From NCBI GenBank assembly GCA_032358255.1, contig JAULBX010004777.1, positions 62,001 through 126,000 of the forward strand: a stretch of DNA of 64,000 nt, in the 5' to 3' direction. This document shows positions 1 through 64,000 of this stretch, in pieces. Under the pieces are notes generated by a model that did not search any database, was not told the origin of the DNA, and saw only the letters and a list, made by a program, of their open reading frames with translations. The position numbers were made by a program, and so were the translations under genes. Position 1 is the stretch's first letter. Each line of letters opens with the position of its first letter. This stretch comes from Heterotrichella gracilis. Taxonomy: Eukaryota > Sar > Xanthophyceae > Tribonematales > Xanthonemataceae.

Positions 1-776
1 TGGCTTGACCGTCAGAGGGTGGGAGACAACTGGATGAGCAGTGCCCACAATGCATTTACCTGCAGCAGAAAACAATGGGGTGTTTCGCTTGCTCGACAGG
101 GTTTATGCGGTTCAATAACAACGGGTTGAGGGTTGCAGGCCTTGCAAAAACGGGCACACCCACCTCAAGCTGTTTCCAAAGGTGTCGACTGGTTACGAGT
201 TTGGGCAAGGCGAGGCTCGCCGGGCGAGCGGTGACAAGTCGATAGAAGCTGTGTCCTATACTGGTTGTTTTCCCTGACTCTTTACAAGGGGTCTGCTTGA
301 TGCGTTTGTGAGATACTTTCGCGTGGTGTGGCTTGAGCATTCCTCACTCTTTGCGCTCGGTTCTGTTTCATAACGACCCGTCGCGACGATAACCTTTGGC
401 GACGTTGCATGAACAAGGCAGGTGCTGTCAGGGGTATTACAATAGGACTAGAATAGTTCTGTAGGAAACAAGAGCAACAATATATATTGCTAAATAATAT
501 ATATAAAGAATATACCTTTCGTTCCTATTTTAATGCCCTTGGCAAAGGCTTATAAATCTGTGACACAACGTGCAAACACATTGAAGACAATCTGTAGAAG
601 AATTGCCTCTCTTTCACACCCAGCCTTCCAAACACACCCCATAACTACCCTCAACCACACATCCACCCACGACCTTGGTGTAACAACAAAGTTAAGCCAA
701 TCTTCAGCACCGTCAAGCACTGAACAGGACAGACACCAAATGACCTTCATTGCACCGCTGGGTCCAAACTGTGCGG
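1..776. other. Unassigned flank, no gene recognised
   Basis: Short open frames occur here, including a 94-codon minus-strand frame at 56-340, but none shows a recognisable domain, plausible splice structure or biased composition. The stretch near 480-530 is AT-rich (TA-rich runs) and could be a 3' or promoter region. I see no repeat linking it to the duplication that starts at 812. Confidence 0.3.
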
Positions 777-1902
777 TCACTCCCTTGCCATGCCAGCACC
801 CCTGCCTGGCGCAGGCTTGACCTCATGCAGGACCTGCCCCCTGAACTCCTCGTAGACCTGCAGCCACTGGCACTCCTCGGGGTACCTCTCACGCAGCTCA
901 GGTACAGTTTGCAACACCCTGAGCGCGCTGCGGACTCGCTCATCCAGCTTCTTAAGGAGCGAAGGGTGAGCCAGGCAGCTTTCGCCAGTGGCGACGCTGG
1001 CAAACAGCGCTGACAGGTCATTGGCAGACGGTGCCAGCCCAACTGCAGTGTGCTGCGTGCCTGGGTAGCCCTCAGCAAGTGGCGAGCGGCCTGGGCTGGC
1101 GGTGGTAGGGCTCCAGCATTGCTCCCCAAAGCAAACATTCTCTATGAACGCTTTAGCCCCTGACACGACAGCGCCCAGCAACAAGGTTGCCAGTTTTCGC
1201 TCTGCTTCCGCCCCAGTCCTGCGAGGCCCCAGGATGACATCCCTCATGATCAGCTCACTGTTTGCCTTCACGTTTGCCGCTGCCTCCGCTGCCGTCAGTG
1301 GCTGTGTCCCAACCTGGGAGAGGCTGCCCAGCTGCAGCCGTTTGCTAGGTCCCTGTGTGACGGGCGCGTCTCCGAGGCTGTCTGGGCTGGCGCCAGTGCT
1401 GGATGCCACAAGCTGCCTGGCGTTGAAGAGGCGTGACTCGCCAAACTGAGTATCACCCCCGCCAGGCTTGCCCTCATGCAGGATCTGCCCCCTGAACTCC
1501 TCGTAGACCTGCAGCCACTGGCACTCCTCGAGGTACCTCTCACGCAGCTCAGGTACACTTTGCAACACCCTGAGCGCGCTGCGGACTCGCTCATCCAGCT
1601 TCTTAAGGAGCGAAGGGTGAGCCAGGCAGCTTTCGCCAGTGGCGACGCTGGCAAACAGCGCTGACAGGTCATTGGCAGACGGTGCCAGCCCAACTGCAGT
1701 GTGCTGCGTGCCTGGGTAGCCCTCAGCAAGTGGCGAGCGGCCTGGGCTGGCGGTGGTAGGGCTCCAGCATTGCTCCCCAAAGCAAACATTCTCTATGAAC
1801 GCTTTAGCCCCTGACACGACACTGCCCAGGTGTGCGCCTACTCGACCTATAGTAGCTACCTCAATCGCTTTGTGTGGTACATCTAAAGCTGTGTCTTGTA
1901 AT
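777..1902 (-). CDS. Hypothetical protein with an internal duplication (3' part of a gene)
   Basis: A long minus-strand open frame ends at TGA 777-779. It stays open upstream to about 1902 but has no ATG at its 5' end, so it is probably an internal or terminal exon of a larger gene. A possible acceptor lies near 1825 (TGGGCAG). The product holds two copies of a module of about 120 residues (..SGAKAFIENVCFGEQCW.. to ..LQVYEEFRGQ..), joined by a linker of about 95 residues containing KANSELIMRDVILGPRR. The second copy ends in a divergent tail after HEVKPAPG. No known domain is recognised. The frame is open through both DNA copies and the linker, which favours real coding. It could also be a fragment of a repeat-associated gene. 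Confidence 0.4.
812..1178 (-). repeat. Direct repeat copy B (367 bp)
   Basis: It matches 1463-1829 with only a handful of substitutions across 367 bp, at an exact offset of 651 bp. It codes the C-terminal copy of the duplicated module in the hypothetical protein. The near-identity implies a recent duplication or ongoing gene conversion. Confidence 0.9.
1463..1829 (-). repeat. Direct repeat copy A (367 bp)
   Basis: Partner of 812-1178. The copies are in the same orientation and reading frame, separated by 284 bp of unique coding sequence. The right boundary falls next to a possible splice acceptor on the minus strand, so the duplicated unit may start at an exon edge. Confidence 0.9.
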
Positions 1903-2611
1903 TAGTGTTTCCTAACTTCACATACCAGCAAGCGGTACTTTTGAAACGTCTGCAAACTGCTTTTGCATCTGGGTTGGCTTGTACGTTCCTGAGCTGCATG
2001 CATGCACAAGGCAGGTCCTGAGTTAGCCCTAATCCCTTGCGAACCCTCCCGTTTAAAGGGTGGCTGTACCTTCTGTCGTGAGCACGGATACCAATTTAAG
2101 AACCTTCGTGCCTTTGGGGCCCGTAAGTAAACGCCGGCGTTATGTTCTGGTTGGACAGAAGGGTCTCCGTGGAATGCATGCAAATTTTCCCAGATGCATG
2201 CAACCTTTCCCAGGATTGCAATGCATGCATGCATCTGTGTCAACTCCAAATACTTGCTGAGAAAGCGGGGGTAAAGCTACCACACTGGACTCGGAAAATG
2301 ATTTGCACCTGAGGTGAGTATATGTCCGTTGAAGCGAGGCATGTGCACCCTTTCAATCCGTTGCATGGCCTGACTACAGCCTTTTGCCCTCATGCCGTTG
2401 CCCAACCCCAAACACGCCCCATCTGTTTGGCTGCAGTGAAATACGTGGTGGGCGATCATGGATCTGACCTCCATGTTCCTACCAAGTCCCCCTGGCAGCA
2501 GTTATTCTCACCGCTTCCCGAGCCTGTCCCTGGAGGTTTTACAGTACAGCCCACCATTGTCTGTCCACTTTCTTTCTTTACTCTGCAGTACCGCTTCGAA
2601 GGCATCCACCT
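1903..2611. other. Intergenic / 5' region of the F-box gene
   Basis: No gene is recognised. It contains a cluster of GCATGC/ATGCAT words (about 2177-2235), with two imperfect copies of a GATGCATGCAA..TTTCCCAG unit. A pyrimidine-rich tract ending CTCTGCAG at 2581-2588 is a good splice acceptor 24 bp before the F-box ATG, so the F-box gene probably has a 5'-UTR intron here. Confidence 0.4.
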
Positions 2612-4081
2612 ATGGCGGGCACACGCACCCTGCACATCCACGACCTGCCAGACGGCTGCCTTGTCACCATCTCCACCAAATTCAACCAGATGCACCAGTA
2701 CAACCCCGCCGCCACAGCCCAGCTGACCCTGGTGTGTACCAAGTGGCAGGACCTGCTGCGGGGCCTCAGTGGTGTGTGGGAGACCATCAACCTGGAACAC
2801 CAAGAGCGGAGCACCGAGGGGCTGCAAGCACGCATTGCTTGGCTGGGGAACAGGCTACCTGTCACCAAAAACCTGGATTTGGGGTGGTGTACGCGGGTGT
2901 GGAGCCCCTACAATGTTCACCAGGTGCTGGGTGCCGTGAACCCATCCGTGCTGCAGTCACTTGCAAAGCTGCAAGTGGCGCCATCAGCCAGTGCCACATT
3001 CTTGTGCAAGCAGCTGTGCGCACTGACCCGCCTCATCCGCCTGGCCATCAACGCCGACCCACGCAGCAGCAGTGTGCGAAGTACCTTGAGCCAGCTGTCC
3101 ACCTTGACCCAGCTGAAGGACCTGGGCTTCACCTCATGGTGGAACGCCCCAGGGGAAGCAGTGCGTGTACCGCTACCTTACCTTCCCAGCCTCACCCACC
3201 TCACTGCCGGGTTTATGCTGAGTGAGGAGAATGTGTGCGGCGTGCCCAACTTGCAGCGCTGCACGCTGGAGTTGCACTTGGGCAGCCTTGGGCCCCGCCG
3301 CGTCCCAGCAAACATGTCCTGACTGACTTCCCTCCTCAGCCTCACCTTAGAGACAGAAGGCGGCACACCTGTGGAGTTTCCAGCCGACTGTTTCCCTTCC
3401 TCGCTGGTAGACCTCCAGCTGAGCACAAATGGGAAAGGAATCGGCGTTTCCATGAGGGGTGCTCCTTTCCCAGCGCTCCTGCCAGCCCTGGCTCCACTGC
3501 CCAACCTGCGCAGCCTGATGGTGCTGTGCTTCCCCATCAGCGACATGGCCGCCATACTGTCAAGGCTCACGCACCTGGAGGAGCTTGGGGTCACACACAA
3601 CCAGGAGGAAAATGAAGATGGCGACGGGGCCCAGGTGCTACCCATCCCAGTCATGCCACACCTGACGCAGCTCGTGCTTACAGTCCTCAACTGCTGTATA
3701 GACTCTACTCCACCCCACTTTGAGCTTCCCATGCCCCAACATCTGCACCCAGACCTGCGTTGCCACAGCTGGGAGCATTACAAGTACATGTCCAGCAAAC
3801 CCCGCCAAGGCTTTACCCTAATTGAGGGTCCAGGCTCAATGCTGAGCTTGCAGGGCAGGCATGGCAGGTACACTATGCAGCAGCAGAAAGCCAATCCGTA
3901 TTCAGTGACTATCAGTACAAGCCGGGAAGTTTCTTGTGATGCTGGCGTGCAAGTGCTGGGCCCAGCAGATCGTGCTGCACAGTTTGATGAGTGGTCCCTT
4001 GCCCATACCTGGTTGACAAGGCAGGCACAGTTCAGTACTGCAAACTGGTTGAGTATGAATTTAGCTGGGTATATTACGTAG
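2612..4081 (+). CDS. F-box / leucine-rich-repeat protein, interrupted by one in-frame TGA
   Basis: The start ATG at 2612 opens MAGTRTLHIHDLPDGCLVTI, followed by ..LVCTKWQDLLRG..VWETINLEHQE. This is the pattern of an F-box, which binds Skp1 in SCF ubiquitin ligases. Leucine-rich repeats follow (LTQLKDLGF, LPSLTHLTAGF, LPNLRSLMVL, LTHLEELGVTHN) and would bind the substrate. The frame meets TGA at 3320-3322, then stays open in the same frame to TAG at 4079-4081, still with repeat-like sequence directly after the stop (LTSLLSLTLE). Either the gene is a young pseudogene, the stop is an error or polymorphism, or a very short intron removes it (a 24-nt GT..CAG segment spans it, improbably short). 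The last 100 or so residues no longer look like repeats. Confidence 0.6.
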
Positions 4082-4942
4082 CGTACACGTGCATATAAGA
4101 ATTGGTTTTCAACTGATATGTACATAGTGGCATATGCCTTTAGACAATTGTTTTCAAATGTGACGAAGTTCTGTAGAGTCCACTGCTTTTGGTAGAAGAA
4201 GAAAGAAAGAAAGGGAACGCACAGAGGCGCAGTTAGGGGGCCACTGGCTCGCACCAGGGCACCACTGCTTTTGGTAAATTATGAGGTTTACAGTCTCAAA
4301 CTGAGTGTGGTGCGCAATCAGTCTCAAGACTGTTAAGAAAATATTTTCATGAGCCTCCATTGAGCAATGCACAGCGTGGTGGGGTCATGACACTGTTTGT
4401 GGGGGATGAATGTCACAGGAGGATAATCTGGGGGATCGTAATCGGAAGGGTTGCTGCTGTATAACTATATATATATACTGGGCCCCACTGGCAGTGGCTC
4501 TCAGAAAAGAGAAGAACAAGATGGCCTAGCAACCACGCACAGCCCCCATGCAAAAAGGGGGGCAATTAGGAAACATGTCCCTTGCAAGGCATCATGCATG
4601 TGGTAGCATGTGTAGTGGTTTGCTGAGGGAACAGTGGAACATACCATTAAAGGTGCGGGGGCCTAGAAAAAACTACTCCTCCCTGCAGGCAAGAGGGGCC
4701 CAGTCTGGGAGTGGGCACAAGGCCCTCATTGTCCATGGCAAATTTCACAGCGGTATAAGAAATTCACACAAGAAAGCAAACATGTTTATACCTTGCAGCA
4801 GCCTAAGGCTACCAAACCATTATTACTATACTATATCGTTGCAGACACAACAACCCCAACGGCTTTCAAGCAATAATACAAAATGGTACATGGGCGCCCA
4901 TGGCGCCAATAGCTGCCTCGCCAGCTCAATTTAAGCTGCGCC
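4082..4942. other. Intergenic region
   Basis: Lies between the convergent F-box gene (plus) and the BORCS8-like gene (minus). It holds a short direct repeat around CACTGCTTTTGGTA (about 4180 and 4262) and an alternating TA run near 4467-4478. No gene is recognised. Confidence 0.4.
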
Positions 4943-6347
4943 TCACCCGCGGCACTGACACCCCACCCCCCACCCCCTGCCCTCTGATGGGGCTGCTTGC
5001 ACGACTCCCCACCCGGCTTCCCCCATCCCCCACAGCACTGGGGCGGCGGGGGGACCACCACCAATCCGTCGCTGCACCACCCCCGCCCCCCACCTGGCTC
5101 CGCTCGTGCGCTGCCAGCTGGCGGTTGCACTGCTCCAGCTGGCGCTGCATGTATTGCAAGGTATGGGACCCTTGGTCCTTGAGGTAGGCGACAGTGGTGG
5201 AGGCGGCTTCGGCATCGCTGCGCGCGTTCTGGGTGAAAGGGGGGAGGGGGGAGGGGTCAAGGTGGTGGGGGTGAGAACGGATGGGGTGGGCCAAGTGGCC
5301 ACAGGTAATGGGAAAGAAGAGGTCGGGGTACGGGAGGGAGGCGATGGCAATGGGGTTGCGGTTGCACTGTCCCAGCTGGTGCTGCAAGTGGTGCAGGGCA
5401 TGGGGTCCTTGATCATTCAGATAGGTGACAGTGGTGGAGGCGGCTTGGGTATTGCTGCCAGTATCCGGGTGACAAGAGGGGTGGGGTTGGGGGTTCATGA
5501 CACATGGGGTGGGGTGGAGTGGAGGAGCAAGGGCGGGAAGGTGCCGAGGCGAGGAAGAGGGGGAGAGGCAAAGGTCAGGACAGGGGGAGGGGACGCAGGG
5601 CAGGTACAGCTTCACTTGGACAACATGCATGTGGCATGCTGCTGCAGCCGAGTAGCTGCCATGGCACAGCGTGCTGCACGTGTCCTGAATGATCAAGGGC
5701 CCATGTCCCCTTGAGGGTAATTCAGTGTATGCAAACACATACCTGGAAGAGGGTAATCGGCACATTTCAGGGTTTTAGGCATGAAGGTATTCCTGGTGCC
5801 ATATGCCAATGGGTTAGGGATAAAAGTTGGATTCAAAGGCTAGGACTTTCTGCCCACCTGCACTGAACCTGTCAGCTCAGCCAGCTTCTCTTTTGCAGCC
5901 ACCAGCTCCTCAGCAGACCCTCGAACATGTTCCTGAACCCCACACAAGGGTTAAGGGTTTTTCAGGGGCTCGATACTACCAAGGTGGCTAAAGTGTAAGG
6001 TTGTACGTTTGACGAGCAAAGACAACTGCTCTGAGAGATAAGTGAGGTGCAGGGTGTGCCGCGTGTGTGGGTAGGGCAGCTGGTGTCGACCTGTGGCCAT
6101 GCGGATGCAACATGGCCCATACCGCAGACGGGGAAGCCAGTTAAAGTGCCTCGCTGCGCAAGGGTCTCCTGAACTAGGGTTTGATGCCATGCGAGCACCA
6201 GTGCCGTGGTTTTGGGGTCTGGGTGCACCCTGACAGGGTTGGATGGGGTGTAGGGTTTTGCCCGCACCCGCACGTAGAATAACCCCACCGAGGGTTGGTT
6301 GGCCAGCTGCTTCACTGCCAGCTCAGCAGCAACATGGAGGGCGTGCA
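4943..6347 (-). CDS. BORCS8: BORCS8-like subunit of the BLOC-one-related complex (5' end incomplete)
   Basis: Recognisable exons on the minus strand are 6268-6347, 5858-5932 and 5094-5228, possibly ending in a tiny exon at 4943-4954 (stop 4943-4945). The joins give ..ELAVKQLANQPSVGLF.. followed by REHVRGSAEELV. This parallels the family signature LANEPSVALYRLQEHVRRS of animal BORCS8 (MEF2BNB), which is a subunit of BORC, the complex coupling lysosomes to the Arl8/kinesin machinery. Exon lengths 80, 75 and 135 keep one frame. The third exon is helical (AEAASTTVAYLKDQG..LEQCNRQL), as expected for the C-terminal part. The first exon is not certain. A candidate is 6789-6873 (ATG 6871-6873, donor G|GTACG), which joins in phase. 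The intron holds a dead copy of the third exon. Assignment rests on one conserved block, so it is moderate. Confidence 0.55.
5373..5470 (-). pseudogene. Decayed duplicate of the BORCS8-like third exon, in the intron
   Basis: The minus strand reads QAASTTVTYLNDQGPH..LGQCNRN, closely matching AEAASTTVAYLKDQGSH..LEQCNRQ of the exon at 5094-5228, about 240 bp away. The acceptor of the working copy reads CACCCAG|AAC. The equivalent site here reads CACCCGGATA, so its AG is gone, and the donor is also missing. It therefore looks like a tandem exon duplicate that no longer splices. A 14-nt inverted match to its centre lies at 5685-5698. Confidence 0.6.
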
Positions 6348-8869
6348 CTGCACCACACAGGGGTTGAGTGAGACTTTAGGGTTTTCGATGTAGGGTTGAA
6401 GTAGGGTTGGGTTGCAACGTGCACTGATAGCTCACGTGCATTGCAGCAGTGCGCAAAGGAGAACACTGCACAGAAGGCAAGATGCTTGGTCTACCGCCAG
6501 TGCTCGTGGCAGGCTTTGGGCAGTGCAGGAATATACCCTATACCCTTATGCTTGCTTGCACGTAGTACTCCTTTTTACAAACAGGGTGGAGCAAGTATGG
6601 AGGGTGCAGACTTTGGCCAGGCCCGTAGCAAAGACATCCAGCCCTAAAGTATGGTTTGTGCATCCTTCGGGCAACCCAGGCCAGGCTCGCTGCATGTGTG
6701 GCGTCGATATGCATGCATAAGGCACTGGCCAAGGTGAATATCCCCTTTGCCAGAGTACAAGCGTCTACCCCGTAGTGCCGCAACGTACCAGCCAACAAAT
6801 AACAATAGTTACAGCGCTGCAAGTTAGCCGATGCTTTTAACCAGGGTGGAAAGGCCTGTTGCCAGGAAGCCATCACAACACGCTTGTGACATCGCTTGAA
6901 GGGGGCTTGTAAGGCATACCTTGCGCACTCAGCCCGTCATCTTGGGCTCCTGCCATGAGCCTCCAGTACACCCCCTACGAGGCAGCTCTGCTCATGTCAC
7001 CGTCCCAAAGCGTGCACACAGTCCCCTGTTTGTGACGGGGTCGACAAGCCAGGGACTCTATCACACCACTAGTACTGCTCTTCCCTTTTTGTGACGCCAA
7101 GCAACGACCGCTGTCGGGTCAGCAACTCGGACGTCAAGGGGTACACGTGCCCGTTAGGTGGGTGCGCACTGGGGGGTTGTTGATGCCGTTTGCACATGCG
7201 GGGATGCGGTGTTCTATGCTAACGGCCGGACGATTTAAGCGTGTGCCAACAAGCGTCCAACGCTGGTAGCAGTTCCGCCACGGGTTTATCATGGCAAGGT
7301 GTTGCAGTGTCCTGGGATTGCTTCTGAGGAACCCTAGTGTAGGGTTCAGAGCCTAAACCCTACAACTCCCATGGACTGAGTGGTGAGGCCTCCAGCCTCA
7401 AGAGGTTCCCTGCCGTGCCTTAATGACCACCGCCAGTGACTTAGAGATCACATGTGGTACAACCCCTGGCCACTGACGCCACCTTGATGCAGCACACGGG
7501 TGCGCATGCTGGGGCGCTAGAGCCTGAGGCAGCGGCAGGTATCACCAAAGGTCCACTTGCACTGCTCGCATGTACTATAAGCAAGATGACAGCCTGTAGA
7601 CACAGCATCACCAACGAATAAATTGCAACCATTTACAGGAAACTACAAGGGTGGTCATGACGTATGCGGCAGCAGTAGCCCACGCCCAACGGGAGGTGCA
7701 ACGGCAGCCGCTGTAACAAGCAGCAATCAAATTGGAAAACACTATATGAAACTAAAGCGCATCACGGCATAAACACAACAAAACACAGCTAATCAAACAC
7801 TGAGATCACTACAAGGTTCACAACAAGTTCTAGAGCGGAAGGCCCCTTCTAAGAACAAATGGAAAAAACTCGATGCTATGCGGGTGGCATGGCAGTGGAA
7901 GAATGGCAAGCATGATGTGACAGACAGGCTCACAAACAATGGCAATTATTATCACGACACAGTTGAAAATGAAGAAATGCTACCCACACCAATGACCTTA
8001 GGACAAACCGAGGCACGAACACTACTACTGGCTAAAGCAAGCAAACAGACAAGGACTAAACACCACAAGCAGCCACAGAACACTTCACACTGGTCCATGG
8101 AACACAAGGCGAGACAAAGCAATTGACTATGTATTGCCGCAGTTTGCTCCACACACAAGATGTGTTCAAAATCTACTCTGATCCAAAACAGGCGCTTCTG
8201 TCAAAATGATCAGAAACACGCTGAGTGTGACAAGGGCTGTGAACACAGTCACGGTTACGTAACGGGGAGCTACCCATATTGCACATGCATTGGGTCTTGC
8301 AACTAAAGCAAACGATCATGAGACGCCGTTCCTAATCACCACAGCGCACACGATAATACAGACGCTCATATGGCGCCGTTGCGGTTACCGCAGCACACAC
8401 AACAAAACTCAAATGCAACAGTGGCGATCATTAGGCACGGCATCAACCATACACCCTAAACCACCTGTGCAACCCCGCAAAGGTAGTACATCACGGAAAA
8501 TTCATTGAGGAAAATTGAAATGCGCAATAATTGTATACCAACTGCAGCCAGCTGGGCATGTAGACCAGCCAGCCATTGGTGCGCTGCATGCAGGATGCAT
8601 GTGGATTGTGGGTTCATTGAGGGCATTGCCAGCAGCAAATTCGACATAGAAGATACAGGAGCACTCTCGATTTAAACATACGTTAGGTGGAGAGGCCCGC
8701 TGGCGCAAGTGTACACTGCATGACCCCCATGCCCTTGGTATTCCCTAAACCCTAATCCCTAAATTCCTCTGCCGCCCAGAAGCCCAGGCAGGTTGCTGCA
8801 GCCTGCAAAGAATATGTATGTGTACAAGCAACTCTCCAGCGTTCCGTCAGTCGCACCCACGCTGTGCCT
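6348..8869. other. Long intergenic region
   Basis: Apart from the candidate first exon of the BORCS8-like gene at 6789-6873, I see no supported gene. Short TTTAGGG-like words occur at 6360-6415 and 7320-7365. From about 7700 to 8500 the sequence is rich in ACA/CAA trinucleotides and AT, unlike the coding regions. An open frame at 7878-8126 (plus) has no recognisable features. Confidence 0.35.
8742..8764 (-). repeat. Interstitial telomere-like repeat
   Basis: Three degenerate CCCTAAA-type heptamers in a row, about 105 bp beyond the stop codon of the SAND-domain gene. The unit matches the TTTAGGG telomere type of many green algae and plants. The array is too short to be a chromosome end and belongs to the dispersed intronic set described in the findings. 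Confidence 0.7.
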
Positions 8870-11800
8870 CTAGCTGGCGTGCTCTGATACAGTTTCCTCC
8901 CCAGGTGCGGATGCCAATTTCCCCCTTGCTGCAAGCGCGTCCCGCTCTGCCTGAAGCGCGTGCTCATGTAGAGCTGCCACGATGAACTCCGCCATCTTGG
9001 TGCGCAGGCGGTCAGGCTGGGTGTGGAAGAACTCATACCTGTGCAGCAGAGGGGAGTTCTTGACATGCGCGTCCTTGGGCGGATGCAGCAGCACACAAGT
9101 AAAATAACCAATGGGGGTATGGCGCACAGCCGTACAATTCCCACAGCTCATCAAGCATGCACACCCTGTATAGGGCCTAAAGCTTCTAGGCATTTGCTTG
9201 CATGCAACTGCTCATGCATATCTGCTCATTCACCCTTGAGCATGCTAGCAGGGTGCCCTACAACCCTAGCAGAGCATCGTAGAACCTAGCAAGATGCCCT
9301 CAAACCTAGCAGGGTGTCGTGAAACCCTAGCAGGGCTCCGCACCTGCTGAGCATGGCGTCGTAGAATCCTAGAAGGGTGTCGCTGCGCCGCGCAAACACC
9401 AGCATGGTCTGGAACCTCCCTGACAGCGAGGGCGGGGCCACATCGCTCCCGCTGTCCGCCCCCGCCCTGGGGCTGCTTGTGGCAGCCTCCAGGAGCACCT
9501 CGTCCAGCTGCAGGGCCACTGTGTCCATCCAGCGGGTGATGGTGCGGGGGTCTATCTCTGCGTGGCCGCCAGGTGGCGGCTCCATGAGCGCCGGGGCAGC
9601 GGCGGCGGGGCCTGCCGTGGGGTCAAGGATCAGCTTTTGTGGCTAGGATTTATATCTTATGAAGAGGCAGGGTGCAAGGTAGGAGTGGCGCATAGATGGC
9701 AGGTGACTATTATAGCATTTTGGAGTGGCCAATTAAGCTGTGCATTGCGCCATGCAGCTCATGGGTGCACGCGCTACAAAAGTTACAAGGTGGAGCCTGG
9801 GAATACATGGTACACATGTCGCCTTGCATGCACAGCCCTTTGAAGGCACCAGGATAACATAATGAAAATACATCAAAGTTGCACACCCAAATTCCTAGCC
9901 ACCCACCTCCCCGTTGGCCAAAAGACACAGTGCCCAGTGATGGCTCCTGGAGCACGCTGCGGGTTTGTCGGCTGGCCTCGGCGCCGCCACCTGCCTGGTA
10001 GGGTTTCAGGGCGTCTTCCAGGAACTGTCGGCCCAAGCTCTGTGCGCGTCGCAGAGCATGGCGGTCTCCAGAAAGCGCTGCAGCAGGAAGTAAGGGTTTG
10101 GTCAGCGGCCACGTTCCTGGAACCATACATTGTTTACTCAAATGCCTAGGGCTTGAGGAACGTCATTAGGGTGAGGTGGCATGAGGGATGTGGCGCCCTA
10201 CATCACACTGATAGAGCTGCGTACAGAAAGGTGTTTCACCACAGACTGCTCCCTTCACAAGTTTTGCACCTTGATGTGGAACTACCAATTCGCATGTGGG
10301 TAAGTGGTTACATCTAGTTGCAGAGCCTGTGTGAAGGAAGCAGAGGATACATGGCCTGCCCTCGATTTATGATCTGTGATGCGTGCATATAAGGCTAGGC
10401 CAACTCACCTGAGCGCAGCTTCTTGGGCGGAGGGTGCATCAGCCCATCATCAGAGTTGTCCGAGGCGTGGTCCGCAACCTCCGCGCCCTCCCCATCACCG
10501 GTGCGCAGGCGGCGCTTGTTGGGCGGCAGGCGCTGCGGAATCGCGCCGCTCCCCTCCCCAACATCGTCATGACACCCCCCCTCCCCTTGCACCCCAGCTC
10601 CCCCCCTGGCCACCGGCTGGGCCCTACTTGCCACCTCCAACGCGGGCCGCACGCTGCGCGCCACAAACCGCGCCTCCTCCCCGTGATTCTGCACCACATT
10701 TTCCCCCTTGTCCCCCCCATGCTCCCCCTGGTGCTGCGCCAGGTCAGCGGCGAGCTTGGTGGCCACGCGCGCGGCTGCCCGGTCCCTCTTCAGCTCCTGC
10801 AGCTCCTTCTCAACGTCCTCAAAGATTGAGGTGACGCTGATGCCGCTGCCCTGGTGGTACAGCGGGTGCGGGGGCTTGTAGTGGTGCAGAAGCGTGCTCC
10901 CAAGGTCAAGCATCTGCGCAAGGCACACAGGCATGAGTGTGAGTGCAGCGGGCAAGGGGGCATGGAGTACAATCTGTGGCACAGCATTGCATGGCAGTGC
11001 AGTGCAATGGAAGACATGGGTTCCCTCAAATAGCTGGGGGGTGGCGGGAACGCCAGCCCTGTTGCTGGGTGTACACATGGCCAGCCCAGGTGTACGCAGC
11101 AGCAACAAGTACAACGCTCCCCCTCAGTGCACCGCCACATTGGTACCACGTAACAGCCAAGGCGAAATGTGTGCATGCCATGGCGCCATTCCATTGCCCG
11201 AAACTGCCACACAAATCCCCCTGTTATTCCATCCCTGCGCACGCACCTCGCTGTCCCCAAAGTGGGGAGGAGGGGGGGACAACACTGAGAAGGTAGCGGG
11301 GGACACAGGCTGCGCGTCCTCTGCGCCCAGCGCCGGCACCTCAGGCTTAGCTTCACCAAAGTCCAGCAGCTCCACGGGCAGGTGCAGGTCCTCCACAAAG
11401 CGGTCGTTGTACCGCACCTGCGCCACCACACACTTGTAAGCATGCGCCCTAGGCAGCAGCATGTGGGGTGTATCAAATGCATCTCGCTCGAAAGCAAGAT
11501 GTGAGTGTGTGAATGCTTGTTGCCAACTGCTTTTCACCACCAGGTTTCAAAGACGACCCGTGTTTTGCCTGCTTGTTGTTATTGTAGTTGTATGCTGAGT
11601 GTCTCGCCATGCTTCAGTGTGAACATTGGCATGCATTGATCCAGAGGTCACTCCGAGAAGGGTGCTGCGGCGCGCACGGACTGGGTCCCTTGTGGCGTCG
11701 GAGGAAAAATTAGGAAAAACCCCAATCCTAATGCACATTACGAAACAGAATAGAATAGTTTTATAATATACACTAAGATATTAAATAATGGGAGAGCTCC

Positions 11801-12999
11801 CTGTGCAGTACTTTGTGAGACGCAGGGGCCACCTCTCCCCTACCTTGTGCTTCCCATTCTCCTTGCAGTAGCTGATGATGGTCCCCCGGTAGTACTCCGC
11901 ATCCATGCACCACCCCACCCACACCGCCTTGCCCACCACGCCAAACCCAAAATCCGCGTCCGCGCGCCGCTTCAGCCACGCCACCAGCGTCGCCTTGCTG
12001 CCCTCCCCCTCCCCCACCACATGGATGCTCTCCTTCCATTTCTTGCTGAGCTCACGCCCAGCTGCCTTCTCAAACTGCGAGCAGCTCATGATGCACCCCC
12101 CTTGGCTGTAGTCGATGGGCGGCAGGGCAGCAAAGTCCTTCCCCGTGCACCTGATGTAGAGGTCCCGGTCGTGGCCGCCCACGAAATCCCCAGCCAGGCC
12201 GTTGCAGTGCACCTTGCACAGGGGCTTCCACCCCATGCGCAGCGTGGTGTGCAGGGTTTGGGAGGCTTGGAGCACCTTGGCTGAGTTGCGCGAGCGGTGC
12301 AGCGGCAGCTGGTGGGCGGAGGCGCCCCCCTTGGTGGTCCTGTCCTCGCTCATGGTCCTCCGGGAGGTGTCGCGGGCTGATACAGCAGGCGTCTGGAGGC
12401 TCTTGGTGCGCGCGCTGGGCTGGGCAAACTTGTGGGTGAGCAGGGGTTCCATAGGGGTGGCTGGCGGGAACTGCGCCGCATCGGTCCTGACCAAGTGCGC
12501 GGCGGGCAGGTCTGGGGAGAATTTGAGGAAGGCGTGCGCTTCCACGGCCTCGGGGGTTTCGCAGTGTACGTGTGCGTCCTCCTTGCCGCCTGCCACAGCC
12601 ACGTTTCTCACTTTCTTGGTGAGCGGCCGGCCCTCGCCGTGCTTGGCTTCTGACGTGAAGCCGCATAGCAGGGTATGTGCCTGCAGCCCATAGATTACTG
12701 AATCAGTAATAGATGGTGCAGTTGGTGTGGCTAAAAGCTGACGAGATCTGCTGTGGTGATGGCATGCAAAGCACAAAGGTCTGCAATGCACAAGAGTCAG
12801 GTGCCTGTGCTAACACAGTAAGGCAAGGTCTGTCTATTCAAGAGTGTCCTGTGCGTGCGTATGCAAACCAAGGTTTTCGTGACGGTGCAGACAGGCGCAT
12901 AGCCGACAAGCTGCATGGCACTACCACCCTTGCACTCACCGCCTCCAAGTCATGCTGGCTTGCACGTGCCACACTTCGGAAGGCCTTGCCTTGCGACAT
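8870..12999 (-). CDS. SAND-domain plus Tudor-like nuclear protein
   Basis: Seven minus-strand exons: 12940-12999, 11844-12680, 11247-11417, 10409-10913, 9907-10077, 9344-9611 (or starting at 9557) and 8870-9038. Phases agree throughout, giving about 726 codons. The start is MSQGKAFRSVARASQHDLEA. The large second exon contains a SAND-type DNA-binding core: CKVHCNGLAGDF, GCIMSCSQFEKAAGRE, then KKWKESIHV, which fits the family pattern of FE..AG..KKWK.SI. The end of exon 2 joined to exon 3 gives a Tudor/chromo-barrel-like segment (VWVGWCMDAEYYRGTIISY, then GKHKVRYNDRFVEDLHLP), of the sort that reads histone tails or binds nucleic acid. The later part is acidic and lysine-rich (PPNKRRLR, PPPKKLRS) with a helical C-terminus ending EETVSEHAS. 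It is probably a chromatin or transcription regulator. Paralogues of this exact architecture are not known to me. Confidence 0.7.
9238..9385. repeat. Minisatellite at an exon-intron border
   Basis: About six degenerate units of 20-22 bp built on CCTAGCAGGGTGTCGTGAAA. The array starts inside the exon of the SAND gene (minus-strand DTLLGFYDAML) and runs into the following intron, through the donor at 9343. The last unit (CCTAGAAGGGTGTCGCTGCG) is coding. Confidence 0.7.
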
Positions 13000-13949
13000 A
13001 CCGTCTCAAGCGCTGGTAGTGCACACCGCGGCGCAAGGCCCTGCACAGGCCACATAGGGATTTCAGGCCAGTACACTGCAAACATATTATGTTCATACGC
13101 ATATGTATAGCATTACCGGGCAACTTGCTGTTGCTATATTCTACGCTTTGTTCTTCTAGCGATAGACCTAAGTTTGCTTGGCCCAAAGCGCCCTCTGACA
13201 GCATGCTCACATAGCCAGCCATTGCAATGCTACCACCCGGTTGTGTGTGCACTTGTGTGCAGTTGAAGTGAAAGACTAACAAGTTGGTACGGTAGACCGT
13301 GGTGTGCCCGCTGCCCGCTTCAAGACACCCTGTGTTCTGTTATCTGGTACATTTGGCCTGCCCACGTTTCTGGCGGGAAGTGCCTGATTCTTTCCACGTG
13401 GTGGTACAGCTAAGGTGTGACGCCCACTTTCAGAAAAGCTATGGGGGAAGGCTGGTTGGCCGTGCTGAATTTGCTGCCAACCACGAGCTACTGATGCACC
13501 GAGTAGCCGGGCGTGGCCCCTCGTTGGAAGGTGGCGTTGCAAGGTGGCCGAGTGACACGCCCCCGAAAGCTCCAACCTCTGCTGGTTACTGCCGCTCAAG
13601 TGCCCCACCGACCGCAACTAGCCTGGTATGCACCACCGGCATATGTGTGCGCCGCTCACCTGTGCAGGAAGCAGACCCCAAGGCTGCAAGCGGTCGTCGG
13701 GCGATGTCTAAAGGCGCCCCCCGAGGCTTGGGTGCAGTGGGTGAGTAGGCTTCAATACAGGGACTAGCACTCAGCCCGTGTCTGGCACAACCCTCACTTG
13801 GGCGCCCTGGGGATAGGAAGGAAATGGACAGGAGGTTCAATACCGGCTGATATTTGGCTGGTTGAGAGCTGTTTGGGGATTGGACGGTCGTCGTGTTGCT
13901 GGCGTTATGTTCCACCCTGTCACCCCTCTGACTCCCCCAGGCGCTTGCC
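13000..13949. other. Intergenic, upstream of the SAND gene
   Basis: Probably carries the promoter of the minus-strand SAND gene (ATG at 12997-12999). Frames at 13299-13748 (plus) and 13276-13617 (minus) overlap each other and show no domain, so I do not call them. Confidence 0.3.
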
Positions 13950-14581
13950 ATGTCAACTGCTGCTTCAAATAGCTCCCCTTCTAAGACACCCCACACCCCA
14001 CAAGATGCAATAAAACGCGTGGCAATGACACTAAGCTCGGTGCAAGGTTACCTAGCTCCGCCGGTTGCGACCGAGGTGACCCAATTTGCCCCTTGATACT
14101 TTGTGATGAGAGTGACCGACAAAACATGCACTGGTGGGACCCCTAATCGCTCACCCTCCCACCGTATAAACAACAAAGACATCCAAAGACTGAAACTGAA
14201 ACCGTTCTCGCTTTTTACTGTGATGGGTAAGTGTGCTTTTGAGGCGCAACCAAGTGGTGCGTCTCGGAGACCCCAGGCAGATACGCACAAGGCGCTATTC
14301 TCTGTGTCACAAAGCCGGGAAAGGTGCATTGCCAACAGACTCTGCATCAACTAAACACCGTACGGTGCCCCCTCAACTCCAGCGTGTGTTGCAATCGCAC
14401 CTTAGCTCCCGCATTTCTCCACCAGTTCCGGAGTTTTTCAGGCAGGAGCTCCCGACACTTTGCAGGTCCACCGCGCCTTCGAGACAAGGCCTACCACACA
14501 GCCATTAGCTACACCGATACGCTGCATCATCTTCTAGTATCAGACCAGAAGGTCTCCGTGCGGTCTATGCAGTTTGCCTAG
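13950..14581 (+). CDS. Possible small unknown gene, one or two exons
   Basis: After a pyrimidine tract ending CTCCCCCAG (13940), ATG at 13950 opens a 48-codon frame, MSTAASNSSPSKTPHTPQD followed by AIKRVAMTLSSVQGYL, with coding-like composition, ending at 14096. A second coding-like frame (LRDKAYHTAISYTDTLHHLL.. to MQFA, stop 14579-14581) follows an acceptor at about 14466. The two can be joined in phase through a donor at CAA G|GTTACC. Alternatively the second exon belongs to a transcript beginning after the TATA-like CGTATAAAC at 14163, with ATG 14222 directly before GTAAGT. No family is recognised and the model is tentative. Confidence 0.25.
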
Positions 14582-15160
14582 GCACCTTTTGCCTTAACCA
14601 TTTCAAAACCCCCACCGCGTGACGCTTCCGACCGCCGTCTCAAAAAGAGAGCCAGGGAAGGATGATACGATCTAGGTACGCATCACGTCATTTCGCAAAC
14701 GTGGCCGCCATTGATTGGTCGGCAGCGTTTGCTTACGTGGGCGTCATGGCCGCCGCCCGCACGGTGGAAGCTGCGTTTAGAAACCCTTGACAAGGGTCTA
14801 GACTGGCTTCATCAGCAGTCAAAAGTGCACCCTGAAAGTTCAGAGGGCAAGCATTGCACCGTTGCCATGGTGTTGCAGCAAGTTATGCTTTGCTTGGAGT
14901 CCAGGTGATGCCTCTTTTGGTCTGCCAGTGGCACTATGACGGCCAGACTGTGGCTATCCTGCGCCCAAGGGGCAGGATGGACACCGTCAACCACTTTGCT
15001 TGAAAAATGATACAACCTGCAACTATGGCCCATAATATGGGCCTGTTCTGAAACATGACACCTGGAGTCAAAAGCGCAGCCCGACACACCACACATTGCA
15101 CGATGCTGATCTAAGGCCTTTGTCTTTGGTATCCTTCTATCCCTTGCCAGTTGACTCCCA
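14582..15160. other. Intergenic, downstream of POLE2
   Basis: This is 3' flank of the minus-strand POLE2 gene. A plus-strand open stretch at 14711-14908 (..LDKGLDWLHQQSKVHPES..) is coding-like but has no ATG, splice signals or recognisable domain. Confidence 0.3.
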
Positions 15161-18100
15161 TCAAACCCCCTCCTCATCAATACTCATCTCCCCCTCCGCC
15201 TCCACCTCCGCCTCCGCCTCCCCATACACAGCCACCTCCTCCTCCTCTGCATAGCCCTGGCCGGGCTCCCCCTCAGGCTCCCCAGCATCACCCCCCTCGT
15301 CCTCCTGATCGTCTTCGCTCCCCTCCTCCAGCTCCTCCATATTCTCCGGCACTGCTGACAGCTCAGCCTCCCGGGTGGCGGGCACGTAGGTGGCAAAGGT
15401 GCGGTTGATCAGCGGGCCCTGGAAAGCACACAGCAGAGTCCTTTCATAGATGAAGCAAGGTGGTCCTATGGGTGTGGGCATCGGCGTCATCCAAGACAGT
15501 GCAGTTGGCCCAAACTGGAGTGCAGCTTGGCAGGGGACCTTGCATGGTTTACAATACGCAACACTGCCGCATGCCACCATCACCTCCATTCCAGCTTCAG
15601 CAGCACACCCACAAACACTCAAACACTCCCAAGGGCCCCCGCCACTCCCCCACCTTCCCCCACCACCCACCGGGTTGATGCACACGCAGTCCTCAAAAGT
15701 GAACGCCGCCTGCGCCAGCGAGTCCCCCAGCAGCAGCATGTGCGGCAGCGGGTACAGGTGCAGCGCGTGGTCGTGCTCCCAGTACACGGGCTGCGCCTCC
15801 AGCGGCATGGGGCACAGGTGGCTCTGCTGTAGCAGGGTGCCGCACACCTGCTCAAACACCTCCTGGGGTGAGCAGGTGTCGGGGGAGGTGGGGGGGCCTG
15901 CGGGGGTGGGGAGGGGGCCGGTTCGGGTGGTGCCTGTGTCAGGGTCAAATGGCTGGGCATTAACTTGGGAATAGTGTTCCAAATCAGTTCGATTAATTGT
16001 ATTCCTATCACAAACAATTCCTCTATGTCTGTGATCTGCAATGCGCCAGTCACACACTGCAGGTGACTGTATGAGCAAGTGGCTGAATTAGATAGCACTG
16101 AAAATTCCAGTTGTATAAAGACAGCCATGCGGCAGCTGGGGCAGCGCACACATGCATCTACTGCGACTTGATTCCTCCCTACCTCCTTCTATGCTGGGGC
16201 ATTGTAACAATTAATATAAGTGACAACCTTGCATGCAGCGGGGCAGACACACACACATATCTACCGCCATTAGACCCCGCCTACCTCCTTCTGCGTCATC
16301 CACCATGCGGCTCACGGGCGGTAGGAGGCACCTCCGCCGCATGCGCAGGCCCATGTTCTGCCTGAAAAGCACGGCGTGCTGCGTGCACCAGCGCAGGTGC
16401 GCGGGGTTGGATGTGAAGATGCACTTGGGCACCCGCTCCTTCAGGGGCGCGACCAGGGTGGCGGGGAGAGGGGGGCGCGGGAGGATGTTGCCTGGGCCGG
16501 CATCGCCGGGGCCCGGGACAAACACAAATGTGGACTCCTCCTACAGGGGTGAAGGCAGGTGAGTTGTGCTTGATGCTGGGTCATGCACCAATGTGGCGGG
16601 ACGCATGGGCAAAGGCGTGTTCCTGGTGGCCCTGTGCCTTGTTATGTTAAGGTGGTTGGCAGCGCTCACACAGTTAGTCAAATGTGCATGGTCATGCTGG
16701 ACCTAGCAGGAGCTGGTGCGGCTGTTAGATGATGGCATGTGGTTGCACTGTCGGGAATAATAGCCGGATAGCCCAGGTCAAACCAGCTGTCACTACTGTA
16801 GCAGTGACGGCAACCACCACAGACATTGAGAGAATTAAAAGCGACGGTGACGATACCATGCAGTCATGTCACATGCATGCCACAGGCTGCATGTTGCATG
16901 GCTGAGCGCACCAGTATGCGTGGGTAGCGGCAGATGATGTCGGCAAGGGCCACAAAGTTGGCGCGGATGGTGGCGTAGTCTGTGGTGCGGCTCACGCAGC
17001 TGTAGCTCTGGAAGTTACCCATGAGCACAAACACAGGGGGGACGCTGGCCACCGACTCAAAGCCTGCATGTGAGGAATGGGAGGGGGTGGAATGCGGCAC
17101 AGCGGGTGCGCAGCGCGTTGCTCAACATCCTACTTGGCTTTAATATGCAATAAACATTTGCATACACACAAGAATGTATTTAGTAACAAATCGTTAAATG
17201 GAATTGCATCCATCGTGCCAATGTATGTATGTGGAGGGTGTTGCCTACTAAATAAGCTGACTCATGTTGGCATCGTGATTGTTGCCATAAGCTGCAATAT
17301 GCAACGCCCTGCTTCATCAGTTTGCGACCTGGTGATTTAAACATTCACCCTTGGCCCAGGCCTGGGCCCCGCACCAAGTGTTCTCCCCTACACCCTAGCA
17401 TCATCCCACCCTGAACCCCAGCAACCCACCTTGGAAGATCTTATCCAGCTGCTCCAGGATCTGCGATTTATCCAGCCACACATCCGACAGCAGCACCAGC
17501 CTGTCGTCCTGCGCATCGATCTCGTGTTCCAGCACAGCATCCAGCTCGCCCCCAGTCATGGGCGCACCCCCAAAGAAGTTGAGCCCCTTGGCGACCTGGG
17601 AGGAGGCGTCGCGGGACTCCACAGGGGGGAAGCCCAGCGCGTGCACCTTGAACACCCCGCTGTGCTGCAGCTGGCCCTCAGCCACCACGATGCAGTTCTC
17701 TGCAGGTGGACAGGGGGTGGGGGGTAAAAGAAGGGTGAAAGGGGGAGTGCAGTGTGTAGTGTAGCATGCCAATGTGATGCAACCTTGGCCATGGCGTTAT
17801 GACAGTCAATACCTTGCGATTGCCCAAAATGCCCTCAAAGCAAATTGCATGGCATCATGCATAGAAGTACCACCATACCAGGACCCTTTCAGGACGAACA
17901 TGTCCACTGTCCATTTGCAAGCGGCAGTCTGGCATGCGCTTACCTATGAAGAACCCTGCTGTGGTCAGGGCCTCACTCAGGTCCAGCGGTAGCGAGCCAG
18001 TGAGGTCTTCCAGGTGGAACTTCCCCTCCTCCATTTGAGTGATGCTCCCCAGGATATACCGTGTTTGCCCCACCAGACCCAACAATGCCTTGACATCCGT

Positions 18101-19330
18101 CAACTGCACGGCACCACCCGTCCATTGGCCCATGCCATTGTGCACATGTGCCAAAGGCATGTGAATGGAAATGCAATGCATGTACATTGCCAGGTAAATG
18201 TCTCACAATCCAAAGTGGTTTTGATGCATTCACAACGCAATTACAGGGGGGGTTTCACTGGGCAGCGGCGTTGTCAAGGACAGGAGTGCATGGCATGCAG
18301 CAACCCATGATGGATGCATCCTAATGGGCGCAGTGCTTCATGGCACTAGGATGCATGCCAGGGAGGTTGAATGTCAGCATTCAGCTGACATGCAATGCAG
18401 CATTAATGTGGATGCAGCAGCGGCATTCGATGCTGGTGGATGGCTGCTGTGGGGTTCTGACTTGCCTCGCAGGTGTCATCGTCAAGGGAAGTGGCACCCG
18501 CAAGCACCGAGCGTGCAAACATGCGGTTGCGCCGCAGCCGTTGTTGCAGCAGGAGGAGCCTGTTCTGGTACATGTCTAGCTTGCTCTGCAATTAACAGCA
18601 TTGGCGAAAATCACTATCTGTAAGTTGACAAACACAGCAAAGAAAAATAGTACAATAGTACAATTCAGAAACGTTTTACAATATTACTATAGTACAGCAC
18701 CCGCAGCAATCCCATTTATCACATTGGCATAATGATACGTTAATACATTTGGTGGGTTTTGATGCCTTGCGGTCCATGTGGGTGGTACCTCGGCATCGGC
18801 ATGCAGGGTCTGCGTGCGGGTATCTGTGTAGAACGAGTGCCGAATTGGGTCCCACAAAATCCTTGGTATGCTGAAGGCATTAACAACTTCAAGCAAGCTG
18901 CAGGTGACGTTCTCTTGGCAGAGCTTCTGGATGGTTTTCTCCACGTCATCTTGTGAAATGACCGAGGACCGCACTGCAAAGGTGTTTGGGGCGTGAGGCA
19001 GCCCCTCAGAGTGCAGCACACACTCGTTGCAGAGTGTACACAGTGAATGGGCGTAACCAATATGTGCTGACATACTACAAGCAGGTGCAGAGGCCCAAAG
19101 CAGGGTGCATGCACAGGTGCATCTTGGAATATAGGAACACAATGCATGCATAGGCGCTTACCGCTTCCTGCATCGACTATCTGCTCAATGAGCTTGGAAA
19201 CGGAGCTGGGACCCCAACCCAAGCTTTCTGCATAGTCCAAAAGCGTTTTCTCCGCAGACAGCTCCAAGCGCAGACCTTGATCCTGCAAGGCTGCCCTCAA
19301 CTCCTTCCTGAAAACCTGGAAAGAGCCCAT
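15161..19330 (-). CDS. POLE2: DNA polymerase epsilon subunit 2 (B subunit, Dpb2)
   Basis: Nine minus-strand exons: 19162-19330, 18789-18973, 18466-18585, 17944-18103, 17430-17699, 16873-17063, 16285-16540, 15671-15897 and 15161-15418. They sum to 1836 nt (611 residues). The protein follows the family from end to end: N-terminal helical domain; OB fold (TQMEEGKFHLEDLTGSLPLD); and the calcineurin-like phosphoesterase fold, inactive as an enzyme in this family, with GLNFFGG, VLLSDVWLD, VFVLMGNF, FVFVPGPGDAGPGNILPRPP, FTSNPAHLRWCTQ, VYWEHDHALHLYPLPHMLLL and CVCINP. As part of the epsilon holoenzyme it anchors leading-strand synthesis at the replicative helicase in the nucleus. Intron 3 has a GC donor (GAG|GCAAGT). 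An acidic tail of about 60 residues extends beyond the usual end. The start ATG at 19330 is the first in frame. It is divergent from H2A.X. Confidence 0.95.
16152..16292 (-). repeat. Duplicated exon edge inside POLE2
   Basis: About 37 bp covering the donor end of POLE2 exon 7 (16256-16292) recur imperfectly at 16152-16190 in the following intron. Both share CCTACCTCCTTCT, which includes the donor complement, so the intron carries a second potential donor site. Confidence 0.5.
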
Positions 19331-19887
19331 TGCGGCTGGCTTTGCGCTACCAGGTTGCACTGTGCAATGCGTTATTCATGCTGCCAAAGCAACCGTCCAA
19401 CCCATTGCAAGCCTACGGCCTTGCGTTGAAACCATGGGCGATTGGTTCACAAGGGCTCGGGTCACATAAACTGGGGGCGCCAAGGCTGAACCGTGACAGA
19501 GGCACGTTCAAGTGTCCAGTCGATAGTGCTGATACACACCAATACGTTCGGCAGCAGCAGGCTCTCTGTGCATGTTGCCAGAGTGGTAGGCCCAGTTGGA
19601 GTGTTTTTGAACAGGAGTTTGAACTGTGGGGAGGAGCTCTATGATGAATGAAATACGGGCATGTCCTTATCAAGGGGACGACACCTGCATCTTGCTCACG
19701 AGAGGACGAAGCGCCTCTCAATCCGTGCCTTGGCAAATGCTGGACGCTGATTGGCCCCCACCCACCTCCTCCATTTTGAACCAATCGAGCTGTCCAGAAA
19801 GTGGTATAAAGCAAGCGTTTTCGCCCAACCTGTCCACACAAACGTTGCATCTCCTCAATCACCACGTCAAACTCCTCAATCCTCAAG
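19331..19887. promoter_or_regulatory. Bidirectional promoter of POLE2 and H2A.X
   Basis: The 557-bp gap between the divergent starts. On the H2A.X side it has a TATA box (TATAAA, 19805-19810), a CCAAT box (19781-19785) and an inverted CCAAT (ATTGG, 19750-19754), spaced as in S-phase histone promoters. The arrangement suggests joint S-phase control of a replication polymerase subunit and a chromatin component. No TATA is obvious on the POLE2 side. Confidence 0.6.
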
Positions 19888-20519
19888 ATGGCTGGACGCG
19901 GAAAGGGAAAGGCCGCCGGCAAGAAGTCCGTGAGCCGCAGTGCCAAGGTACCGATCTGTGGCTTTGTTTTTGGCCATATGCATCACATTAGTAACGCTGT
20001 CTGCAGGTCAATATGACGGTGGTTTTCCAACAACGTGCAGGCTGGGCTCCAGTTCCCAGTGGGCCGTGTCGCCCGCTACCTGAAGAAGGGCAAGTACGCT
20101 GACAGGATCGGCGCGGGTGCCCCAGTGTACCTGGCAGCCGTGCTCGAGTACCTCGCAGCTGAGGTGCTGGAGCTGGCAGGAAACGCCGCCCGCGACAACA
20201 AGAAGACTCGCATCATCCCCAGGTAGGTTGCTCTATACAGCTTTAAAGGTGTTTGGCTTGAGAGCTCTGTGCCAGAGTTGCTGGCAGTGTCCAGTGACCT
20301 GTTTGACTGTTTCTGATGTATCTCTGGTGCTGAGGTTTGATGGGTGCTGTTCACTGCAGGCACATCCAGCTGGCAGTCAGGAACGACGAGGAGCTGAGCA
20401 AGCTGTTGGGCAGCGTCACCATCGCCGCTGGTGGTGTCCTGCCCAACATCCACTCCGTCCTGCTGCCACAGAAGTCTGGCAAGAAGGGAGCATCAGGCAG
20501 CGTGAGCCAGGAATTTTAA
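19888..20519 (+). CDS. H2A.X: Histone H2A.X
   Basis: Three exons: 19888-19947, 20041-20222 and 20360-20519 (402 nt, 133 residues). The start [20 protein letters not shown] is followed by the H2A histone fold ([48 protein letters not shown]). The C-terminus is GSVSQEF. The terminal SQEF fits the SQ[E/D]-hydrophobic motif that marks H2A.X, the variant whose serine is phosphorylated by ATM/ATR kinases around double-strand breaks. Two introns are notable, since replication-dependent algal core histones are often intronless and clustered. This is the only histone gene in the window. Confidence 0.95.
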
Positions 20520-20761
20520 GCAACCCGCCCACCACAACAAACTAAACAAAACGGTGTTTTTTCAACACCACCATTCTTGGAAGTGTTACGTTGAGCTTCA
20601 TTCTGATTTTCATTTCAATGTTTGACAACAAATGAGGGACCAGATTACCACCCTCGCACACCTAGTTCCAATGATACACTTTGCTCAGTATAGCAGTCTG
20701 ATACTCAAGTCACAGAAATAGCAGTTCTGGTTTGTGTACCCTCTCCCATCTGCTCTGACAG

Positions 20762-21444
20762 CTACTCAGTCACTGGAGTGTACGGGCTCGCCAACAGCAG
20801 CTCCAAAGGTAAAAAGATGGGCTGGGGAATTTGGTCATACGGTGCCCACATCCAACCCTCGCACTTCTCAGGCTCCAACGTTTGTGGTTCCGCGTCCTGC
20901 AGCAAGCATATGCACAGTCAACTACCATTGCAGACAGCTGCACGCAGCACAGTCACAATGGAACAACGCCTCACCTCCTTGATGTCTCCACGGACGAAGA
21001 TCGTGACATACTGAACAGTGGGGCTGAACACGCTGTTGACGGCATACTCAAAGCGTGGGTTGAGTAGCTCTAGGCCTGTCTCCTCAAGCAGCTCCCTTGC
21101 AGCACACTCCTCAAAGCCCTCGCCAAGCTCTAAGTGGCCACCAGGCAGTGCGTAGTCCCCAGCTCCGTGAGACCCTTTCCTGCAGCATGCACTTTGAATG
21201 TAATGCAACGATTTTGTATGCTTCCCCTGGTGTGACAATGTGGTTGACAGGACCCAGCCACACCAATGCTCATTTGGCTGGCGCAGCGGTAGGCGGGCAA
21301 CATTGCAATGCAGTTAATGCAGTGCAAATCCCAAGAGGTACTACTGTAGCATCGTTACCTTCTCCCCACCAGAACAGTATTGCCTCTGAAGATAAGCACC
21401 CCAACCCCGACTTGTACTTTGGGGGTGTCACCATTGGAAGGCAT
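20762..21444 (-). CDS. Nudix hydrolase, NUDT1/NUDT15 type
   Basis: Three minus-strand exons: 21359-21444, 20975-21179 and 20762-20896 (426 nt, 141 residues). The complete Nudix box is visible at residues 43-65 (GX5E, then REX2EE, then G), within KGSHGAGDYALPGGHLELGE. The C-terminal signature LEPEKCEGWMWAPYDQIPQP is that of plant NUDT1 and animal NUDT15. These enzymes hydrolyse modified nucleoside triphosphates such as 8-oxo-dGTP and, in plant NUDT1, also dihydroneopterin triphosphate, so the exact substrate is open. There is no clear targeting peptide, so it is probably cytosolic. The gene converges on H2A.X with a gap of only 242 bp and is divergent from RPL23A. Confidence 0.9.
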
Positions 21445-22090
21445 GGCGCCTCCTCAAGTGTGGCCAGGTTGCACCTTCAGCTGGCCAGTAGTATATGTCC
21501 AATTCTGCTCCTAGACGGTTGGGCACAAACTTGCAACGACCTTGGTCAGGACCCAACTGCCTTGAGCAGTGATTTTGCAGCTGGGCTGTGGCCCAAGGTG
21601 TGGATGCCACTGGGGATGGCTTGTCCACTCGCCTGTTGCAGCACCCTCCAAAACGTGTAGTTCCAAGTTCAAGCAATAAAAGCGTTGCAAGTACCAATCT
21701 GGCCAAGTACTAGCGATGAAGGCCCTTGTTGGACAGTAGGTTTGTCCAGTACTGTACATTCCTGCCACCCACTGGCTACATGCAGGTTGGGACACCCGGT
21801 GGAGGCCCAGTAACCCTTGAAGCAAAGAAGCTATCACAGACTTGGCTAGGTCTAACCAGACAAAGGTGAGGGCGACGGTTATCACTCTCCTTAAGGGAAG
21901 GCACCACTATCAACAATGTGCAAATTGGGCAGCCTGGTGATAATCACGTGATTTTACAAGGGGTGGTATCACAGGAGTGTAACCACGGGTTCATCGAAGT
22001 GCAGTACTGAGTGGGCAAAAGGTATATGGGCGGCGGCTCAGCGCTTAAGTCTCCCTCTTTCCTTCCCAATCAGACGAAGGATTTGCCACG
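21445..22090. promoter_or_regulatory. Shared upstream region of the Nudix gene and RPL23A
   Basis: 646 bp between divergent starts. A pyrimidine-rich stretch (TCTCCCTCTTTCCTTCCC, about 22049-22066) lies just before the RPL23A ATG. No clear TATA box is present. Open frames here have no recognisable content. Confidence 0.4.
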
Positions 22091-23878
22091 ATGGCACCTA
22101 AGGGTGAGTTGGGCACTAACCTTGCGTGTCGCTGGCGGCTGGCCAGCTGCATCGTCGGTCGGGTCGGGGAAGGGGGCTGTTACGGCGGAGCAATGCATGC
22201 GTTTGGGTTGTGCCAAGCCAAGCCACAGGCCGCGGTTCTTTACAGGCTGCAAATTTACAGGACAAACAAGTGCACATTGCGCACATCGTCTGTGCTTGTG
22301 GACTACTGGGCGACGGATGCATGACAAACATCAGACTCGCAGTGTTGCAACACTGTCCTGATAACATCCGTTTGTGTCCTAACAGGGAAGGACACCAAGG
22401 CTAAGGGGGCCTTGAAGGCCGTCAAGAAGGGGACATGGAAGGCACAGAGGAAGCCCCGCTTCTCCCCTGTGTTCCACCGCCCCAAGACCCTGACCAGGTC
22501 CAGGGATCCCAAGTACCCCAAAATCAGGTATGGTAGACAACAATGAGCTCGCACCAGTGTCTAGCTTTACCAGTTATCAACGTGATGGGACTTCACGGTG
22601 TGGATGGGAATGCAATAGCTCAGTGGATAGACAGTATCGAGATGAACTGTTGCTACATAGAGTAGGCAGTGGCAGGGGTGACTGGCAGTGAAAGCGGCTG
22701 CGACACACAGAGGCCAAATCAGCAGCATTCAGCAGGTGTGGGCAACCTTTTCCTGGAGTTTGAAGCCTTTGCTTGATATTAAACTTGCCAGCAAAGGGAA
22801 GTTGGAATACCTACAGGCACAGTTGCAGCGGTGCTGGTGCACATCGGGGTATGTGCACCTGTTTCCAGATGAGTGTTGCCTTGTGCAGACTTTATTGCCA
22901 TTTGGTGTATGGGATGCCAGCTCAATTTTTCTTTTTGTGTTGGTTGTATGGGGGTATTTTGGCCACTAGAGTGAGCTGCTGCGCACACCCATGGCCATCA
23001 GGTGCAGTAGGATATATGTCACTGTTAAATAGGAGCGCAGGTGACGCAGATGGTGCAAGTGTGTGTCTCTGCAAATTTATTGTGTGCGTTGCCCATGGTA
23101 GCACCGCACTGCGCTCCAACAAACGCCTGAGGGGGTCTGAAATAGTTGCGACAGGCCATTCCACTAGAAACACCACAAAAACTTGGGGCATCAGTAGTAG
23201 TCACCGCCTTTTTTCCCCTCCCACCCCGCCTGATATGTGCAGGCTGCTGTGCTCATATCACTGCATGCATGCGAGGTTCTACTGGTTGGGCAGTAGTGGC
23301 CTGGATTTGTGGCTTGGGGGATGTGGTCCATGTGATGGGGGTGGAGAAACCAACCACCACCATTTTTGCTTTGCTGCAGTGCCCCCCCCACACAGAAGCT
23401 TGACAGCTTCCAGATCATCAAGTACCCCTTGACCACTGAGTCCGCCATGAAGAAGATTGAGGACAACAACACGCTGGTGTTCATCGTGGACAAGCGCGCG
23501 GGCAAGAAGCAGATCAAGGACGCCGTGCAACGGCTGTACGACATCCAGACCAAGAGGATCAACACGCTGATCAGGTGGGGCTCATGCGGATGCAGCAAAA
23601 ATGCAGGCTGGCATGGGCACAGTACTGCACTGGAACCTGTTCTGCAGTCCTGCACAATGACTCGAACGAGCACCGTATGCGCCGTTGTCCTTGGTTGGTT
23701 ACCCTGCAGCCTGGGCCTGCACTGGAAGATGATGAAACGACATAGCGTTATGATGACAGTGCATCTGATGGTTGCCTGCTCCCTGTGATGCAGGCCCGAT
23801 GGTGAGAAGAAGGCGTACGTGCGGTTGACAGCTGACCACGATGCACTTGACGTGGCCAACAAGATTGGCATCATCTAA
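22091..23878 (+). CDS. RPL23A: 60S ribosomal protein L23A (uL23)
   Basis: Four exons: 22091-22103, 22386-22527, 23380-23574 and 23794-23878 (435 nt, 144 residues). The basic N-terminus ([19 protein letters not shown]) precedes the uL23 domain: [60 protein letters not shown] at the end. This cytosolic large-subunit protein lies at the polypeptide exit tunnel and binds signal recognition particle and chaperones. The first exon codes only four residues, and intron 2 is long (852 bp). Confidence 0.96.
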
Positions 23879-24503
23879 GCTTGTTTTGTACCTGCCGAGG
23901 GCTCCACTGGCGCTGTAACTGTTCTGTCTTCAACCCCAACAATGTGCTCTATACATTTCATTGCTGCCACCCTGAACCCAGTGGGCACAGGCACGCCATT
24001 GGCGTTGCACAACCATCCAAGCCATGATGCCATCCATGGTGCTTAATGAAACTCTGTCATGCATTCTTCACGGTGTGGACTCCGGTGCTGAAGGGTTACA
24101 TACCTTTACCTCGTTATACCCGAGCAGAACTCCTCTGCACGTTGCGTCGTACGCACTGGCTGCAGACGTGCTTGCATGCACCCTGGAGGGGGCTCACCAG
24201 GCATGCGAGTCACAGGCTCAGTGGCGCCACCTCAGTACCTTCATGTTATCGTCTCAAGCAACTTAGTTGCAGCCTTGCTTGTGCACTAGCAAGAGCAAGT
24301 ACGATGGTATACAGGTGGACGTTCAGGTGCAGGTGCATGCATCCTGGGCCCATAATGCATGCATATGCATGCATGTTGTGCTTGATACGCCTACGGAAAG
24401 CGTGAAGTCGCTGTCACGCTCAAGCCCACTCACTTCATTTGAGGGTCCGAACACCGTTAGTAGCTGTATACCTCTCGTAGCCCTGGGAGGCGCGTGAAGA
24501 ACC
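23879..24503. other. Intergenic region
   Basis: 3' flank of RPL23A and 5' flank of the next plus-strand gene. Dense in GCATGC/ATGCAT words at about 24333-24376. No gene is recognised. Confidence 0.4.
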
Positions 24504-25792
24504 ATGGCATCCCAGTGGACTAGTCGCATCTACAGGCTGAGGGAAGCTCTGCAGCTCGCGCTCCCCGCGGCCTTAGCCGTAGACATGGTCCACAACTTCT
24601 ATTTGGTCGGCAAGATCTACTTGGAACTCCGACAGGTGCGATGCCGTTCAAACACCCCTCCATGTCGAGTTTGCAGTGCACCAAAGCACCCACAAAGAAA
24701 CAATGCCGAGTGGTGGGTGCGCTCTGACTCTGGCTGCCCCTGGCGTTGCACTTAGCTGTACCTGTGCTTGGTGCTGCCCGCAGGAGGCTCTCAAAGAGGA
24801 GGAGGACCGCACTCTGCGGCACATGAGCGCCCTGCTGCTACAGGTGGCCACCACCTGTGAGCGCAAGGACAAGGAGTTCTGGCCCGCCTTGGCCCTGAGG
24901 GCAGCTCAAGCGCCTGGCTCCCTTGAAGCACCTAGCAGTGACGGTGCCGCACCTGTAGGCACGCACAGGGACACAGCAGCCGAAGCGTCTGGCAGCATGC
25001 AAGTGCCGGTCACTGAGATGGCTGACGGGCTACTCTTTGACTTCCTGAGCGTAGGAGTCTTGAACCAAGATCATAGGTATGCTGGTGGTGGGATTATGCA
25101 GTGTTCAACTGCCTTTTCGCACCAATACCACTGGATTGCTGAGAGCGTTGGCTGCAAGTGCACAGTGCTGGACATATGGCACCCTACACCGTGAGGGTCG
25201 GACAGTACTTTCCCTGGCTTGCATCTGAGTATGCTGCTTCTGGCGCAGGCCTGCTGAGGTACCCAGCACAGCTGACAGCCACAGCTCCACACAGCCCGCT
25301 GCTCCTGTGGCAAATGCGCCACACGCCGGTGCACACCCCGCAACAACATCGCCCCTGTCACCAGCTACGTTCAGCACAACCCATGCAGACGCAGATGCAC
25401 AGATTCAGCTACCAGCGGAAAGCAGCAGCGGCAGCCACGAGGTTGTGGACATCGGCTGTCAGTCCACCGATGTGCATGGCCAGCGCAGGCGGTTCTTTGC
25501 AGAGTTCCGGCACAGGCAAATTGAGAGCTACCGCCACTTGCTGGACACCATCACAGATCCCGAAGCATGCGCGGAGGCCCTCTCCGCTGCCTTCCAGTCC
25601 CGCCACCAGCAGGCGGGGGAGTGGCTGGCATCCACGAGCGAGGCATGGTGTGGGTGGGTGCGCAGCCGGGTGCCTCTCCCCAGCTGCGTCATCACCCGCA
25701 GGTCGGCGTTGCGCTTCAGGCTGCAGTGGCAGGGCACACAGTGCAGCAGACTAGGGGTCGAGGGTTTGGAGCGTGTTCTCACAGACCTTTGA
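24504..25792 (+). CDS. Unknown protein, helical N-terminus
   Basis: Three exons: 24504-24635, 24784-25076 and 25249-25792 (969 nt, 322 residues), all in phase. It starts MASQWTSRIYRLREALQLAL. The N-terminal part is helical and charged (EALKEEEDRTLRHMSALLLQ). A low-complexity middle rich in S, T, A and P follows, then a conserved-looking block (RRFFAEFRHRQIESYRHLLD..CAEALSAAFQSRHQQAGEWL). No family is recognised. The 3' end is uncertain: an intron with donor GTGGGTGGGTG at about 25648 and acceptor CACCCGCAG at 25700 would change the last 45 or so residues, and a duplicated QAGEWLA segment follows the stop. Confidence 0.55.
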
Positions 25793-25900
25793 AGCGCATC
25801 CTCTGGGGATCCCTCTCCTCTCCTGCGGGTTAGGTGCCTTACCACCGCTTCCCAGTCTCGTACCGGCAGGCGGGGGAGTGGCTCGCACCCAGGAGTCAGG
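25586..25900 (+). repeat. Partial duplication of the C-terminal coding block
   Basis: 25586-25645 (coding FQSRHQQAGEWLAS) recurs imperfectly at 25844-25900, where the plus strand can read YRQAGEWLAP and stays open to about 25982. The second copy lies after the called stop. It may be an alternative terminal exon or a decaying duplicate. Confidence 0.5.
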
Positions 25901-27027
25901 CGCCGAAAATAAACATGATCATCGCTGTGCGGCTGAGGGTGCATGGTCAGATTGATGTCATCGATAGCCATGATGATCAATGACTGGTCAATCCAGTGCT
26001 ATCACAGACGATTACAACGCGCAATGAATGCAATGTGCCTCGATGTATCATAGATGATCGTTCAATTGTACCATTATTGGCTATCGTAGTGCGCCTTTGC
26101 GCGTCCCCTTTTTTCTTTCTTTCTATTGTACAGTGGCATTTCTAGTAACAGTTACTGACGTCCGAGTGATGCACAGGGCGCGAGCTCTTGTGGCAGCCAA
26201 GGCGCTAGCAATGCGCCCCAATTAGCTTATTTATATTAATAATGACTCTGCGTTGCATATTTTCTTCTCCTTCCCTGCTAGTATTTGCAAGTGCATATCA
26301 TGCATTTGGGGTGACAGTCACTATAGTACACACTGTCGCACCACATGTTAACACTAGTGACACTGTCAGTACCAATGTGTAACCACCATATATACTATAA
26401 TCATTGACGTCAGGTGCCTTTATAAATTTACAGTTGGCATGCATGTGGGGATTTGCAAATCCCCACATGCATCTCGTACTCAATCAGATGATCAGCTTGG
26501 GCTCAGAGTCTGAGTCAGCTCTGCATAAGCCTTGATATGCATGACCGTAACGGGACAGAAGTATCTTACTGTATACATGCGTATACGTCCTGGACCTCTA
26601 GTGCCGCCGGCAGCGCCAGCAAATAAATAAATTGGGAACAAATGATCAACATTGTTCATGAAATAAGACACGCAGTGGGTGGCACCCATAATACTCGATT
26701 TGGCTAGAAGCATGGCATCCACCCTCAGGCTGGCAGCCATATGTTTGCAGGCGTAGCTGGATCCCCTACCCCATGTAATGTAATGTACATTTTGCTGTGG
26801 AGACATCCGCACCATGTGACAAAAGAAGACAAAAAGCGCGAAAAACATCATACCATATGGCAATGAGCTGACCCCGGTTTTGCACAGCGTGCGTGTGTGG
26901 ACGGTACTGCACTGCAGCAATTACTGAGCTGCCCTCCCATCATGTGTGCACATGACCCACACTAGGACAGTGTGCCGCACACATCCCCCAACCCCCCCTT
27001 AAAACAAGCACGAGCTGAGCTGGCACG
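25793..27027. other. Intergenic region between convergent genes
   Basis: Relatively AT-rich. Holds the duplicate segment just described and a perfect 34-bp palindrome at 26439-26472. A 142-codon minus-strand frame at 26492-26920 has no recognisable domain and I do not call it. Confidence 0.35.
26439..26472. repeat. Perfect 34-bp palindrome
   Basis: Two 16-bp arms (ATGCATGTGGGGATTT and its complement) flank a 2-bp GC centre with no mismatch. Both arm ends contain the ATGCAT word that is frequent across the window. The structure can extrude a cruciform or mark the footprint of a small inverted-repeat element, but no target-site duplication is seen. Confidence 0.9.
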
Positions 27028-30000
27028 TCACCTCCTGCCACTGCGCTTAGCCTGCATACGCGCTGCATTGGACACCCCCCCCGCACTGCCATTCTGCCCT
27101 GGCCGTGCGCTCCCCTGCTGAGACACTCCCCCTCCGGACCCTCCCTGTCTAGGGCTGCTGCTGTACTGCCTCTCCCCTGGGCCAAGCCTGGCAGGCGAGG
27201 TCCCTGGGGATGCACCCGCCCTTCCAAGCAGGCTCTGTGCCCCGCCTTCCTTGTGGTGGTGCTTGAGGATGGGGATCAGGAATGGAGAGGGCGCCTGCAT
27301 CTCCCTACAATATGATTGCACGCCACTCGGCTTGGGCACCAAAGGTAGTGTCCCTGCTCACTATGCTACTTTTCAATCCAAAACAATGCAACGGCATAAG
27401 CCAGTGCTCATCACATTTATTTGTTAATGTGAATGTACACATAATCTTATGACTGTGACTTGGGTTTCGCAGTATGGTATGTATGCCCGCTTTTATATGG
27501 TACATGCCTGCTGTTACATGTGATCACATGCACTTCCTCACATGCACTTCCTCAGTGGGCTACGTCACATGGTAGTTGCATGTGTGCCTCACCTGCTGCC
27601 ATACAGCAATCTGGAGGTCACGTGGCTGATGTGGAGGTGGTCCTCGGCGCGGGTGACAGCCACATAGAACAGGCGCCTGGCTTCGTCGTAGTACGTCTCA
27701 GGGTCATCGGGGGAATCAGCACCTGGTTGGCCAGGCAGCGATGATGCCTCGCAGCCTGCATTTGCAAAGAACATTTAAGGTTTCATTTAAAATCCTTTTT
27801 ATACGATTAAAATAGGAGGTAGCAGCACATGATGTATGGTGTTGAGGGTTTGTGGTAATCGTTGTTGATCACTGGTAAATAAACTGGACTCCCCCTGGTA
27901 GGCTTTTGCCAAGAGGTGGGTTGGCAGGATAGCAGCCCTGGATGGTGTTCTGATGCACAGCACATTACCAGCGGCAAATTGGTACTAAAGTCACAGTGCC
28001 AAGTACTGTGTGCATCCTTAAAAGTCATGGCATAGATGCCAAAAGCTGCTCTGCTATTGGCGACATCGGCTGGCATGCAGCATGCTTTCTTTTTGTTACC
28101 TGCCACAAACACAACAGGGAACTCCAGACCCTTTGCAGCATGCATGGTCATCAGCTTGACTGATGGCCTCCCATCTGTCCCCTCCTCGCTGTCAGTCAGC
28201 AGCGCAGCTTCACCCACAAACGCCTTCAAGGCCTCCAGCCCATGGCGCGACCCCTGCAGGATGGACATGGCTGCTTGGTCACCCACATACAACAACATGC
28301 ATTCGATCTGCATTCAAATGGTTGGTGATAACCCAAATACCCAAATATTAAAAATGGCAAAATACAGGCCAAGCCAAAATTTGACATATTTTATTTTGCC
28401 TATATCTTGGCAATGGCATTGCGTTATCCACTGGTCGCCACACATGCGATTGGTACCAAGAACGATGCGCGGACATGAAGGACGGGTGTGCAATGCGGCA
28501 GGCTTCAGGGGGCGCACCGGTTCAAACAGGCCAACTCGCTCCATGACCCCCTCCCCAGAGGTGTTGGAAATAGTGATATAATGAGAATAAGAGTCAATGC
28601 CCTCCTCGTATCCCGACGAAGATTGGGGTGTGGGGACAGGTTCCCCATCCTCTGCATGCATCCACTGCTGTGCTGCTTCAAATAGCTGAACCACCCGGCC
28701 CCAGCGCTGCTCGCCAGACTCATCCTTGTAATGCTCCTGCAACCCAGCCTGGAAAGGGGAAGAAAATGAACGCAGTGCCCATAGAAAAGCGACAATGAAC
28801 AGTAATGCACAGTCGTTTTGGAAAATTGCCACGAGCTTAAAATAAAGGAAAAGGCCTGAAGTACACAACTTCATTGTCTGCCCCATCCTTTACGTACATG
28901 GCGTGATGGTTGTATAATTAAAAGCTACGCATTTTCCTTGCCTGAGCACAAACAACATCGACAATGACCAGTACCGGCAACAGCTGCAATATCCGCCACC
29001 CAACTCTTGACCATGAGTGGGTAACAACAACTGCAAGCGGCTCTCACCCATTGCATCAAAGCTCATATAATATACGAGAGCTGCTTGCAAATTGCTAAAC
29101 TAATAGCTCGTTTTATTATAATGGAGATATAAGTACGAACGGCTCTTACCAGTTGCATCGCAGCGCGAATGGCTTGATGGAGGGGCAGCTCACATGCCAG
29201 GTTCCTGGTGACCACCACCAGCTGCCGGAACTGCTCGATCCCAGCCAACACCTTCTTCCCAAGCTTCAGTGCGCTCACATCATCTGGCAGCTCAGGTAGA
29301 TACAGCAGCGGGAGGGCTGCTTCCCAGCCTCCAGTCGCCTTGGCAGTGAGGTAGGCCTGCAAGTCTTCGCTGGATAGGTGGACGTGTGCGCAATCCCGGA
29401 AAAAGAGCTTGCTGAGAGTGGTGCCCTGCAAGGATCCGATCTAGGTGAGCTGCACCTATGTGGAGGCAGGCGTGGAAAGGCGGGCTACCGTGCAAGAGCA
29501 GGGCCAAAAGTATTGCACTCAATGCTCCTTGGAGCCTTCTTTATATCCATGTTTTGGTTTATTGTTACTACCATACATAATACAATTATTTTCTCTTATA
29601 TATTTCGCTTGAAGTGGGAAGCAAATCTGAAGCACCGCAGGTGACAGCCAAGCCTAGCACATCTCAGGTGGGCAGCCGGCCGGTCTTACCCGCGACTCTG
29701 CCCATGCCTCCAGCTTCTTCCAAGTAGTCTCCCCCACACCACGCACAGGGAGATTGATCACCCGTTTCAGTGCCAGGTCATCATTCAAGTTGGCAGCAAG
29801 CCTGAGGTACGCCACCACGTCTTTCACCTCCTGCCTGGACCAGAACTTGACCCCGCCGATGATGACATATGGGATTCTGGCCATCACCTGTGCAACATCA
29901 CACGTGCACCACCATAAGAGCAACAAAATCCATCCATACAGGCAGGTCCAGCTGGCAGTTGCAAGCTAAAATGCCGAAGGTGATCAAAGGCAAATTGTGT

Positions 30001-33000
30001 GCAAATTTTGGCCTTACCAGCGCCTCTTCGATGTCCCGGGACATGGCGTGCTTCCTGTACAGCACTGCAATGTCATTGAAGCTCAGCTCCTTGCCGTGCA
30101 GTGTTGTGCCATCGTATTGCCCGATGATTGAAGCAATTGCGCGTGCTTCCTCCTTCTCATCATCATACAGCGCAGGTTTCACGGCAGCCTACGAGGCCAC
30201 AGAGTGTGAATGTCAGTGTCCACCACCGGATACCAAGCAGAAAAAAGGGGTTGTGTTCAAATCAAAGCTGTAGTACATGACCCTCACACTAAGGCTGACA
30301 ATGTACCAGCTCGTCACGTTCGACCCGGTGCGGTGTGCAATGGGATAAAGCAGTGTATAATTACTGGGATTATTGATCATTTATGGGATAACCTATTGAA
30401 AGGATTGCATGCTCACACCTGCACTGTCGGCTGGCGAATGGGCCTCAGCTTTGTAGCGATGACTTGTTCTGCCGCAGTTACAATGTGAGGGCATGACCTG
30501 TAATTGTCCTTGAGGGGGAAATGAAGCGTGCCTGGAAAATCTCGCGATAGAACGTCCTCCATGTGCCGAATGTCTGCACCTCTCCAGCCATAGATGGATT
30601 GGTTTGGGTCACCCACCACAAACACCTTGCCCTGCATCAGAGCGTTTGCAGTACATATTCAACGATGCCTCTCCTGTACAATGCATAACCATTGCAGCAG
30701 AACGCGGCAACAGACACCTCTCCTACTCACAGGCCAGCCTAACCAACAGATGCACCACACCCTGGCAGACACCCACATGTGTATGCCAGATTGATTGGCA
30801 TGCCGTTGCAGGAGAGGTACGCACCTCAGGCTGCGCAAGCAGCCTCACAAACTCGTACTGAGGGGTGTTGGTATCCTGGAACTCGTCCACCAGCAAGTGG
30901 CTTATCTTGCTCTTCAGCACCTGCAGTGCCCCAGGGCTGTACAGCAGCACTGCCACAGCGCTGAGCAAGATGTCATCAAAATCGAGAGCATCGTTTTCCT
31001 GCAGCCGGAACTGATACCTGCAGAGAAGTAGTTGAAGCTTAGTACATTCCAGAGTATGTGAGTGCCACAAACAACGATAATAATAATACGTAAAAAATGG
31101 GACCATCGAAACGTAGCATCATTGGCACAACATGCTCGGCACCGTAAGAGCTCTGCAGGCCCTTACTCCTGAAAGATGTCTTCAAAGTCTCTGGGGACTT
31201 TCCGCAGCAGCCCGCTTTTCTTTGCATCTTTGACAAGTTTCCAGATGTCGACATTCTGTATCGTTGCCACGCTGCTCTTGATCAGGGATATCTTGGATTG
31301 CACAGGGTTAACAACCGACCGAATCCTGGTCATCTGCAAATCAAGCCAAATTGCGTCAGACTTGATCTCACTAGGACAAGTACATGGGCAGACCCGTTGC
31401 AGCCAAAAAAAATGTATTGACATTTTTGCATTGATACCAACATGGTGATGCATTGGTGGGGGCATAGTTGCTGCAGAACATGAATTGCCTCAGCATGCCC
31501 TGTACCTTGGCTTGTGGGTCCTGTTTGATGAGTGCTTTCTTCATGATTTCTGACACCACAGCCACACTGTCATCTTTGTCATAGATGACAAAATCCCCCG
31601 TATAAAGGTTCCCTGGGAGGTTTGGGATGTGCACCCGGAGCATCCTTGCAGCCACAGCATGGAATGTGCCTGTAAGATAACAGCATTTATGATGAGCAAG
31701 GTCTCCATGGCCAGACCAATGAATTTGGCACCATATCGAGTGTGGATGGGAATGTACAATACCCAAACCCGCAAGTCTAAATAGGTACAGCATGGCATGC
31801 CATTGCTGTCCTTAGTACATTCATAGCAGCAGTATATTGACTTTTCAAGATGGGATGAGTTGTCGCAGTCGGAGGCATCCGTCACATGACGCAATGATCA
31901 ATCACCATATGCATGCATTGTCACTCACCCACAGTGAGTTGAGACACCACCTCCCTCCCAAACAGGGCCAACAGCCGGCTCTTCATCTCACCAGCAGCCT
32001 GCACCCACACAAGGTTGGTAATTAGATATGCAGCTAGTTCCGTGCAGCAGCACAATTTGATCCGTCTGCACTGGCTTGCGCCAGCCAGCCTGTTCTGGCA
32101 CTGCTTGTATCATCTCTGTAGGTTCAAATGTGCAGTGTAAGCAGGATCACATGCAGCAGCGCATCACCCTAGGGCAACACCAGCAACCATGGGTGGGGCC
32201 TTGTCTGTGCGTGGTGTGCATCCAACCGTTGTCAGCAACAGACAATTCGCAGCCATTTTCTACTGCATGTTTTCCAACATGTCGCAACTTCAGTGCGTCG
32301 ATGCAAACCAGCTCACATAAACTTTGCACGTTGCTAAGCAGCTGCTCTAGTCTGAATTCCTGACAGGCCACCCACCTTGTTAGTGAAAGTGATGGCCATG
32401 ATTTTCCATGGAGGTACCCCTTGATGGTGTATGAGGTGGGCTATGCGCGCAGTTAGCACTCGTGTTTTGCCACTGCCTGGTCCAGCCACAACCCTACGGT
32501 AGGATATCCAGTCAGTGTCCCGGCCCACACATTCCGTACCAACATAAATCTCCAGAAATGGACGTATATTCACAATGCGCAGACAATACCATCGTGGAGC
32601 CCTTGGCAAGTGTCAAGGATATGGAGTACCAGAGGATTGGTGGGCCCTGCATATGGCTGGGCGTGTTTGCTGTGGCAAGTCTATACAAGCTTGCACGCGT
32701 CTTGGGGGTATTCAGTCTGCTTAAAGCATGCACAATGATATTGCTGCCCATACCTGACGCTGCCGTCGGGTGCAAAGGCAGCCTTTCTCTGCTCATCACT
32801 CAGCGTGTTGAAGAAGGCCTGCACTGCTTGCTCCCTACTGTGCAACTCCACACCATAGCCCGCCTGATCCCTCCCCGACGTCGACGGCAACGCAGGTGCA
32901 TATGTGCTGTCACTGCCTGCCGCGCGTTGTTGCCAGCTCGGACTTCTTGCACACAACCTGGACTGCCTAGGCCACAGGGACCATAGTGACCTAGGAGCTG

Positions 33001-33211
33001 TGTGCAGAGCTTGCTGTGCGCCACTAACGCTCGTCCCAGGTAACCGGACAAGGGCGCTCAAGGGACGTGTGCGGGCCGTGTTTGTGTACGTCGTTGAGGC
33101 AGACCTTCCAGCGCGCCAGACCATGTTTCGCAGGCGGTGTAGCATGCCTGTCGGTTGCATGCAGTTGTAAGGAGACGTTGAGCTGACACCGCCCGCTGCC
33201 GGCAACAGCAT
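27028..33211 (-). CDS. UvrD/PcrA/SRS2-like SF1 DNA helicase
   Basis: About 14 minus-strand exons: 32754-33211, 32376-32493, 31929-31998, 31506-31669, 31167-31333, 30825-31017, 30419-30631, 30018-30188, 29690-29887, 29150-29425, about 28460/28560-28748, 28100-28307, 27593-27755 and 27028-27304. All motifs of an SF1A 3'-5' helicase are present in order: Walker [12 protein letters not shown] (about 157-166), [25 protein letters not shown], Walker [11 protein letters not shown] (about 367-376), [43 protein letters not shown] and [17 protein letters not shown]. The product is about 960 residues. Such enzymes unwind DNA and strip recombinase in repair. The N-terminus ([17 protein letters not shown]) is basic and could target an organelle. 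Only the 3' edge of exon 11 is unresolved. The C-terminus is a G/S/Q-rich tail. Confidence 0.92.
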
Positions 33212-33685
33212 CGCAGCTACGGAAACAACACTATGCCATCCTCGCTACACGTTCAGTTGCTAGTGGGCACAAGCAACAAGCCGTCGCAAGGGTGGCCACT
33301 GCTGCAGGCCGTGTGACGGCTGTTCAGGCCAGGTGCGACGACGGGAGTGGTGTTGCAAGCTGTGGCAAGTTTACATAAAAACTGGAAGTTGATAAGGCGG
33401 GCAATAGAATTGCAAACAGGCCTGGAAGAAAACAGGCCCAAACACGCGAGCATGCATTTGAATATGCATGCATGCAACTGCGAAAAAAGGCGGGAAATCA
33501 GTAACACAAACTGCAACGGGGGGCAGATGATGCATGCACATACCCTAAACCCCACACGGATACTGCACATAGCCACTGTACTACGGCGTTTGCAAACAAT
33601 TTCCAAATTGCACAACCAGTCCAGGAAATAGCACAGTGCTAGGCAAGATTCAATTTGCCTTCCATGGCGCATGGGCATGACGCAT
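33212..33685. other. Short intergenic region
   Basis: 474 bp between the stop of the NDUFAF6-like gene and the start of the UvrD-like gene, both on the minus strand. It must hold the 3' signals of one and the promoter of the other. It contains a GCATGC cluster (33450-33477) and a CCCTAAAC word at 33542. Confidence 0.4.
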
Positions 33686-36380
33686 TCAGCAGTACGTCCC
33701 GCACATTAGGTGGTACTTGAGCGACAGGTGGTACCACAAGGGGGTGAAACCACCATTGGCCATCTTGGGGGAGAAGGGGTCGAAGCCATGCTTCTCCAGC
33801 GCTGCCAGATAGAGGCGCGCCGACAGCAAGGGGAGGAACAGGGACCGAGCAGCTGGGGGGACTGAGGGCTGCAGTGCACAAGCTTCATCCACATGCGCCT
33901 GCAGAAGCGAAACCAGCAGTGGTTGCCATACCACATGCGCTGGCAAAATTGCGTGACGTTTTGGTGACACATATGACCGAATGCAGCTAAGTAAATAATA
34001 GCAACCATGCGGCATCAGCAGGTGGATGCCATCACACATGCTCTTGCAAAACGCACGGCAATTGATGACGCCATGTGACTGGATGCAGCCAAGTAGATCA
34101 TAGCAAGCACCAGGGCCCCCCCGGTATGACCACCACTGATTCATCATGGTCCATCAGCCATCCATGCATGATGCTGACGCCATATCCTGAAAGGCTTCCA
34201 AGCCAACAACTCTGCCAGAGATCATATGCCATACCACAGGTATCCAGATATTCCTGCTAATGGAAATATGTACAGTGGTCATCCGGCCACCAGGACCCGC
34301 ACCTTTGCGACCGCAGCCACCTCCAGCATGCAGTCTTGCAGCGCCTCACTGCTCTGGCCACGCAGCAGCTGGTGGGGCGACACATCATGCTTGCGCAGCA
34401 CGTCGTATGGGAGGTACACCAAACCACTGCAGCAAGAAGAAATTGCATTCAAAGCAATCCTATTGGGCGCTGAGCACGCAGCGCAGGTCAGAACCTACCA
34501 CGGCATCAAGTAAGTCCACATCACTGCCTTTGGTGAGTTTTCCTTGCAAGCGTGCATGTGGTCATGCAACCCAAAACCAAGCATCATATGGACGGCCAGT
34601 GCCGCACTCGCCTATCCAGCCAGACAACATGCGACACATACCGCTGTGCAAAGAAGGATGTCCCCCGCAGCACGTTGGCTAGCCCTGCCCCCTTGCCAGC
34701 ATGTGCCACCAAATGCTCCACATCCCCAGTGGGCTCCACACCGGCTGCCTCCAGCTGCAAACATAAACCACCACTGAGAATAAAAATAGAATTATTAATG
34801 AAAATAAGTATCTGCATTCCAGCTTTGAGCCAGACGAGCATGGCTGGGTTTGCCTCACCACAGTCCAAGGACAAGGCTTGTCTGACACTGATAATCAATG
34901 TAATTTTACACAAATGCCGTTGATATGCTTTCACCCCTTTGGAGCGTGGTTGATCCACAAAAATTGCCTGGTTGAATCCAAATGTAGCCACATGACCCTG
35001 GCCTCCAACAGCCAATGCAACTTCCACCATGCAGCAGGCCGTACCTGCAGGTATAATAGCTGGCTGGTGGTATCATCTGCATACGCCTCGAGGGCTGCCA
35101 GCGACGGTGGTGGGTCATTCCCCCTCAGCGCATCCTCCTCCCTGGCTTGTAGCATGCGCATGAGCCGGTAGCGGGTGAGGTGCCGCACTGACAGCACCTG
35201 CACGGGGTGGAATTTACAGGGTAAACAAAGCGCCGCAATCGCAATGTCCTCCTAGCATCCATTGCAATCTTTGCCGGATGGTATGCAAAAAGTCACTCAT
35301 TTGGACTGATGACATTACCCAATTGTTTGTGTCAGCCAAGCACAAACACCTGCATGTAATGTTAAGGGCCATGGATCATACGAGTGCACATGTCGGGTGT
35401 TGCAGCTGACACGTGTGGGGTGGTCTCCACACACGCGACTCTTCCTTGAGAATTGAAAAGCACCCACCTTTGACAACGCCTGTAGCACTGGTTGTTGCGC
35501 TGTTACGCCCTTGTAGCAACCGTTGATCTGATCACGCCACCACTGCAACACACGCGATGCATGATCAACCCCGCAAGCATGGCCACAGGGGATGCGGGAG
35601 CAGGGATTTGCAAAGCACATGCGTATGTGGATGCAGTCAATGTGGGTGCCCTGTGCAGCTTGCTTCACAGCCGCATAGTCTTTGAGGAAGATTCAGGCCA
35701 TGCTGACACATGTGCCCCCTGGTCCCCTGTGATGCAAACGTGCCTGGAATCGCATCTGCATGATCGCCGGCTCCTTGGAGTGATCTGCAATGAGGGCTGT
35801 CTCAACGTTGAATGCCCGCAGGGCCATGAGAGCAGCTCGTTGGTCCTGCACACAGCAACAGCAGCCGGTGACGCGTGGCATGCCTGGGCAGTGCAGCACG
35901 GCCATCGTGTGTGCCATGCCTTGCGCCATGCCTTATGCACGGGCACAAATGGTCAATGCGGTGGGCAATGACAGCACATACAACCTGCATGTCTTCCTTG
36001 CTGTGATATGTGGTGGAACTTTGTGATGGTAGTTTCCTTCTGAGGGCGTCGAGCCAGGACTTTGCCAGGTGTGCAAAATGGGTACAAGACTATGGTCACT
36101 TACGGTGGGGAGCTGGGTGCACCACAAGTAGTTCTCATAGTCATTTGTCCTGCACATGTTACAGTAGGTAAACCACTTGCTGCTGGGCGTGTATCAGGCT
36201 GTTCAGGTGGCAATTACGTCAAGGCGCTGGTTTGCAATGGATGCCATGTGACATTTCCATGGCTGATTCATGCAAGAGTCAAAATTGCCAAGCAGGTCAG
36301 GGAGACCCCGGGCGGCGGAGCATGCTTCCCAGTTCAACTTACCTTACAAGGTTGACACAGTAGCTGAAAGCCGTTCTCAT
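33686..36380 (-). CDS. NDUFAF6: NDUFAF6-like protein, squalene/phytoene synthase fold
   Basis: Eight minus-strand exons: 36343-36380, 36104-36149, 35744-35845, 35468-35542, 35045-35197, 34642-34754, 34303-34426 and 33686-33898 (864 nt, 287 residues from ATG 36380). Family blocks in order: SYCVNLVRTNDYENYLWCTQ, MALRAFNVETALI, QMRFQWWRDQI, LEAYADDTTSQLLYLQ, HAGKGAGLANVLRGTSFFAQ, GLVYLPYDVLRKHDVS, and a C-terminal LPLLSARLYLAALEKHGFDP. NDUFAF6 is a non-catalytic relative of phytoene synthase needed for mitochondrial complex I assembly. The DxxxD-type motifs expected of a true prenyl synthase are not evident, which favours the assembly-factor role. The frame is open upstream of the ATG with an acceptor at about 36430, so a mitochondrial presequence exon may lie farther 5'. 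Intron 3 uses a GC donor (CAG|GCACGT). Confidence 0.85.
33972..34110. repeat. Intronic tandem duplication in the NDUFAF6-like gene
   Basis: About 38 bp around ATGCAGCTAAGTAAATAATA (33972-34010) recur imperfectly at 34072-34110. The spacing is 100 bp, in the last intron. Flanking GATGCC words also recur, so the duplicated unit may span the full 100 bp with decay. Confidence 0.6.
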
Positions 36381-37292
36381 GCTGTCGTCCCCACTAGCCG
36401 TGGCATAAGGTGCGCGCTGTGCTAGCCACTGTAAATTTGGGTACAGCAATGCAGCCCCTCTGCTGCTGGACCTTAGCATAGTTACTGAGGTTTCCACACA
36501 AGACTGTCAAAACTGTGCTTAGGAAAGTGACCGCTGCTGCCTGCACTAGGGCCACACAGCGCCACCTGTAAAAAGCCTGGAGACGGCCAGCACCCCGAGG
36601 ACTGCAGAAACTATGGCAGGGTTTTGTGATATTGTGGCGTGTACAGCATCTGTGTTTATGACCAGAGTCTGGTAGATACTTGGGTTGATCAGGTACTTGG
36701 GTAGATGGCAACCACAATCATGGCATGCAATAGCACTGACCACTGAAGCCACAAGTTTAAGCACAGAAAATGACAAACGAGGAAAAAAACACGGGTGAAG
36801 ATAGGTGTGGGGTTATGTACTAACTCAGAACAACCAAGGGAACGGGCAACATATATTGCCAACGTTGCTGGTCCAGGACCATGGTTCAGGTGGTCGACCA
36901 CCTGACCCCATGTTCCCGCCAAATTCACAAACCATTCGAACGCATATGCATGAGTTATTAAAGTAGCACGACGAGTGGTGTTTGACGTTAAACAACATTG
37001 CTGGGACCTGTATTATCGTACCGTGGAACGTGATAGGGGAGTTTGTTGGTGGCTGAAACCTTCACCGTCAAGGCTTTACCAAATGTTAAACTCCTCAGTA
37101 AACAGAAATTGTGGAGCTATGAACGTGTAGTTACATGTAGCATCACGTTAACACGCAGTTGACTGGGTAGGGTATCGAGAGTGCAGTGCTGTAGCTTATG
37201 TGGAGTTCAGCACAGAAAATTCAAAGCATGCATAGCAGCCTGGGTCAGCTCATTTGAGTAGCTACTGGCCTGTGAACGGCAGCACGCCCAGC
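36381..37292. promoter_or_regulatory. Divergent upstream region, NDUFAF6-like gene and FANCJ-like gene
   Basis: About 0.9 kb between the two divergent starts. It may also contain a missing 5' exon of the NDUFAF6-like gene. A minus-strand frame across 36394-36717 has hydrophobic stretches but uses a different frame from the confirmed exon. No TATA box is obvious. Confidence 0.4.
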
Positions 37293-40200
37293 ATGTCGGG
37301 ACAGACGTACAAGGTGGCTGGATATGATGTGCGCTTCCCGCACGCAGCTTATGGGGTGCAGCTTAGTTTTATGGGCAAAGTGCTGACCACCCTTGATGGG
37401 AAGAAGAATGCGTTGCTGGAGGCCCCCACGGGTTCTGGCAAGACCCTTTCATTGCTCTGTTCTGCTTTGGCCTGGCAGTTAAAGGTCAAACACGAGAACT
37501 CTGCTTTTTTGAATGAAATCAGCGATGACCCAAAACTCGCCCTGAACAGGGCAGAGTCTGAACCAGAAGCAGGGGAGGTGGAGATCCGTGAAAGGCGGAA
37601 GAAGAAGCAAACACCAAGGATCTACTACGCAACCAGAACCCACTCTCAAATTGCCCAGGTCTGGTGTATTTCATGGCTGATAGTGCTCATCTTGTTGTCT
37701 AGTTTTCATAGTGACACCTGGTCTTGGCACCATGGCTGAAGCACAACACCTGCTTCTTGCTTCAGGTGGTCAAAGAGCTGAAGAGGGCGGGCTACTCCCC
37801 CAGGATGGCCATTCTGGTAGGCATCTGGGATCTCTAGCTGAAGTTGAGCTCCACTGGTAATCTAGGCACTAGCCAACAATCTTCCCGCCTGTGCAGGCTT
37901 CCAGGGAGCACTACTGCGTGCACAAGACTGTGTCAAAAGCCAGCAACAAGGACGAGGAGTGTGACAAGCTGATCAAGGAAGGTGGTGGATGCAGATTCCA
38001 CGGCAACGTCACCAAGCTGTATGGTGCTGCTATCAGCCATGAGGTATGTGCTCTTTGCGGTGGCAAAATCACATTATGGTGGACACTGAAACACCAATCA
38101 GCTTGACATGGGAAATCTGTTGGGGGTGACCGCTTGTCACCACCTGACAAAAGCTAAACATTGTCGTCTCAACCCAGCGTCTCGCTGCACGCCCAAGCTG
38201 AAGAACCATTGGTTCCAGAAGCACACACTGCCCTGATTGTGACCAAGACTTCTCTTGCAGGTGCACGACATTGAGGATTTAATGAATGCTGGAACTCGTC
38301 TCAAAGCTTGCCCATACTTTGCAGCAAGGCACTTTGCCGCTGAAGCTGAGCTGATCTTCACCCCCTACACCTATCTCCTGGACCCAGTCATTCGGAAAGC
38401 AATGGATGTGAATGTGGATGATGCAGTGATCATCTTTGACGAGGCCCACAACATTGAAGATGTCTCAAGGTGAAACACATTATAATTGGCATGCCTAAAA
38501 ACCTGGCTGGCGCTTCCAATTGCCAAGCGCATGAACCTCGCTGGCCCCAACTGGACCTATTTGATCCAATGCTGACTCCCCGATTCCCACATCAAACCCA
38601 TACCCCAACGGCTCAATCTGATTTGGTAGCCACACCCTTTGAACAATTCTCGCCCCACCTGTGGTCTGGTAGCCACACCATTTGACCAATTCTCCCCCCA
38701 CCGACCAGGGAAGCAGCCTCTATGGACATTGAACTGGACGTCATGACCGAGGTGCACAGCGCCCTGGCCATTGCTGCGCAGCTGGGCGTGGTGCCTCACA
38801 AGTACAAAGTGATGGCCACTGCTGTGCAGAAGATCGTGACGTGGCTGCGAGGCACAGCTGATGGCGGGCAGTTGCAGCAGCAGGGGTTTGAGTGCTTTAG
38901 CAGCACGTACGCCGGCGCAAAGGCACGTATCTCCGACCTTAGGGAGTGGCCCTTTTTGCAATCTTATTAGAAAGGGAACCGTGGGCTGTGCACATTCTGA
39001 CAAATTGCACTGAAACAAGGATGGCAGACGGCATGCAGACAAAACCCAACAAACTTCTAGTCCATGCTGACGTTGTGGCACCCTTTTCATGCACAGGCAA
39101 TTGAGCAGCTGGATGCTGCTGGCCTGGGCTCTGGAGCTGTGAGCGACCTGTGGCAAGTCCACCAGGAAATCAAGAAAGCGGAGGAGGAATTTGCACAAGC
39201 AGCTAGTGCCAAGGCTGGGGAGGCTGCGGCAGCCAGCGGGGGTGCGGGGGGCATGAGCGGCATGGCGCTGGGAGCCATGTCCCGCATCCTGCAGGTCCTG
39301 CAGATGATGTACAAGGTATGTTTATGGTTTACTTTCTGACGTATTGTAGTACATGGAGGTGGAATCCGCGCAAGGACTAGCTTGCATCAAATGCAGCTGT
39401 TAGGCATTCCAATGCTGATACACTCTGGTCAAATTGTAGTGTAAACGGGGGTGCAGTGTGCAGCATGACCAATTTGGCCACAATGTATCACGCTGTATAG
39501 ATTGGTCCCGCAATCCGTGGCTCTTGCCCTGTGATGAGGCATCCCAGGAACCCTAACCTGTATGGTGGAATGAAATACAGTGAAACGCTACATTTACATA
39601 CAACGGCTTGTTGCCTAGGGCGGCGGGAAGCACGAGGAAGACTACCGCCTGGTCATCCAGAAGGTGATTCGCCGCAACCCCAACGGGGACAGCAAGCTGC
39701 GCAACAAGGGGCGCAAGTTCAGGGGCATGCAGGAGGAGAACTCAGGCGGGGAGGTGTCCGGTTGGGCTAGCAGCTTCTCGCTGTGGGCCCTCAACCCCGC
39801 TGTGGCATTCACCGATGTGGCTGAAAAGGCGCGGTCCATCATATTGGCCAGCGGCACATTGGCACCAATGGAGTCCTTTGCCTCTGAGGTAGGTGGTGGA
39901 CATGGATTTCTTGGCAGCGTGTGGGTTGGCTGATTGTTGTGTAGTTGTACGGCTATCATGTAATTTTTAATACAAAAATACCATGTGTTGCAATCCTCCT
40001 GATGTTGTGCAAGCAGTTGCATCCTCTCCCTCTCTTGGCCATCTTCCAGATGCAGAGGAGTATTCCTGCATAAGGTTGCACCTGATAATGAACTCAGTAG
40101 GCTGTGAATGTGCAGCTGGGCGTGGTATTTGAGACCCGGCTGGAGGCGCCACATGTGGTCAACATGACCAAGCAAGTGTGGGCTGGGGTGGTCCCATCGG

Positions 40201-42841
40201 GGCCCGACGGCGTCTCACTGGTGGCAACCTACAAGAACGCAGACACATTTGCCTTCCAGGTAGGGTTGTGCATTGCAGTACAAATGCTTGTACATTACAG
40301 TACAGGTGACTGGCTTACTAAGTCTTACAGTGCGTCCATGTCACAGCACTTGAGGCGCACATTTTTTTCATTTGCGGCACCATATGACAGCGTGATAAAA
40401 TAAATAAGTAAAGAAGGCTCACAACCAACATTAGGTACTGAACAAAAACATCTAGACGCTGCGGTTATAATGCATACAGTGTGCAACTATCAACAGCACT
40501 TATGTGGAAACATAAGGCAGCGCTTAACGCAAGATATATTGGCTTGGGATCAGTGATCAACACCCAAACCAGGCCATGAAAACAGTACTGATGTAATGTA
40601 TCAGGTAGATAGGGTTGTACTCCATTGGACGATTCAGGCTGGTCGACTCATGCTGAACTTGTTTTGCAGGACTCTGTGGGTGCCTGCATTCTCACCGCCG
40701 CGCACACTGTTCCAGACGGCATCCTGGTGTTTGTGGCCAGCTATGCAATGGTGGAGCGATTGACTATGCGATGGAGGGTGCGATAGCATTGTCACACATG
40801 CAATCTAGGGCCCGACTTGAAGGCTTTATGTATTTATTGTGAATTTACTCGTACGCGACTGGATCATTGCCACATATGCTGTGCATATATGCAACAGTAC
40901 CAGCTATCATTGTTTACCATTTGTGGATCAGATTGCACTTACCTGACAAGCGTGCTCTCACCCTGCAGTCGACCGGGGTATGGAACAGGATCTATGCAGC
41001 AAAGAAGATTGTGCTGGAGCCCAGGGGCGGAGGGGAGGCGTTTGACGCCATCATGAACGAGTACTACACTGCAATCCGGAGCGGCAAGGGCGCAATCTTC
41101 ATCGCGGTGTGCAGAGGAAAGGTGCGGGCTGGCTGCTGAAACCAGACAATCACAAGATGATATGGATGGCCCTATCTTTGTCCTTATATTATATTAATGC
41201 GCAAGACTCTTATGGAAAGCTTTCTGAGGTACCTCCTCAGCCAAAGCCTCCATTGGTAGCAGCCCTCGGTGAGAATTAAAAGACTGAACTGTCCATCATC
41301 CAGCTTGTTTAGCGCAGGGCCTTCATAGCACCACCCCCATCGTCCCTTGACCCTAAAGCATGAACCTAAAGCTGGACTCGAAACCCATTTTCAGGTGTCG
41401 GAGGGCCTGGACTTCACAGACGCCAATGCGCGTGCCGTGCTGGTTTTCGGCATCCCCTACCCATCTGTGAAGTGCCCCAAGGTGGAGCTGAAGAAGCAGT
41501 ACAATGACGCTGGCAGCCGCACCCGTGGCCTGCTGTCAGGGGGGCAGTGGTACAACCAGCAGGCCTTCAGGGCGCTCAACCAGGTGCGCGAGTAAGCATA
41601 CAAGAGAAAGAGAGCCAGGGTGTAGGAATCTGTATGAAGGATGTACCTGGGTGCGCAAACCAGATGACCATGTGCACGCATTTTCTGCAAGCATATCAAT
41701 ACACTTGTCTTATAAAGTGTAACACCATGCTGTCATTACGCACACGGGGTTGAGAGGAAACGTCACAGTTGTCCTCAAATGGCTGTATCCTGCAGTGGGT
41801 GGGAGGCTGTGCCTATAACGTCAAATGAAGTCTAAGGAATACACCAAATACATTTCTATTTTATGGGAATGTAAATATATGATGTATTCCTGGATTTGAC
41901 AATTTTCAGGCTGTGGGCCGCTGCATCCGCCACCGCAACGACTACGGCGCCATTGTGCTGTTTGACCAGAGGTTCACGGAGCAGCGCTGCCAGAACAGCA
42001 TGTCCAGATGGTGCGCACATGCCCCGCATGACCCATTGGCCACTCCCCAGGCCCACACATGCCTCCATGTTGTTGGATGGGCGGATGTATCAAGTGCCCT
42101 GTATTTCTGCTGTCTGATGCTGATGGATATTCTTTGTGATAGTGTGTTGGGATGAGGGATGCTTTGCAATTGATCTACTGCTTAAAACCCTAATCAAAAC
42201 CCTAAACAAATGGCATTGGTGACTTGGTGCAGGGTGCGGGGAGCGCTGCAGGTGCATCCGTCATTTGATGCTGCGATGTCATCCATGGCAGCATTTTTTG
42301 CCACCATCACCGGGAACCCTCCAGGCCCACCGCAGCCATTGGCGCTGCCGCCAGCCCCTGTGCAGATGCCACTGGCACTCCGTACGGCCCTCAAACCCCC
42401 TCACCCACCCCGTATTAACCAGCAGTTCCACCACCTGTTAAAAACGGCCATAAGGTTGTAGCTAGGAACAATGGTCTGCCTTGGTTAGAATGTGCTTAAA
42501 GCCCAATCTATTCAATATTAGCTACATGCAAAACAGCCAGGTTGATAGTTAACGCAATATGCGCACATTCTACATTGGGCAGAACAGTGCGTACTCATAA
42601 TTTTCATCCCCCCTTTCCAACCACAGGTCAGCCCAAGCTGCACCTCAGTCAGTTGACCAAGCGCAGAGACCCCGGCGCCGAGTTCGCTACCCTGGCGCGG
42701 CCCTTCAAGGTGCCCAAGACGCAGACCTGCGGCAGGGGGGCGGAGATGGCCGAGGGGGATTGGGCAGAGGAGGAAGGCAGATCAGGCGCATCAGGTACCT
42801 ACAGGGCCAGTGGGATTGAGAGTGATAAATTTTTTAAATAA
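37293..42841 (+). CDS. BRIP1: FANCJ/BRIP1-type Fe-S DNA helicase (core)
   Basis: Fourteen exons: 37293-37658, 37766-37816, 37897-38043, 38261-38469, 38709-38922, 39097-39315, 39619-39888, 40116-40259, 40670-40777, 40969-41121, 41395-41583, 41910-42010, 42233-42411 and 42627-42841 (2565 nt, 854 residues). Starting from [10 protein letters not shown] it shows Walker A PTGSGKT (45-51); four Fe-S cysteines (about 146, 161, 171, 205, the last in CPYF); DEAH (248-251); then [30 protein letters not shown] and [16 protein letters not shown]. This is the XPD/Rad3 superfamily 2 arrangement. FANCJ unwinds G-quadruplexes and acts in crosslink repair. The [11 protein letters not shown] block and the TGVW motif favour FANCJ over XPD or RTEL1. 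Exon 5 probably uses a GC donor (AAG|GCACGT). The stop at 42839-42841 may be bypassed: an in-phase donor at 42794 (TCAG|GTACC) joins the next exon at 43152. Confidence 0.9.
38623..38701 (+). repeat. Intronic tandem repeat before a splice acceptor
   Basis: A unit of about 43 bp (TTTGGTAGCCACACCCTTTG.. and its variant) occurs twice, at 38623-38658 and 38666-38701, ending directly before the acceptor CCGACCAG of FANCJ exon 5. The unit contains the pyrimidine-rich tract, so the 3' splice region itself is duplicated. Confidence 0.7.
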
Positions 42842-43151
42842 ATCCTGTTACAGAAGAATTGTCTTTGGTATATTTTGAAGAAGGCTATAATATACAGGTG
42901 CACGGCGCGTGCTGACAGACAAAGTGGATATGGGCTTTTAAATTTTAAGCCAGGCTAACATGGCGTGATGCGAAAGCGCCCAACTCTGTCTATGACCACA
43001 AACCTCGCCTTACATGATTGAAATAATAACCTATTACATTGTGGGGTAAAAATATAAATTCCCGCAGGGCGGGCAATTATGTAGGCACATGCATGAAGTT
43101 TGCAAGGGGCGTTTTTGGCACTGGCACTGACTGCGCCTCTTGTGCATATAG

Positions 43152-45722
43152 AGGAGAGTGGCGAGCCTTCGTGCACAATGCCATCCGCACCACCAGCCAG
43201 CCAGCAGCGGGATGCAGGTGCTGGGCCAGGCCCAGGCTCGACCTGGTGCCAGCAATCTGCGCCAAGGCCGCTGCAGGACTGGGGCGCTTCTCGGCACCTC
43301 AATGTGGTGCCTGGCGCAGCCACCACCACCACTACCGCCACCACCACTGTCGCCCCCGCCACCGCCAGCAGCAGCAGTGGGTGGCAGGGGCAGCAGTGGG
43401 GTGGTACCAAGCCACCCATGGGCGCCCTGCATCAGCTGTCACATGGATCCATGGGGCAGGCAGCTTGGGGCCAAGGAAGCATGGGGCAGGGCTGGGCCGG
43501 GCAGGCAGCTGGGGACCAGGGTTTCACAAGGCAGGGTAACATGGAGCAGGGACACGCATGGCAGGCGGCTGGGGACCAGAGGCGCATGGGACAAGGCAGC
43601 GAAAATGCGTACGATCCCCGCGCAGCAGCCCCACAGCCCTTCCAGAACATGGGTGCGCCTGCCACAACTGCAGAGGTGCAACGTGGCGGGCCTCATTCGG
43701 CATCAGATGCTGCTGCAAGCACGTCCACAGCCGGTCCCAGGCACCTGCAGCATGGCATGCATGCAGCCCCCAACCCCATACAGGCCGCTGGGCAGCCTGC
43801 AGCGCTGTCCAACCCCACACATGCGGCCGCGCCCTCCAATCCCCAGTTGGGTGGCAGGCCCGTAGCCAGTACCCACCCACACCCACCACAGGCAGCTCCG
43901 CACCACCACCCACAGCCCCAGCCCCAGCACCAGCCTGCGCTCACGCTGGACCAGCAGATGGTGGAAGGGTGGGTGCGCCAGGATGTACGGGACATGGCGG
44001 CCATGCTGCAGCAGCGCCAGGGGTTGCAGGGCCCCGAGGCTGAGGACTATGCGGTGCAAGGCATAGTGGAGGTGCTGTCGTGGGCAAGGTGCGCGAGCCT
44101 GTGTGTTCCTGTGGTTTGGACCATGGGTGGGCCTTCATGAGGGTTCCTGTGGTTTGGACCTTGGGTCTTCTGCGCCCCTCAATGTTGCTTACCACATCGC
44201 TGCTACCTACCAAACAGTGACTCAGCAATGAGCGCTGATGCATCGCAGTCATCTAGCAGATTACATGTATGCAGACTGCGTTGGTTGTGAAACCAACCAT
44301 AGGGTTAGCGACCTTGTAGGTGAAGGCAGACTTTGCCAACTCCGTTGCTGCATGTGGGTTACAGTCGTGTATTAATTGTAAATGGACTAAAAGGATATTT
44401 GCTCTTGCAGGGACCTGGCGGCTGACGGCGAGGACATGACTGTGATCCTGCTGGGGTGGGAGCCGCTGCCACGTGGCATCCAGGCACTCACCCTGGCGGC
44501 AGGCATGGCGCTGCCGCCCGACCATGTTCCCTGCGCCGATGTGCTGCGAGCGGTCTCCCAAATGCAAAATGCGTGGCTGGGTCTGCTGTCAGCGGTGGAG
44601 GTAAGGCGCACCTCTCAAACGTCAAACCCTTTTGCATGCCATGCGTGCTGGCATTGGCCAAGGCCTGTGCTTGACCAGCCATTCTGGCTGGTCGCGGTGC
44701 CTTGGTGCCCCTTAACTTCGCCTTTGTGCTCCCCTTTCTAGCAATCTATGAATCGTGCCAAATATTGTCATTGATATGAATGTAGTGAAACTACCTGGCT
44801 GTAGGTGACGAAGGCCGCATACAAGCTGGCCATTGGTCCACATCCAGCCACAGCAGCGGACCTACATGCGCCTGGTGCCCATGCCAGCGCAGCCTCAACA
44901 CCCGCCCTCCACAAGCGCACAGTGGCTGATGGGGACAAGGAGAATTTTGCAGGGACCCAAAGCACCTCTTGGGAGCAGGCACGCACCTTCCTTTCAGCCC
45001 TGGATGCGGTAGCAACCACACATGGAGCGCAGCACCCTCCCATGGCGCCAGGTGCTGCCACGTCGCCTGCGCAGGACCCACGTGCAGCCCTGCCAGCTGT
45101 ACAGCAGTACAGCACAGCTCAAACTGGGTCCTGCGAGGAAGCTCAGCGACATGGGCCAGGTCCTGCTGTGGTGACTCGCCACGTCATTCCACTTACGCCC
45201 ATGGGCAACATTGGAGTGATCAGGACTGGGCAGCCAAGTGGCTTCAAAGGCGCTACAAAAGGTGCAGCACGTGCAGGTGGGGATGTCATGAGCAATCAGG
45301 GCAGCGCACAGGCCCAGTCATGCAACATGTGCATTGCATGCGTGATTGGTGGTGTGAGGGCTCGCGGCATACGAGGTTTTTATGAACAGCTGCCATGGCC
45401 CCATGAAGCATGGTACCGGTAATGCAGGTTCTCTAGTGCATACAAAGTTGAAAGAAAGAAAATAGCATTGACGTGTGTGATGATAATGGGCAGGACCGCT
45501 GGTGTGCGCACCTGCGTCAAACATACGCCAGTGTCTGGGCATTAAAGCCGCTTTCTGCAAATGCGACGTACAGGTAGTTGTGGTCATCAGGTATACATGG
45601 GTTGTTCCTCATGCACACGCCCTGCTGCAGGTCAGCCTCCCAACAGCGCAAGCCGATGGGGCCCTGCCCAGCGCACTGCCAAGCTCAAGGCTGGTGATTC
45701 CGATGACGAGGACTTCCAGTGA
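43152..45722 (+). CDS. Low-complexity Q/G/A-rich exons, probably the FANCJ C-terminus
   Basis: Exons 43152-44088, 44411-44600, 44805-45261 and 45631-45722. The first begins in the phase left by a donor at 42794 of the FANCJ-like gene, and all later joins keep frame. A single gene would code 1397 residues, comparable with human BRIP1 (1249), whose C-terminal region is also long and poorly conserved. Content: histidine-, glutamine- and glycine-rich sequence with short repeats (GQAAWGQGSMGQGWAGQAAG), then a helical domain (LTLDQQMVEGWVRQDVRDMA, LLGWEPLPRGIQALTLAAGM), then a basic-to-acidic end (TAKLKAGDSDDEDFQ). If separate, translation would begin at ATG 43180. The helical domain is not recognised. 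Confidence 0.5.
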
Positions 45723-46864
45723 TGATCGATCCACCAGGACTTTTTCGGCATGACCTGCTAGGCATGGTAGCTGTAGTAGGTACCAGGATTTCTGAAGGAG
45801 CTGCACCGCAGCCTCAGAACAGGATTTTTTACTGGCCTCAAGATTGGTGTTTCATGTCAAATTTATTATGTATTACCACCGCTCTGTCTTGTGCTTTTCT
45901 TTGCTTACTAGGTAGGAATATCGCGATGGGAATATTGTTACAATGAATCATTAGATCCATTAAATTAATGGATTAAATCCAGAATGATTCTCAGACTCAA
46001 CATTTTTCATGGATTTTGCTTTGCCATTCAGAATGGCCCAATGGGATAGAACCTTTGGCAACTAAGTAATTACTGGCATTTAGTAAACTTTATTTGACCA
46101 CTGAGTGAGTTCAACCAGGGGGCATCGTGCGCATCTTGGGCAAGCAACAGCTGCTGTTAGTACAATTTGCTGTGAGCTCAGCTGCTGCTGCAATTTGCCT
46201 TCAGCAGGCAAGACTTTGACCAGGCTCCAAAGACACCATCATGGTGATTGCGATGTCATTTACAGTATGCAGTACAGTGCACTGATATTGTTTGGCAACT
46301 TAATTGCAGCAAGTGTCAGTGCGAAAGCAAATCTACGGAGGACCCGTTAGTTAACTACTAACATTGCAGGCATGATTAACGCAGTGGCATTCCTGCATGC
46401 TAACACGGTATCAATATTTTCCAAAATTCCAGTCCAGACATGCATTGTAAGTGCTGACAACAGATAGTACCCGTGTGGTCACATCTCTGATTGTGGCAGA
46501 CAACCTCGAACAAATTGCAATATGGTTTTGCATCACATGTACTGTGGGCGTTGTCTTTCTTTCTTTCCTTCTACGTCCAGCATTGCAACACATCCTGCAG
46601 GGCAGGCTAAGCCTTGCCACAATCACCTCCCAAATTGCACAGTATAGAGATCATCAAGGCCAACCAAGCTGCCATCCATTCAAACACCTAAACGGCTATT
46701 TCCACCCCCCGTAGCAACAACCCATCAATTACCCTGTCACGCTCAAAGGATGTTGGTACCCTGCTACACCTTCTCCCGAAGCGGTCCGGCCCCACCAAGC
46801 TCCCAATTTCAAACTGCTTGTCCCAAATCCACTCACACCCCATCGCCCCGTGCAACCCCCCTCC
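45723..46864. other. Intergenic region between convergent genes
   Basis: AT-rich around 45930-46080 and otherwise featureless. It must contain the 3' ends of the FANCJ C-terminal exons (plus) and of GWD (minus). No gene is recognised. Confidence 0.4.
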
Positions 46865-49800
46865 CTACATCTGCGGCCGCGTCTGCACCACTGTGATGTT
46901 GCCCTCAGGGTCCACCACCCCCTCAACATCCTGGGCTGACCCCAGCGCCTCCTCAATGGCGGCACCCACCTTGCACACCCGGGACAGCAGATCGCGACGG
47001 AAACCCTCGTCCTGCGGCCATGGAACAAGAAAACAGTCAGGCCAACAAGTCCCAGGCAAGCACATGGATGACACGCACGTTGTCTTGAGGATATCAAAGA
47101 TTTAAAGCAGCTACATGGCCCCAACAGCAAATGCAGGTCTGGCATCCACATGAGCAGCGCCTGGCGCACGCTGAGGCAGATATGCAGCCGCAAACAGGAG
47201 CCGCAAAGCAGGCAGGGTACAGCTCCACATATCCCGCTTGCTCTCACCGTCATGATCTTGTCCGTCATGTAGTCCACCTTCTCTGTGAGCGTGGCATCCA
47301 TGGTGATGGAGTCGTACAGCCCAGCACCCGCGTACCCCTCCAGGTCCTCACCGTTGGAGTCTGATCGGAAGATGAGCGACTCAGGCACAAACATGCCGTC
47401 GCTCTTGGAGGGGTACAGCAGCACCTGCGGATAAGACGGGGTGTTATAAAAATATGCTTGTATTGTTTTATTGCCGGTTGAGTTCTACGATCAGTCCTAG
47501 TTACATTCCAATAGTACCTGTCCATTGTTCCACTGCAGCACCTGCACATGATTCTTCAGCACAGCAAAACTCGTAATGCTTGAGCTTAAAACAAGCTACA
47601 CCGTCCACCCAACACCCTACCTTGGGGTTCTCCAGGTCGTCCTTGCGCCCCGTGAAGGCCAGCGCCGACCCCTGCACCTGCCCGCTCACAATGCTCTCCC
47701 CCAGGCCGCGCACAAGCTCCGCGTAGATCTCGCCCTCGTCGTTTGTGGCTGGGTTCTTTGTGTGGATGACGTAGGCGTACTGCGCCGGCACCACGCGCTG
47801 CACCAGCACCGCCATGCGGATGGACATGAAGTCCAGGCCCACCTTGCGCATGCTGATATAGGCGCGCTCGTTGAACTTGGAGGCCCACACGCCCTGGAGG
47901 GAAATAAGCACAGAGGGTCAGGCCAACCACAAGCATAGGTGCATATATTGCACCCTTTTTAGGGCTTGGGGATGAAGGCTGACAAACATGCACAGGGGGA
48001 CACACAACCTCGCGCAAACATCAGCCCGTCACGAGTGTACCACAACCATCCAGGTTCACACAACTCCTGCATGCTGCCGCTCCTCTCCCGCCACCCACCT
48101 TGAGGGCCTGCATGGCCATGCCCCAGCGCTCCTCGGTGTCTGGCACGGGTATGCCCGCAGCCGCCATGGCCTTCTTCAGCTGCTTCTGCAGCGCGTCCGG
48201 CACCACCACCTGCATGGCCACCTCGCGCGCCTTGCCCAGCTGCTCCTCAGCGGTCTTCAGGTTGATGTCAGCCACCTGGGCAAGGGGGGTAGGGTTTAGG
48301 TTGACGTCAGCTGCATGGTTTTAGGGTTCAGGTTGGTGTCAGCCACCTAGGTAGCAGGGTTGCCCTTCAACCACCCATGTAGAAGGGCTAAATGATCAAG
48401 TGTGGATGTAGGTGGAGCGCGGAAAGGTATTACAAGGCGCCAGATCAGAACAGGCATGTCTGTTTTCGCTCAGTGCATGCAAGGCCACAGTGTCTGCAAG
48501 GCCTGGCTACTACTCTTGCTACGTGGCAGGGGTGCGTGTCACTCACCAGGTCATCCAGCTGGCGGGCTAGGGTTTTGTTGGCAGGCGCCTTCAGTGCCTG
48601 CTCAAAGGAGCCGAAGGGGATGGTGATGGAGGCGGGGAGGGAGATCCAGTCGGGCAGGCGGCCACGCAGGCCTGCAAGTTTGAGTCATTAATTGAGTCAC
48701 TACAATCTTAATGGTAAGAAAACAACAACTGATATTTTAAACAAGGGCAGAATGGCGACGGGCCAAGGGCTGTTTGCATGCCAGAACAGGTAGATATGCC
48801 TGATGCTGGGTTGGCACAAGCTGCACTCCAAACCTCCTGCTGCCATCACGCACAACCCAGGTTCTTTGGCTTGCCCCCCACCATCCCCACTCGCTCACGC
48901 TACTCATGCATGTTCACCCTATTGCTAGACCCTAAACCCTAGCACACACCTGCCAGGTTCTTGGACTTGCCCCCCACCACGCCCTCCTTGTACTCGTCCA
49001 TGGTCACCACCCACTTGCCGCACCACTTGGGCACCGTCACCTTGAGCATGTTCTTGCGGGGGGGCGCTGAGCCATTGCCATTGCCGTTGCTGAGGCTGCC
49101 GTCGGAGGGCGCCCACTTGACTGCCCCAGCGGCTGTGGTCTTCACGCTAACCACCTTGCCAGCCTGAGAAGAGAATAGATGGTTACAATGCGCTCCAAGA
49201 GCATGACCACATGCGCAGTCAGTCCTGGGACAGCTACGCTGCTTGTTGGACCAACTTGACAAGGCAAATAAATAAGGTAGGTCACTCAAGCTGTTCATGC
49301 AATGCAGAGCACTGCGAAGGGATGCACAATCAGCCCCCACCTGCATGCCCCACACCACATGCAGTGCCCAATGCACGATGCGCACACCCCCAAGTCTGCA
49401 CAGGCATCGGGTGCAGCAACTCCATCATACAATTGCCCTCCTTGCTTGCGGCCAGCCAGCCAGCCACCCAAACCCCACACCCGTAGCGCAACCAACCCCC
49501 TACCCACCCCACCCACCTCCTGCATGAGCTCCTGCAGGGGCCCCTCCTCGTGGCAGGTGGCGAACAGGCAGTGCATGTTCCTGGCGCGCACGCTCACATG
49601 CGACAGCACGTCTGGTGCGTCAGGTGTGAGCAGCGCCACCACCCCCTCGGGGATCTCCTCCTCCCCAGACACCCGCTTGGCGATCAGCACGGTGGGCACA
49701 TCATAGTCCTGCAGAATTTAGGGTTTAGGGTTAAGGTGGGCACCACGCAGTCCTGGGGAGTTTAGGGTTTGGGTTGAGGTGAACACATCATAGTCATGGG

Positions 49801-52800
49801 GGGCGGGGCAGGGTGCTTACTTCATTGTACCCAACTCTCAAAACCACACTCTATTGGTATGCTGCACTACATGCGCCTCGCAGACGGCTTGACGCCGTAC
49901 ATGCACAGCATGGCGCAGTCTGAATAAGGAATGCTGTGCGCCGAACCCTCCCCGGCTCCCTTCCACACAAACATGCACAACCCCCACCCGCCAGCCTCCC
50001 TGTCCCATCCCCCACCCCTCACCTTCTCCTGCACCTCGTGCAGCCCATTAACCACCTCCACCACCCCAACCACCTCCCCAGGGCTGATGACCTGCCACGC
50101 GCCCAGCTCCGCAGCAGACCGGATAGCCGGCTCGAACGACGACAGCGCCAGACTCACTGCAAACGCGGGCCCGCCGCGCACCACCTCCTCGGCGAACAGC
50201 TCCACCGCCCACTCGTCCACCCCAAAGGCGCGTCCAAAGCCTGTGGCCACTGGGTCCAGGCGGGAGGAGATGCGGTCCGAGGTTTCGGCCAGGGCGCGGC
50301 GCACGCGGTCAAGCACCGCCATGGTCTGCAAAGCAGGGGGTGATGGGATTGTTAGTACCCAAATATAAATGTATTATATATTTTCATTGACATTAGGTTA
50401 TTTAACATTAATTTACTCAACATTATTCATGGAATTGTATTATATGACATAATCCATGCTCAAAAACACGTTTATATTGCGTTTCTATACGTGATGGAAG
50501 GCGGTACACCGCGGTAGTTGCCATCTCCCCCCTACTTGGTACTTCCTCAATTGTTTTTTTTCCTGGCACCCACCTTGAGCGCCTGGTCCTTGTTTGGCTG
50601 GCCCCCCTCGCGCACCGCCCGCGGCAGGTTGTTCCACGCGTTGAGGCAGAAGCACAGCTCCTCGTTGTCGCCCACAGACATGATCAGGTTCAGCAGCAGG
50701 GGGCCGATGAGGGGCGCTGCGCCGGTGCCGGTGGCCCCCGCTCCGCGCTCTGCGGTTGTGCGGATGACGTTCTCCAGGGCCAGGTCAAGGTACAGCAGCT
50801 CCCTGCAACATTAGGGTGTAGAGTGGTTGGCTGGTTCAACATTATCAGTGGGGCAGGCGTGCTTTTGCTGGCTCTGACGGCGCAATTCCACTGCGAGGGG
50901 CTCCTCAACAGGTGGATCAACATCATCCAGGAATTTTTAAGTACCAAACACGTGTGGAATGCTTGACCAGCCTCCTTGATTGCCCTCCTTGCCAACACTA
51001 GTGGATGCATCCCACATGGGCCAGACATGGGCCTGTGACTGACACTCGCGCATACCTGTTGCCTGCCAGTGCGGGCTGGATCTCAGCGCGCGCCTCCACC
51101 GCCGCCTGGATGAGCGGCAGGATCTGCGAGTCCTTGCGGTGCGACAGCACGTACCCCACCCAGCCCTTCGCAGACCCGGGCAGCACATTGCCCGCCTCCT
51201 TCACAGAAGCCTGCAGGTCGGCGCCTGCACACGATGCGCCACTAGGTGAGGCTCGATAATACGATGCGCAGCGATGACAGGCGCACCACCATGCTCATGA
51301 CAGCGCATGTATAGATTCCCTACCCTGTCATTTTGTAGTTTGGAGATCCAGTGCATTGCCCACCAGCAACACATGCTGGGTGTACCACGTATAATCCCTC
51401 GCCAATGCTTTTTGGAGCACTAGCTCAGCAAGGGAAACAAGCACTTGACGACCTGGCAGTACGCACATGAGTGCACCCTTGAGAATGCCCAGGTAGTTCT
51501 GGAACCCCCTGATCAGCGAGTCCTTTTTGCTACCCTAAAATCCCAAACCCTAACATTTGCAATGGATTGCACACCCCCGCGCACCTGAGTGCACCGCCTT
51601 GAGGATGCCCAGGTAGTTCTGAAACTCCCTGATCAGCGAGTCCTTCTTGTCGGCGTAGAAGTGCGGCTCGCACACAATGGCGCGGTCAAAGCTGGTCAGG
51701 CGCTGGCGGGTGATGCCGGCGTCGGTGAGCACGCGCCAGTACTGGCCCTGGTCCCCGTTGGAGCGCAGGAACGCCAGGTAGGCCTCGCAGATGCCCACGT
51801 CGTCTGGCGTGGTGTTGTTGTGCAGCTTCTGATGCCACTCCTCCATCCAGGTGCCTTTCACCTCGGAGATCCTGCGCAAATTGCGTTAGGGTTCAGGGTA
51901 ATGATCGAAAGGGGGAGGGGAGCCGAAGGTGGAAAGGCAGGGCAGGCAGGGGAGGGGCTGGAACATCCAAGACCAAGCGCAAAGTACTATCTGAGTGATG
52001 CAGAAGGGTTGGACGGGAGAGAGGATGCTAGAGGAACCCACTGTACTCAGTCCTGTGTGGGTGCTGGAATGAGGAGGGTGCAGGTGCAGAGGGACTCACT
52101 TGTTGCGGTGCATGATGTTGAGGATCTCGTCACGCACAGCCTGTGCGTTGCCCCCACGCCCCACGGTGGTCAGCATGAGGCGAGCCCACTCCTGCGCCTC
52201 GCCACCAGTCTTTGCGTGCGCCTGCACAAAGCCAGCAATGAATGATTAAAGCGGGGATGGAGGGATGGTTGGAATACCAGTTCCAAGGCTCAAGGTATGC
52301 TGGGTGCGCCCGCACAAAGCCTGTGGCAACGCCCTCCTCTTTGCTTACTGCACGCCTGGGCTCCAGAGCTCAAAGGCTGGCAGCATAGTGCTTTGCACGA
52401 AATTTCTCGTCCCCGCACCTCTGCAATTGCGTATGTGAGCCTGGACTGCGCCGCCCCCAGGATGCGCGGCTGCGTGTTGTAGTTGCGCTGCCAGGTGAGC
52501 TGGCGGATGGCGCTGTACCGCAGCCACACGTAGATCTTCACCATGGCGTCGGTCACATCCTCAGAGTCGCCCTGCAGACCACGATATGCACAGTTAAGGT
52601 TACTGACATGCAGCCCAGAACGCCAGCCAGATTAGCATCCTGCCAACTCACGCCGCACTCGAGGCTGGCCACGCACCGTGCTTAGTACAGTGCTGTGAGA
52701 CTGTGGGTCACTGCTGTCCTGTCATGACTAACAATCGTGGAGATCCAAGACAGAGAATGCAATAGGCCCATGCACAAACATGCCCACAATTCCAAGCCCA

Positions 52801-55800
52801 TGTGATCCATGCACCCTGCGTGTCAATTTCAGCGCACCCTGCCGGCACCCCCCAGGAGGTCCGCCGCCTTGTTGAAGCGGTGCATGAGCGTCCACGCGGA
52901 GGAGTTGCACTCGCAGTCGATGATGGTCTTGCTGAGCGCGTCGTCCATGCCAGGCGCCGCCTCCATCTTCTCTGGGAAGCTGCCCCCCAGCACAGGCACG
53001 TTGAAGTTGCTGCCGCCATCGCGCCACCAGCGGGTGCCGTCAGCGGCGCGCAGCACAAACGTCAGGCCTGTGGCACCGTTTAGTGTGCGTCAGCAGAAAG
53101 CAGGATAAATGCCTGGCCTGCAGCCGTGGTGCGTTTCAGCGCAGCGTGCCACAATCGCTAGGCCTACAGCCGTAGGATGTGTCTGCAGGGGACGGCATGC
53201 GCATCACATGCCCATCGCTGCTGTCCCAGACCTAATCAGGCAGTGGGTAGCATGCATACGCCAGCAAATTGGGCCCCCCTGCAGCACTCTCTTGCGGGAC
53301 AATACGGTAGATGGCGGATAACATTGTGGGCTGTGATTGCCAAGCCTATGCAGATATAGTACATTAAGTATTTAAACCAGATTTTGGATTTTTTGTTGGA
53401 GCGGCCACGCACCTGACAGGTCATGCCCAGCGGGGATGCTCAGCTCCACCCGCTGCAGCGGCACCATCGAGCCCTCCATCTCCACAATGCACTCCTCCTC
53501 ATTGCACGATGCAAAGTCGGTCTCCGCCGCCTTGCCGTCAGCCAAAAAGGTGCTGCCCTTGGGGACCACGCCCTCGGGGGGACCCACCCACTCCCCGCCC
53601 TTGCCGCGGCGCACGCCCCAGTGCATGACAAGGGCGTTGGGCTGGTCAGTGGTGATGGTGATGGCCACTGGGCCGTCGTCGCCCTCTGGCTGGCGCACCA
53701 CCGCCAGCAGCTCGGCCTTGGACCCCAGCTCAAACACGCGGTACCACTTGGTGGTGTCGTCGATGGCGGCTGCCTGTGGGTGGCAAGAAGGAAGAAATTA
53801 AGACAAAGCCACCAACGTTAAATCCATCCCCAGGACTCCTTATTTCTTGTTAAATCCACACGCAACTATAGTATTTGAATGTACAAGGCGAAATATCTTA
53901 CCATGACAGCAATGCTGTAAACCTGGGGTGCATGTGATTAACCCACCATCTAGTTTAAATTGCACAGGAAATTGGTAGTGATTCCCTGGCATTTCAAACG
54001 CACCTGCGTCAGGCCCTTGAGCGGCTTGAGAGGGTCTTGGGACAGCTCCTTCTTCAGCTGGGGCGCCTTGGACCGGATCATGCTGATGGGGTCGCGCTGG
54101 CGCACCTCCAGGGAGCCGCCAATGGTGGCGGAGTCAACTTGTGCGGGCTCGCCTGCATGCATAACATGGGTGAGCGCATGCGGATGCGTACAGGGTGAGG
54201 TTGGAATGGCTTCCATGCCCGGTAGGGTGAGGGATGAGGATACGTGCAGGTGAGGCATTGCTGGTGGCTGGAATGATGCACAGCCAGTGATGTGCTGGCT
54301 GAGCATGCGACAGATACCTTACTCATGATTAGTAGTTTTATTTTTATTTTCCGGTTCGCACAGGTAAAGTGTTGAGGGTGGATGTTGTATGGCAAGTCAG
54401 TGATGACTCACTTGGTGCTGGCGCCTGTTCCTGCTTCTGTTCCTGCTTCTGATCCTGCTTGTGTTCCTGCTTCTGCTTCTGCTGAGCTGGCGCCGGGGGT
54501 GGGGGTGGCGCAGGTGCCCGCAGCTCCTTCTCTATGTCTGCCAGGCTGGCACCCGCGCGCAGCTTGTCCTCCAGGGCCTTGCGCGCCTCGGGACCAAACT
54601 CGGCGCCCTGGGGGCGCCCTGCCTTCTCCCACAGGAGGTACGCCTCAATCGCAACCTGCAGACACGGCAGTGGTTGGCTTTCCATGTGCGCATAACGTAC
54701 AGCAAGTCCAGTATGTAGTCGGGCAGTGCAAGAAGGTACAGGTGGATGCAACGGGCAGGGTATCGGAACTGAGGGTGTTGTGGGGCGGTAGTGGGTGTAT
54801 TTGGGTTTTAAGGATGTAGGGTTTGGGTACCCGCAGCGCACCAAGTCATCGGGGATTTTGGGCAGTGCCGGCTCTGCAGGCTTGGCTGGTGCCTCAGGCG
54901 CCGCAGTGGAAGCCTTGGGCTCCACAGTGGCAGCTGGGCCGCTGCCGTTGAGTGCATACGCAATGTACTCCTGGTACTTGATTTGCCCCTTGGCGACCTT
55001 CCAGATCTCCTCCAGCGGCCTGCCCTTCACCAGCAGCGTCTTGATCTCCTGTGTTGGCAATGCATGACGGTCAGAGTTCCATGCATTCCCCGGAGGAATG
55101 CATCCACCCACGGCGACCACACGCCACGCAACCTCAGGACATGGGGTAGGGCAAGGGTATTCAACATTTTGTCGGCTTTTCACCCAAACCCTGTTCACCT
55201 CACTCCTAATCACATGCGCAAGTGGGTGCCGTGCGCTGCGCACCATCACCAACACCACTTTGTCAAACTCCCAGTCCTACCTGGATGGAGTTCTGGTACT
55301 CCCAGTCTGCCTCTGACTGAGAGCGCCTGGGGCATCCCGCCGCCTCCCACTTGATGTACGCCCAGATGCCAGCCAACTCCTGCGGGACCTCCACATCAAT
55401 CGACTGCAGCGCCTCAGCCATATTCCCAGTGGTGTCGTTGCGCAAGGGGATCTTGAAGTTGCTGCTCTGGAAGTCGTACCATGCATTTGTGGCCTCGTCC
55501 TTGACCACAAACACCAGGAAGTCTGAGGCTTGGTCACGAGACAGCTTCACGTCCAGGGACTGCACCCCTGCTTTGCTCTCCCTGCAGCACAGTGGGTTGG
55601 GAATGTGGTGGGTTAAACCCACCAAAGACAGGGTTGCATGGACATATGTGCAGTGGGGCAGCCAGTATGTCCAGGACACTGTGCTCAACACGTACCGCCA
55701 GGGTGTCTGGATTGCACGGTCCTTGTACTGCACTGATCCCTCTGGCCGGGAATCGGGTGGGGGAAGGCGCCAGCCACCACGGTACCCACGGCCACCTTCA

Positions 55801-56473
55801 ACACCCCAGTGCAGCAGTAGCTTTCCAGGGTGCTCAGACTCAAAGTGCGCAACCTGAGCCCCCTCATCTGTCTCGGTGACAGTCACCTACCACAAGCAGC
55901 TCATACCAGTCAGCAGTGAGACCTCAGAATCCTTTGCACTTGCCATAATCAAACCTCACACAACAACTAAGCCAAAAGCGAGCAGTGGACGTTTCTTAGC
56001 ACACCTTGAGGTTGTGGACTGACCCCAAAGGCAGCTGCTTTTCATACACCTTTGATGCCTCTGGAGCTGCGACAGCCTGTACAAGCACTTGCCTCCTCTG
56101 CTGCAGCAGCTTTGGGCCTGCACAAAGTTGTACATCAAGGCAGGGATCAGCAAGTGACTTGACAAACCTTGTTGGTTCACTAGGTACATCTGCCCGGTTG
56201 TGATGGCGAGGACTAGCATGCTCATGAGGGACATATCGTACCTCCAGATCTCCTGCGAAGCGGAAGAGTGGAGGAAGTGTTCGTCCTCCGTCCCACACGC
56301 TGGCTTACACCGCAAGGAGCAAGGCTTGGCGTCTGGAACGACCTGCATCATAAAGTAGCCTGATTAGGTAGGGCACCTTTTACTACAGGTGAACGGCGTT
56401 TGATGGCTAGTACATACCTGAGAGCCGTGTCCCCACTACAGACTTGTCCCTTGGCGACACCTAACGTGTCCAT
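46865..56473 (-). CDS. GWD1: Alpha-glucan water dikinase (starch phosphorylation)
   Basis: Twenty-three minus-strand exons, from ATG 56473 (56418-56473, 56242-56342, 56005-56117, 55696-55886, 55281-55581, 54842-55048, 54412-54655, 54004-54152, 53413-53773 and so on) to 46865-47011. They sum to 4521 nt (1506 residues) with every phase consistent. The N-terminus (MDTLGVAKGQVCSGDTALR then RSFQTPSLAP..) is rich in S, T and R, like a plastid transit peptide. Two CBM45 starch-binding modules carry their tryptophans (LLLHWGVEGG.. near residue 110, LVMHWGVRRG.. near 500). The catalytic phosphohistidine is in DVLSHVSVRARN (about His 1109). The PPDK-like nucleotide domain shows FRSDSNGEDLEGYAGAGLYD and ends VVQTRPQM. 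The enzyme transfers the beta-phosphate of ATP to starch C6, starting starch breakdown. A K/Q/E-rich linker (54412-54520) is unusual. Confidence 0.97.
48256..48351 (-). repeat. Tandem copies of the GWD exon 19/20 acceptor edge
   Basis: The coding edge and acceptor at 48256-48280 (CAGGTTGATGTCAGCCACCT) recur at 48297-48318 and 48327-48351. The copies are separated by TTTAGG/TTAGGG telomere-like words. All lie just upstream (minus strand) of the exon whose product begins VADINLK. Confidence 0.75.
49691..49804 (-). repeat. Three tandem units spanning the GWD catalytic-exon acceptor
   Basis: Units of 43-44 bp begin at 49691, 49735 and 49778. Each has the exon edge (GGTGGGCACATCATAGTCCT or a variant), and the first two also hold two TTTAGGG-like heptamers. 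The first unit contains the working acceptor (minus CTGCAG|GACTATG) of the exon carrying the phosphohistidine. Confidence 0.8.
51462..51649 (-). repeat. Partial copy of a GWD exon in the next intron
   Basis: 51580-51649, the 3' end of the exon coding LIREFQNYLGILKAVHSG plus its donor, is repeated at 51462-51530 with roughly 85-90% identity. The copy lacks two bases, so it is out of frame, and it ends at a CCCTAAA-type stretch (51532-51554). Confidence 0.8.
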
Positions 56474-56957
56474 GGTTCGTGCGTTGCTTAAAGGTCACAG
56501 TGGTGCGCCACTTCGATACAGCCTATTGTCTGTGAGCTGACGGCTTCAGGTGCAAGAGATCCTGTGATTGCAGTCCTTGCTTGTATTATATGCTTGATAC
56601 GTGGAGAGTTGTGCTGTTGTCTGTAGACCGTTCCTGCTTTTAAGTAACATCAGCTTCTCCTCAACATCTACGGTTTGCCGGCAAAAAAACAGCGCTTTTC
56701 CCGAAAAGGCCCCGAAACCAACAAACCCTACAGAAGGGTTTTTACCGCCGTTTGGCCGCTAGAAAGGCGGCCGGCGCTCACAACGGCGGTACGATTACGT
56801 GCTTTGCCAAAACGGTGCACCTTGCGCACTCGGCGAAGGGCGACGAAGCCCCTGGCCCACCGCATATATATAGACGCGCTTCTGTCAGAGGCCTATCACA
56901 GCCCTGTTGAGCCCCCAAAACTTGCTCTTGTCTAGCCACCACTGCTCTACACCCACC
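56474..56957. promoter_or_regulatory. Bidirectional promoter of GWD1 and the cupin gene
   Basis: 484 bp between divergent starts. TATA box for the cupin gene at 56864-56872 (ATATATATA), 86 bp before its ATG. Upstream are nested inverted repeats: a telo-box pair AAACCCT (56723-56729) and AGGGTTT (56735-56741), and ACCGCCGTT (56744-56752) paired with AACGGCGGT (56782-56790). The symmetry suggests binding sites serving both directions. Confidence 0.6.
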
Positions 56958-58039
56958 ATGTCCACTGCCTCTTTCGCGCGTATTTCCACCCCACTCCAGT
57001 TCAGGACCTCTCGCAGCGCTGCCTCCAGGACCTCCCTGACAGCGCGCCGGTCGGTCATCAGGATGACGTCGACAGTGCCCAAGATCGAGATCGTCAAGAC
57101 CGGGGCGACGGACTCTCTGGAGGTGGGTGAACGAAGCGCACCTTGTCTGCCATCGCTGGGGCGTCGTGGGTGTTTTCACGGTAGGGTTTGCCCAATGGTG
57201 CAAGCTAAGGTATGGGCAGCTTGGCACCCAGCCAAATGTTGGTACACGGGCTAGGCTGAAGTCGGAAGTACCCAGTTCGGGCAGTTGCGACTGATCCATC
57301 TGCTGCTGATCCCTAGATCGGTTTGGTTGCACGTGCACCTGGCAGCATTGCACGTGGACGTAGGCTTTCAACATTCTGCTGCCCTTCACCTTCGACTTGC
57401 TACCTGCTACCTATGCTGTGATCTGCGGGATGTTGCTTAGTACTGGTGTAACCTAGTGGCGCACACTTGTATCAGCTTGTGGCTTGCAATTTGAAGTGCT
57501 TTAACCCCTGATCAAGAGTCATCTAACACCCGCGCTTGCCCACCCGCAGAGCTTGGCCAAGTTCTCCCTTGACGACTACCTCGCGGGTTCAAGCAAGGTC
57601 TGGACTTTCTGGAACTGCCCGCCCAGCGAGTTCCCATGGAGCTACGGGAAGGTGGAGTACGCATACGTGATTGAGGGCAAATTCTCTGTGCAATACCCAG
57701 GTGGGTGCAACAGTGTGGCAGTGCAATGGAAAGAAGGTTGGGTTGATTCTGCTTTCTTTCCAGCCAGGCGGGAACGTGAAATTGACAAGCTTTTATGTGC
57801 AGGTGCCGAGCCAGTTGAGGTTGTTGCCGGCGACTTTGTGAGGTTCCCAGTTGGCGAGACACAGTAAGTCATGGTGACCTTTTTGCTTGGTGATTGCCGC
57901 ACAGTTGGTGCCTTCGTGCTATGTTTGCCAGTGAGTGCTGCACAGTCACTGAAGGGTCACTAACACCGCTTTGCTTGCTTTGCGCAGGTTTGTGGTGACC
58001 GAGAACGTGCGCAAGTTCTTCACCCTTGTTGAGGAATAG
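56958..58039 (+). CDS. Small plastid-type cupin (DUF861/cupin_3 family)
   Basis: Four exons: 56958-57122, 57550-57700, 57803-57863 and 57988-58039 (429 nt, 142 residues). The N-terminus (MSTASFARISTPLQFRTSRS.., then TARRSVIRM) is S/T/R-rich without acids, typical of a chloroplast transit peptide. The mature part has the compact cupin_3 pattern: WTFWNCPPSEFPWSYGKVEY, YVIEGKFSVQYPG, PVEVVAGDFVRFPVG and a VRKFFTLVEE end. Plant and algal relatives are plastid proteins of unknown function. The single beta-barrel lacks the full HxH..E..H metal set, so catalysis is uncertain. Splicing between exons 2 and 3 restores PGGAEPVEVV. Confidence 0.88.
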
Positions 58040-59517
58040 AGCAAACCTGCCCAGTGCTGCCCCTGGTGTATCTGTCCTTCACGCACATACTCCACTACCC
58101 TGTATGACTTTCCATCTGTTTTGTATGTACATAGTATCAGCCCTGCGTTATGTATTGATATTTCCTTATTTGCCGGTAGCACATACTAAGACCTCCCCAG
58201 ACAGTGGCTCACATGTGGTGCTGCAGCACCTTGTGCGCACCTGATACTTGGCCGCATTTAACTTACTATGTTGCCAGCAGCCAGTATGCCGCTCGTACGA
58301 TATATGCAGTGCGGCCTGGTGCCCACTATGTCGCCGGATGCAATTGTAATGCTGTAACATTTACCCAAACGCTATTCTTGCCGCAGTACACCGCCTTTGC
58401 AACCTTGTGCACTGTGACAAACTGGAACGCTGGTTGTTGGGCTCATGAACATGCACAGGACTTGGTACCAGTTGACAGCCAGCCTGAGGTCATTTCCCTA
58501 CAAGACGCCATCTGAATCTGCTTCAGCTAGGCCAAGCAGGAGAATGTATGCCAGTAATTAAGCAGCCCTGAGGGATTAAACCCGCAGCTCAGTCCATAAC
58601 TGCGGCAACAGCGCCACTACTATTTGGGTGGTAGTAAGCACATACCATGCATGCTTCTCTTGTCAGCTGCTCAAGCCGCGACCAAGAACGAGGAGAGAAG
58701 GCAGTGCGCACCATCGAGGCAACAGGGATGCCACCCAGGCATCAAACAAAGCGGAGTATGTGCTACAGGTGTTCAAAGTTGTTTACAAGACTCTCAACAG
58801 CTCTGGGCATTCAACTGTGCAAACATATAGGTCTGCTTGATAACGTTACACCACTATGTGAGTTAGAAGCCAGCTATTAGTCGAAGGTCAGTATGGGCAC
58901 CGGCTATTATCAGTCAGTGTTAAATGGGCCGCATAGCAAAAAATGTGAGGGTAGCTTACCTACTGTGGCAAGAACAGCAAAATGTTTGTTGCAAGCCCAC
59001 CGATGTATACACACAAGAAAAACACAAATGAAGAAAGTGTTGGCAATATCGGCTTGCGCACTCAGCATCATATGAATCAAATGACCAAATAACCATTGCA
59101 CAGTGCTACAGCGCTTGCTACAAGTGTCCACTGATAAGGACAACACTTGACACTGGAGAAAAACTGCAACTCCAAACAGGCAAAAAACAGTTTTTGCAGG
59201 CGCTGAGACAGTATATGGGATTGGCGGAGCCTTGCAATGCACTTGTTGCATTCTAAAACTTACAAACCGCCTGTACCCTCCAGGTGCTGCAGCCTTGCCA
59301 CCCTGACCACCCTCACCACTCACAAGTACCCAGGCCCCTCAGATAACCAAGTCAAAAACCACGCTGTTCTTACAGGATTCGTTTTTTGGTAGGGTTTCGG
59401 GGCGCTACCCTAACTTCTCGGATCTTCTCAGCAACCCCCCCACCGACTGAGCACCAAGATTAACCTTCTTCATCATTTCCCACGCCTGGGCTGGGCCACC
59501 TTTGGGAGGGATGGCAA
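58040..59517. other. Intergenic region between convergent genes
   Basis: 3' flanks of the cupin gene (plus) and the coiled-coil gene (minus). Overlapping short frames at 58624-58880 have no domain or clear splice signals. Nothing else is recognised. Confidence 0.4.
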
Positions 59518-62500
59518 TCACCTGCTCACCGTGCTCCTCCCAAACATCTGGCGCTCCAGCTCCAGGTGCATGGCGTTCTGCATCTCCAGCATGGTCTTGC
59601 GGTTCACCTCCAGCTCCTTGAGCGATTTGTTGAGCAGCATCTCAAAGTAGTGCGCACGGCGGCGCTGCTCCTGGAGCGCAAAGCGCAGCTCCCGCTGCTG
59701 CGCGTACAGCTCACGCACCTCCTGCAAGGGGGATCACAGCGTCAGGGGTCAGGGGTCAGCAAAGAGTAACAGGGCCGGTAATCCAGGGCGATTCGCAACT
59801 GGCTGCAGAAAGGATTGTACCATCCTTCGAAATGTTTACAAATCTCCATGTCCGGTGCAGTTTGCAAACAATGTAGGGAGGGCAAGGCAGGGGTCCAGCA
59901 CAGGTGCCTGTCACGCGTGAGCATACCTCTGCCACCACGGCCTCCTCCCGCCCGGTCGCTTCCTTGACGGGCTGCTTCTTCAACTCCTCCTGGGCGGCCT
60001 GGGGGAGGCACAGCACATGGGGTCACATGGCAGTCAGAGTGGAATCGCACAGTGGCAATGGGCCAAATCGCAGGGCATCATGGCTTCCGCTAATGCGCAC
60101 AATACAACATGTAGGGCAGACCAAAAGGTCAAGTATGGAGCCATGCTTTGGTGTCCACATCCAGATGGCGCAATCAGAGGGGAAATTGTCAACAGTACAC
60201 GGCCAAAACCTATCAGATAGGTTTTACTGTAGGCAGCAGATGGTGCCACGTGTCCTCACCTCAGCTGCTGCCTGCGCTTCTTGCAGCGCCTGCTGCAGCA
60301 CACCAATCTCCTGCTCCTGCTGGCTCATGCACTCCTTGGCAGACTCAGCCTGGGCCAGCGCCACCTGCACAGAGGCATACACACAACTTGAGTACCATGG
60401 CAATAGAAACCCTGCGTACAGGTGCAGATGAGAACTACAGACACCCAACGTGTGCTGCGCATCCCAATCATTTAGGCAATCGTCATGCTCTACCCATGCA
60501 CACGGGCGCACGTGGGGACCAGCTAAAGCCCAATCACAAACTGGGGTGCAAGTGAGAGGTGATTGCCCATGGGCATACGATACTTACAGGTTTGCTAAAA
60601 GGGCCAAGTGAAGGCCTTGTAACCAATCTACAGGTACCCAACCACACCCAACTTTCACCACCCACCTTGAGGCGAGCCGCATCCTCGGCTGCCCGCTCCT
60701 GTGCCTCCTTCTGCGCCGCCTTGCGTTCGTGGATGGTAGCGTGTGCGCGCGTGAGCTCGGTTACAGCATGGGTCAGCTGCGTGCGCATGTCAGTCAGCTG
60801 GCGCCGGGCACCCAGGATCTCGTCTGCAGGAGACGACACAAAGTAGGGTTTAGCAATAATGGTTTCAAAACCTAAAGGGTCTTGTCAGCCTCAGGCTATA
60901 AAATCTGTCCCACTTGCACAATCACAGGGCACAACATTGCATGCAGCGCACCTCAGTGGGACCGCAAACCCTAAACCCTACAGCCCCGACCACGTACCGT
61001 TCTTTGTGTCCAGCTCTGTCTTGAGCGTCTGCACCTCCTTCTGGTTGGCCACCTTGAGCTCCTCAAGCTCCTGGCGCAGGGAGGCAACCTGCACAGGCAG
61101 CGCCACATTAACACATGGCAACACACAGTAGGTTTTGTACACACATCTCCAAAGAATGTAACCGCAACTGTAACTCTACTCCAAAGCACGTCACATCCAC
61201 AGCGTGAAGGTGCCGGGTAACAATTAATTGTGCTCTGCGCTCGGTGCCTACCTTTTGGATGCAAAAATCTGCCAGTAGGTCACACTGCAAAACTCACTCC
61301 ACACCACCATTGCACCCCAGCGCCGCCACCCCACCCACCTCCTTCTGCGCGGCCACCAGCTTCTGCTTGGTGGCCACCAGCTCGTTGTTGTCTGCCTTGA
61401 GCTGCTTGTTGAGGTTGAGCAGCGAGCGCTGCGCGTGCGCCAGCTCCATGCGCAGCCCATCCACCGCGTGCTGGTTGTCTGGCGAGGCCAGCAGCTGCGC
61501 CTGCAGCTCCTTCATGGAGGACAGGGCCTCGCCCAGCTGCTGGCGCGCCCCCTGGAGCTCGCGCTGCAAGTTCTCGTTGCGCTGCGGGGTGACAAGGGGA
61601 GAACATTAGAATATGAATGTACATGGCACTTCCTTTATTAAATCGATTGCGTAATGACAATATTGAGTACCCAACTAGTGTTGGCACGAAACTGCTTAGC
61701 GCCACAAGTGCAACACTGGCTGCTATCCTGGCCTGATTAACCTTCAACCCTGAGTAACAAAGGGCGAATCGGATAGCAATGGTCTGTTACGCTCTTTGTT
61801 CCTTGGCTCACCCTAAACCCTAACCCTGTGCATACCCTCATGCAACTCACCCGGTCCACCGTGCGCACAGAGTCGCTGAGCTCCGCCTCCCGCTTCCTGC
61901 TGGCGCGCATCTCCAGGGACATGTTCTGCAGGTCGCGCCGCAGGTTGGGCACGATGGAGGCATCCGCCGCGCGGCTCTGGAGGACACGGATCTCCTCCTG
62001 CAAAAGGGGGGCAACCGTGAATGCAATGATGTGTGCTTGACCCATCAGGAATCACCAGACACCACTACCACGGGCTGGGCGCGACCACATAGTGCGCTCA
62101 AGTCATGCACTGTGGTATATTAATGCTTTGTGTAGCGTTGACCCTCATTCATCAAAACACCACCACCCACCTGCTACACAGTGCTGCGTACATAATTTTG
62201 AGCCACCCCCCCTCCCCCTTCATTCAGCCACCTGGTACCCAGCGTTGACACCCCCATCGATGATCCATCGAAACACAAATGCCGCCATTTCCCGCTGCCC
62301 CCACCATGTAAGCTCCAACCACAACCCACCCACCTTTGCCTTTGCCAGCTCCTCCTGCAACTGCTTGTTCTCCTCCACCGACCCCCCCGCCTTGCCCTTC
62401 ATCTCCGCCACCTGGCGCCTGCTGGCATCAAGCTCCTTGAGCGAGGTCCTGAGCAGGCCCTCGTAGTGCTCAACCTTGCGCCGCTGCTCCTGGACCTCGT

Positions 62501-64000
62501 AGCGCAGCTTCAGGTCCTGGGGGGATAGGGTTTGAATGAAGGGTGCAGCTGGGTTGGAGGTGGATCATTTCTATGATTCATTTCTGTGACTTTCGCAATG
62601 GTTTCCTTGTAGCGCAGCTTCAGGTCCTGGGGGAATAGCGGGCAGCATATTGGCTGTGGGTTCCATTTTGTGCAGGTGCTGGGAATAGCTATACACGACA
62701 AATGTATAGTGGCTCCTCAACAGGGTTGCTCTGACATGCAACATGCACTGGAGACTCACCGGCTTGGCACTGACTGCCACCACGTGCGCGTTCTCCCGCT
62801 CTGCAAGTAGCTCAACCCTGGCAGCCTGCACAGGGAGGTACGCACATTACTGAATTGGCCCCGTCTAACCACAGGCAAACGCGACAGTGCATGACACCAA
62901 CGCCAGTAAAGCCCATGTCCTTCTCCATGCCATACGTGCGTGCGCGTATCGACGACCAATTGACTGGTTGCAGGCTGCACCCTTGAGCAGCCGCGCCTTA
63001 CCCACCCCCGCCAGCAGCGTGCCCCTGCACACACCCCCACCCCCGTCACGCCCCACCTTTGCATCCCCTTCCGCCACCCGTAGCGCCTGGTTGAGCTGGT
63101 CGATGGTGCGCTCCTGCATGCGCACCTGGGACACAGCCTGATCCGCCTGGCGCTGGAGTTGCTGCAGAACAAGGGGAAGGGTCAGATGGTGCTACAAATA
63201 CAGGGTACTTTTATTGCCTGTGGTATTTGGGATTTTCACATAACCTACTCATGTTTGAGACCCTGATTCCCCATGTGTGCAGGGACATCTCAGCACAATA
63301 CACCCCCCCAACATCCATGCGTGCTGCCAGATTCACTTCACTAGATCTGGACGAGCAAGCAATCTTGTGGTATGGTCTTTGAGCACATTTCATGAACAGG
63401 CGCAGTAAAACGTACATCAAGCTTTTGCAGCATCTCCTCAGATGGTTTTGTCTGCGCCGCTGACTGTGCCTTGACAAGCTGCGCCTCTGCCCGCATGACC
63501 CTGGAGCGCATGTCTGCAAGCTCGTTCTTGGCCGCAGTGAGGTCACCTGCAGGGCGTGGGAAGTAGGGTTTAAGCGTACATCAAAGGAGCTGCTTGTAGG
63601 TCTTGCGGTACTCAGGAGATATAGGGTTTAACTTTCATTAAAATCTGTAATGTTTTGAACCAATACATTAGTTCTGCGGGTGGTGGGTATGAGCTGACAA
63701 TGGTGCACTAATTGCAGGAAGGGGGGTGGCTCAAAGAGCTGTTGTAGCTAGTGTTTTCAGCAGCGAACCGGGCTAGCGGCTCTATGCTACCGTCCTATGT
63801 TTTATCTCATTGCCAACCCCCCTCCTGTGGCGTGTGAAGGACAGGAATGCATGGTGCGCGGCCACGGCTATGGATGCATCCCTCTAGGAGCACGCATATG
63901 ACTGTGACTCACCCTTCTTCTCGATGAGCTCCCTATTGAGCGCCCTGACCTCGTGGTTGGTGTTCTTGCTCAGAGCAGCAACCTCGTCCTTCAGGAGCTC
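59518..64000 (-). CDS. Long coiled-coil protein, C-terminal part (runs off the window)
   Basis: Twelve minus-strand exons visible: 63913->64000, 63416-63546, 63057-63161, 62760-62825, 62334-62516, 61851-61997, 61339-61581, 60998-61088, 60666-60823, 60260-60364, 59927-59998 and 59518-59721. Phases agree across all joins. The product is almost wholly heptad-like coiled coil (DLTAAKNELADMRSRVMRAE, VPNLRRDLQNMSLEMRASRK) ending FGRSTVSR. A set of five exons occurs twice in the same order. For example, LRYEVQEQRRRKVEHYEGLL..SLKELDASRR is matched by LRFALQEQRRRAHYFEMLL..SLKELEVNRK, and MSQQEQEIGVLQQALQEA by VSQVRMQERTIDQLNQALRVAE. No catalytic domain is seen. Such proteins are often cytoskeletal, centrosomal or Golgi tethers, but no specific family is recognised. 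Confidence 0.8.
62499..62634 (-). repeat. Duplicated acceptor edge in the coiled-coil gene
   Basis: The exon edge with its acceptor (AGCGCAGCTTCAGGTCCTGG, 62499-62524) is repeated exactly at 62609-62634 in the upstream intron, 110 bp away. The copy keeps a usable AG but leads quickly out of the coiled-coil frame. A CCCTA-type word follows the original. Confidence 0.8.

Follow-up and report, generated by a model that had tools for sequence, protein, structure and literature searches.

The window, by which we mean the whole 64,000-nucleotide stretch of DNA analysed here, raises the question of how the border of an exon comes to be copied, splice site included, into the intron next to it. The first-pass annotation listed eight places in several genes where such copying appeared to have occurred. 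We scored each place against 60 dinucleotide-block shuffles of its own sequence, and seven of the eight exceeded all of their shuffles: the three GWD places, GWD1 (score 21.0; top shuffle 10.3), GWD2 (24.5; 12.0) and GWD3 (54.8; 16.2), and those in the coiled-coil gene (25.0; 11.7), POLE2 (17.5; 13.3), the SAND gene (21.5; 14.3) and FANCJ (29.0; 9.5). The BORCS8 place was marginal (10.8; 10.0) and lies within the predicted exon 4926-5684. All three places in GWD, and the one in the coiled-coil gene, begin in the end of a predicted exon. The SAND and FANCJ copies are located entirely within predicted introns and the POLE2 copy includes just 8 predicted exon bases, and these are therefore weak examples of a copied exon edge. 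A fourth GWD copy, absent from the first-pass annotation, was found in intron 48672-48949 (score 22.5; Table 1). Homology places the GWD3 junction (residues 186/187 of the piece searched) within a stretch matching solved GWD (9ha9_A, residues 10-391) and the GWD2 junction (residues 420/421) within the Pfam GWD1_pHisD match (395-502). The GWD1 junction (residues 597/598) is outside the best stretches among the matches listed.

We compared exon edges with their own introns in a 183-kb intron sample, a part of the genome reaching beyond the window, with 20 self-trained gene models and 287 introns. Its junctions were predicted ab initio, homology backs only two of them, both in GWD, and some models were fused by the gene finder, for example C50_g11, which comprises GWD and the coiled-coil gene. 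One sample, C100 (GC 36%, long ORFs), was left out of the intron statistics before counting; its bacterial domains were seen by Pfam after this exclusion. With edges shorter than 30 bp excluded, 539 of 574 edges were retained, and 32 of the 539 had a strong copy (score of at least 15) in the adjacent intron. None of 10,780 pairings of edges with length-matched introns of other genes reached this score; the inverted-strand control gave one of 539 edges, and one of 365 exon-interior segments had a strong copy. Exon-edge matches are thus commoner in the adjacent intron than in random introns, and the copying is real. It also extends beyond the window: 28 of 346 edges in the rest of the sample bear copies, as do 4 of 193 in the window, and the proposed mechanism is therefore not a local one. 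The copies are unevenly spread, with 11 of 32 in a single model and none in 10 of the 20 models (permutation p = 0.0055). The earlier count of six affected genes in the window could not be upheld, since at a score of at least 15 only C50_g11 has exon-edge copies there; GWD2 and SAND reach 13 in this comparison.

At a score of at least 14, the threshold at which structure classes were counted, 33 edges have copies with a median length of 45 bp (10th-90th percentile 24-72 bp) and a median spacer of 55 bp. Identity between copies is lower in the intron part (79%) than in the exon part (86%). The decoy splice sites expected as a by-product are present, with 10 of the 15 alignable donor copies retaining GT and 11 of the 16 alignable acceptor copies AG (4 and 3 further copies, respectively, were not alignable). 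Intron growth, as suggested earlier, is plausible, but copy-bearing introns are not significantly longer than the others (median 295 vs 264 bp, p = 0.19). As a possible sign of a link with expression, exons adjoining copy-bearing edges have a higher GC3 (0.808 vs 0.763, p = 3e-4), although high GC3 is also typical of confidently predicted exons.

Table 1. Exon-edge copies, fillers and related duplications in the window (positions of the whole stretch).
Feature	Positions	Strand	Details
GWD1 source copy	48256-48280	-	start of GWD exon 48099-48275 and acceptor
GWD1 filler	48281-48326	-	AGGGTTT at 48291, TTTAGGG at 48320 on + strand (C-rich on sense strand)
GWD1 additional, less similar edge copy in filler	~48296-48315		
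GWD1 intronic copy of exon edge	48327-48351	-	23/25 identical
Fourth GWD copy, intronic	48857-48919	-	copy of end of exon 48950-49163; position computed from intron coordinates
Filler between fourth GWD copy and exon			CCCTAAA at 48930 (+ strand)
GWD2 source copy	49691-49708	-	start of GWD exon 49517-49708
GWD2 filler	49709-49734	-	includes acceptor; TTTAGGG at 49717 and 49724 (+ strand)
GWD2 proximal intronic copy	49735-49752	-	14/18 identical
GWD2 distal intronic copy	49778-49795	-	16/18 identical; past second filler, TTTAGGG at 49761
GWD3 intronic copy	51462-51529	-	exon end and donor; 63/68 identical
GWD3 filler	51530-51579	-	CCCTAAA at 51533, AACCCTAA at 51546 on + strand (TTTAGGG on sense strand)
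GWD3 source copy	51580-51649	-	end of GWD exon 51585-51871 and donor
Coiled-coil source copy	62499-62523	-	start of exon 62232-62516 and acceptor; AGGGTTT at 62527 just past
Coiled-coil intronic copy of exon edge	62609-62633	-	25/25 identical
POLE2-region intronic copy	16156-16190	-	copy of 16259-16292, donor region; 27/34 identical
POLE2-region source			8 exon bases (predicted exon 16285-16540); spacer without telomeric word
SAND-region intronic tandem array	9245-9325	-	32/40 between two 41-bp units
FANCJ-region duplication	38624-38701	+	inside predicted intron 38470-38708; 32/35, 8-bp spacer without telomeric word

The best clue to the mechanism is what lies between the copies, namely telomeric filler, which the first-pass annotation did not mention. 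Among the 33 edges, 20 have telomeric filler (at least two words), 9 have other filler and 4 are plain tandem, with a spacer of at most 5 bp. Most copies are duplications that enclose a telomeric TTTAGGG insert, now decayed; of the tandem duplication across junctions proposed earlier, the duplication holds, but its plain tandem form is in the minority. With introns shorter than 150 bp also excluded, three or more telomeric words adjoin the junction in 24 of 28 edges with a copy vs 44 of 443 others (donor side, 12/13 vs 21/220; acceptor side, 12/15 vs 23/223). The density of telomeric words is 20.5/kb at 0-40 bp from donors vs 5.0/kb past 130 bp, and the reversed-word control gave 6.4/kb and 3.7/kb, respectively. 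The sample contains 74 telomeric clusters (shuffles give 2-11), 71 of them intronic, three predicted intergenic and none exonic, the zero being partly circular because the gene finder avoids stops. The intronic clusters are concentrated at the predicted junctions: 44 of 71 have an exon no more than 60 bp away (p = 7e-8 against an expected fraction of 0.31), and a duplication flanks 26 of these 44 vs 3 of the 27 far ones (p = 6e-5). At control positions, flanking duplications were observed in 76 of 1,700 cases near junctions and 31 of 1,755 far from them.

Exact (TTTAGGG)3 occurs at 27 distinct loci, 25 of them in predicted introns and 15 no further than 40 bp from an exon. Flanking repeats (score of at least 13) were found at 12 of the 27 vs 8.5% of 2,239 control positions, and 6 of the 15 loci without them are also within 40 bp of an exon. 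Genome-wide, there are 5,629 occurrences of (TTTAGGG)2 and 5 of the reversed control. The longer (TTTAGGG)8 is present on 11 contigs, within 200 bases of the start on six and further in, in the opposite orientation, on five. The genome also encodes a telomerase domain (Telomerase_RBD match).

Taken together, these observations suggest that the copies are probably, in the main, scars left where double-strand breaks at exon-intron borders were repaired with insertion of telomeric repeats. We infer a staggered break across the splice junction, with ends that would overlap by ~25-70 bp. A short TTTAGGG run and some other bases would be placed between the ends during repair, and the overlap would thus be duplicated, with one copy on each side of the insert. 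The exon-adjoining copy would retain a working splice site, and the insert and the second copy would turn into intron and subsequently decay. The insert would most likely stem from telomerase, which would lengthen a 3' end before fill-in and end joining take place. The preference for borders could reflect targeting of transcribed exon edges or, alternatively, survival of only those events that hit an exon with a splice site in the overlap. Counter-evidence comes from 9 of the 29 filler-bearing copies, which have no clear telomeric filler. The model is further weakened by the near-exon position of 6 of the 15 exact telomeric loci that have no flanking repeats, by the uneven spread of copies among the gene models and by the ab initio nature of most junctions. 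A wider version of this model, in which telomerase-coupled repair of staggered breaks, directed to transcribed exon edges or surviving only there, is a principal and still active source of new intron sequence, can be put forward only tentatively and is rather doubtful; introns would then grow inwards from their splice borders, gaining with each event a telomeric tract and a decoy edge copy with its splice site. Two other schemes were rejected. A series with the newest insert closest to the exon misfits GWD1 and GWD2, where the exon-proximal copy is the poorer match. The birth of whole introns from duplicated edges fails as a general explanation because an in-register repeat of exon end and intron end (total score of at least 10) was found in just 1 of 287 introns (0.16 expected), and the spacer of this single intron is without a telomeric word.

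Plain tandem duplication at junctions, by slippage or staggered-end fill-in without telomerase, would make the telomeric words pre-existing intronic bystanders. The four plain tandem edges and the nine with other filler indicate that duplication without telomeric sequence does occur. However, a duplication spanning telomeric words should copy them as well, whereas the match mostly ends before the words and leaves a single telomeric spacer between two edge copies. The excess of flanking duplications at near-junction telomeric clusters over control positions (26/44 vs 76/1,700) also speaks against this explanation, which we consider improbable. We would give an equally low chance to the insertion of ready-made DNA, either fragments of telomeric DNA that were captured or a mobile element of introner type carrying telomeric sequence, with target-site duplication. 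Mobile elements likewise leave an insert with a flanking direct repeat, and the fillers do contain non-telomeric bases. Yet DNA transposons usually make target-site duplications of fixed length, whereas the duplications here are variable (24-72 bp between the 10th and 90th percentiles), and the exact repeat tracts examined are short, 22-45 bp.

The telomeric words could instead be selected splicing or regulatory elements, such as G-triplets near donors, C-rich words near acceptors or telo-boxes, with the duplications being secondary. Their orientation is indeed biased: within 0-40 bp there are 147 C-rich vs 25 G-rich words on the acceptor side and 132 G-rich vs 100 C-rich words on the donor side, and genome-wide the bias is 286 vs 162 at donors and 353 vs 185 at acceptors. 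Such a bias may, however, reflect where inserts are tolerated, as TTTAG creates a decoy acceptor, and donors carry both orientations. Moreover, the words are tied to the duplications (24/28 vs 44/443 edges) and barely any peak is seen for the reversed words, whose composition is identical (6.4/kb vs 20.5/kb), making this account quite unlikely. Chance or a gene-model artefact is hardly credible. Self-trained and partly fused models could mislead, and a stop-bearing telomeric insert could attract the predicted end of an exon; against this stand the absence of matches in the 10,780 control pairings, the homology backing two GWD junctions, and a genome-wide asymmetry independent of gene models, in which donor-like and acceptor-like words beside telomeric doublets number 286 upstream vs 125 downstream.

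The source of intron sequence is a long-standing question, and the proposed break repair with telomeric insertion suggests an unusual route to new intron sequence. If borne out, the order of exon edge, telomeric run and exon edge would be a dated, directional and recognisable scar, by which individual intron-growth events could be counted. It would link telomere maintenance, break repair and splicing, with decoy splice sites as a by-product of repair, and would be a warning for gene predictors, as in-frame edge copies resemble exons.

One known way of duplicating an overhang involves CST, which also serves telomeres. Where breaks have 3' overhangs, fill-in by CST-guided Pol alpha-primase produces small tandem duplications, for which 43-bp overhangs sufficed, and resembles the proposed process in duplicating the overhang by fill-in and end joining; the part of that report drawn on here describes neither a telomeric insert nor a link to splice junctions (PMC8355091). 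Direct repeats at most 80 bp from intron borders were likewise explained by break repair by Rogers and Bendich (2025), whose repeats are 4-30 bp long (mean 11.4) and bracket the intron, with no telomeric filler described in the portion considered (PMC11782384). In intron gain by tandem genomic duplication of AGGT, as outlined in the review, duplicated exon sequence also brings splice sites into the intron, both being provided by the two copies (PMC3443670). Here, in contrast, existing introns are changed at one border, the in-register repeat being confined to a single intron. In Daphnia, new introns and intron growth were attributed to staggered double-strand breaks, and a passive increase in length was proposed (PMC4202315). 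Staggered-break direct repeats at and within introns are common to both systems, but the repeats between new introns and adjacent exons in Daphnia are 4-12 bp long, whereas our copies are ~25-70 bp and have telomeric filler. The closest parallel concerns mammals: in primates, rodents and horse, short interstitial telomeric sequences were attributed to insertion at double-strand breaks (Nergadze et al. 2007, PMC2246262; PMC7215372). They share with our clusters short telomere-identical internal runs, the lack of exonic loci, the invoked break repair with telomerase and, at some loci, a direct target duplication. Such duplications are a minority in mammals (6/130 rodent, 4/25 primate and 3/66 horse loci), and the human loci, 31% of them intronic, were called compatible with random insertion (PMC2246262; PMC7215372). 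In our sample, a duplication flanks 29 of 71 intronic clusters, mostly beside splice junctions, and 44 of 71 are within 60 bp of an exon, where 31% are expected. Telomeric insertions are thus known in mammals, and it is the clustering at exon borders and the frequent long duplications that differ here.

Two claims of the first-pass annotation were assessed separately: that exon edges are copied, splice sites included, into neighbouring introns, and that tandem duplication across splice junctions produced the copies. For exon edges of at least 30 bp (n=539) and a match threshold of score ≥15, the test named beforehand found 32/539 edges matching the adjacent intron in the sample (all of contig C50, 132,897 bp, and C10:50001-100000), versus none of 10,780 pairings of edges with length-matched introns of other genes. 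The inverted-strand control gave 1/539, and exon segments 60-120 bp from the junction matched in 1/365 cases. After removal of the richest gene model, 21/483 edges still matched. A gene-independent scan detected 99 duplications of local type, which merging reduced to 86 and 13, against 0 or 1 in shuffles. The largest class (26) paired an intron with a source spanning a junction; exon-intron and intron-intron duplications numbered 22 each, and the rest were exon-exon (14), junction-junction (9), exon-junction (4) and intergenic (2). Seven of the eight places originally listed outscored all 60 shuffles of themselves; BORCS8 was marginal and lies inside a predicted exon. The four best places, namely the three GWD ones and that of the coiled-coil gene, start in a predicted exon end, splice site included, the POLE2 duplication includes only eight predicted exon bases, and those of SAND and FANCJ fall within a predicted intron. 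Exon-edge copying is thus confirmed and extends beyond the listed places. Within the sample, the copies adjoin exons of higher GC3 and are unevenly distributed, with none in 10 of the 20 gene models (permutation p 0.0055).

The hidden-Markov gene finder, self-trained on the sample, converged on 20 models with 287 introns, a donor consensus of AG/GTGNGT type and the acceptor TGCAG/G. GWD was recovered without internal stops, and homology is continuous across the GWD2 and GWD3 junctions. Some adjacent genes were fused and some edge copies predicted as exons, as in one model with repeated short motifs, presumably beta-adaptin; such errors should lower copy counts, not raise them. The assembly comprises 68.5 Mb in 903 contigs, with the window at C50:62001-126000. 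It encodes an alpha-glucan water dikinase whose domains are of plant type and carries TTTAGGG arrays at contig starts, which together with gene content suggest a green-alga-like genome. The bacterial domains on one sampled contig, C100, indicate that the assembly contains at least one bacterial contig, Bacteroidota-like in kind, and is not pure.

Individual features and their coordinates
Feature	Position	Observation
Additional GWD exon-edge copy	window 48672-48949	Telomeric filler; absent from the first-pass list
Repeated donor-side edge	locus L048, about 1430-1560	Three copies, telomeric repeats between
Intron-birth candidate	C50:21214-21480	Intron's last 15 bases repeat the upstream exon's last 15, in register (14/15)
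Bacterial-like stretch	C100:20001-70000 (L015-L019)	GC 36%, long ORFs; two match bacterial domains (RadC + Strawberry-notch-type helicase; SBBP + Por_Secre_tail)

The spacer between edge and copy is commonly a decayed telomeric repeat. Among 33 edges at score ≥14 (30 introns), two or more telomeric words separated edge from copy in 20, the filler was of another kind in 9, and 4 were plain tandem duplications. At least three words occurred in 22/26 spacers of junction-spanning duplications, where density reached 102.6 words per kb versus 8.95 in introns overall; intron-intron duplication spacers had 14.9, predicted intergenic DNA 3.08 and exons 1.21. When words were counted in windows equal in size and place, at least three were found at 12/13 copy-bearing donors versus 21/220 others, and at 12/15 copy-bearing acceptors versus 23/223 others. 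The triple edge of L048 suggests that one junction was hit repeatedly. Copy-bearing introns in the sample showed no significant length excess. The only intron-birth candidate among the 287 introns lacks telomeric words, and its repeat is possibly the target-site duplication of a gained intron.

Uniform insertion in introns is inconsistent with the distance profile of telomeric words. In the first 40 bp their density per kb was 20.5 at donors and 14.9 at acceptors, falling to 5.0 and 5.2 beyond 130 bp (backwards-word control: 6.4 and 4.2, then 3.7 and 3.1). Donors showed a second, smaller rise to 10.7 per kb at a distance of 100-130 bp, in keeping with two hits on a subset of junctions. Within 40 bp of acceptors the words run mostly in C-rich sense (147 versus 25 G-rich), a bias that selection against TTTAG decoy acceptors alone could explain; orientation bias at donors is weak (132 G-rich versus 100 C-rich). 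Around the 5,629 (TTTAGGG)2 matches genome-wide, counts made without gene models and containing overlapping and chance matches gave donor-like GGTGNGT within 30 bp 286 times upstream versus 125 downstream, an opposite-strand donor downstream 162 times, and acceptor words 353 times upstream in C-rich sense and 185 downstream in G-rich sense.

Thirty exact (TTTAGGG)3 loci, taken as young inserts and a non-random draw of the first in contig order among the matches listed, reduced to 27 distinct loci, of which 25 fall inside predicted introns. Fifteen of the 25 lay no more than 40 bp from a predicted exon (21% expected, p 2e-5). Flanking repeats at score ≥13 occurred at 12/27; 9/12 loci with them and 6/15 without were near exons. 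In the sample, telomeric clusters had flanking duplications in 26/44 cases near exons versus 3/27 far away. Potential decoy splice sites persist in many copies: GT was retained in 10/15 alignable donor copies and AG in 11/16 acceptor copies. Copy identity was 86% in the exon part and 79% in the intron part, as expected if only the exon copy is constrained; at GWD1 and GWD2 the copy nearer the exon is the more diverged.

The edge-insert-edge structure is probably what staggered-break repair leaves. Telomerase would extend a 3' overhang and fill-in would then complete the repair, leaving a telomeric insert inside the duplication. The preference for exon borders might arise because breaks are made there, through transcription or chromatin, or because exons are hit at large and an event survives only where the overlap holds a splice site. 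The copying of exon borders noted originally stands; the tandem-duplication mechanism, itself partly supported, gives way to a probable insertion that duplicates its target and brings in telomeric filler.

Among the titles and abstract openings listed by searches of open-access literature, none concerned telomeric inserts at exon-intron borders. For Chlamydomonas reinhardtii, with the telomere repeat TTTTAGGG, the excerpted text mentions interstitial repeats and no intron link (PMC6549138). Work on mammals describes small tandem duplications that form in cells when CST and Pol alpha-primase fill in 3' overhangs (PMC8355091), which the edge duplications may resemble, and repeats thought to be added at breaks by telomerase (PMC2246262), to which we liken the telomeric filler. 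By analogy, telomerase extension might be coupled here with CST/Pol alpha-primase fill-in.
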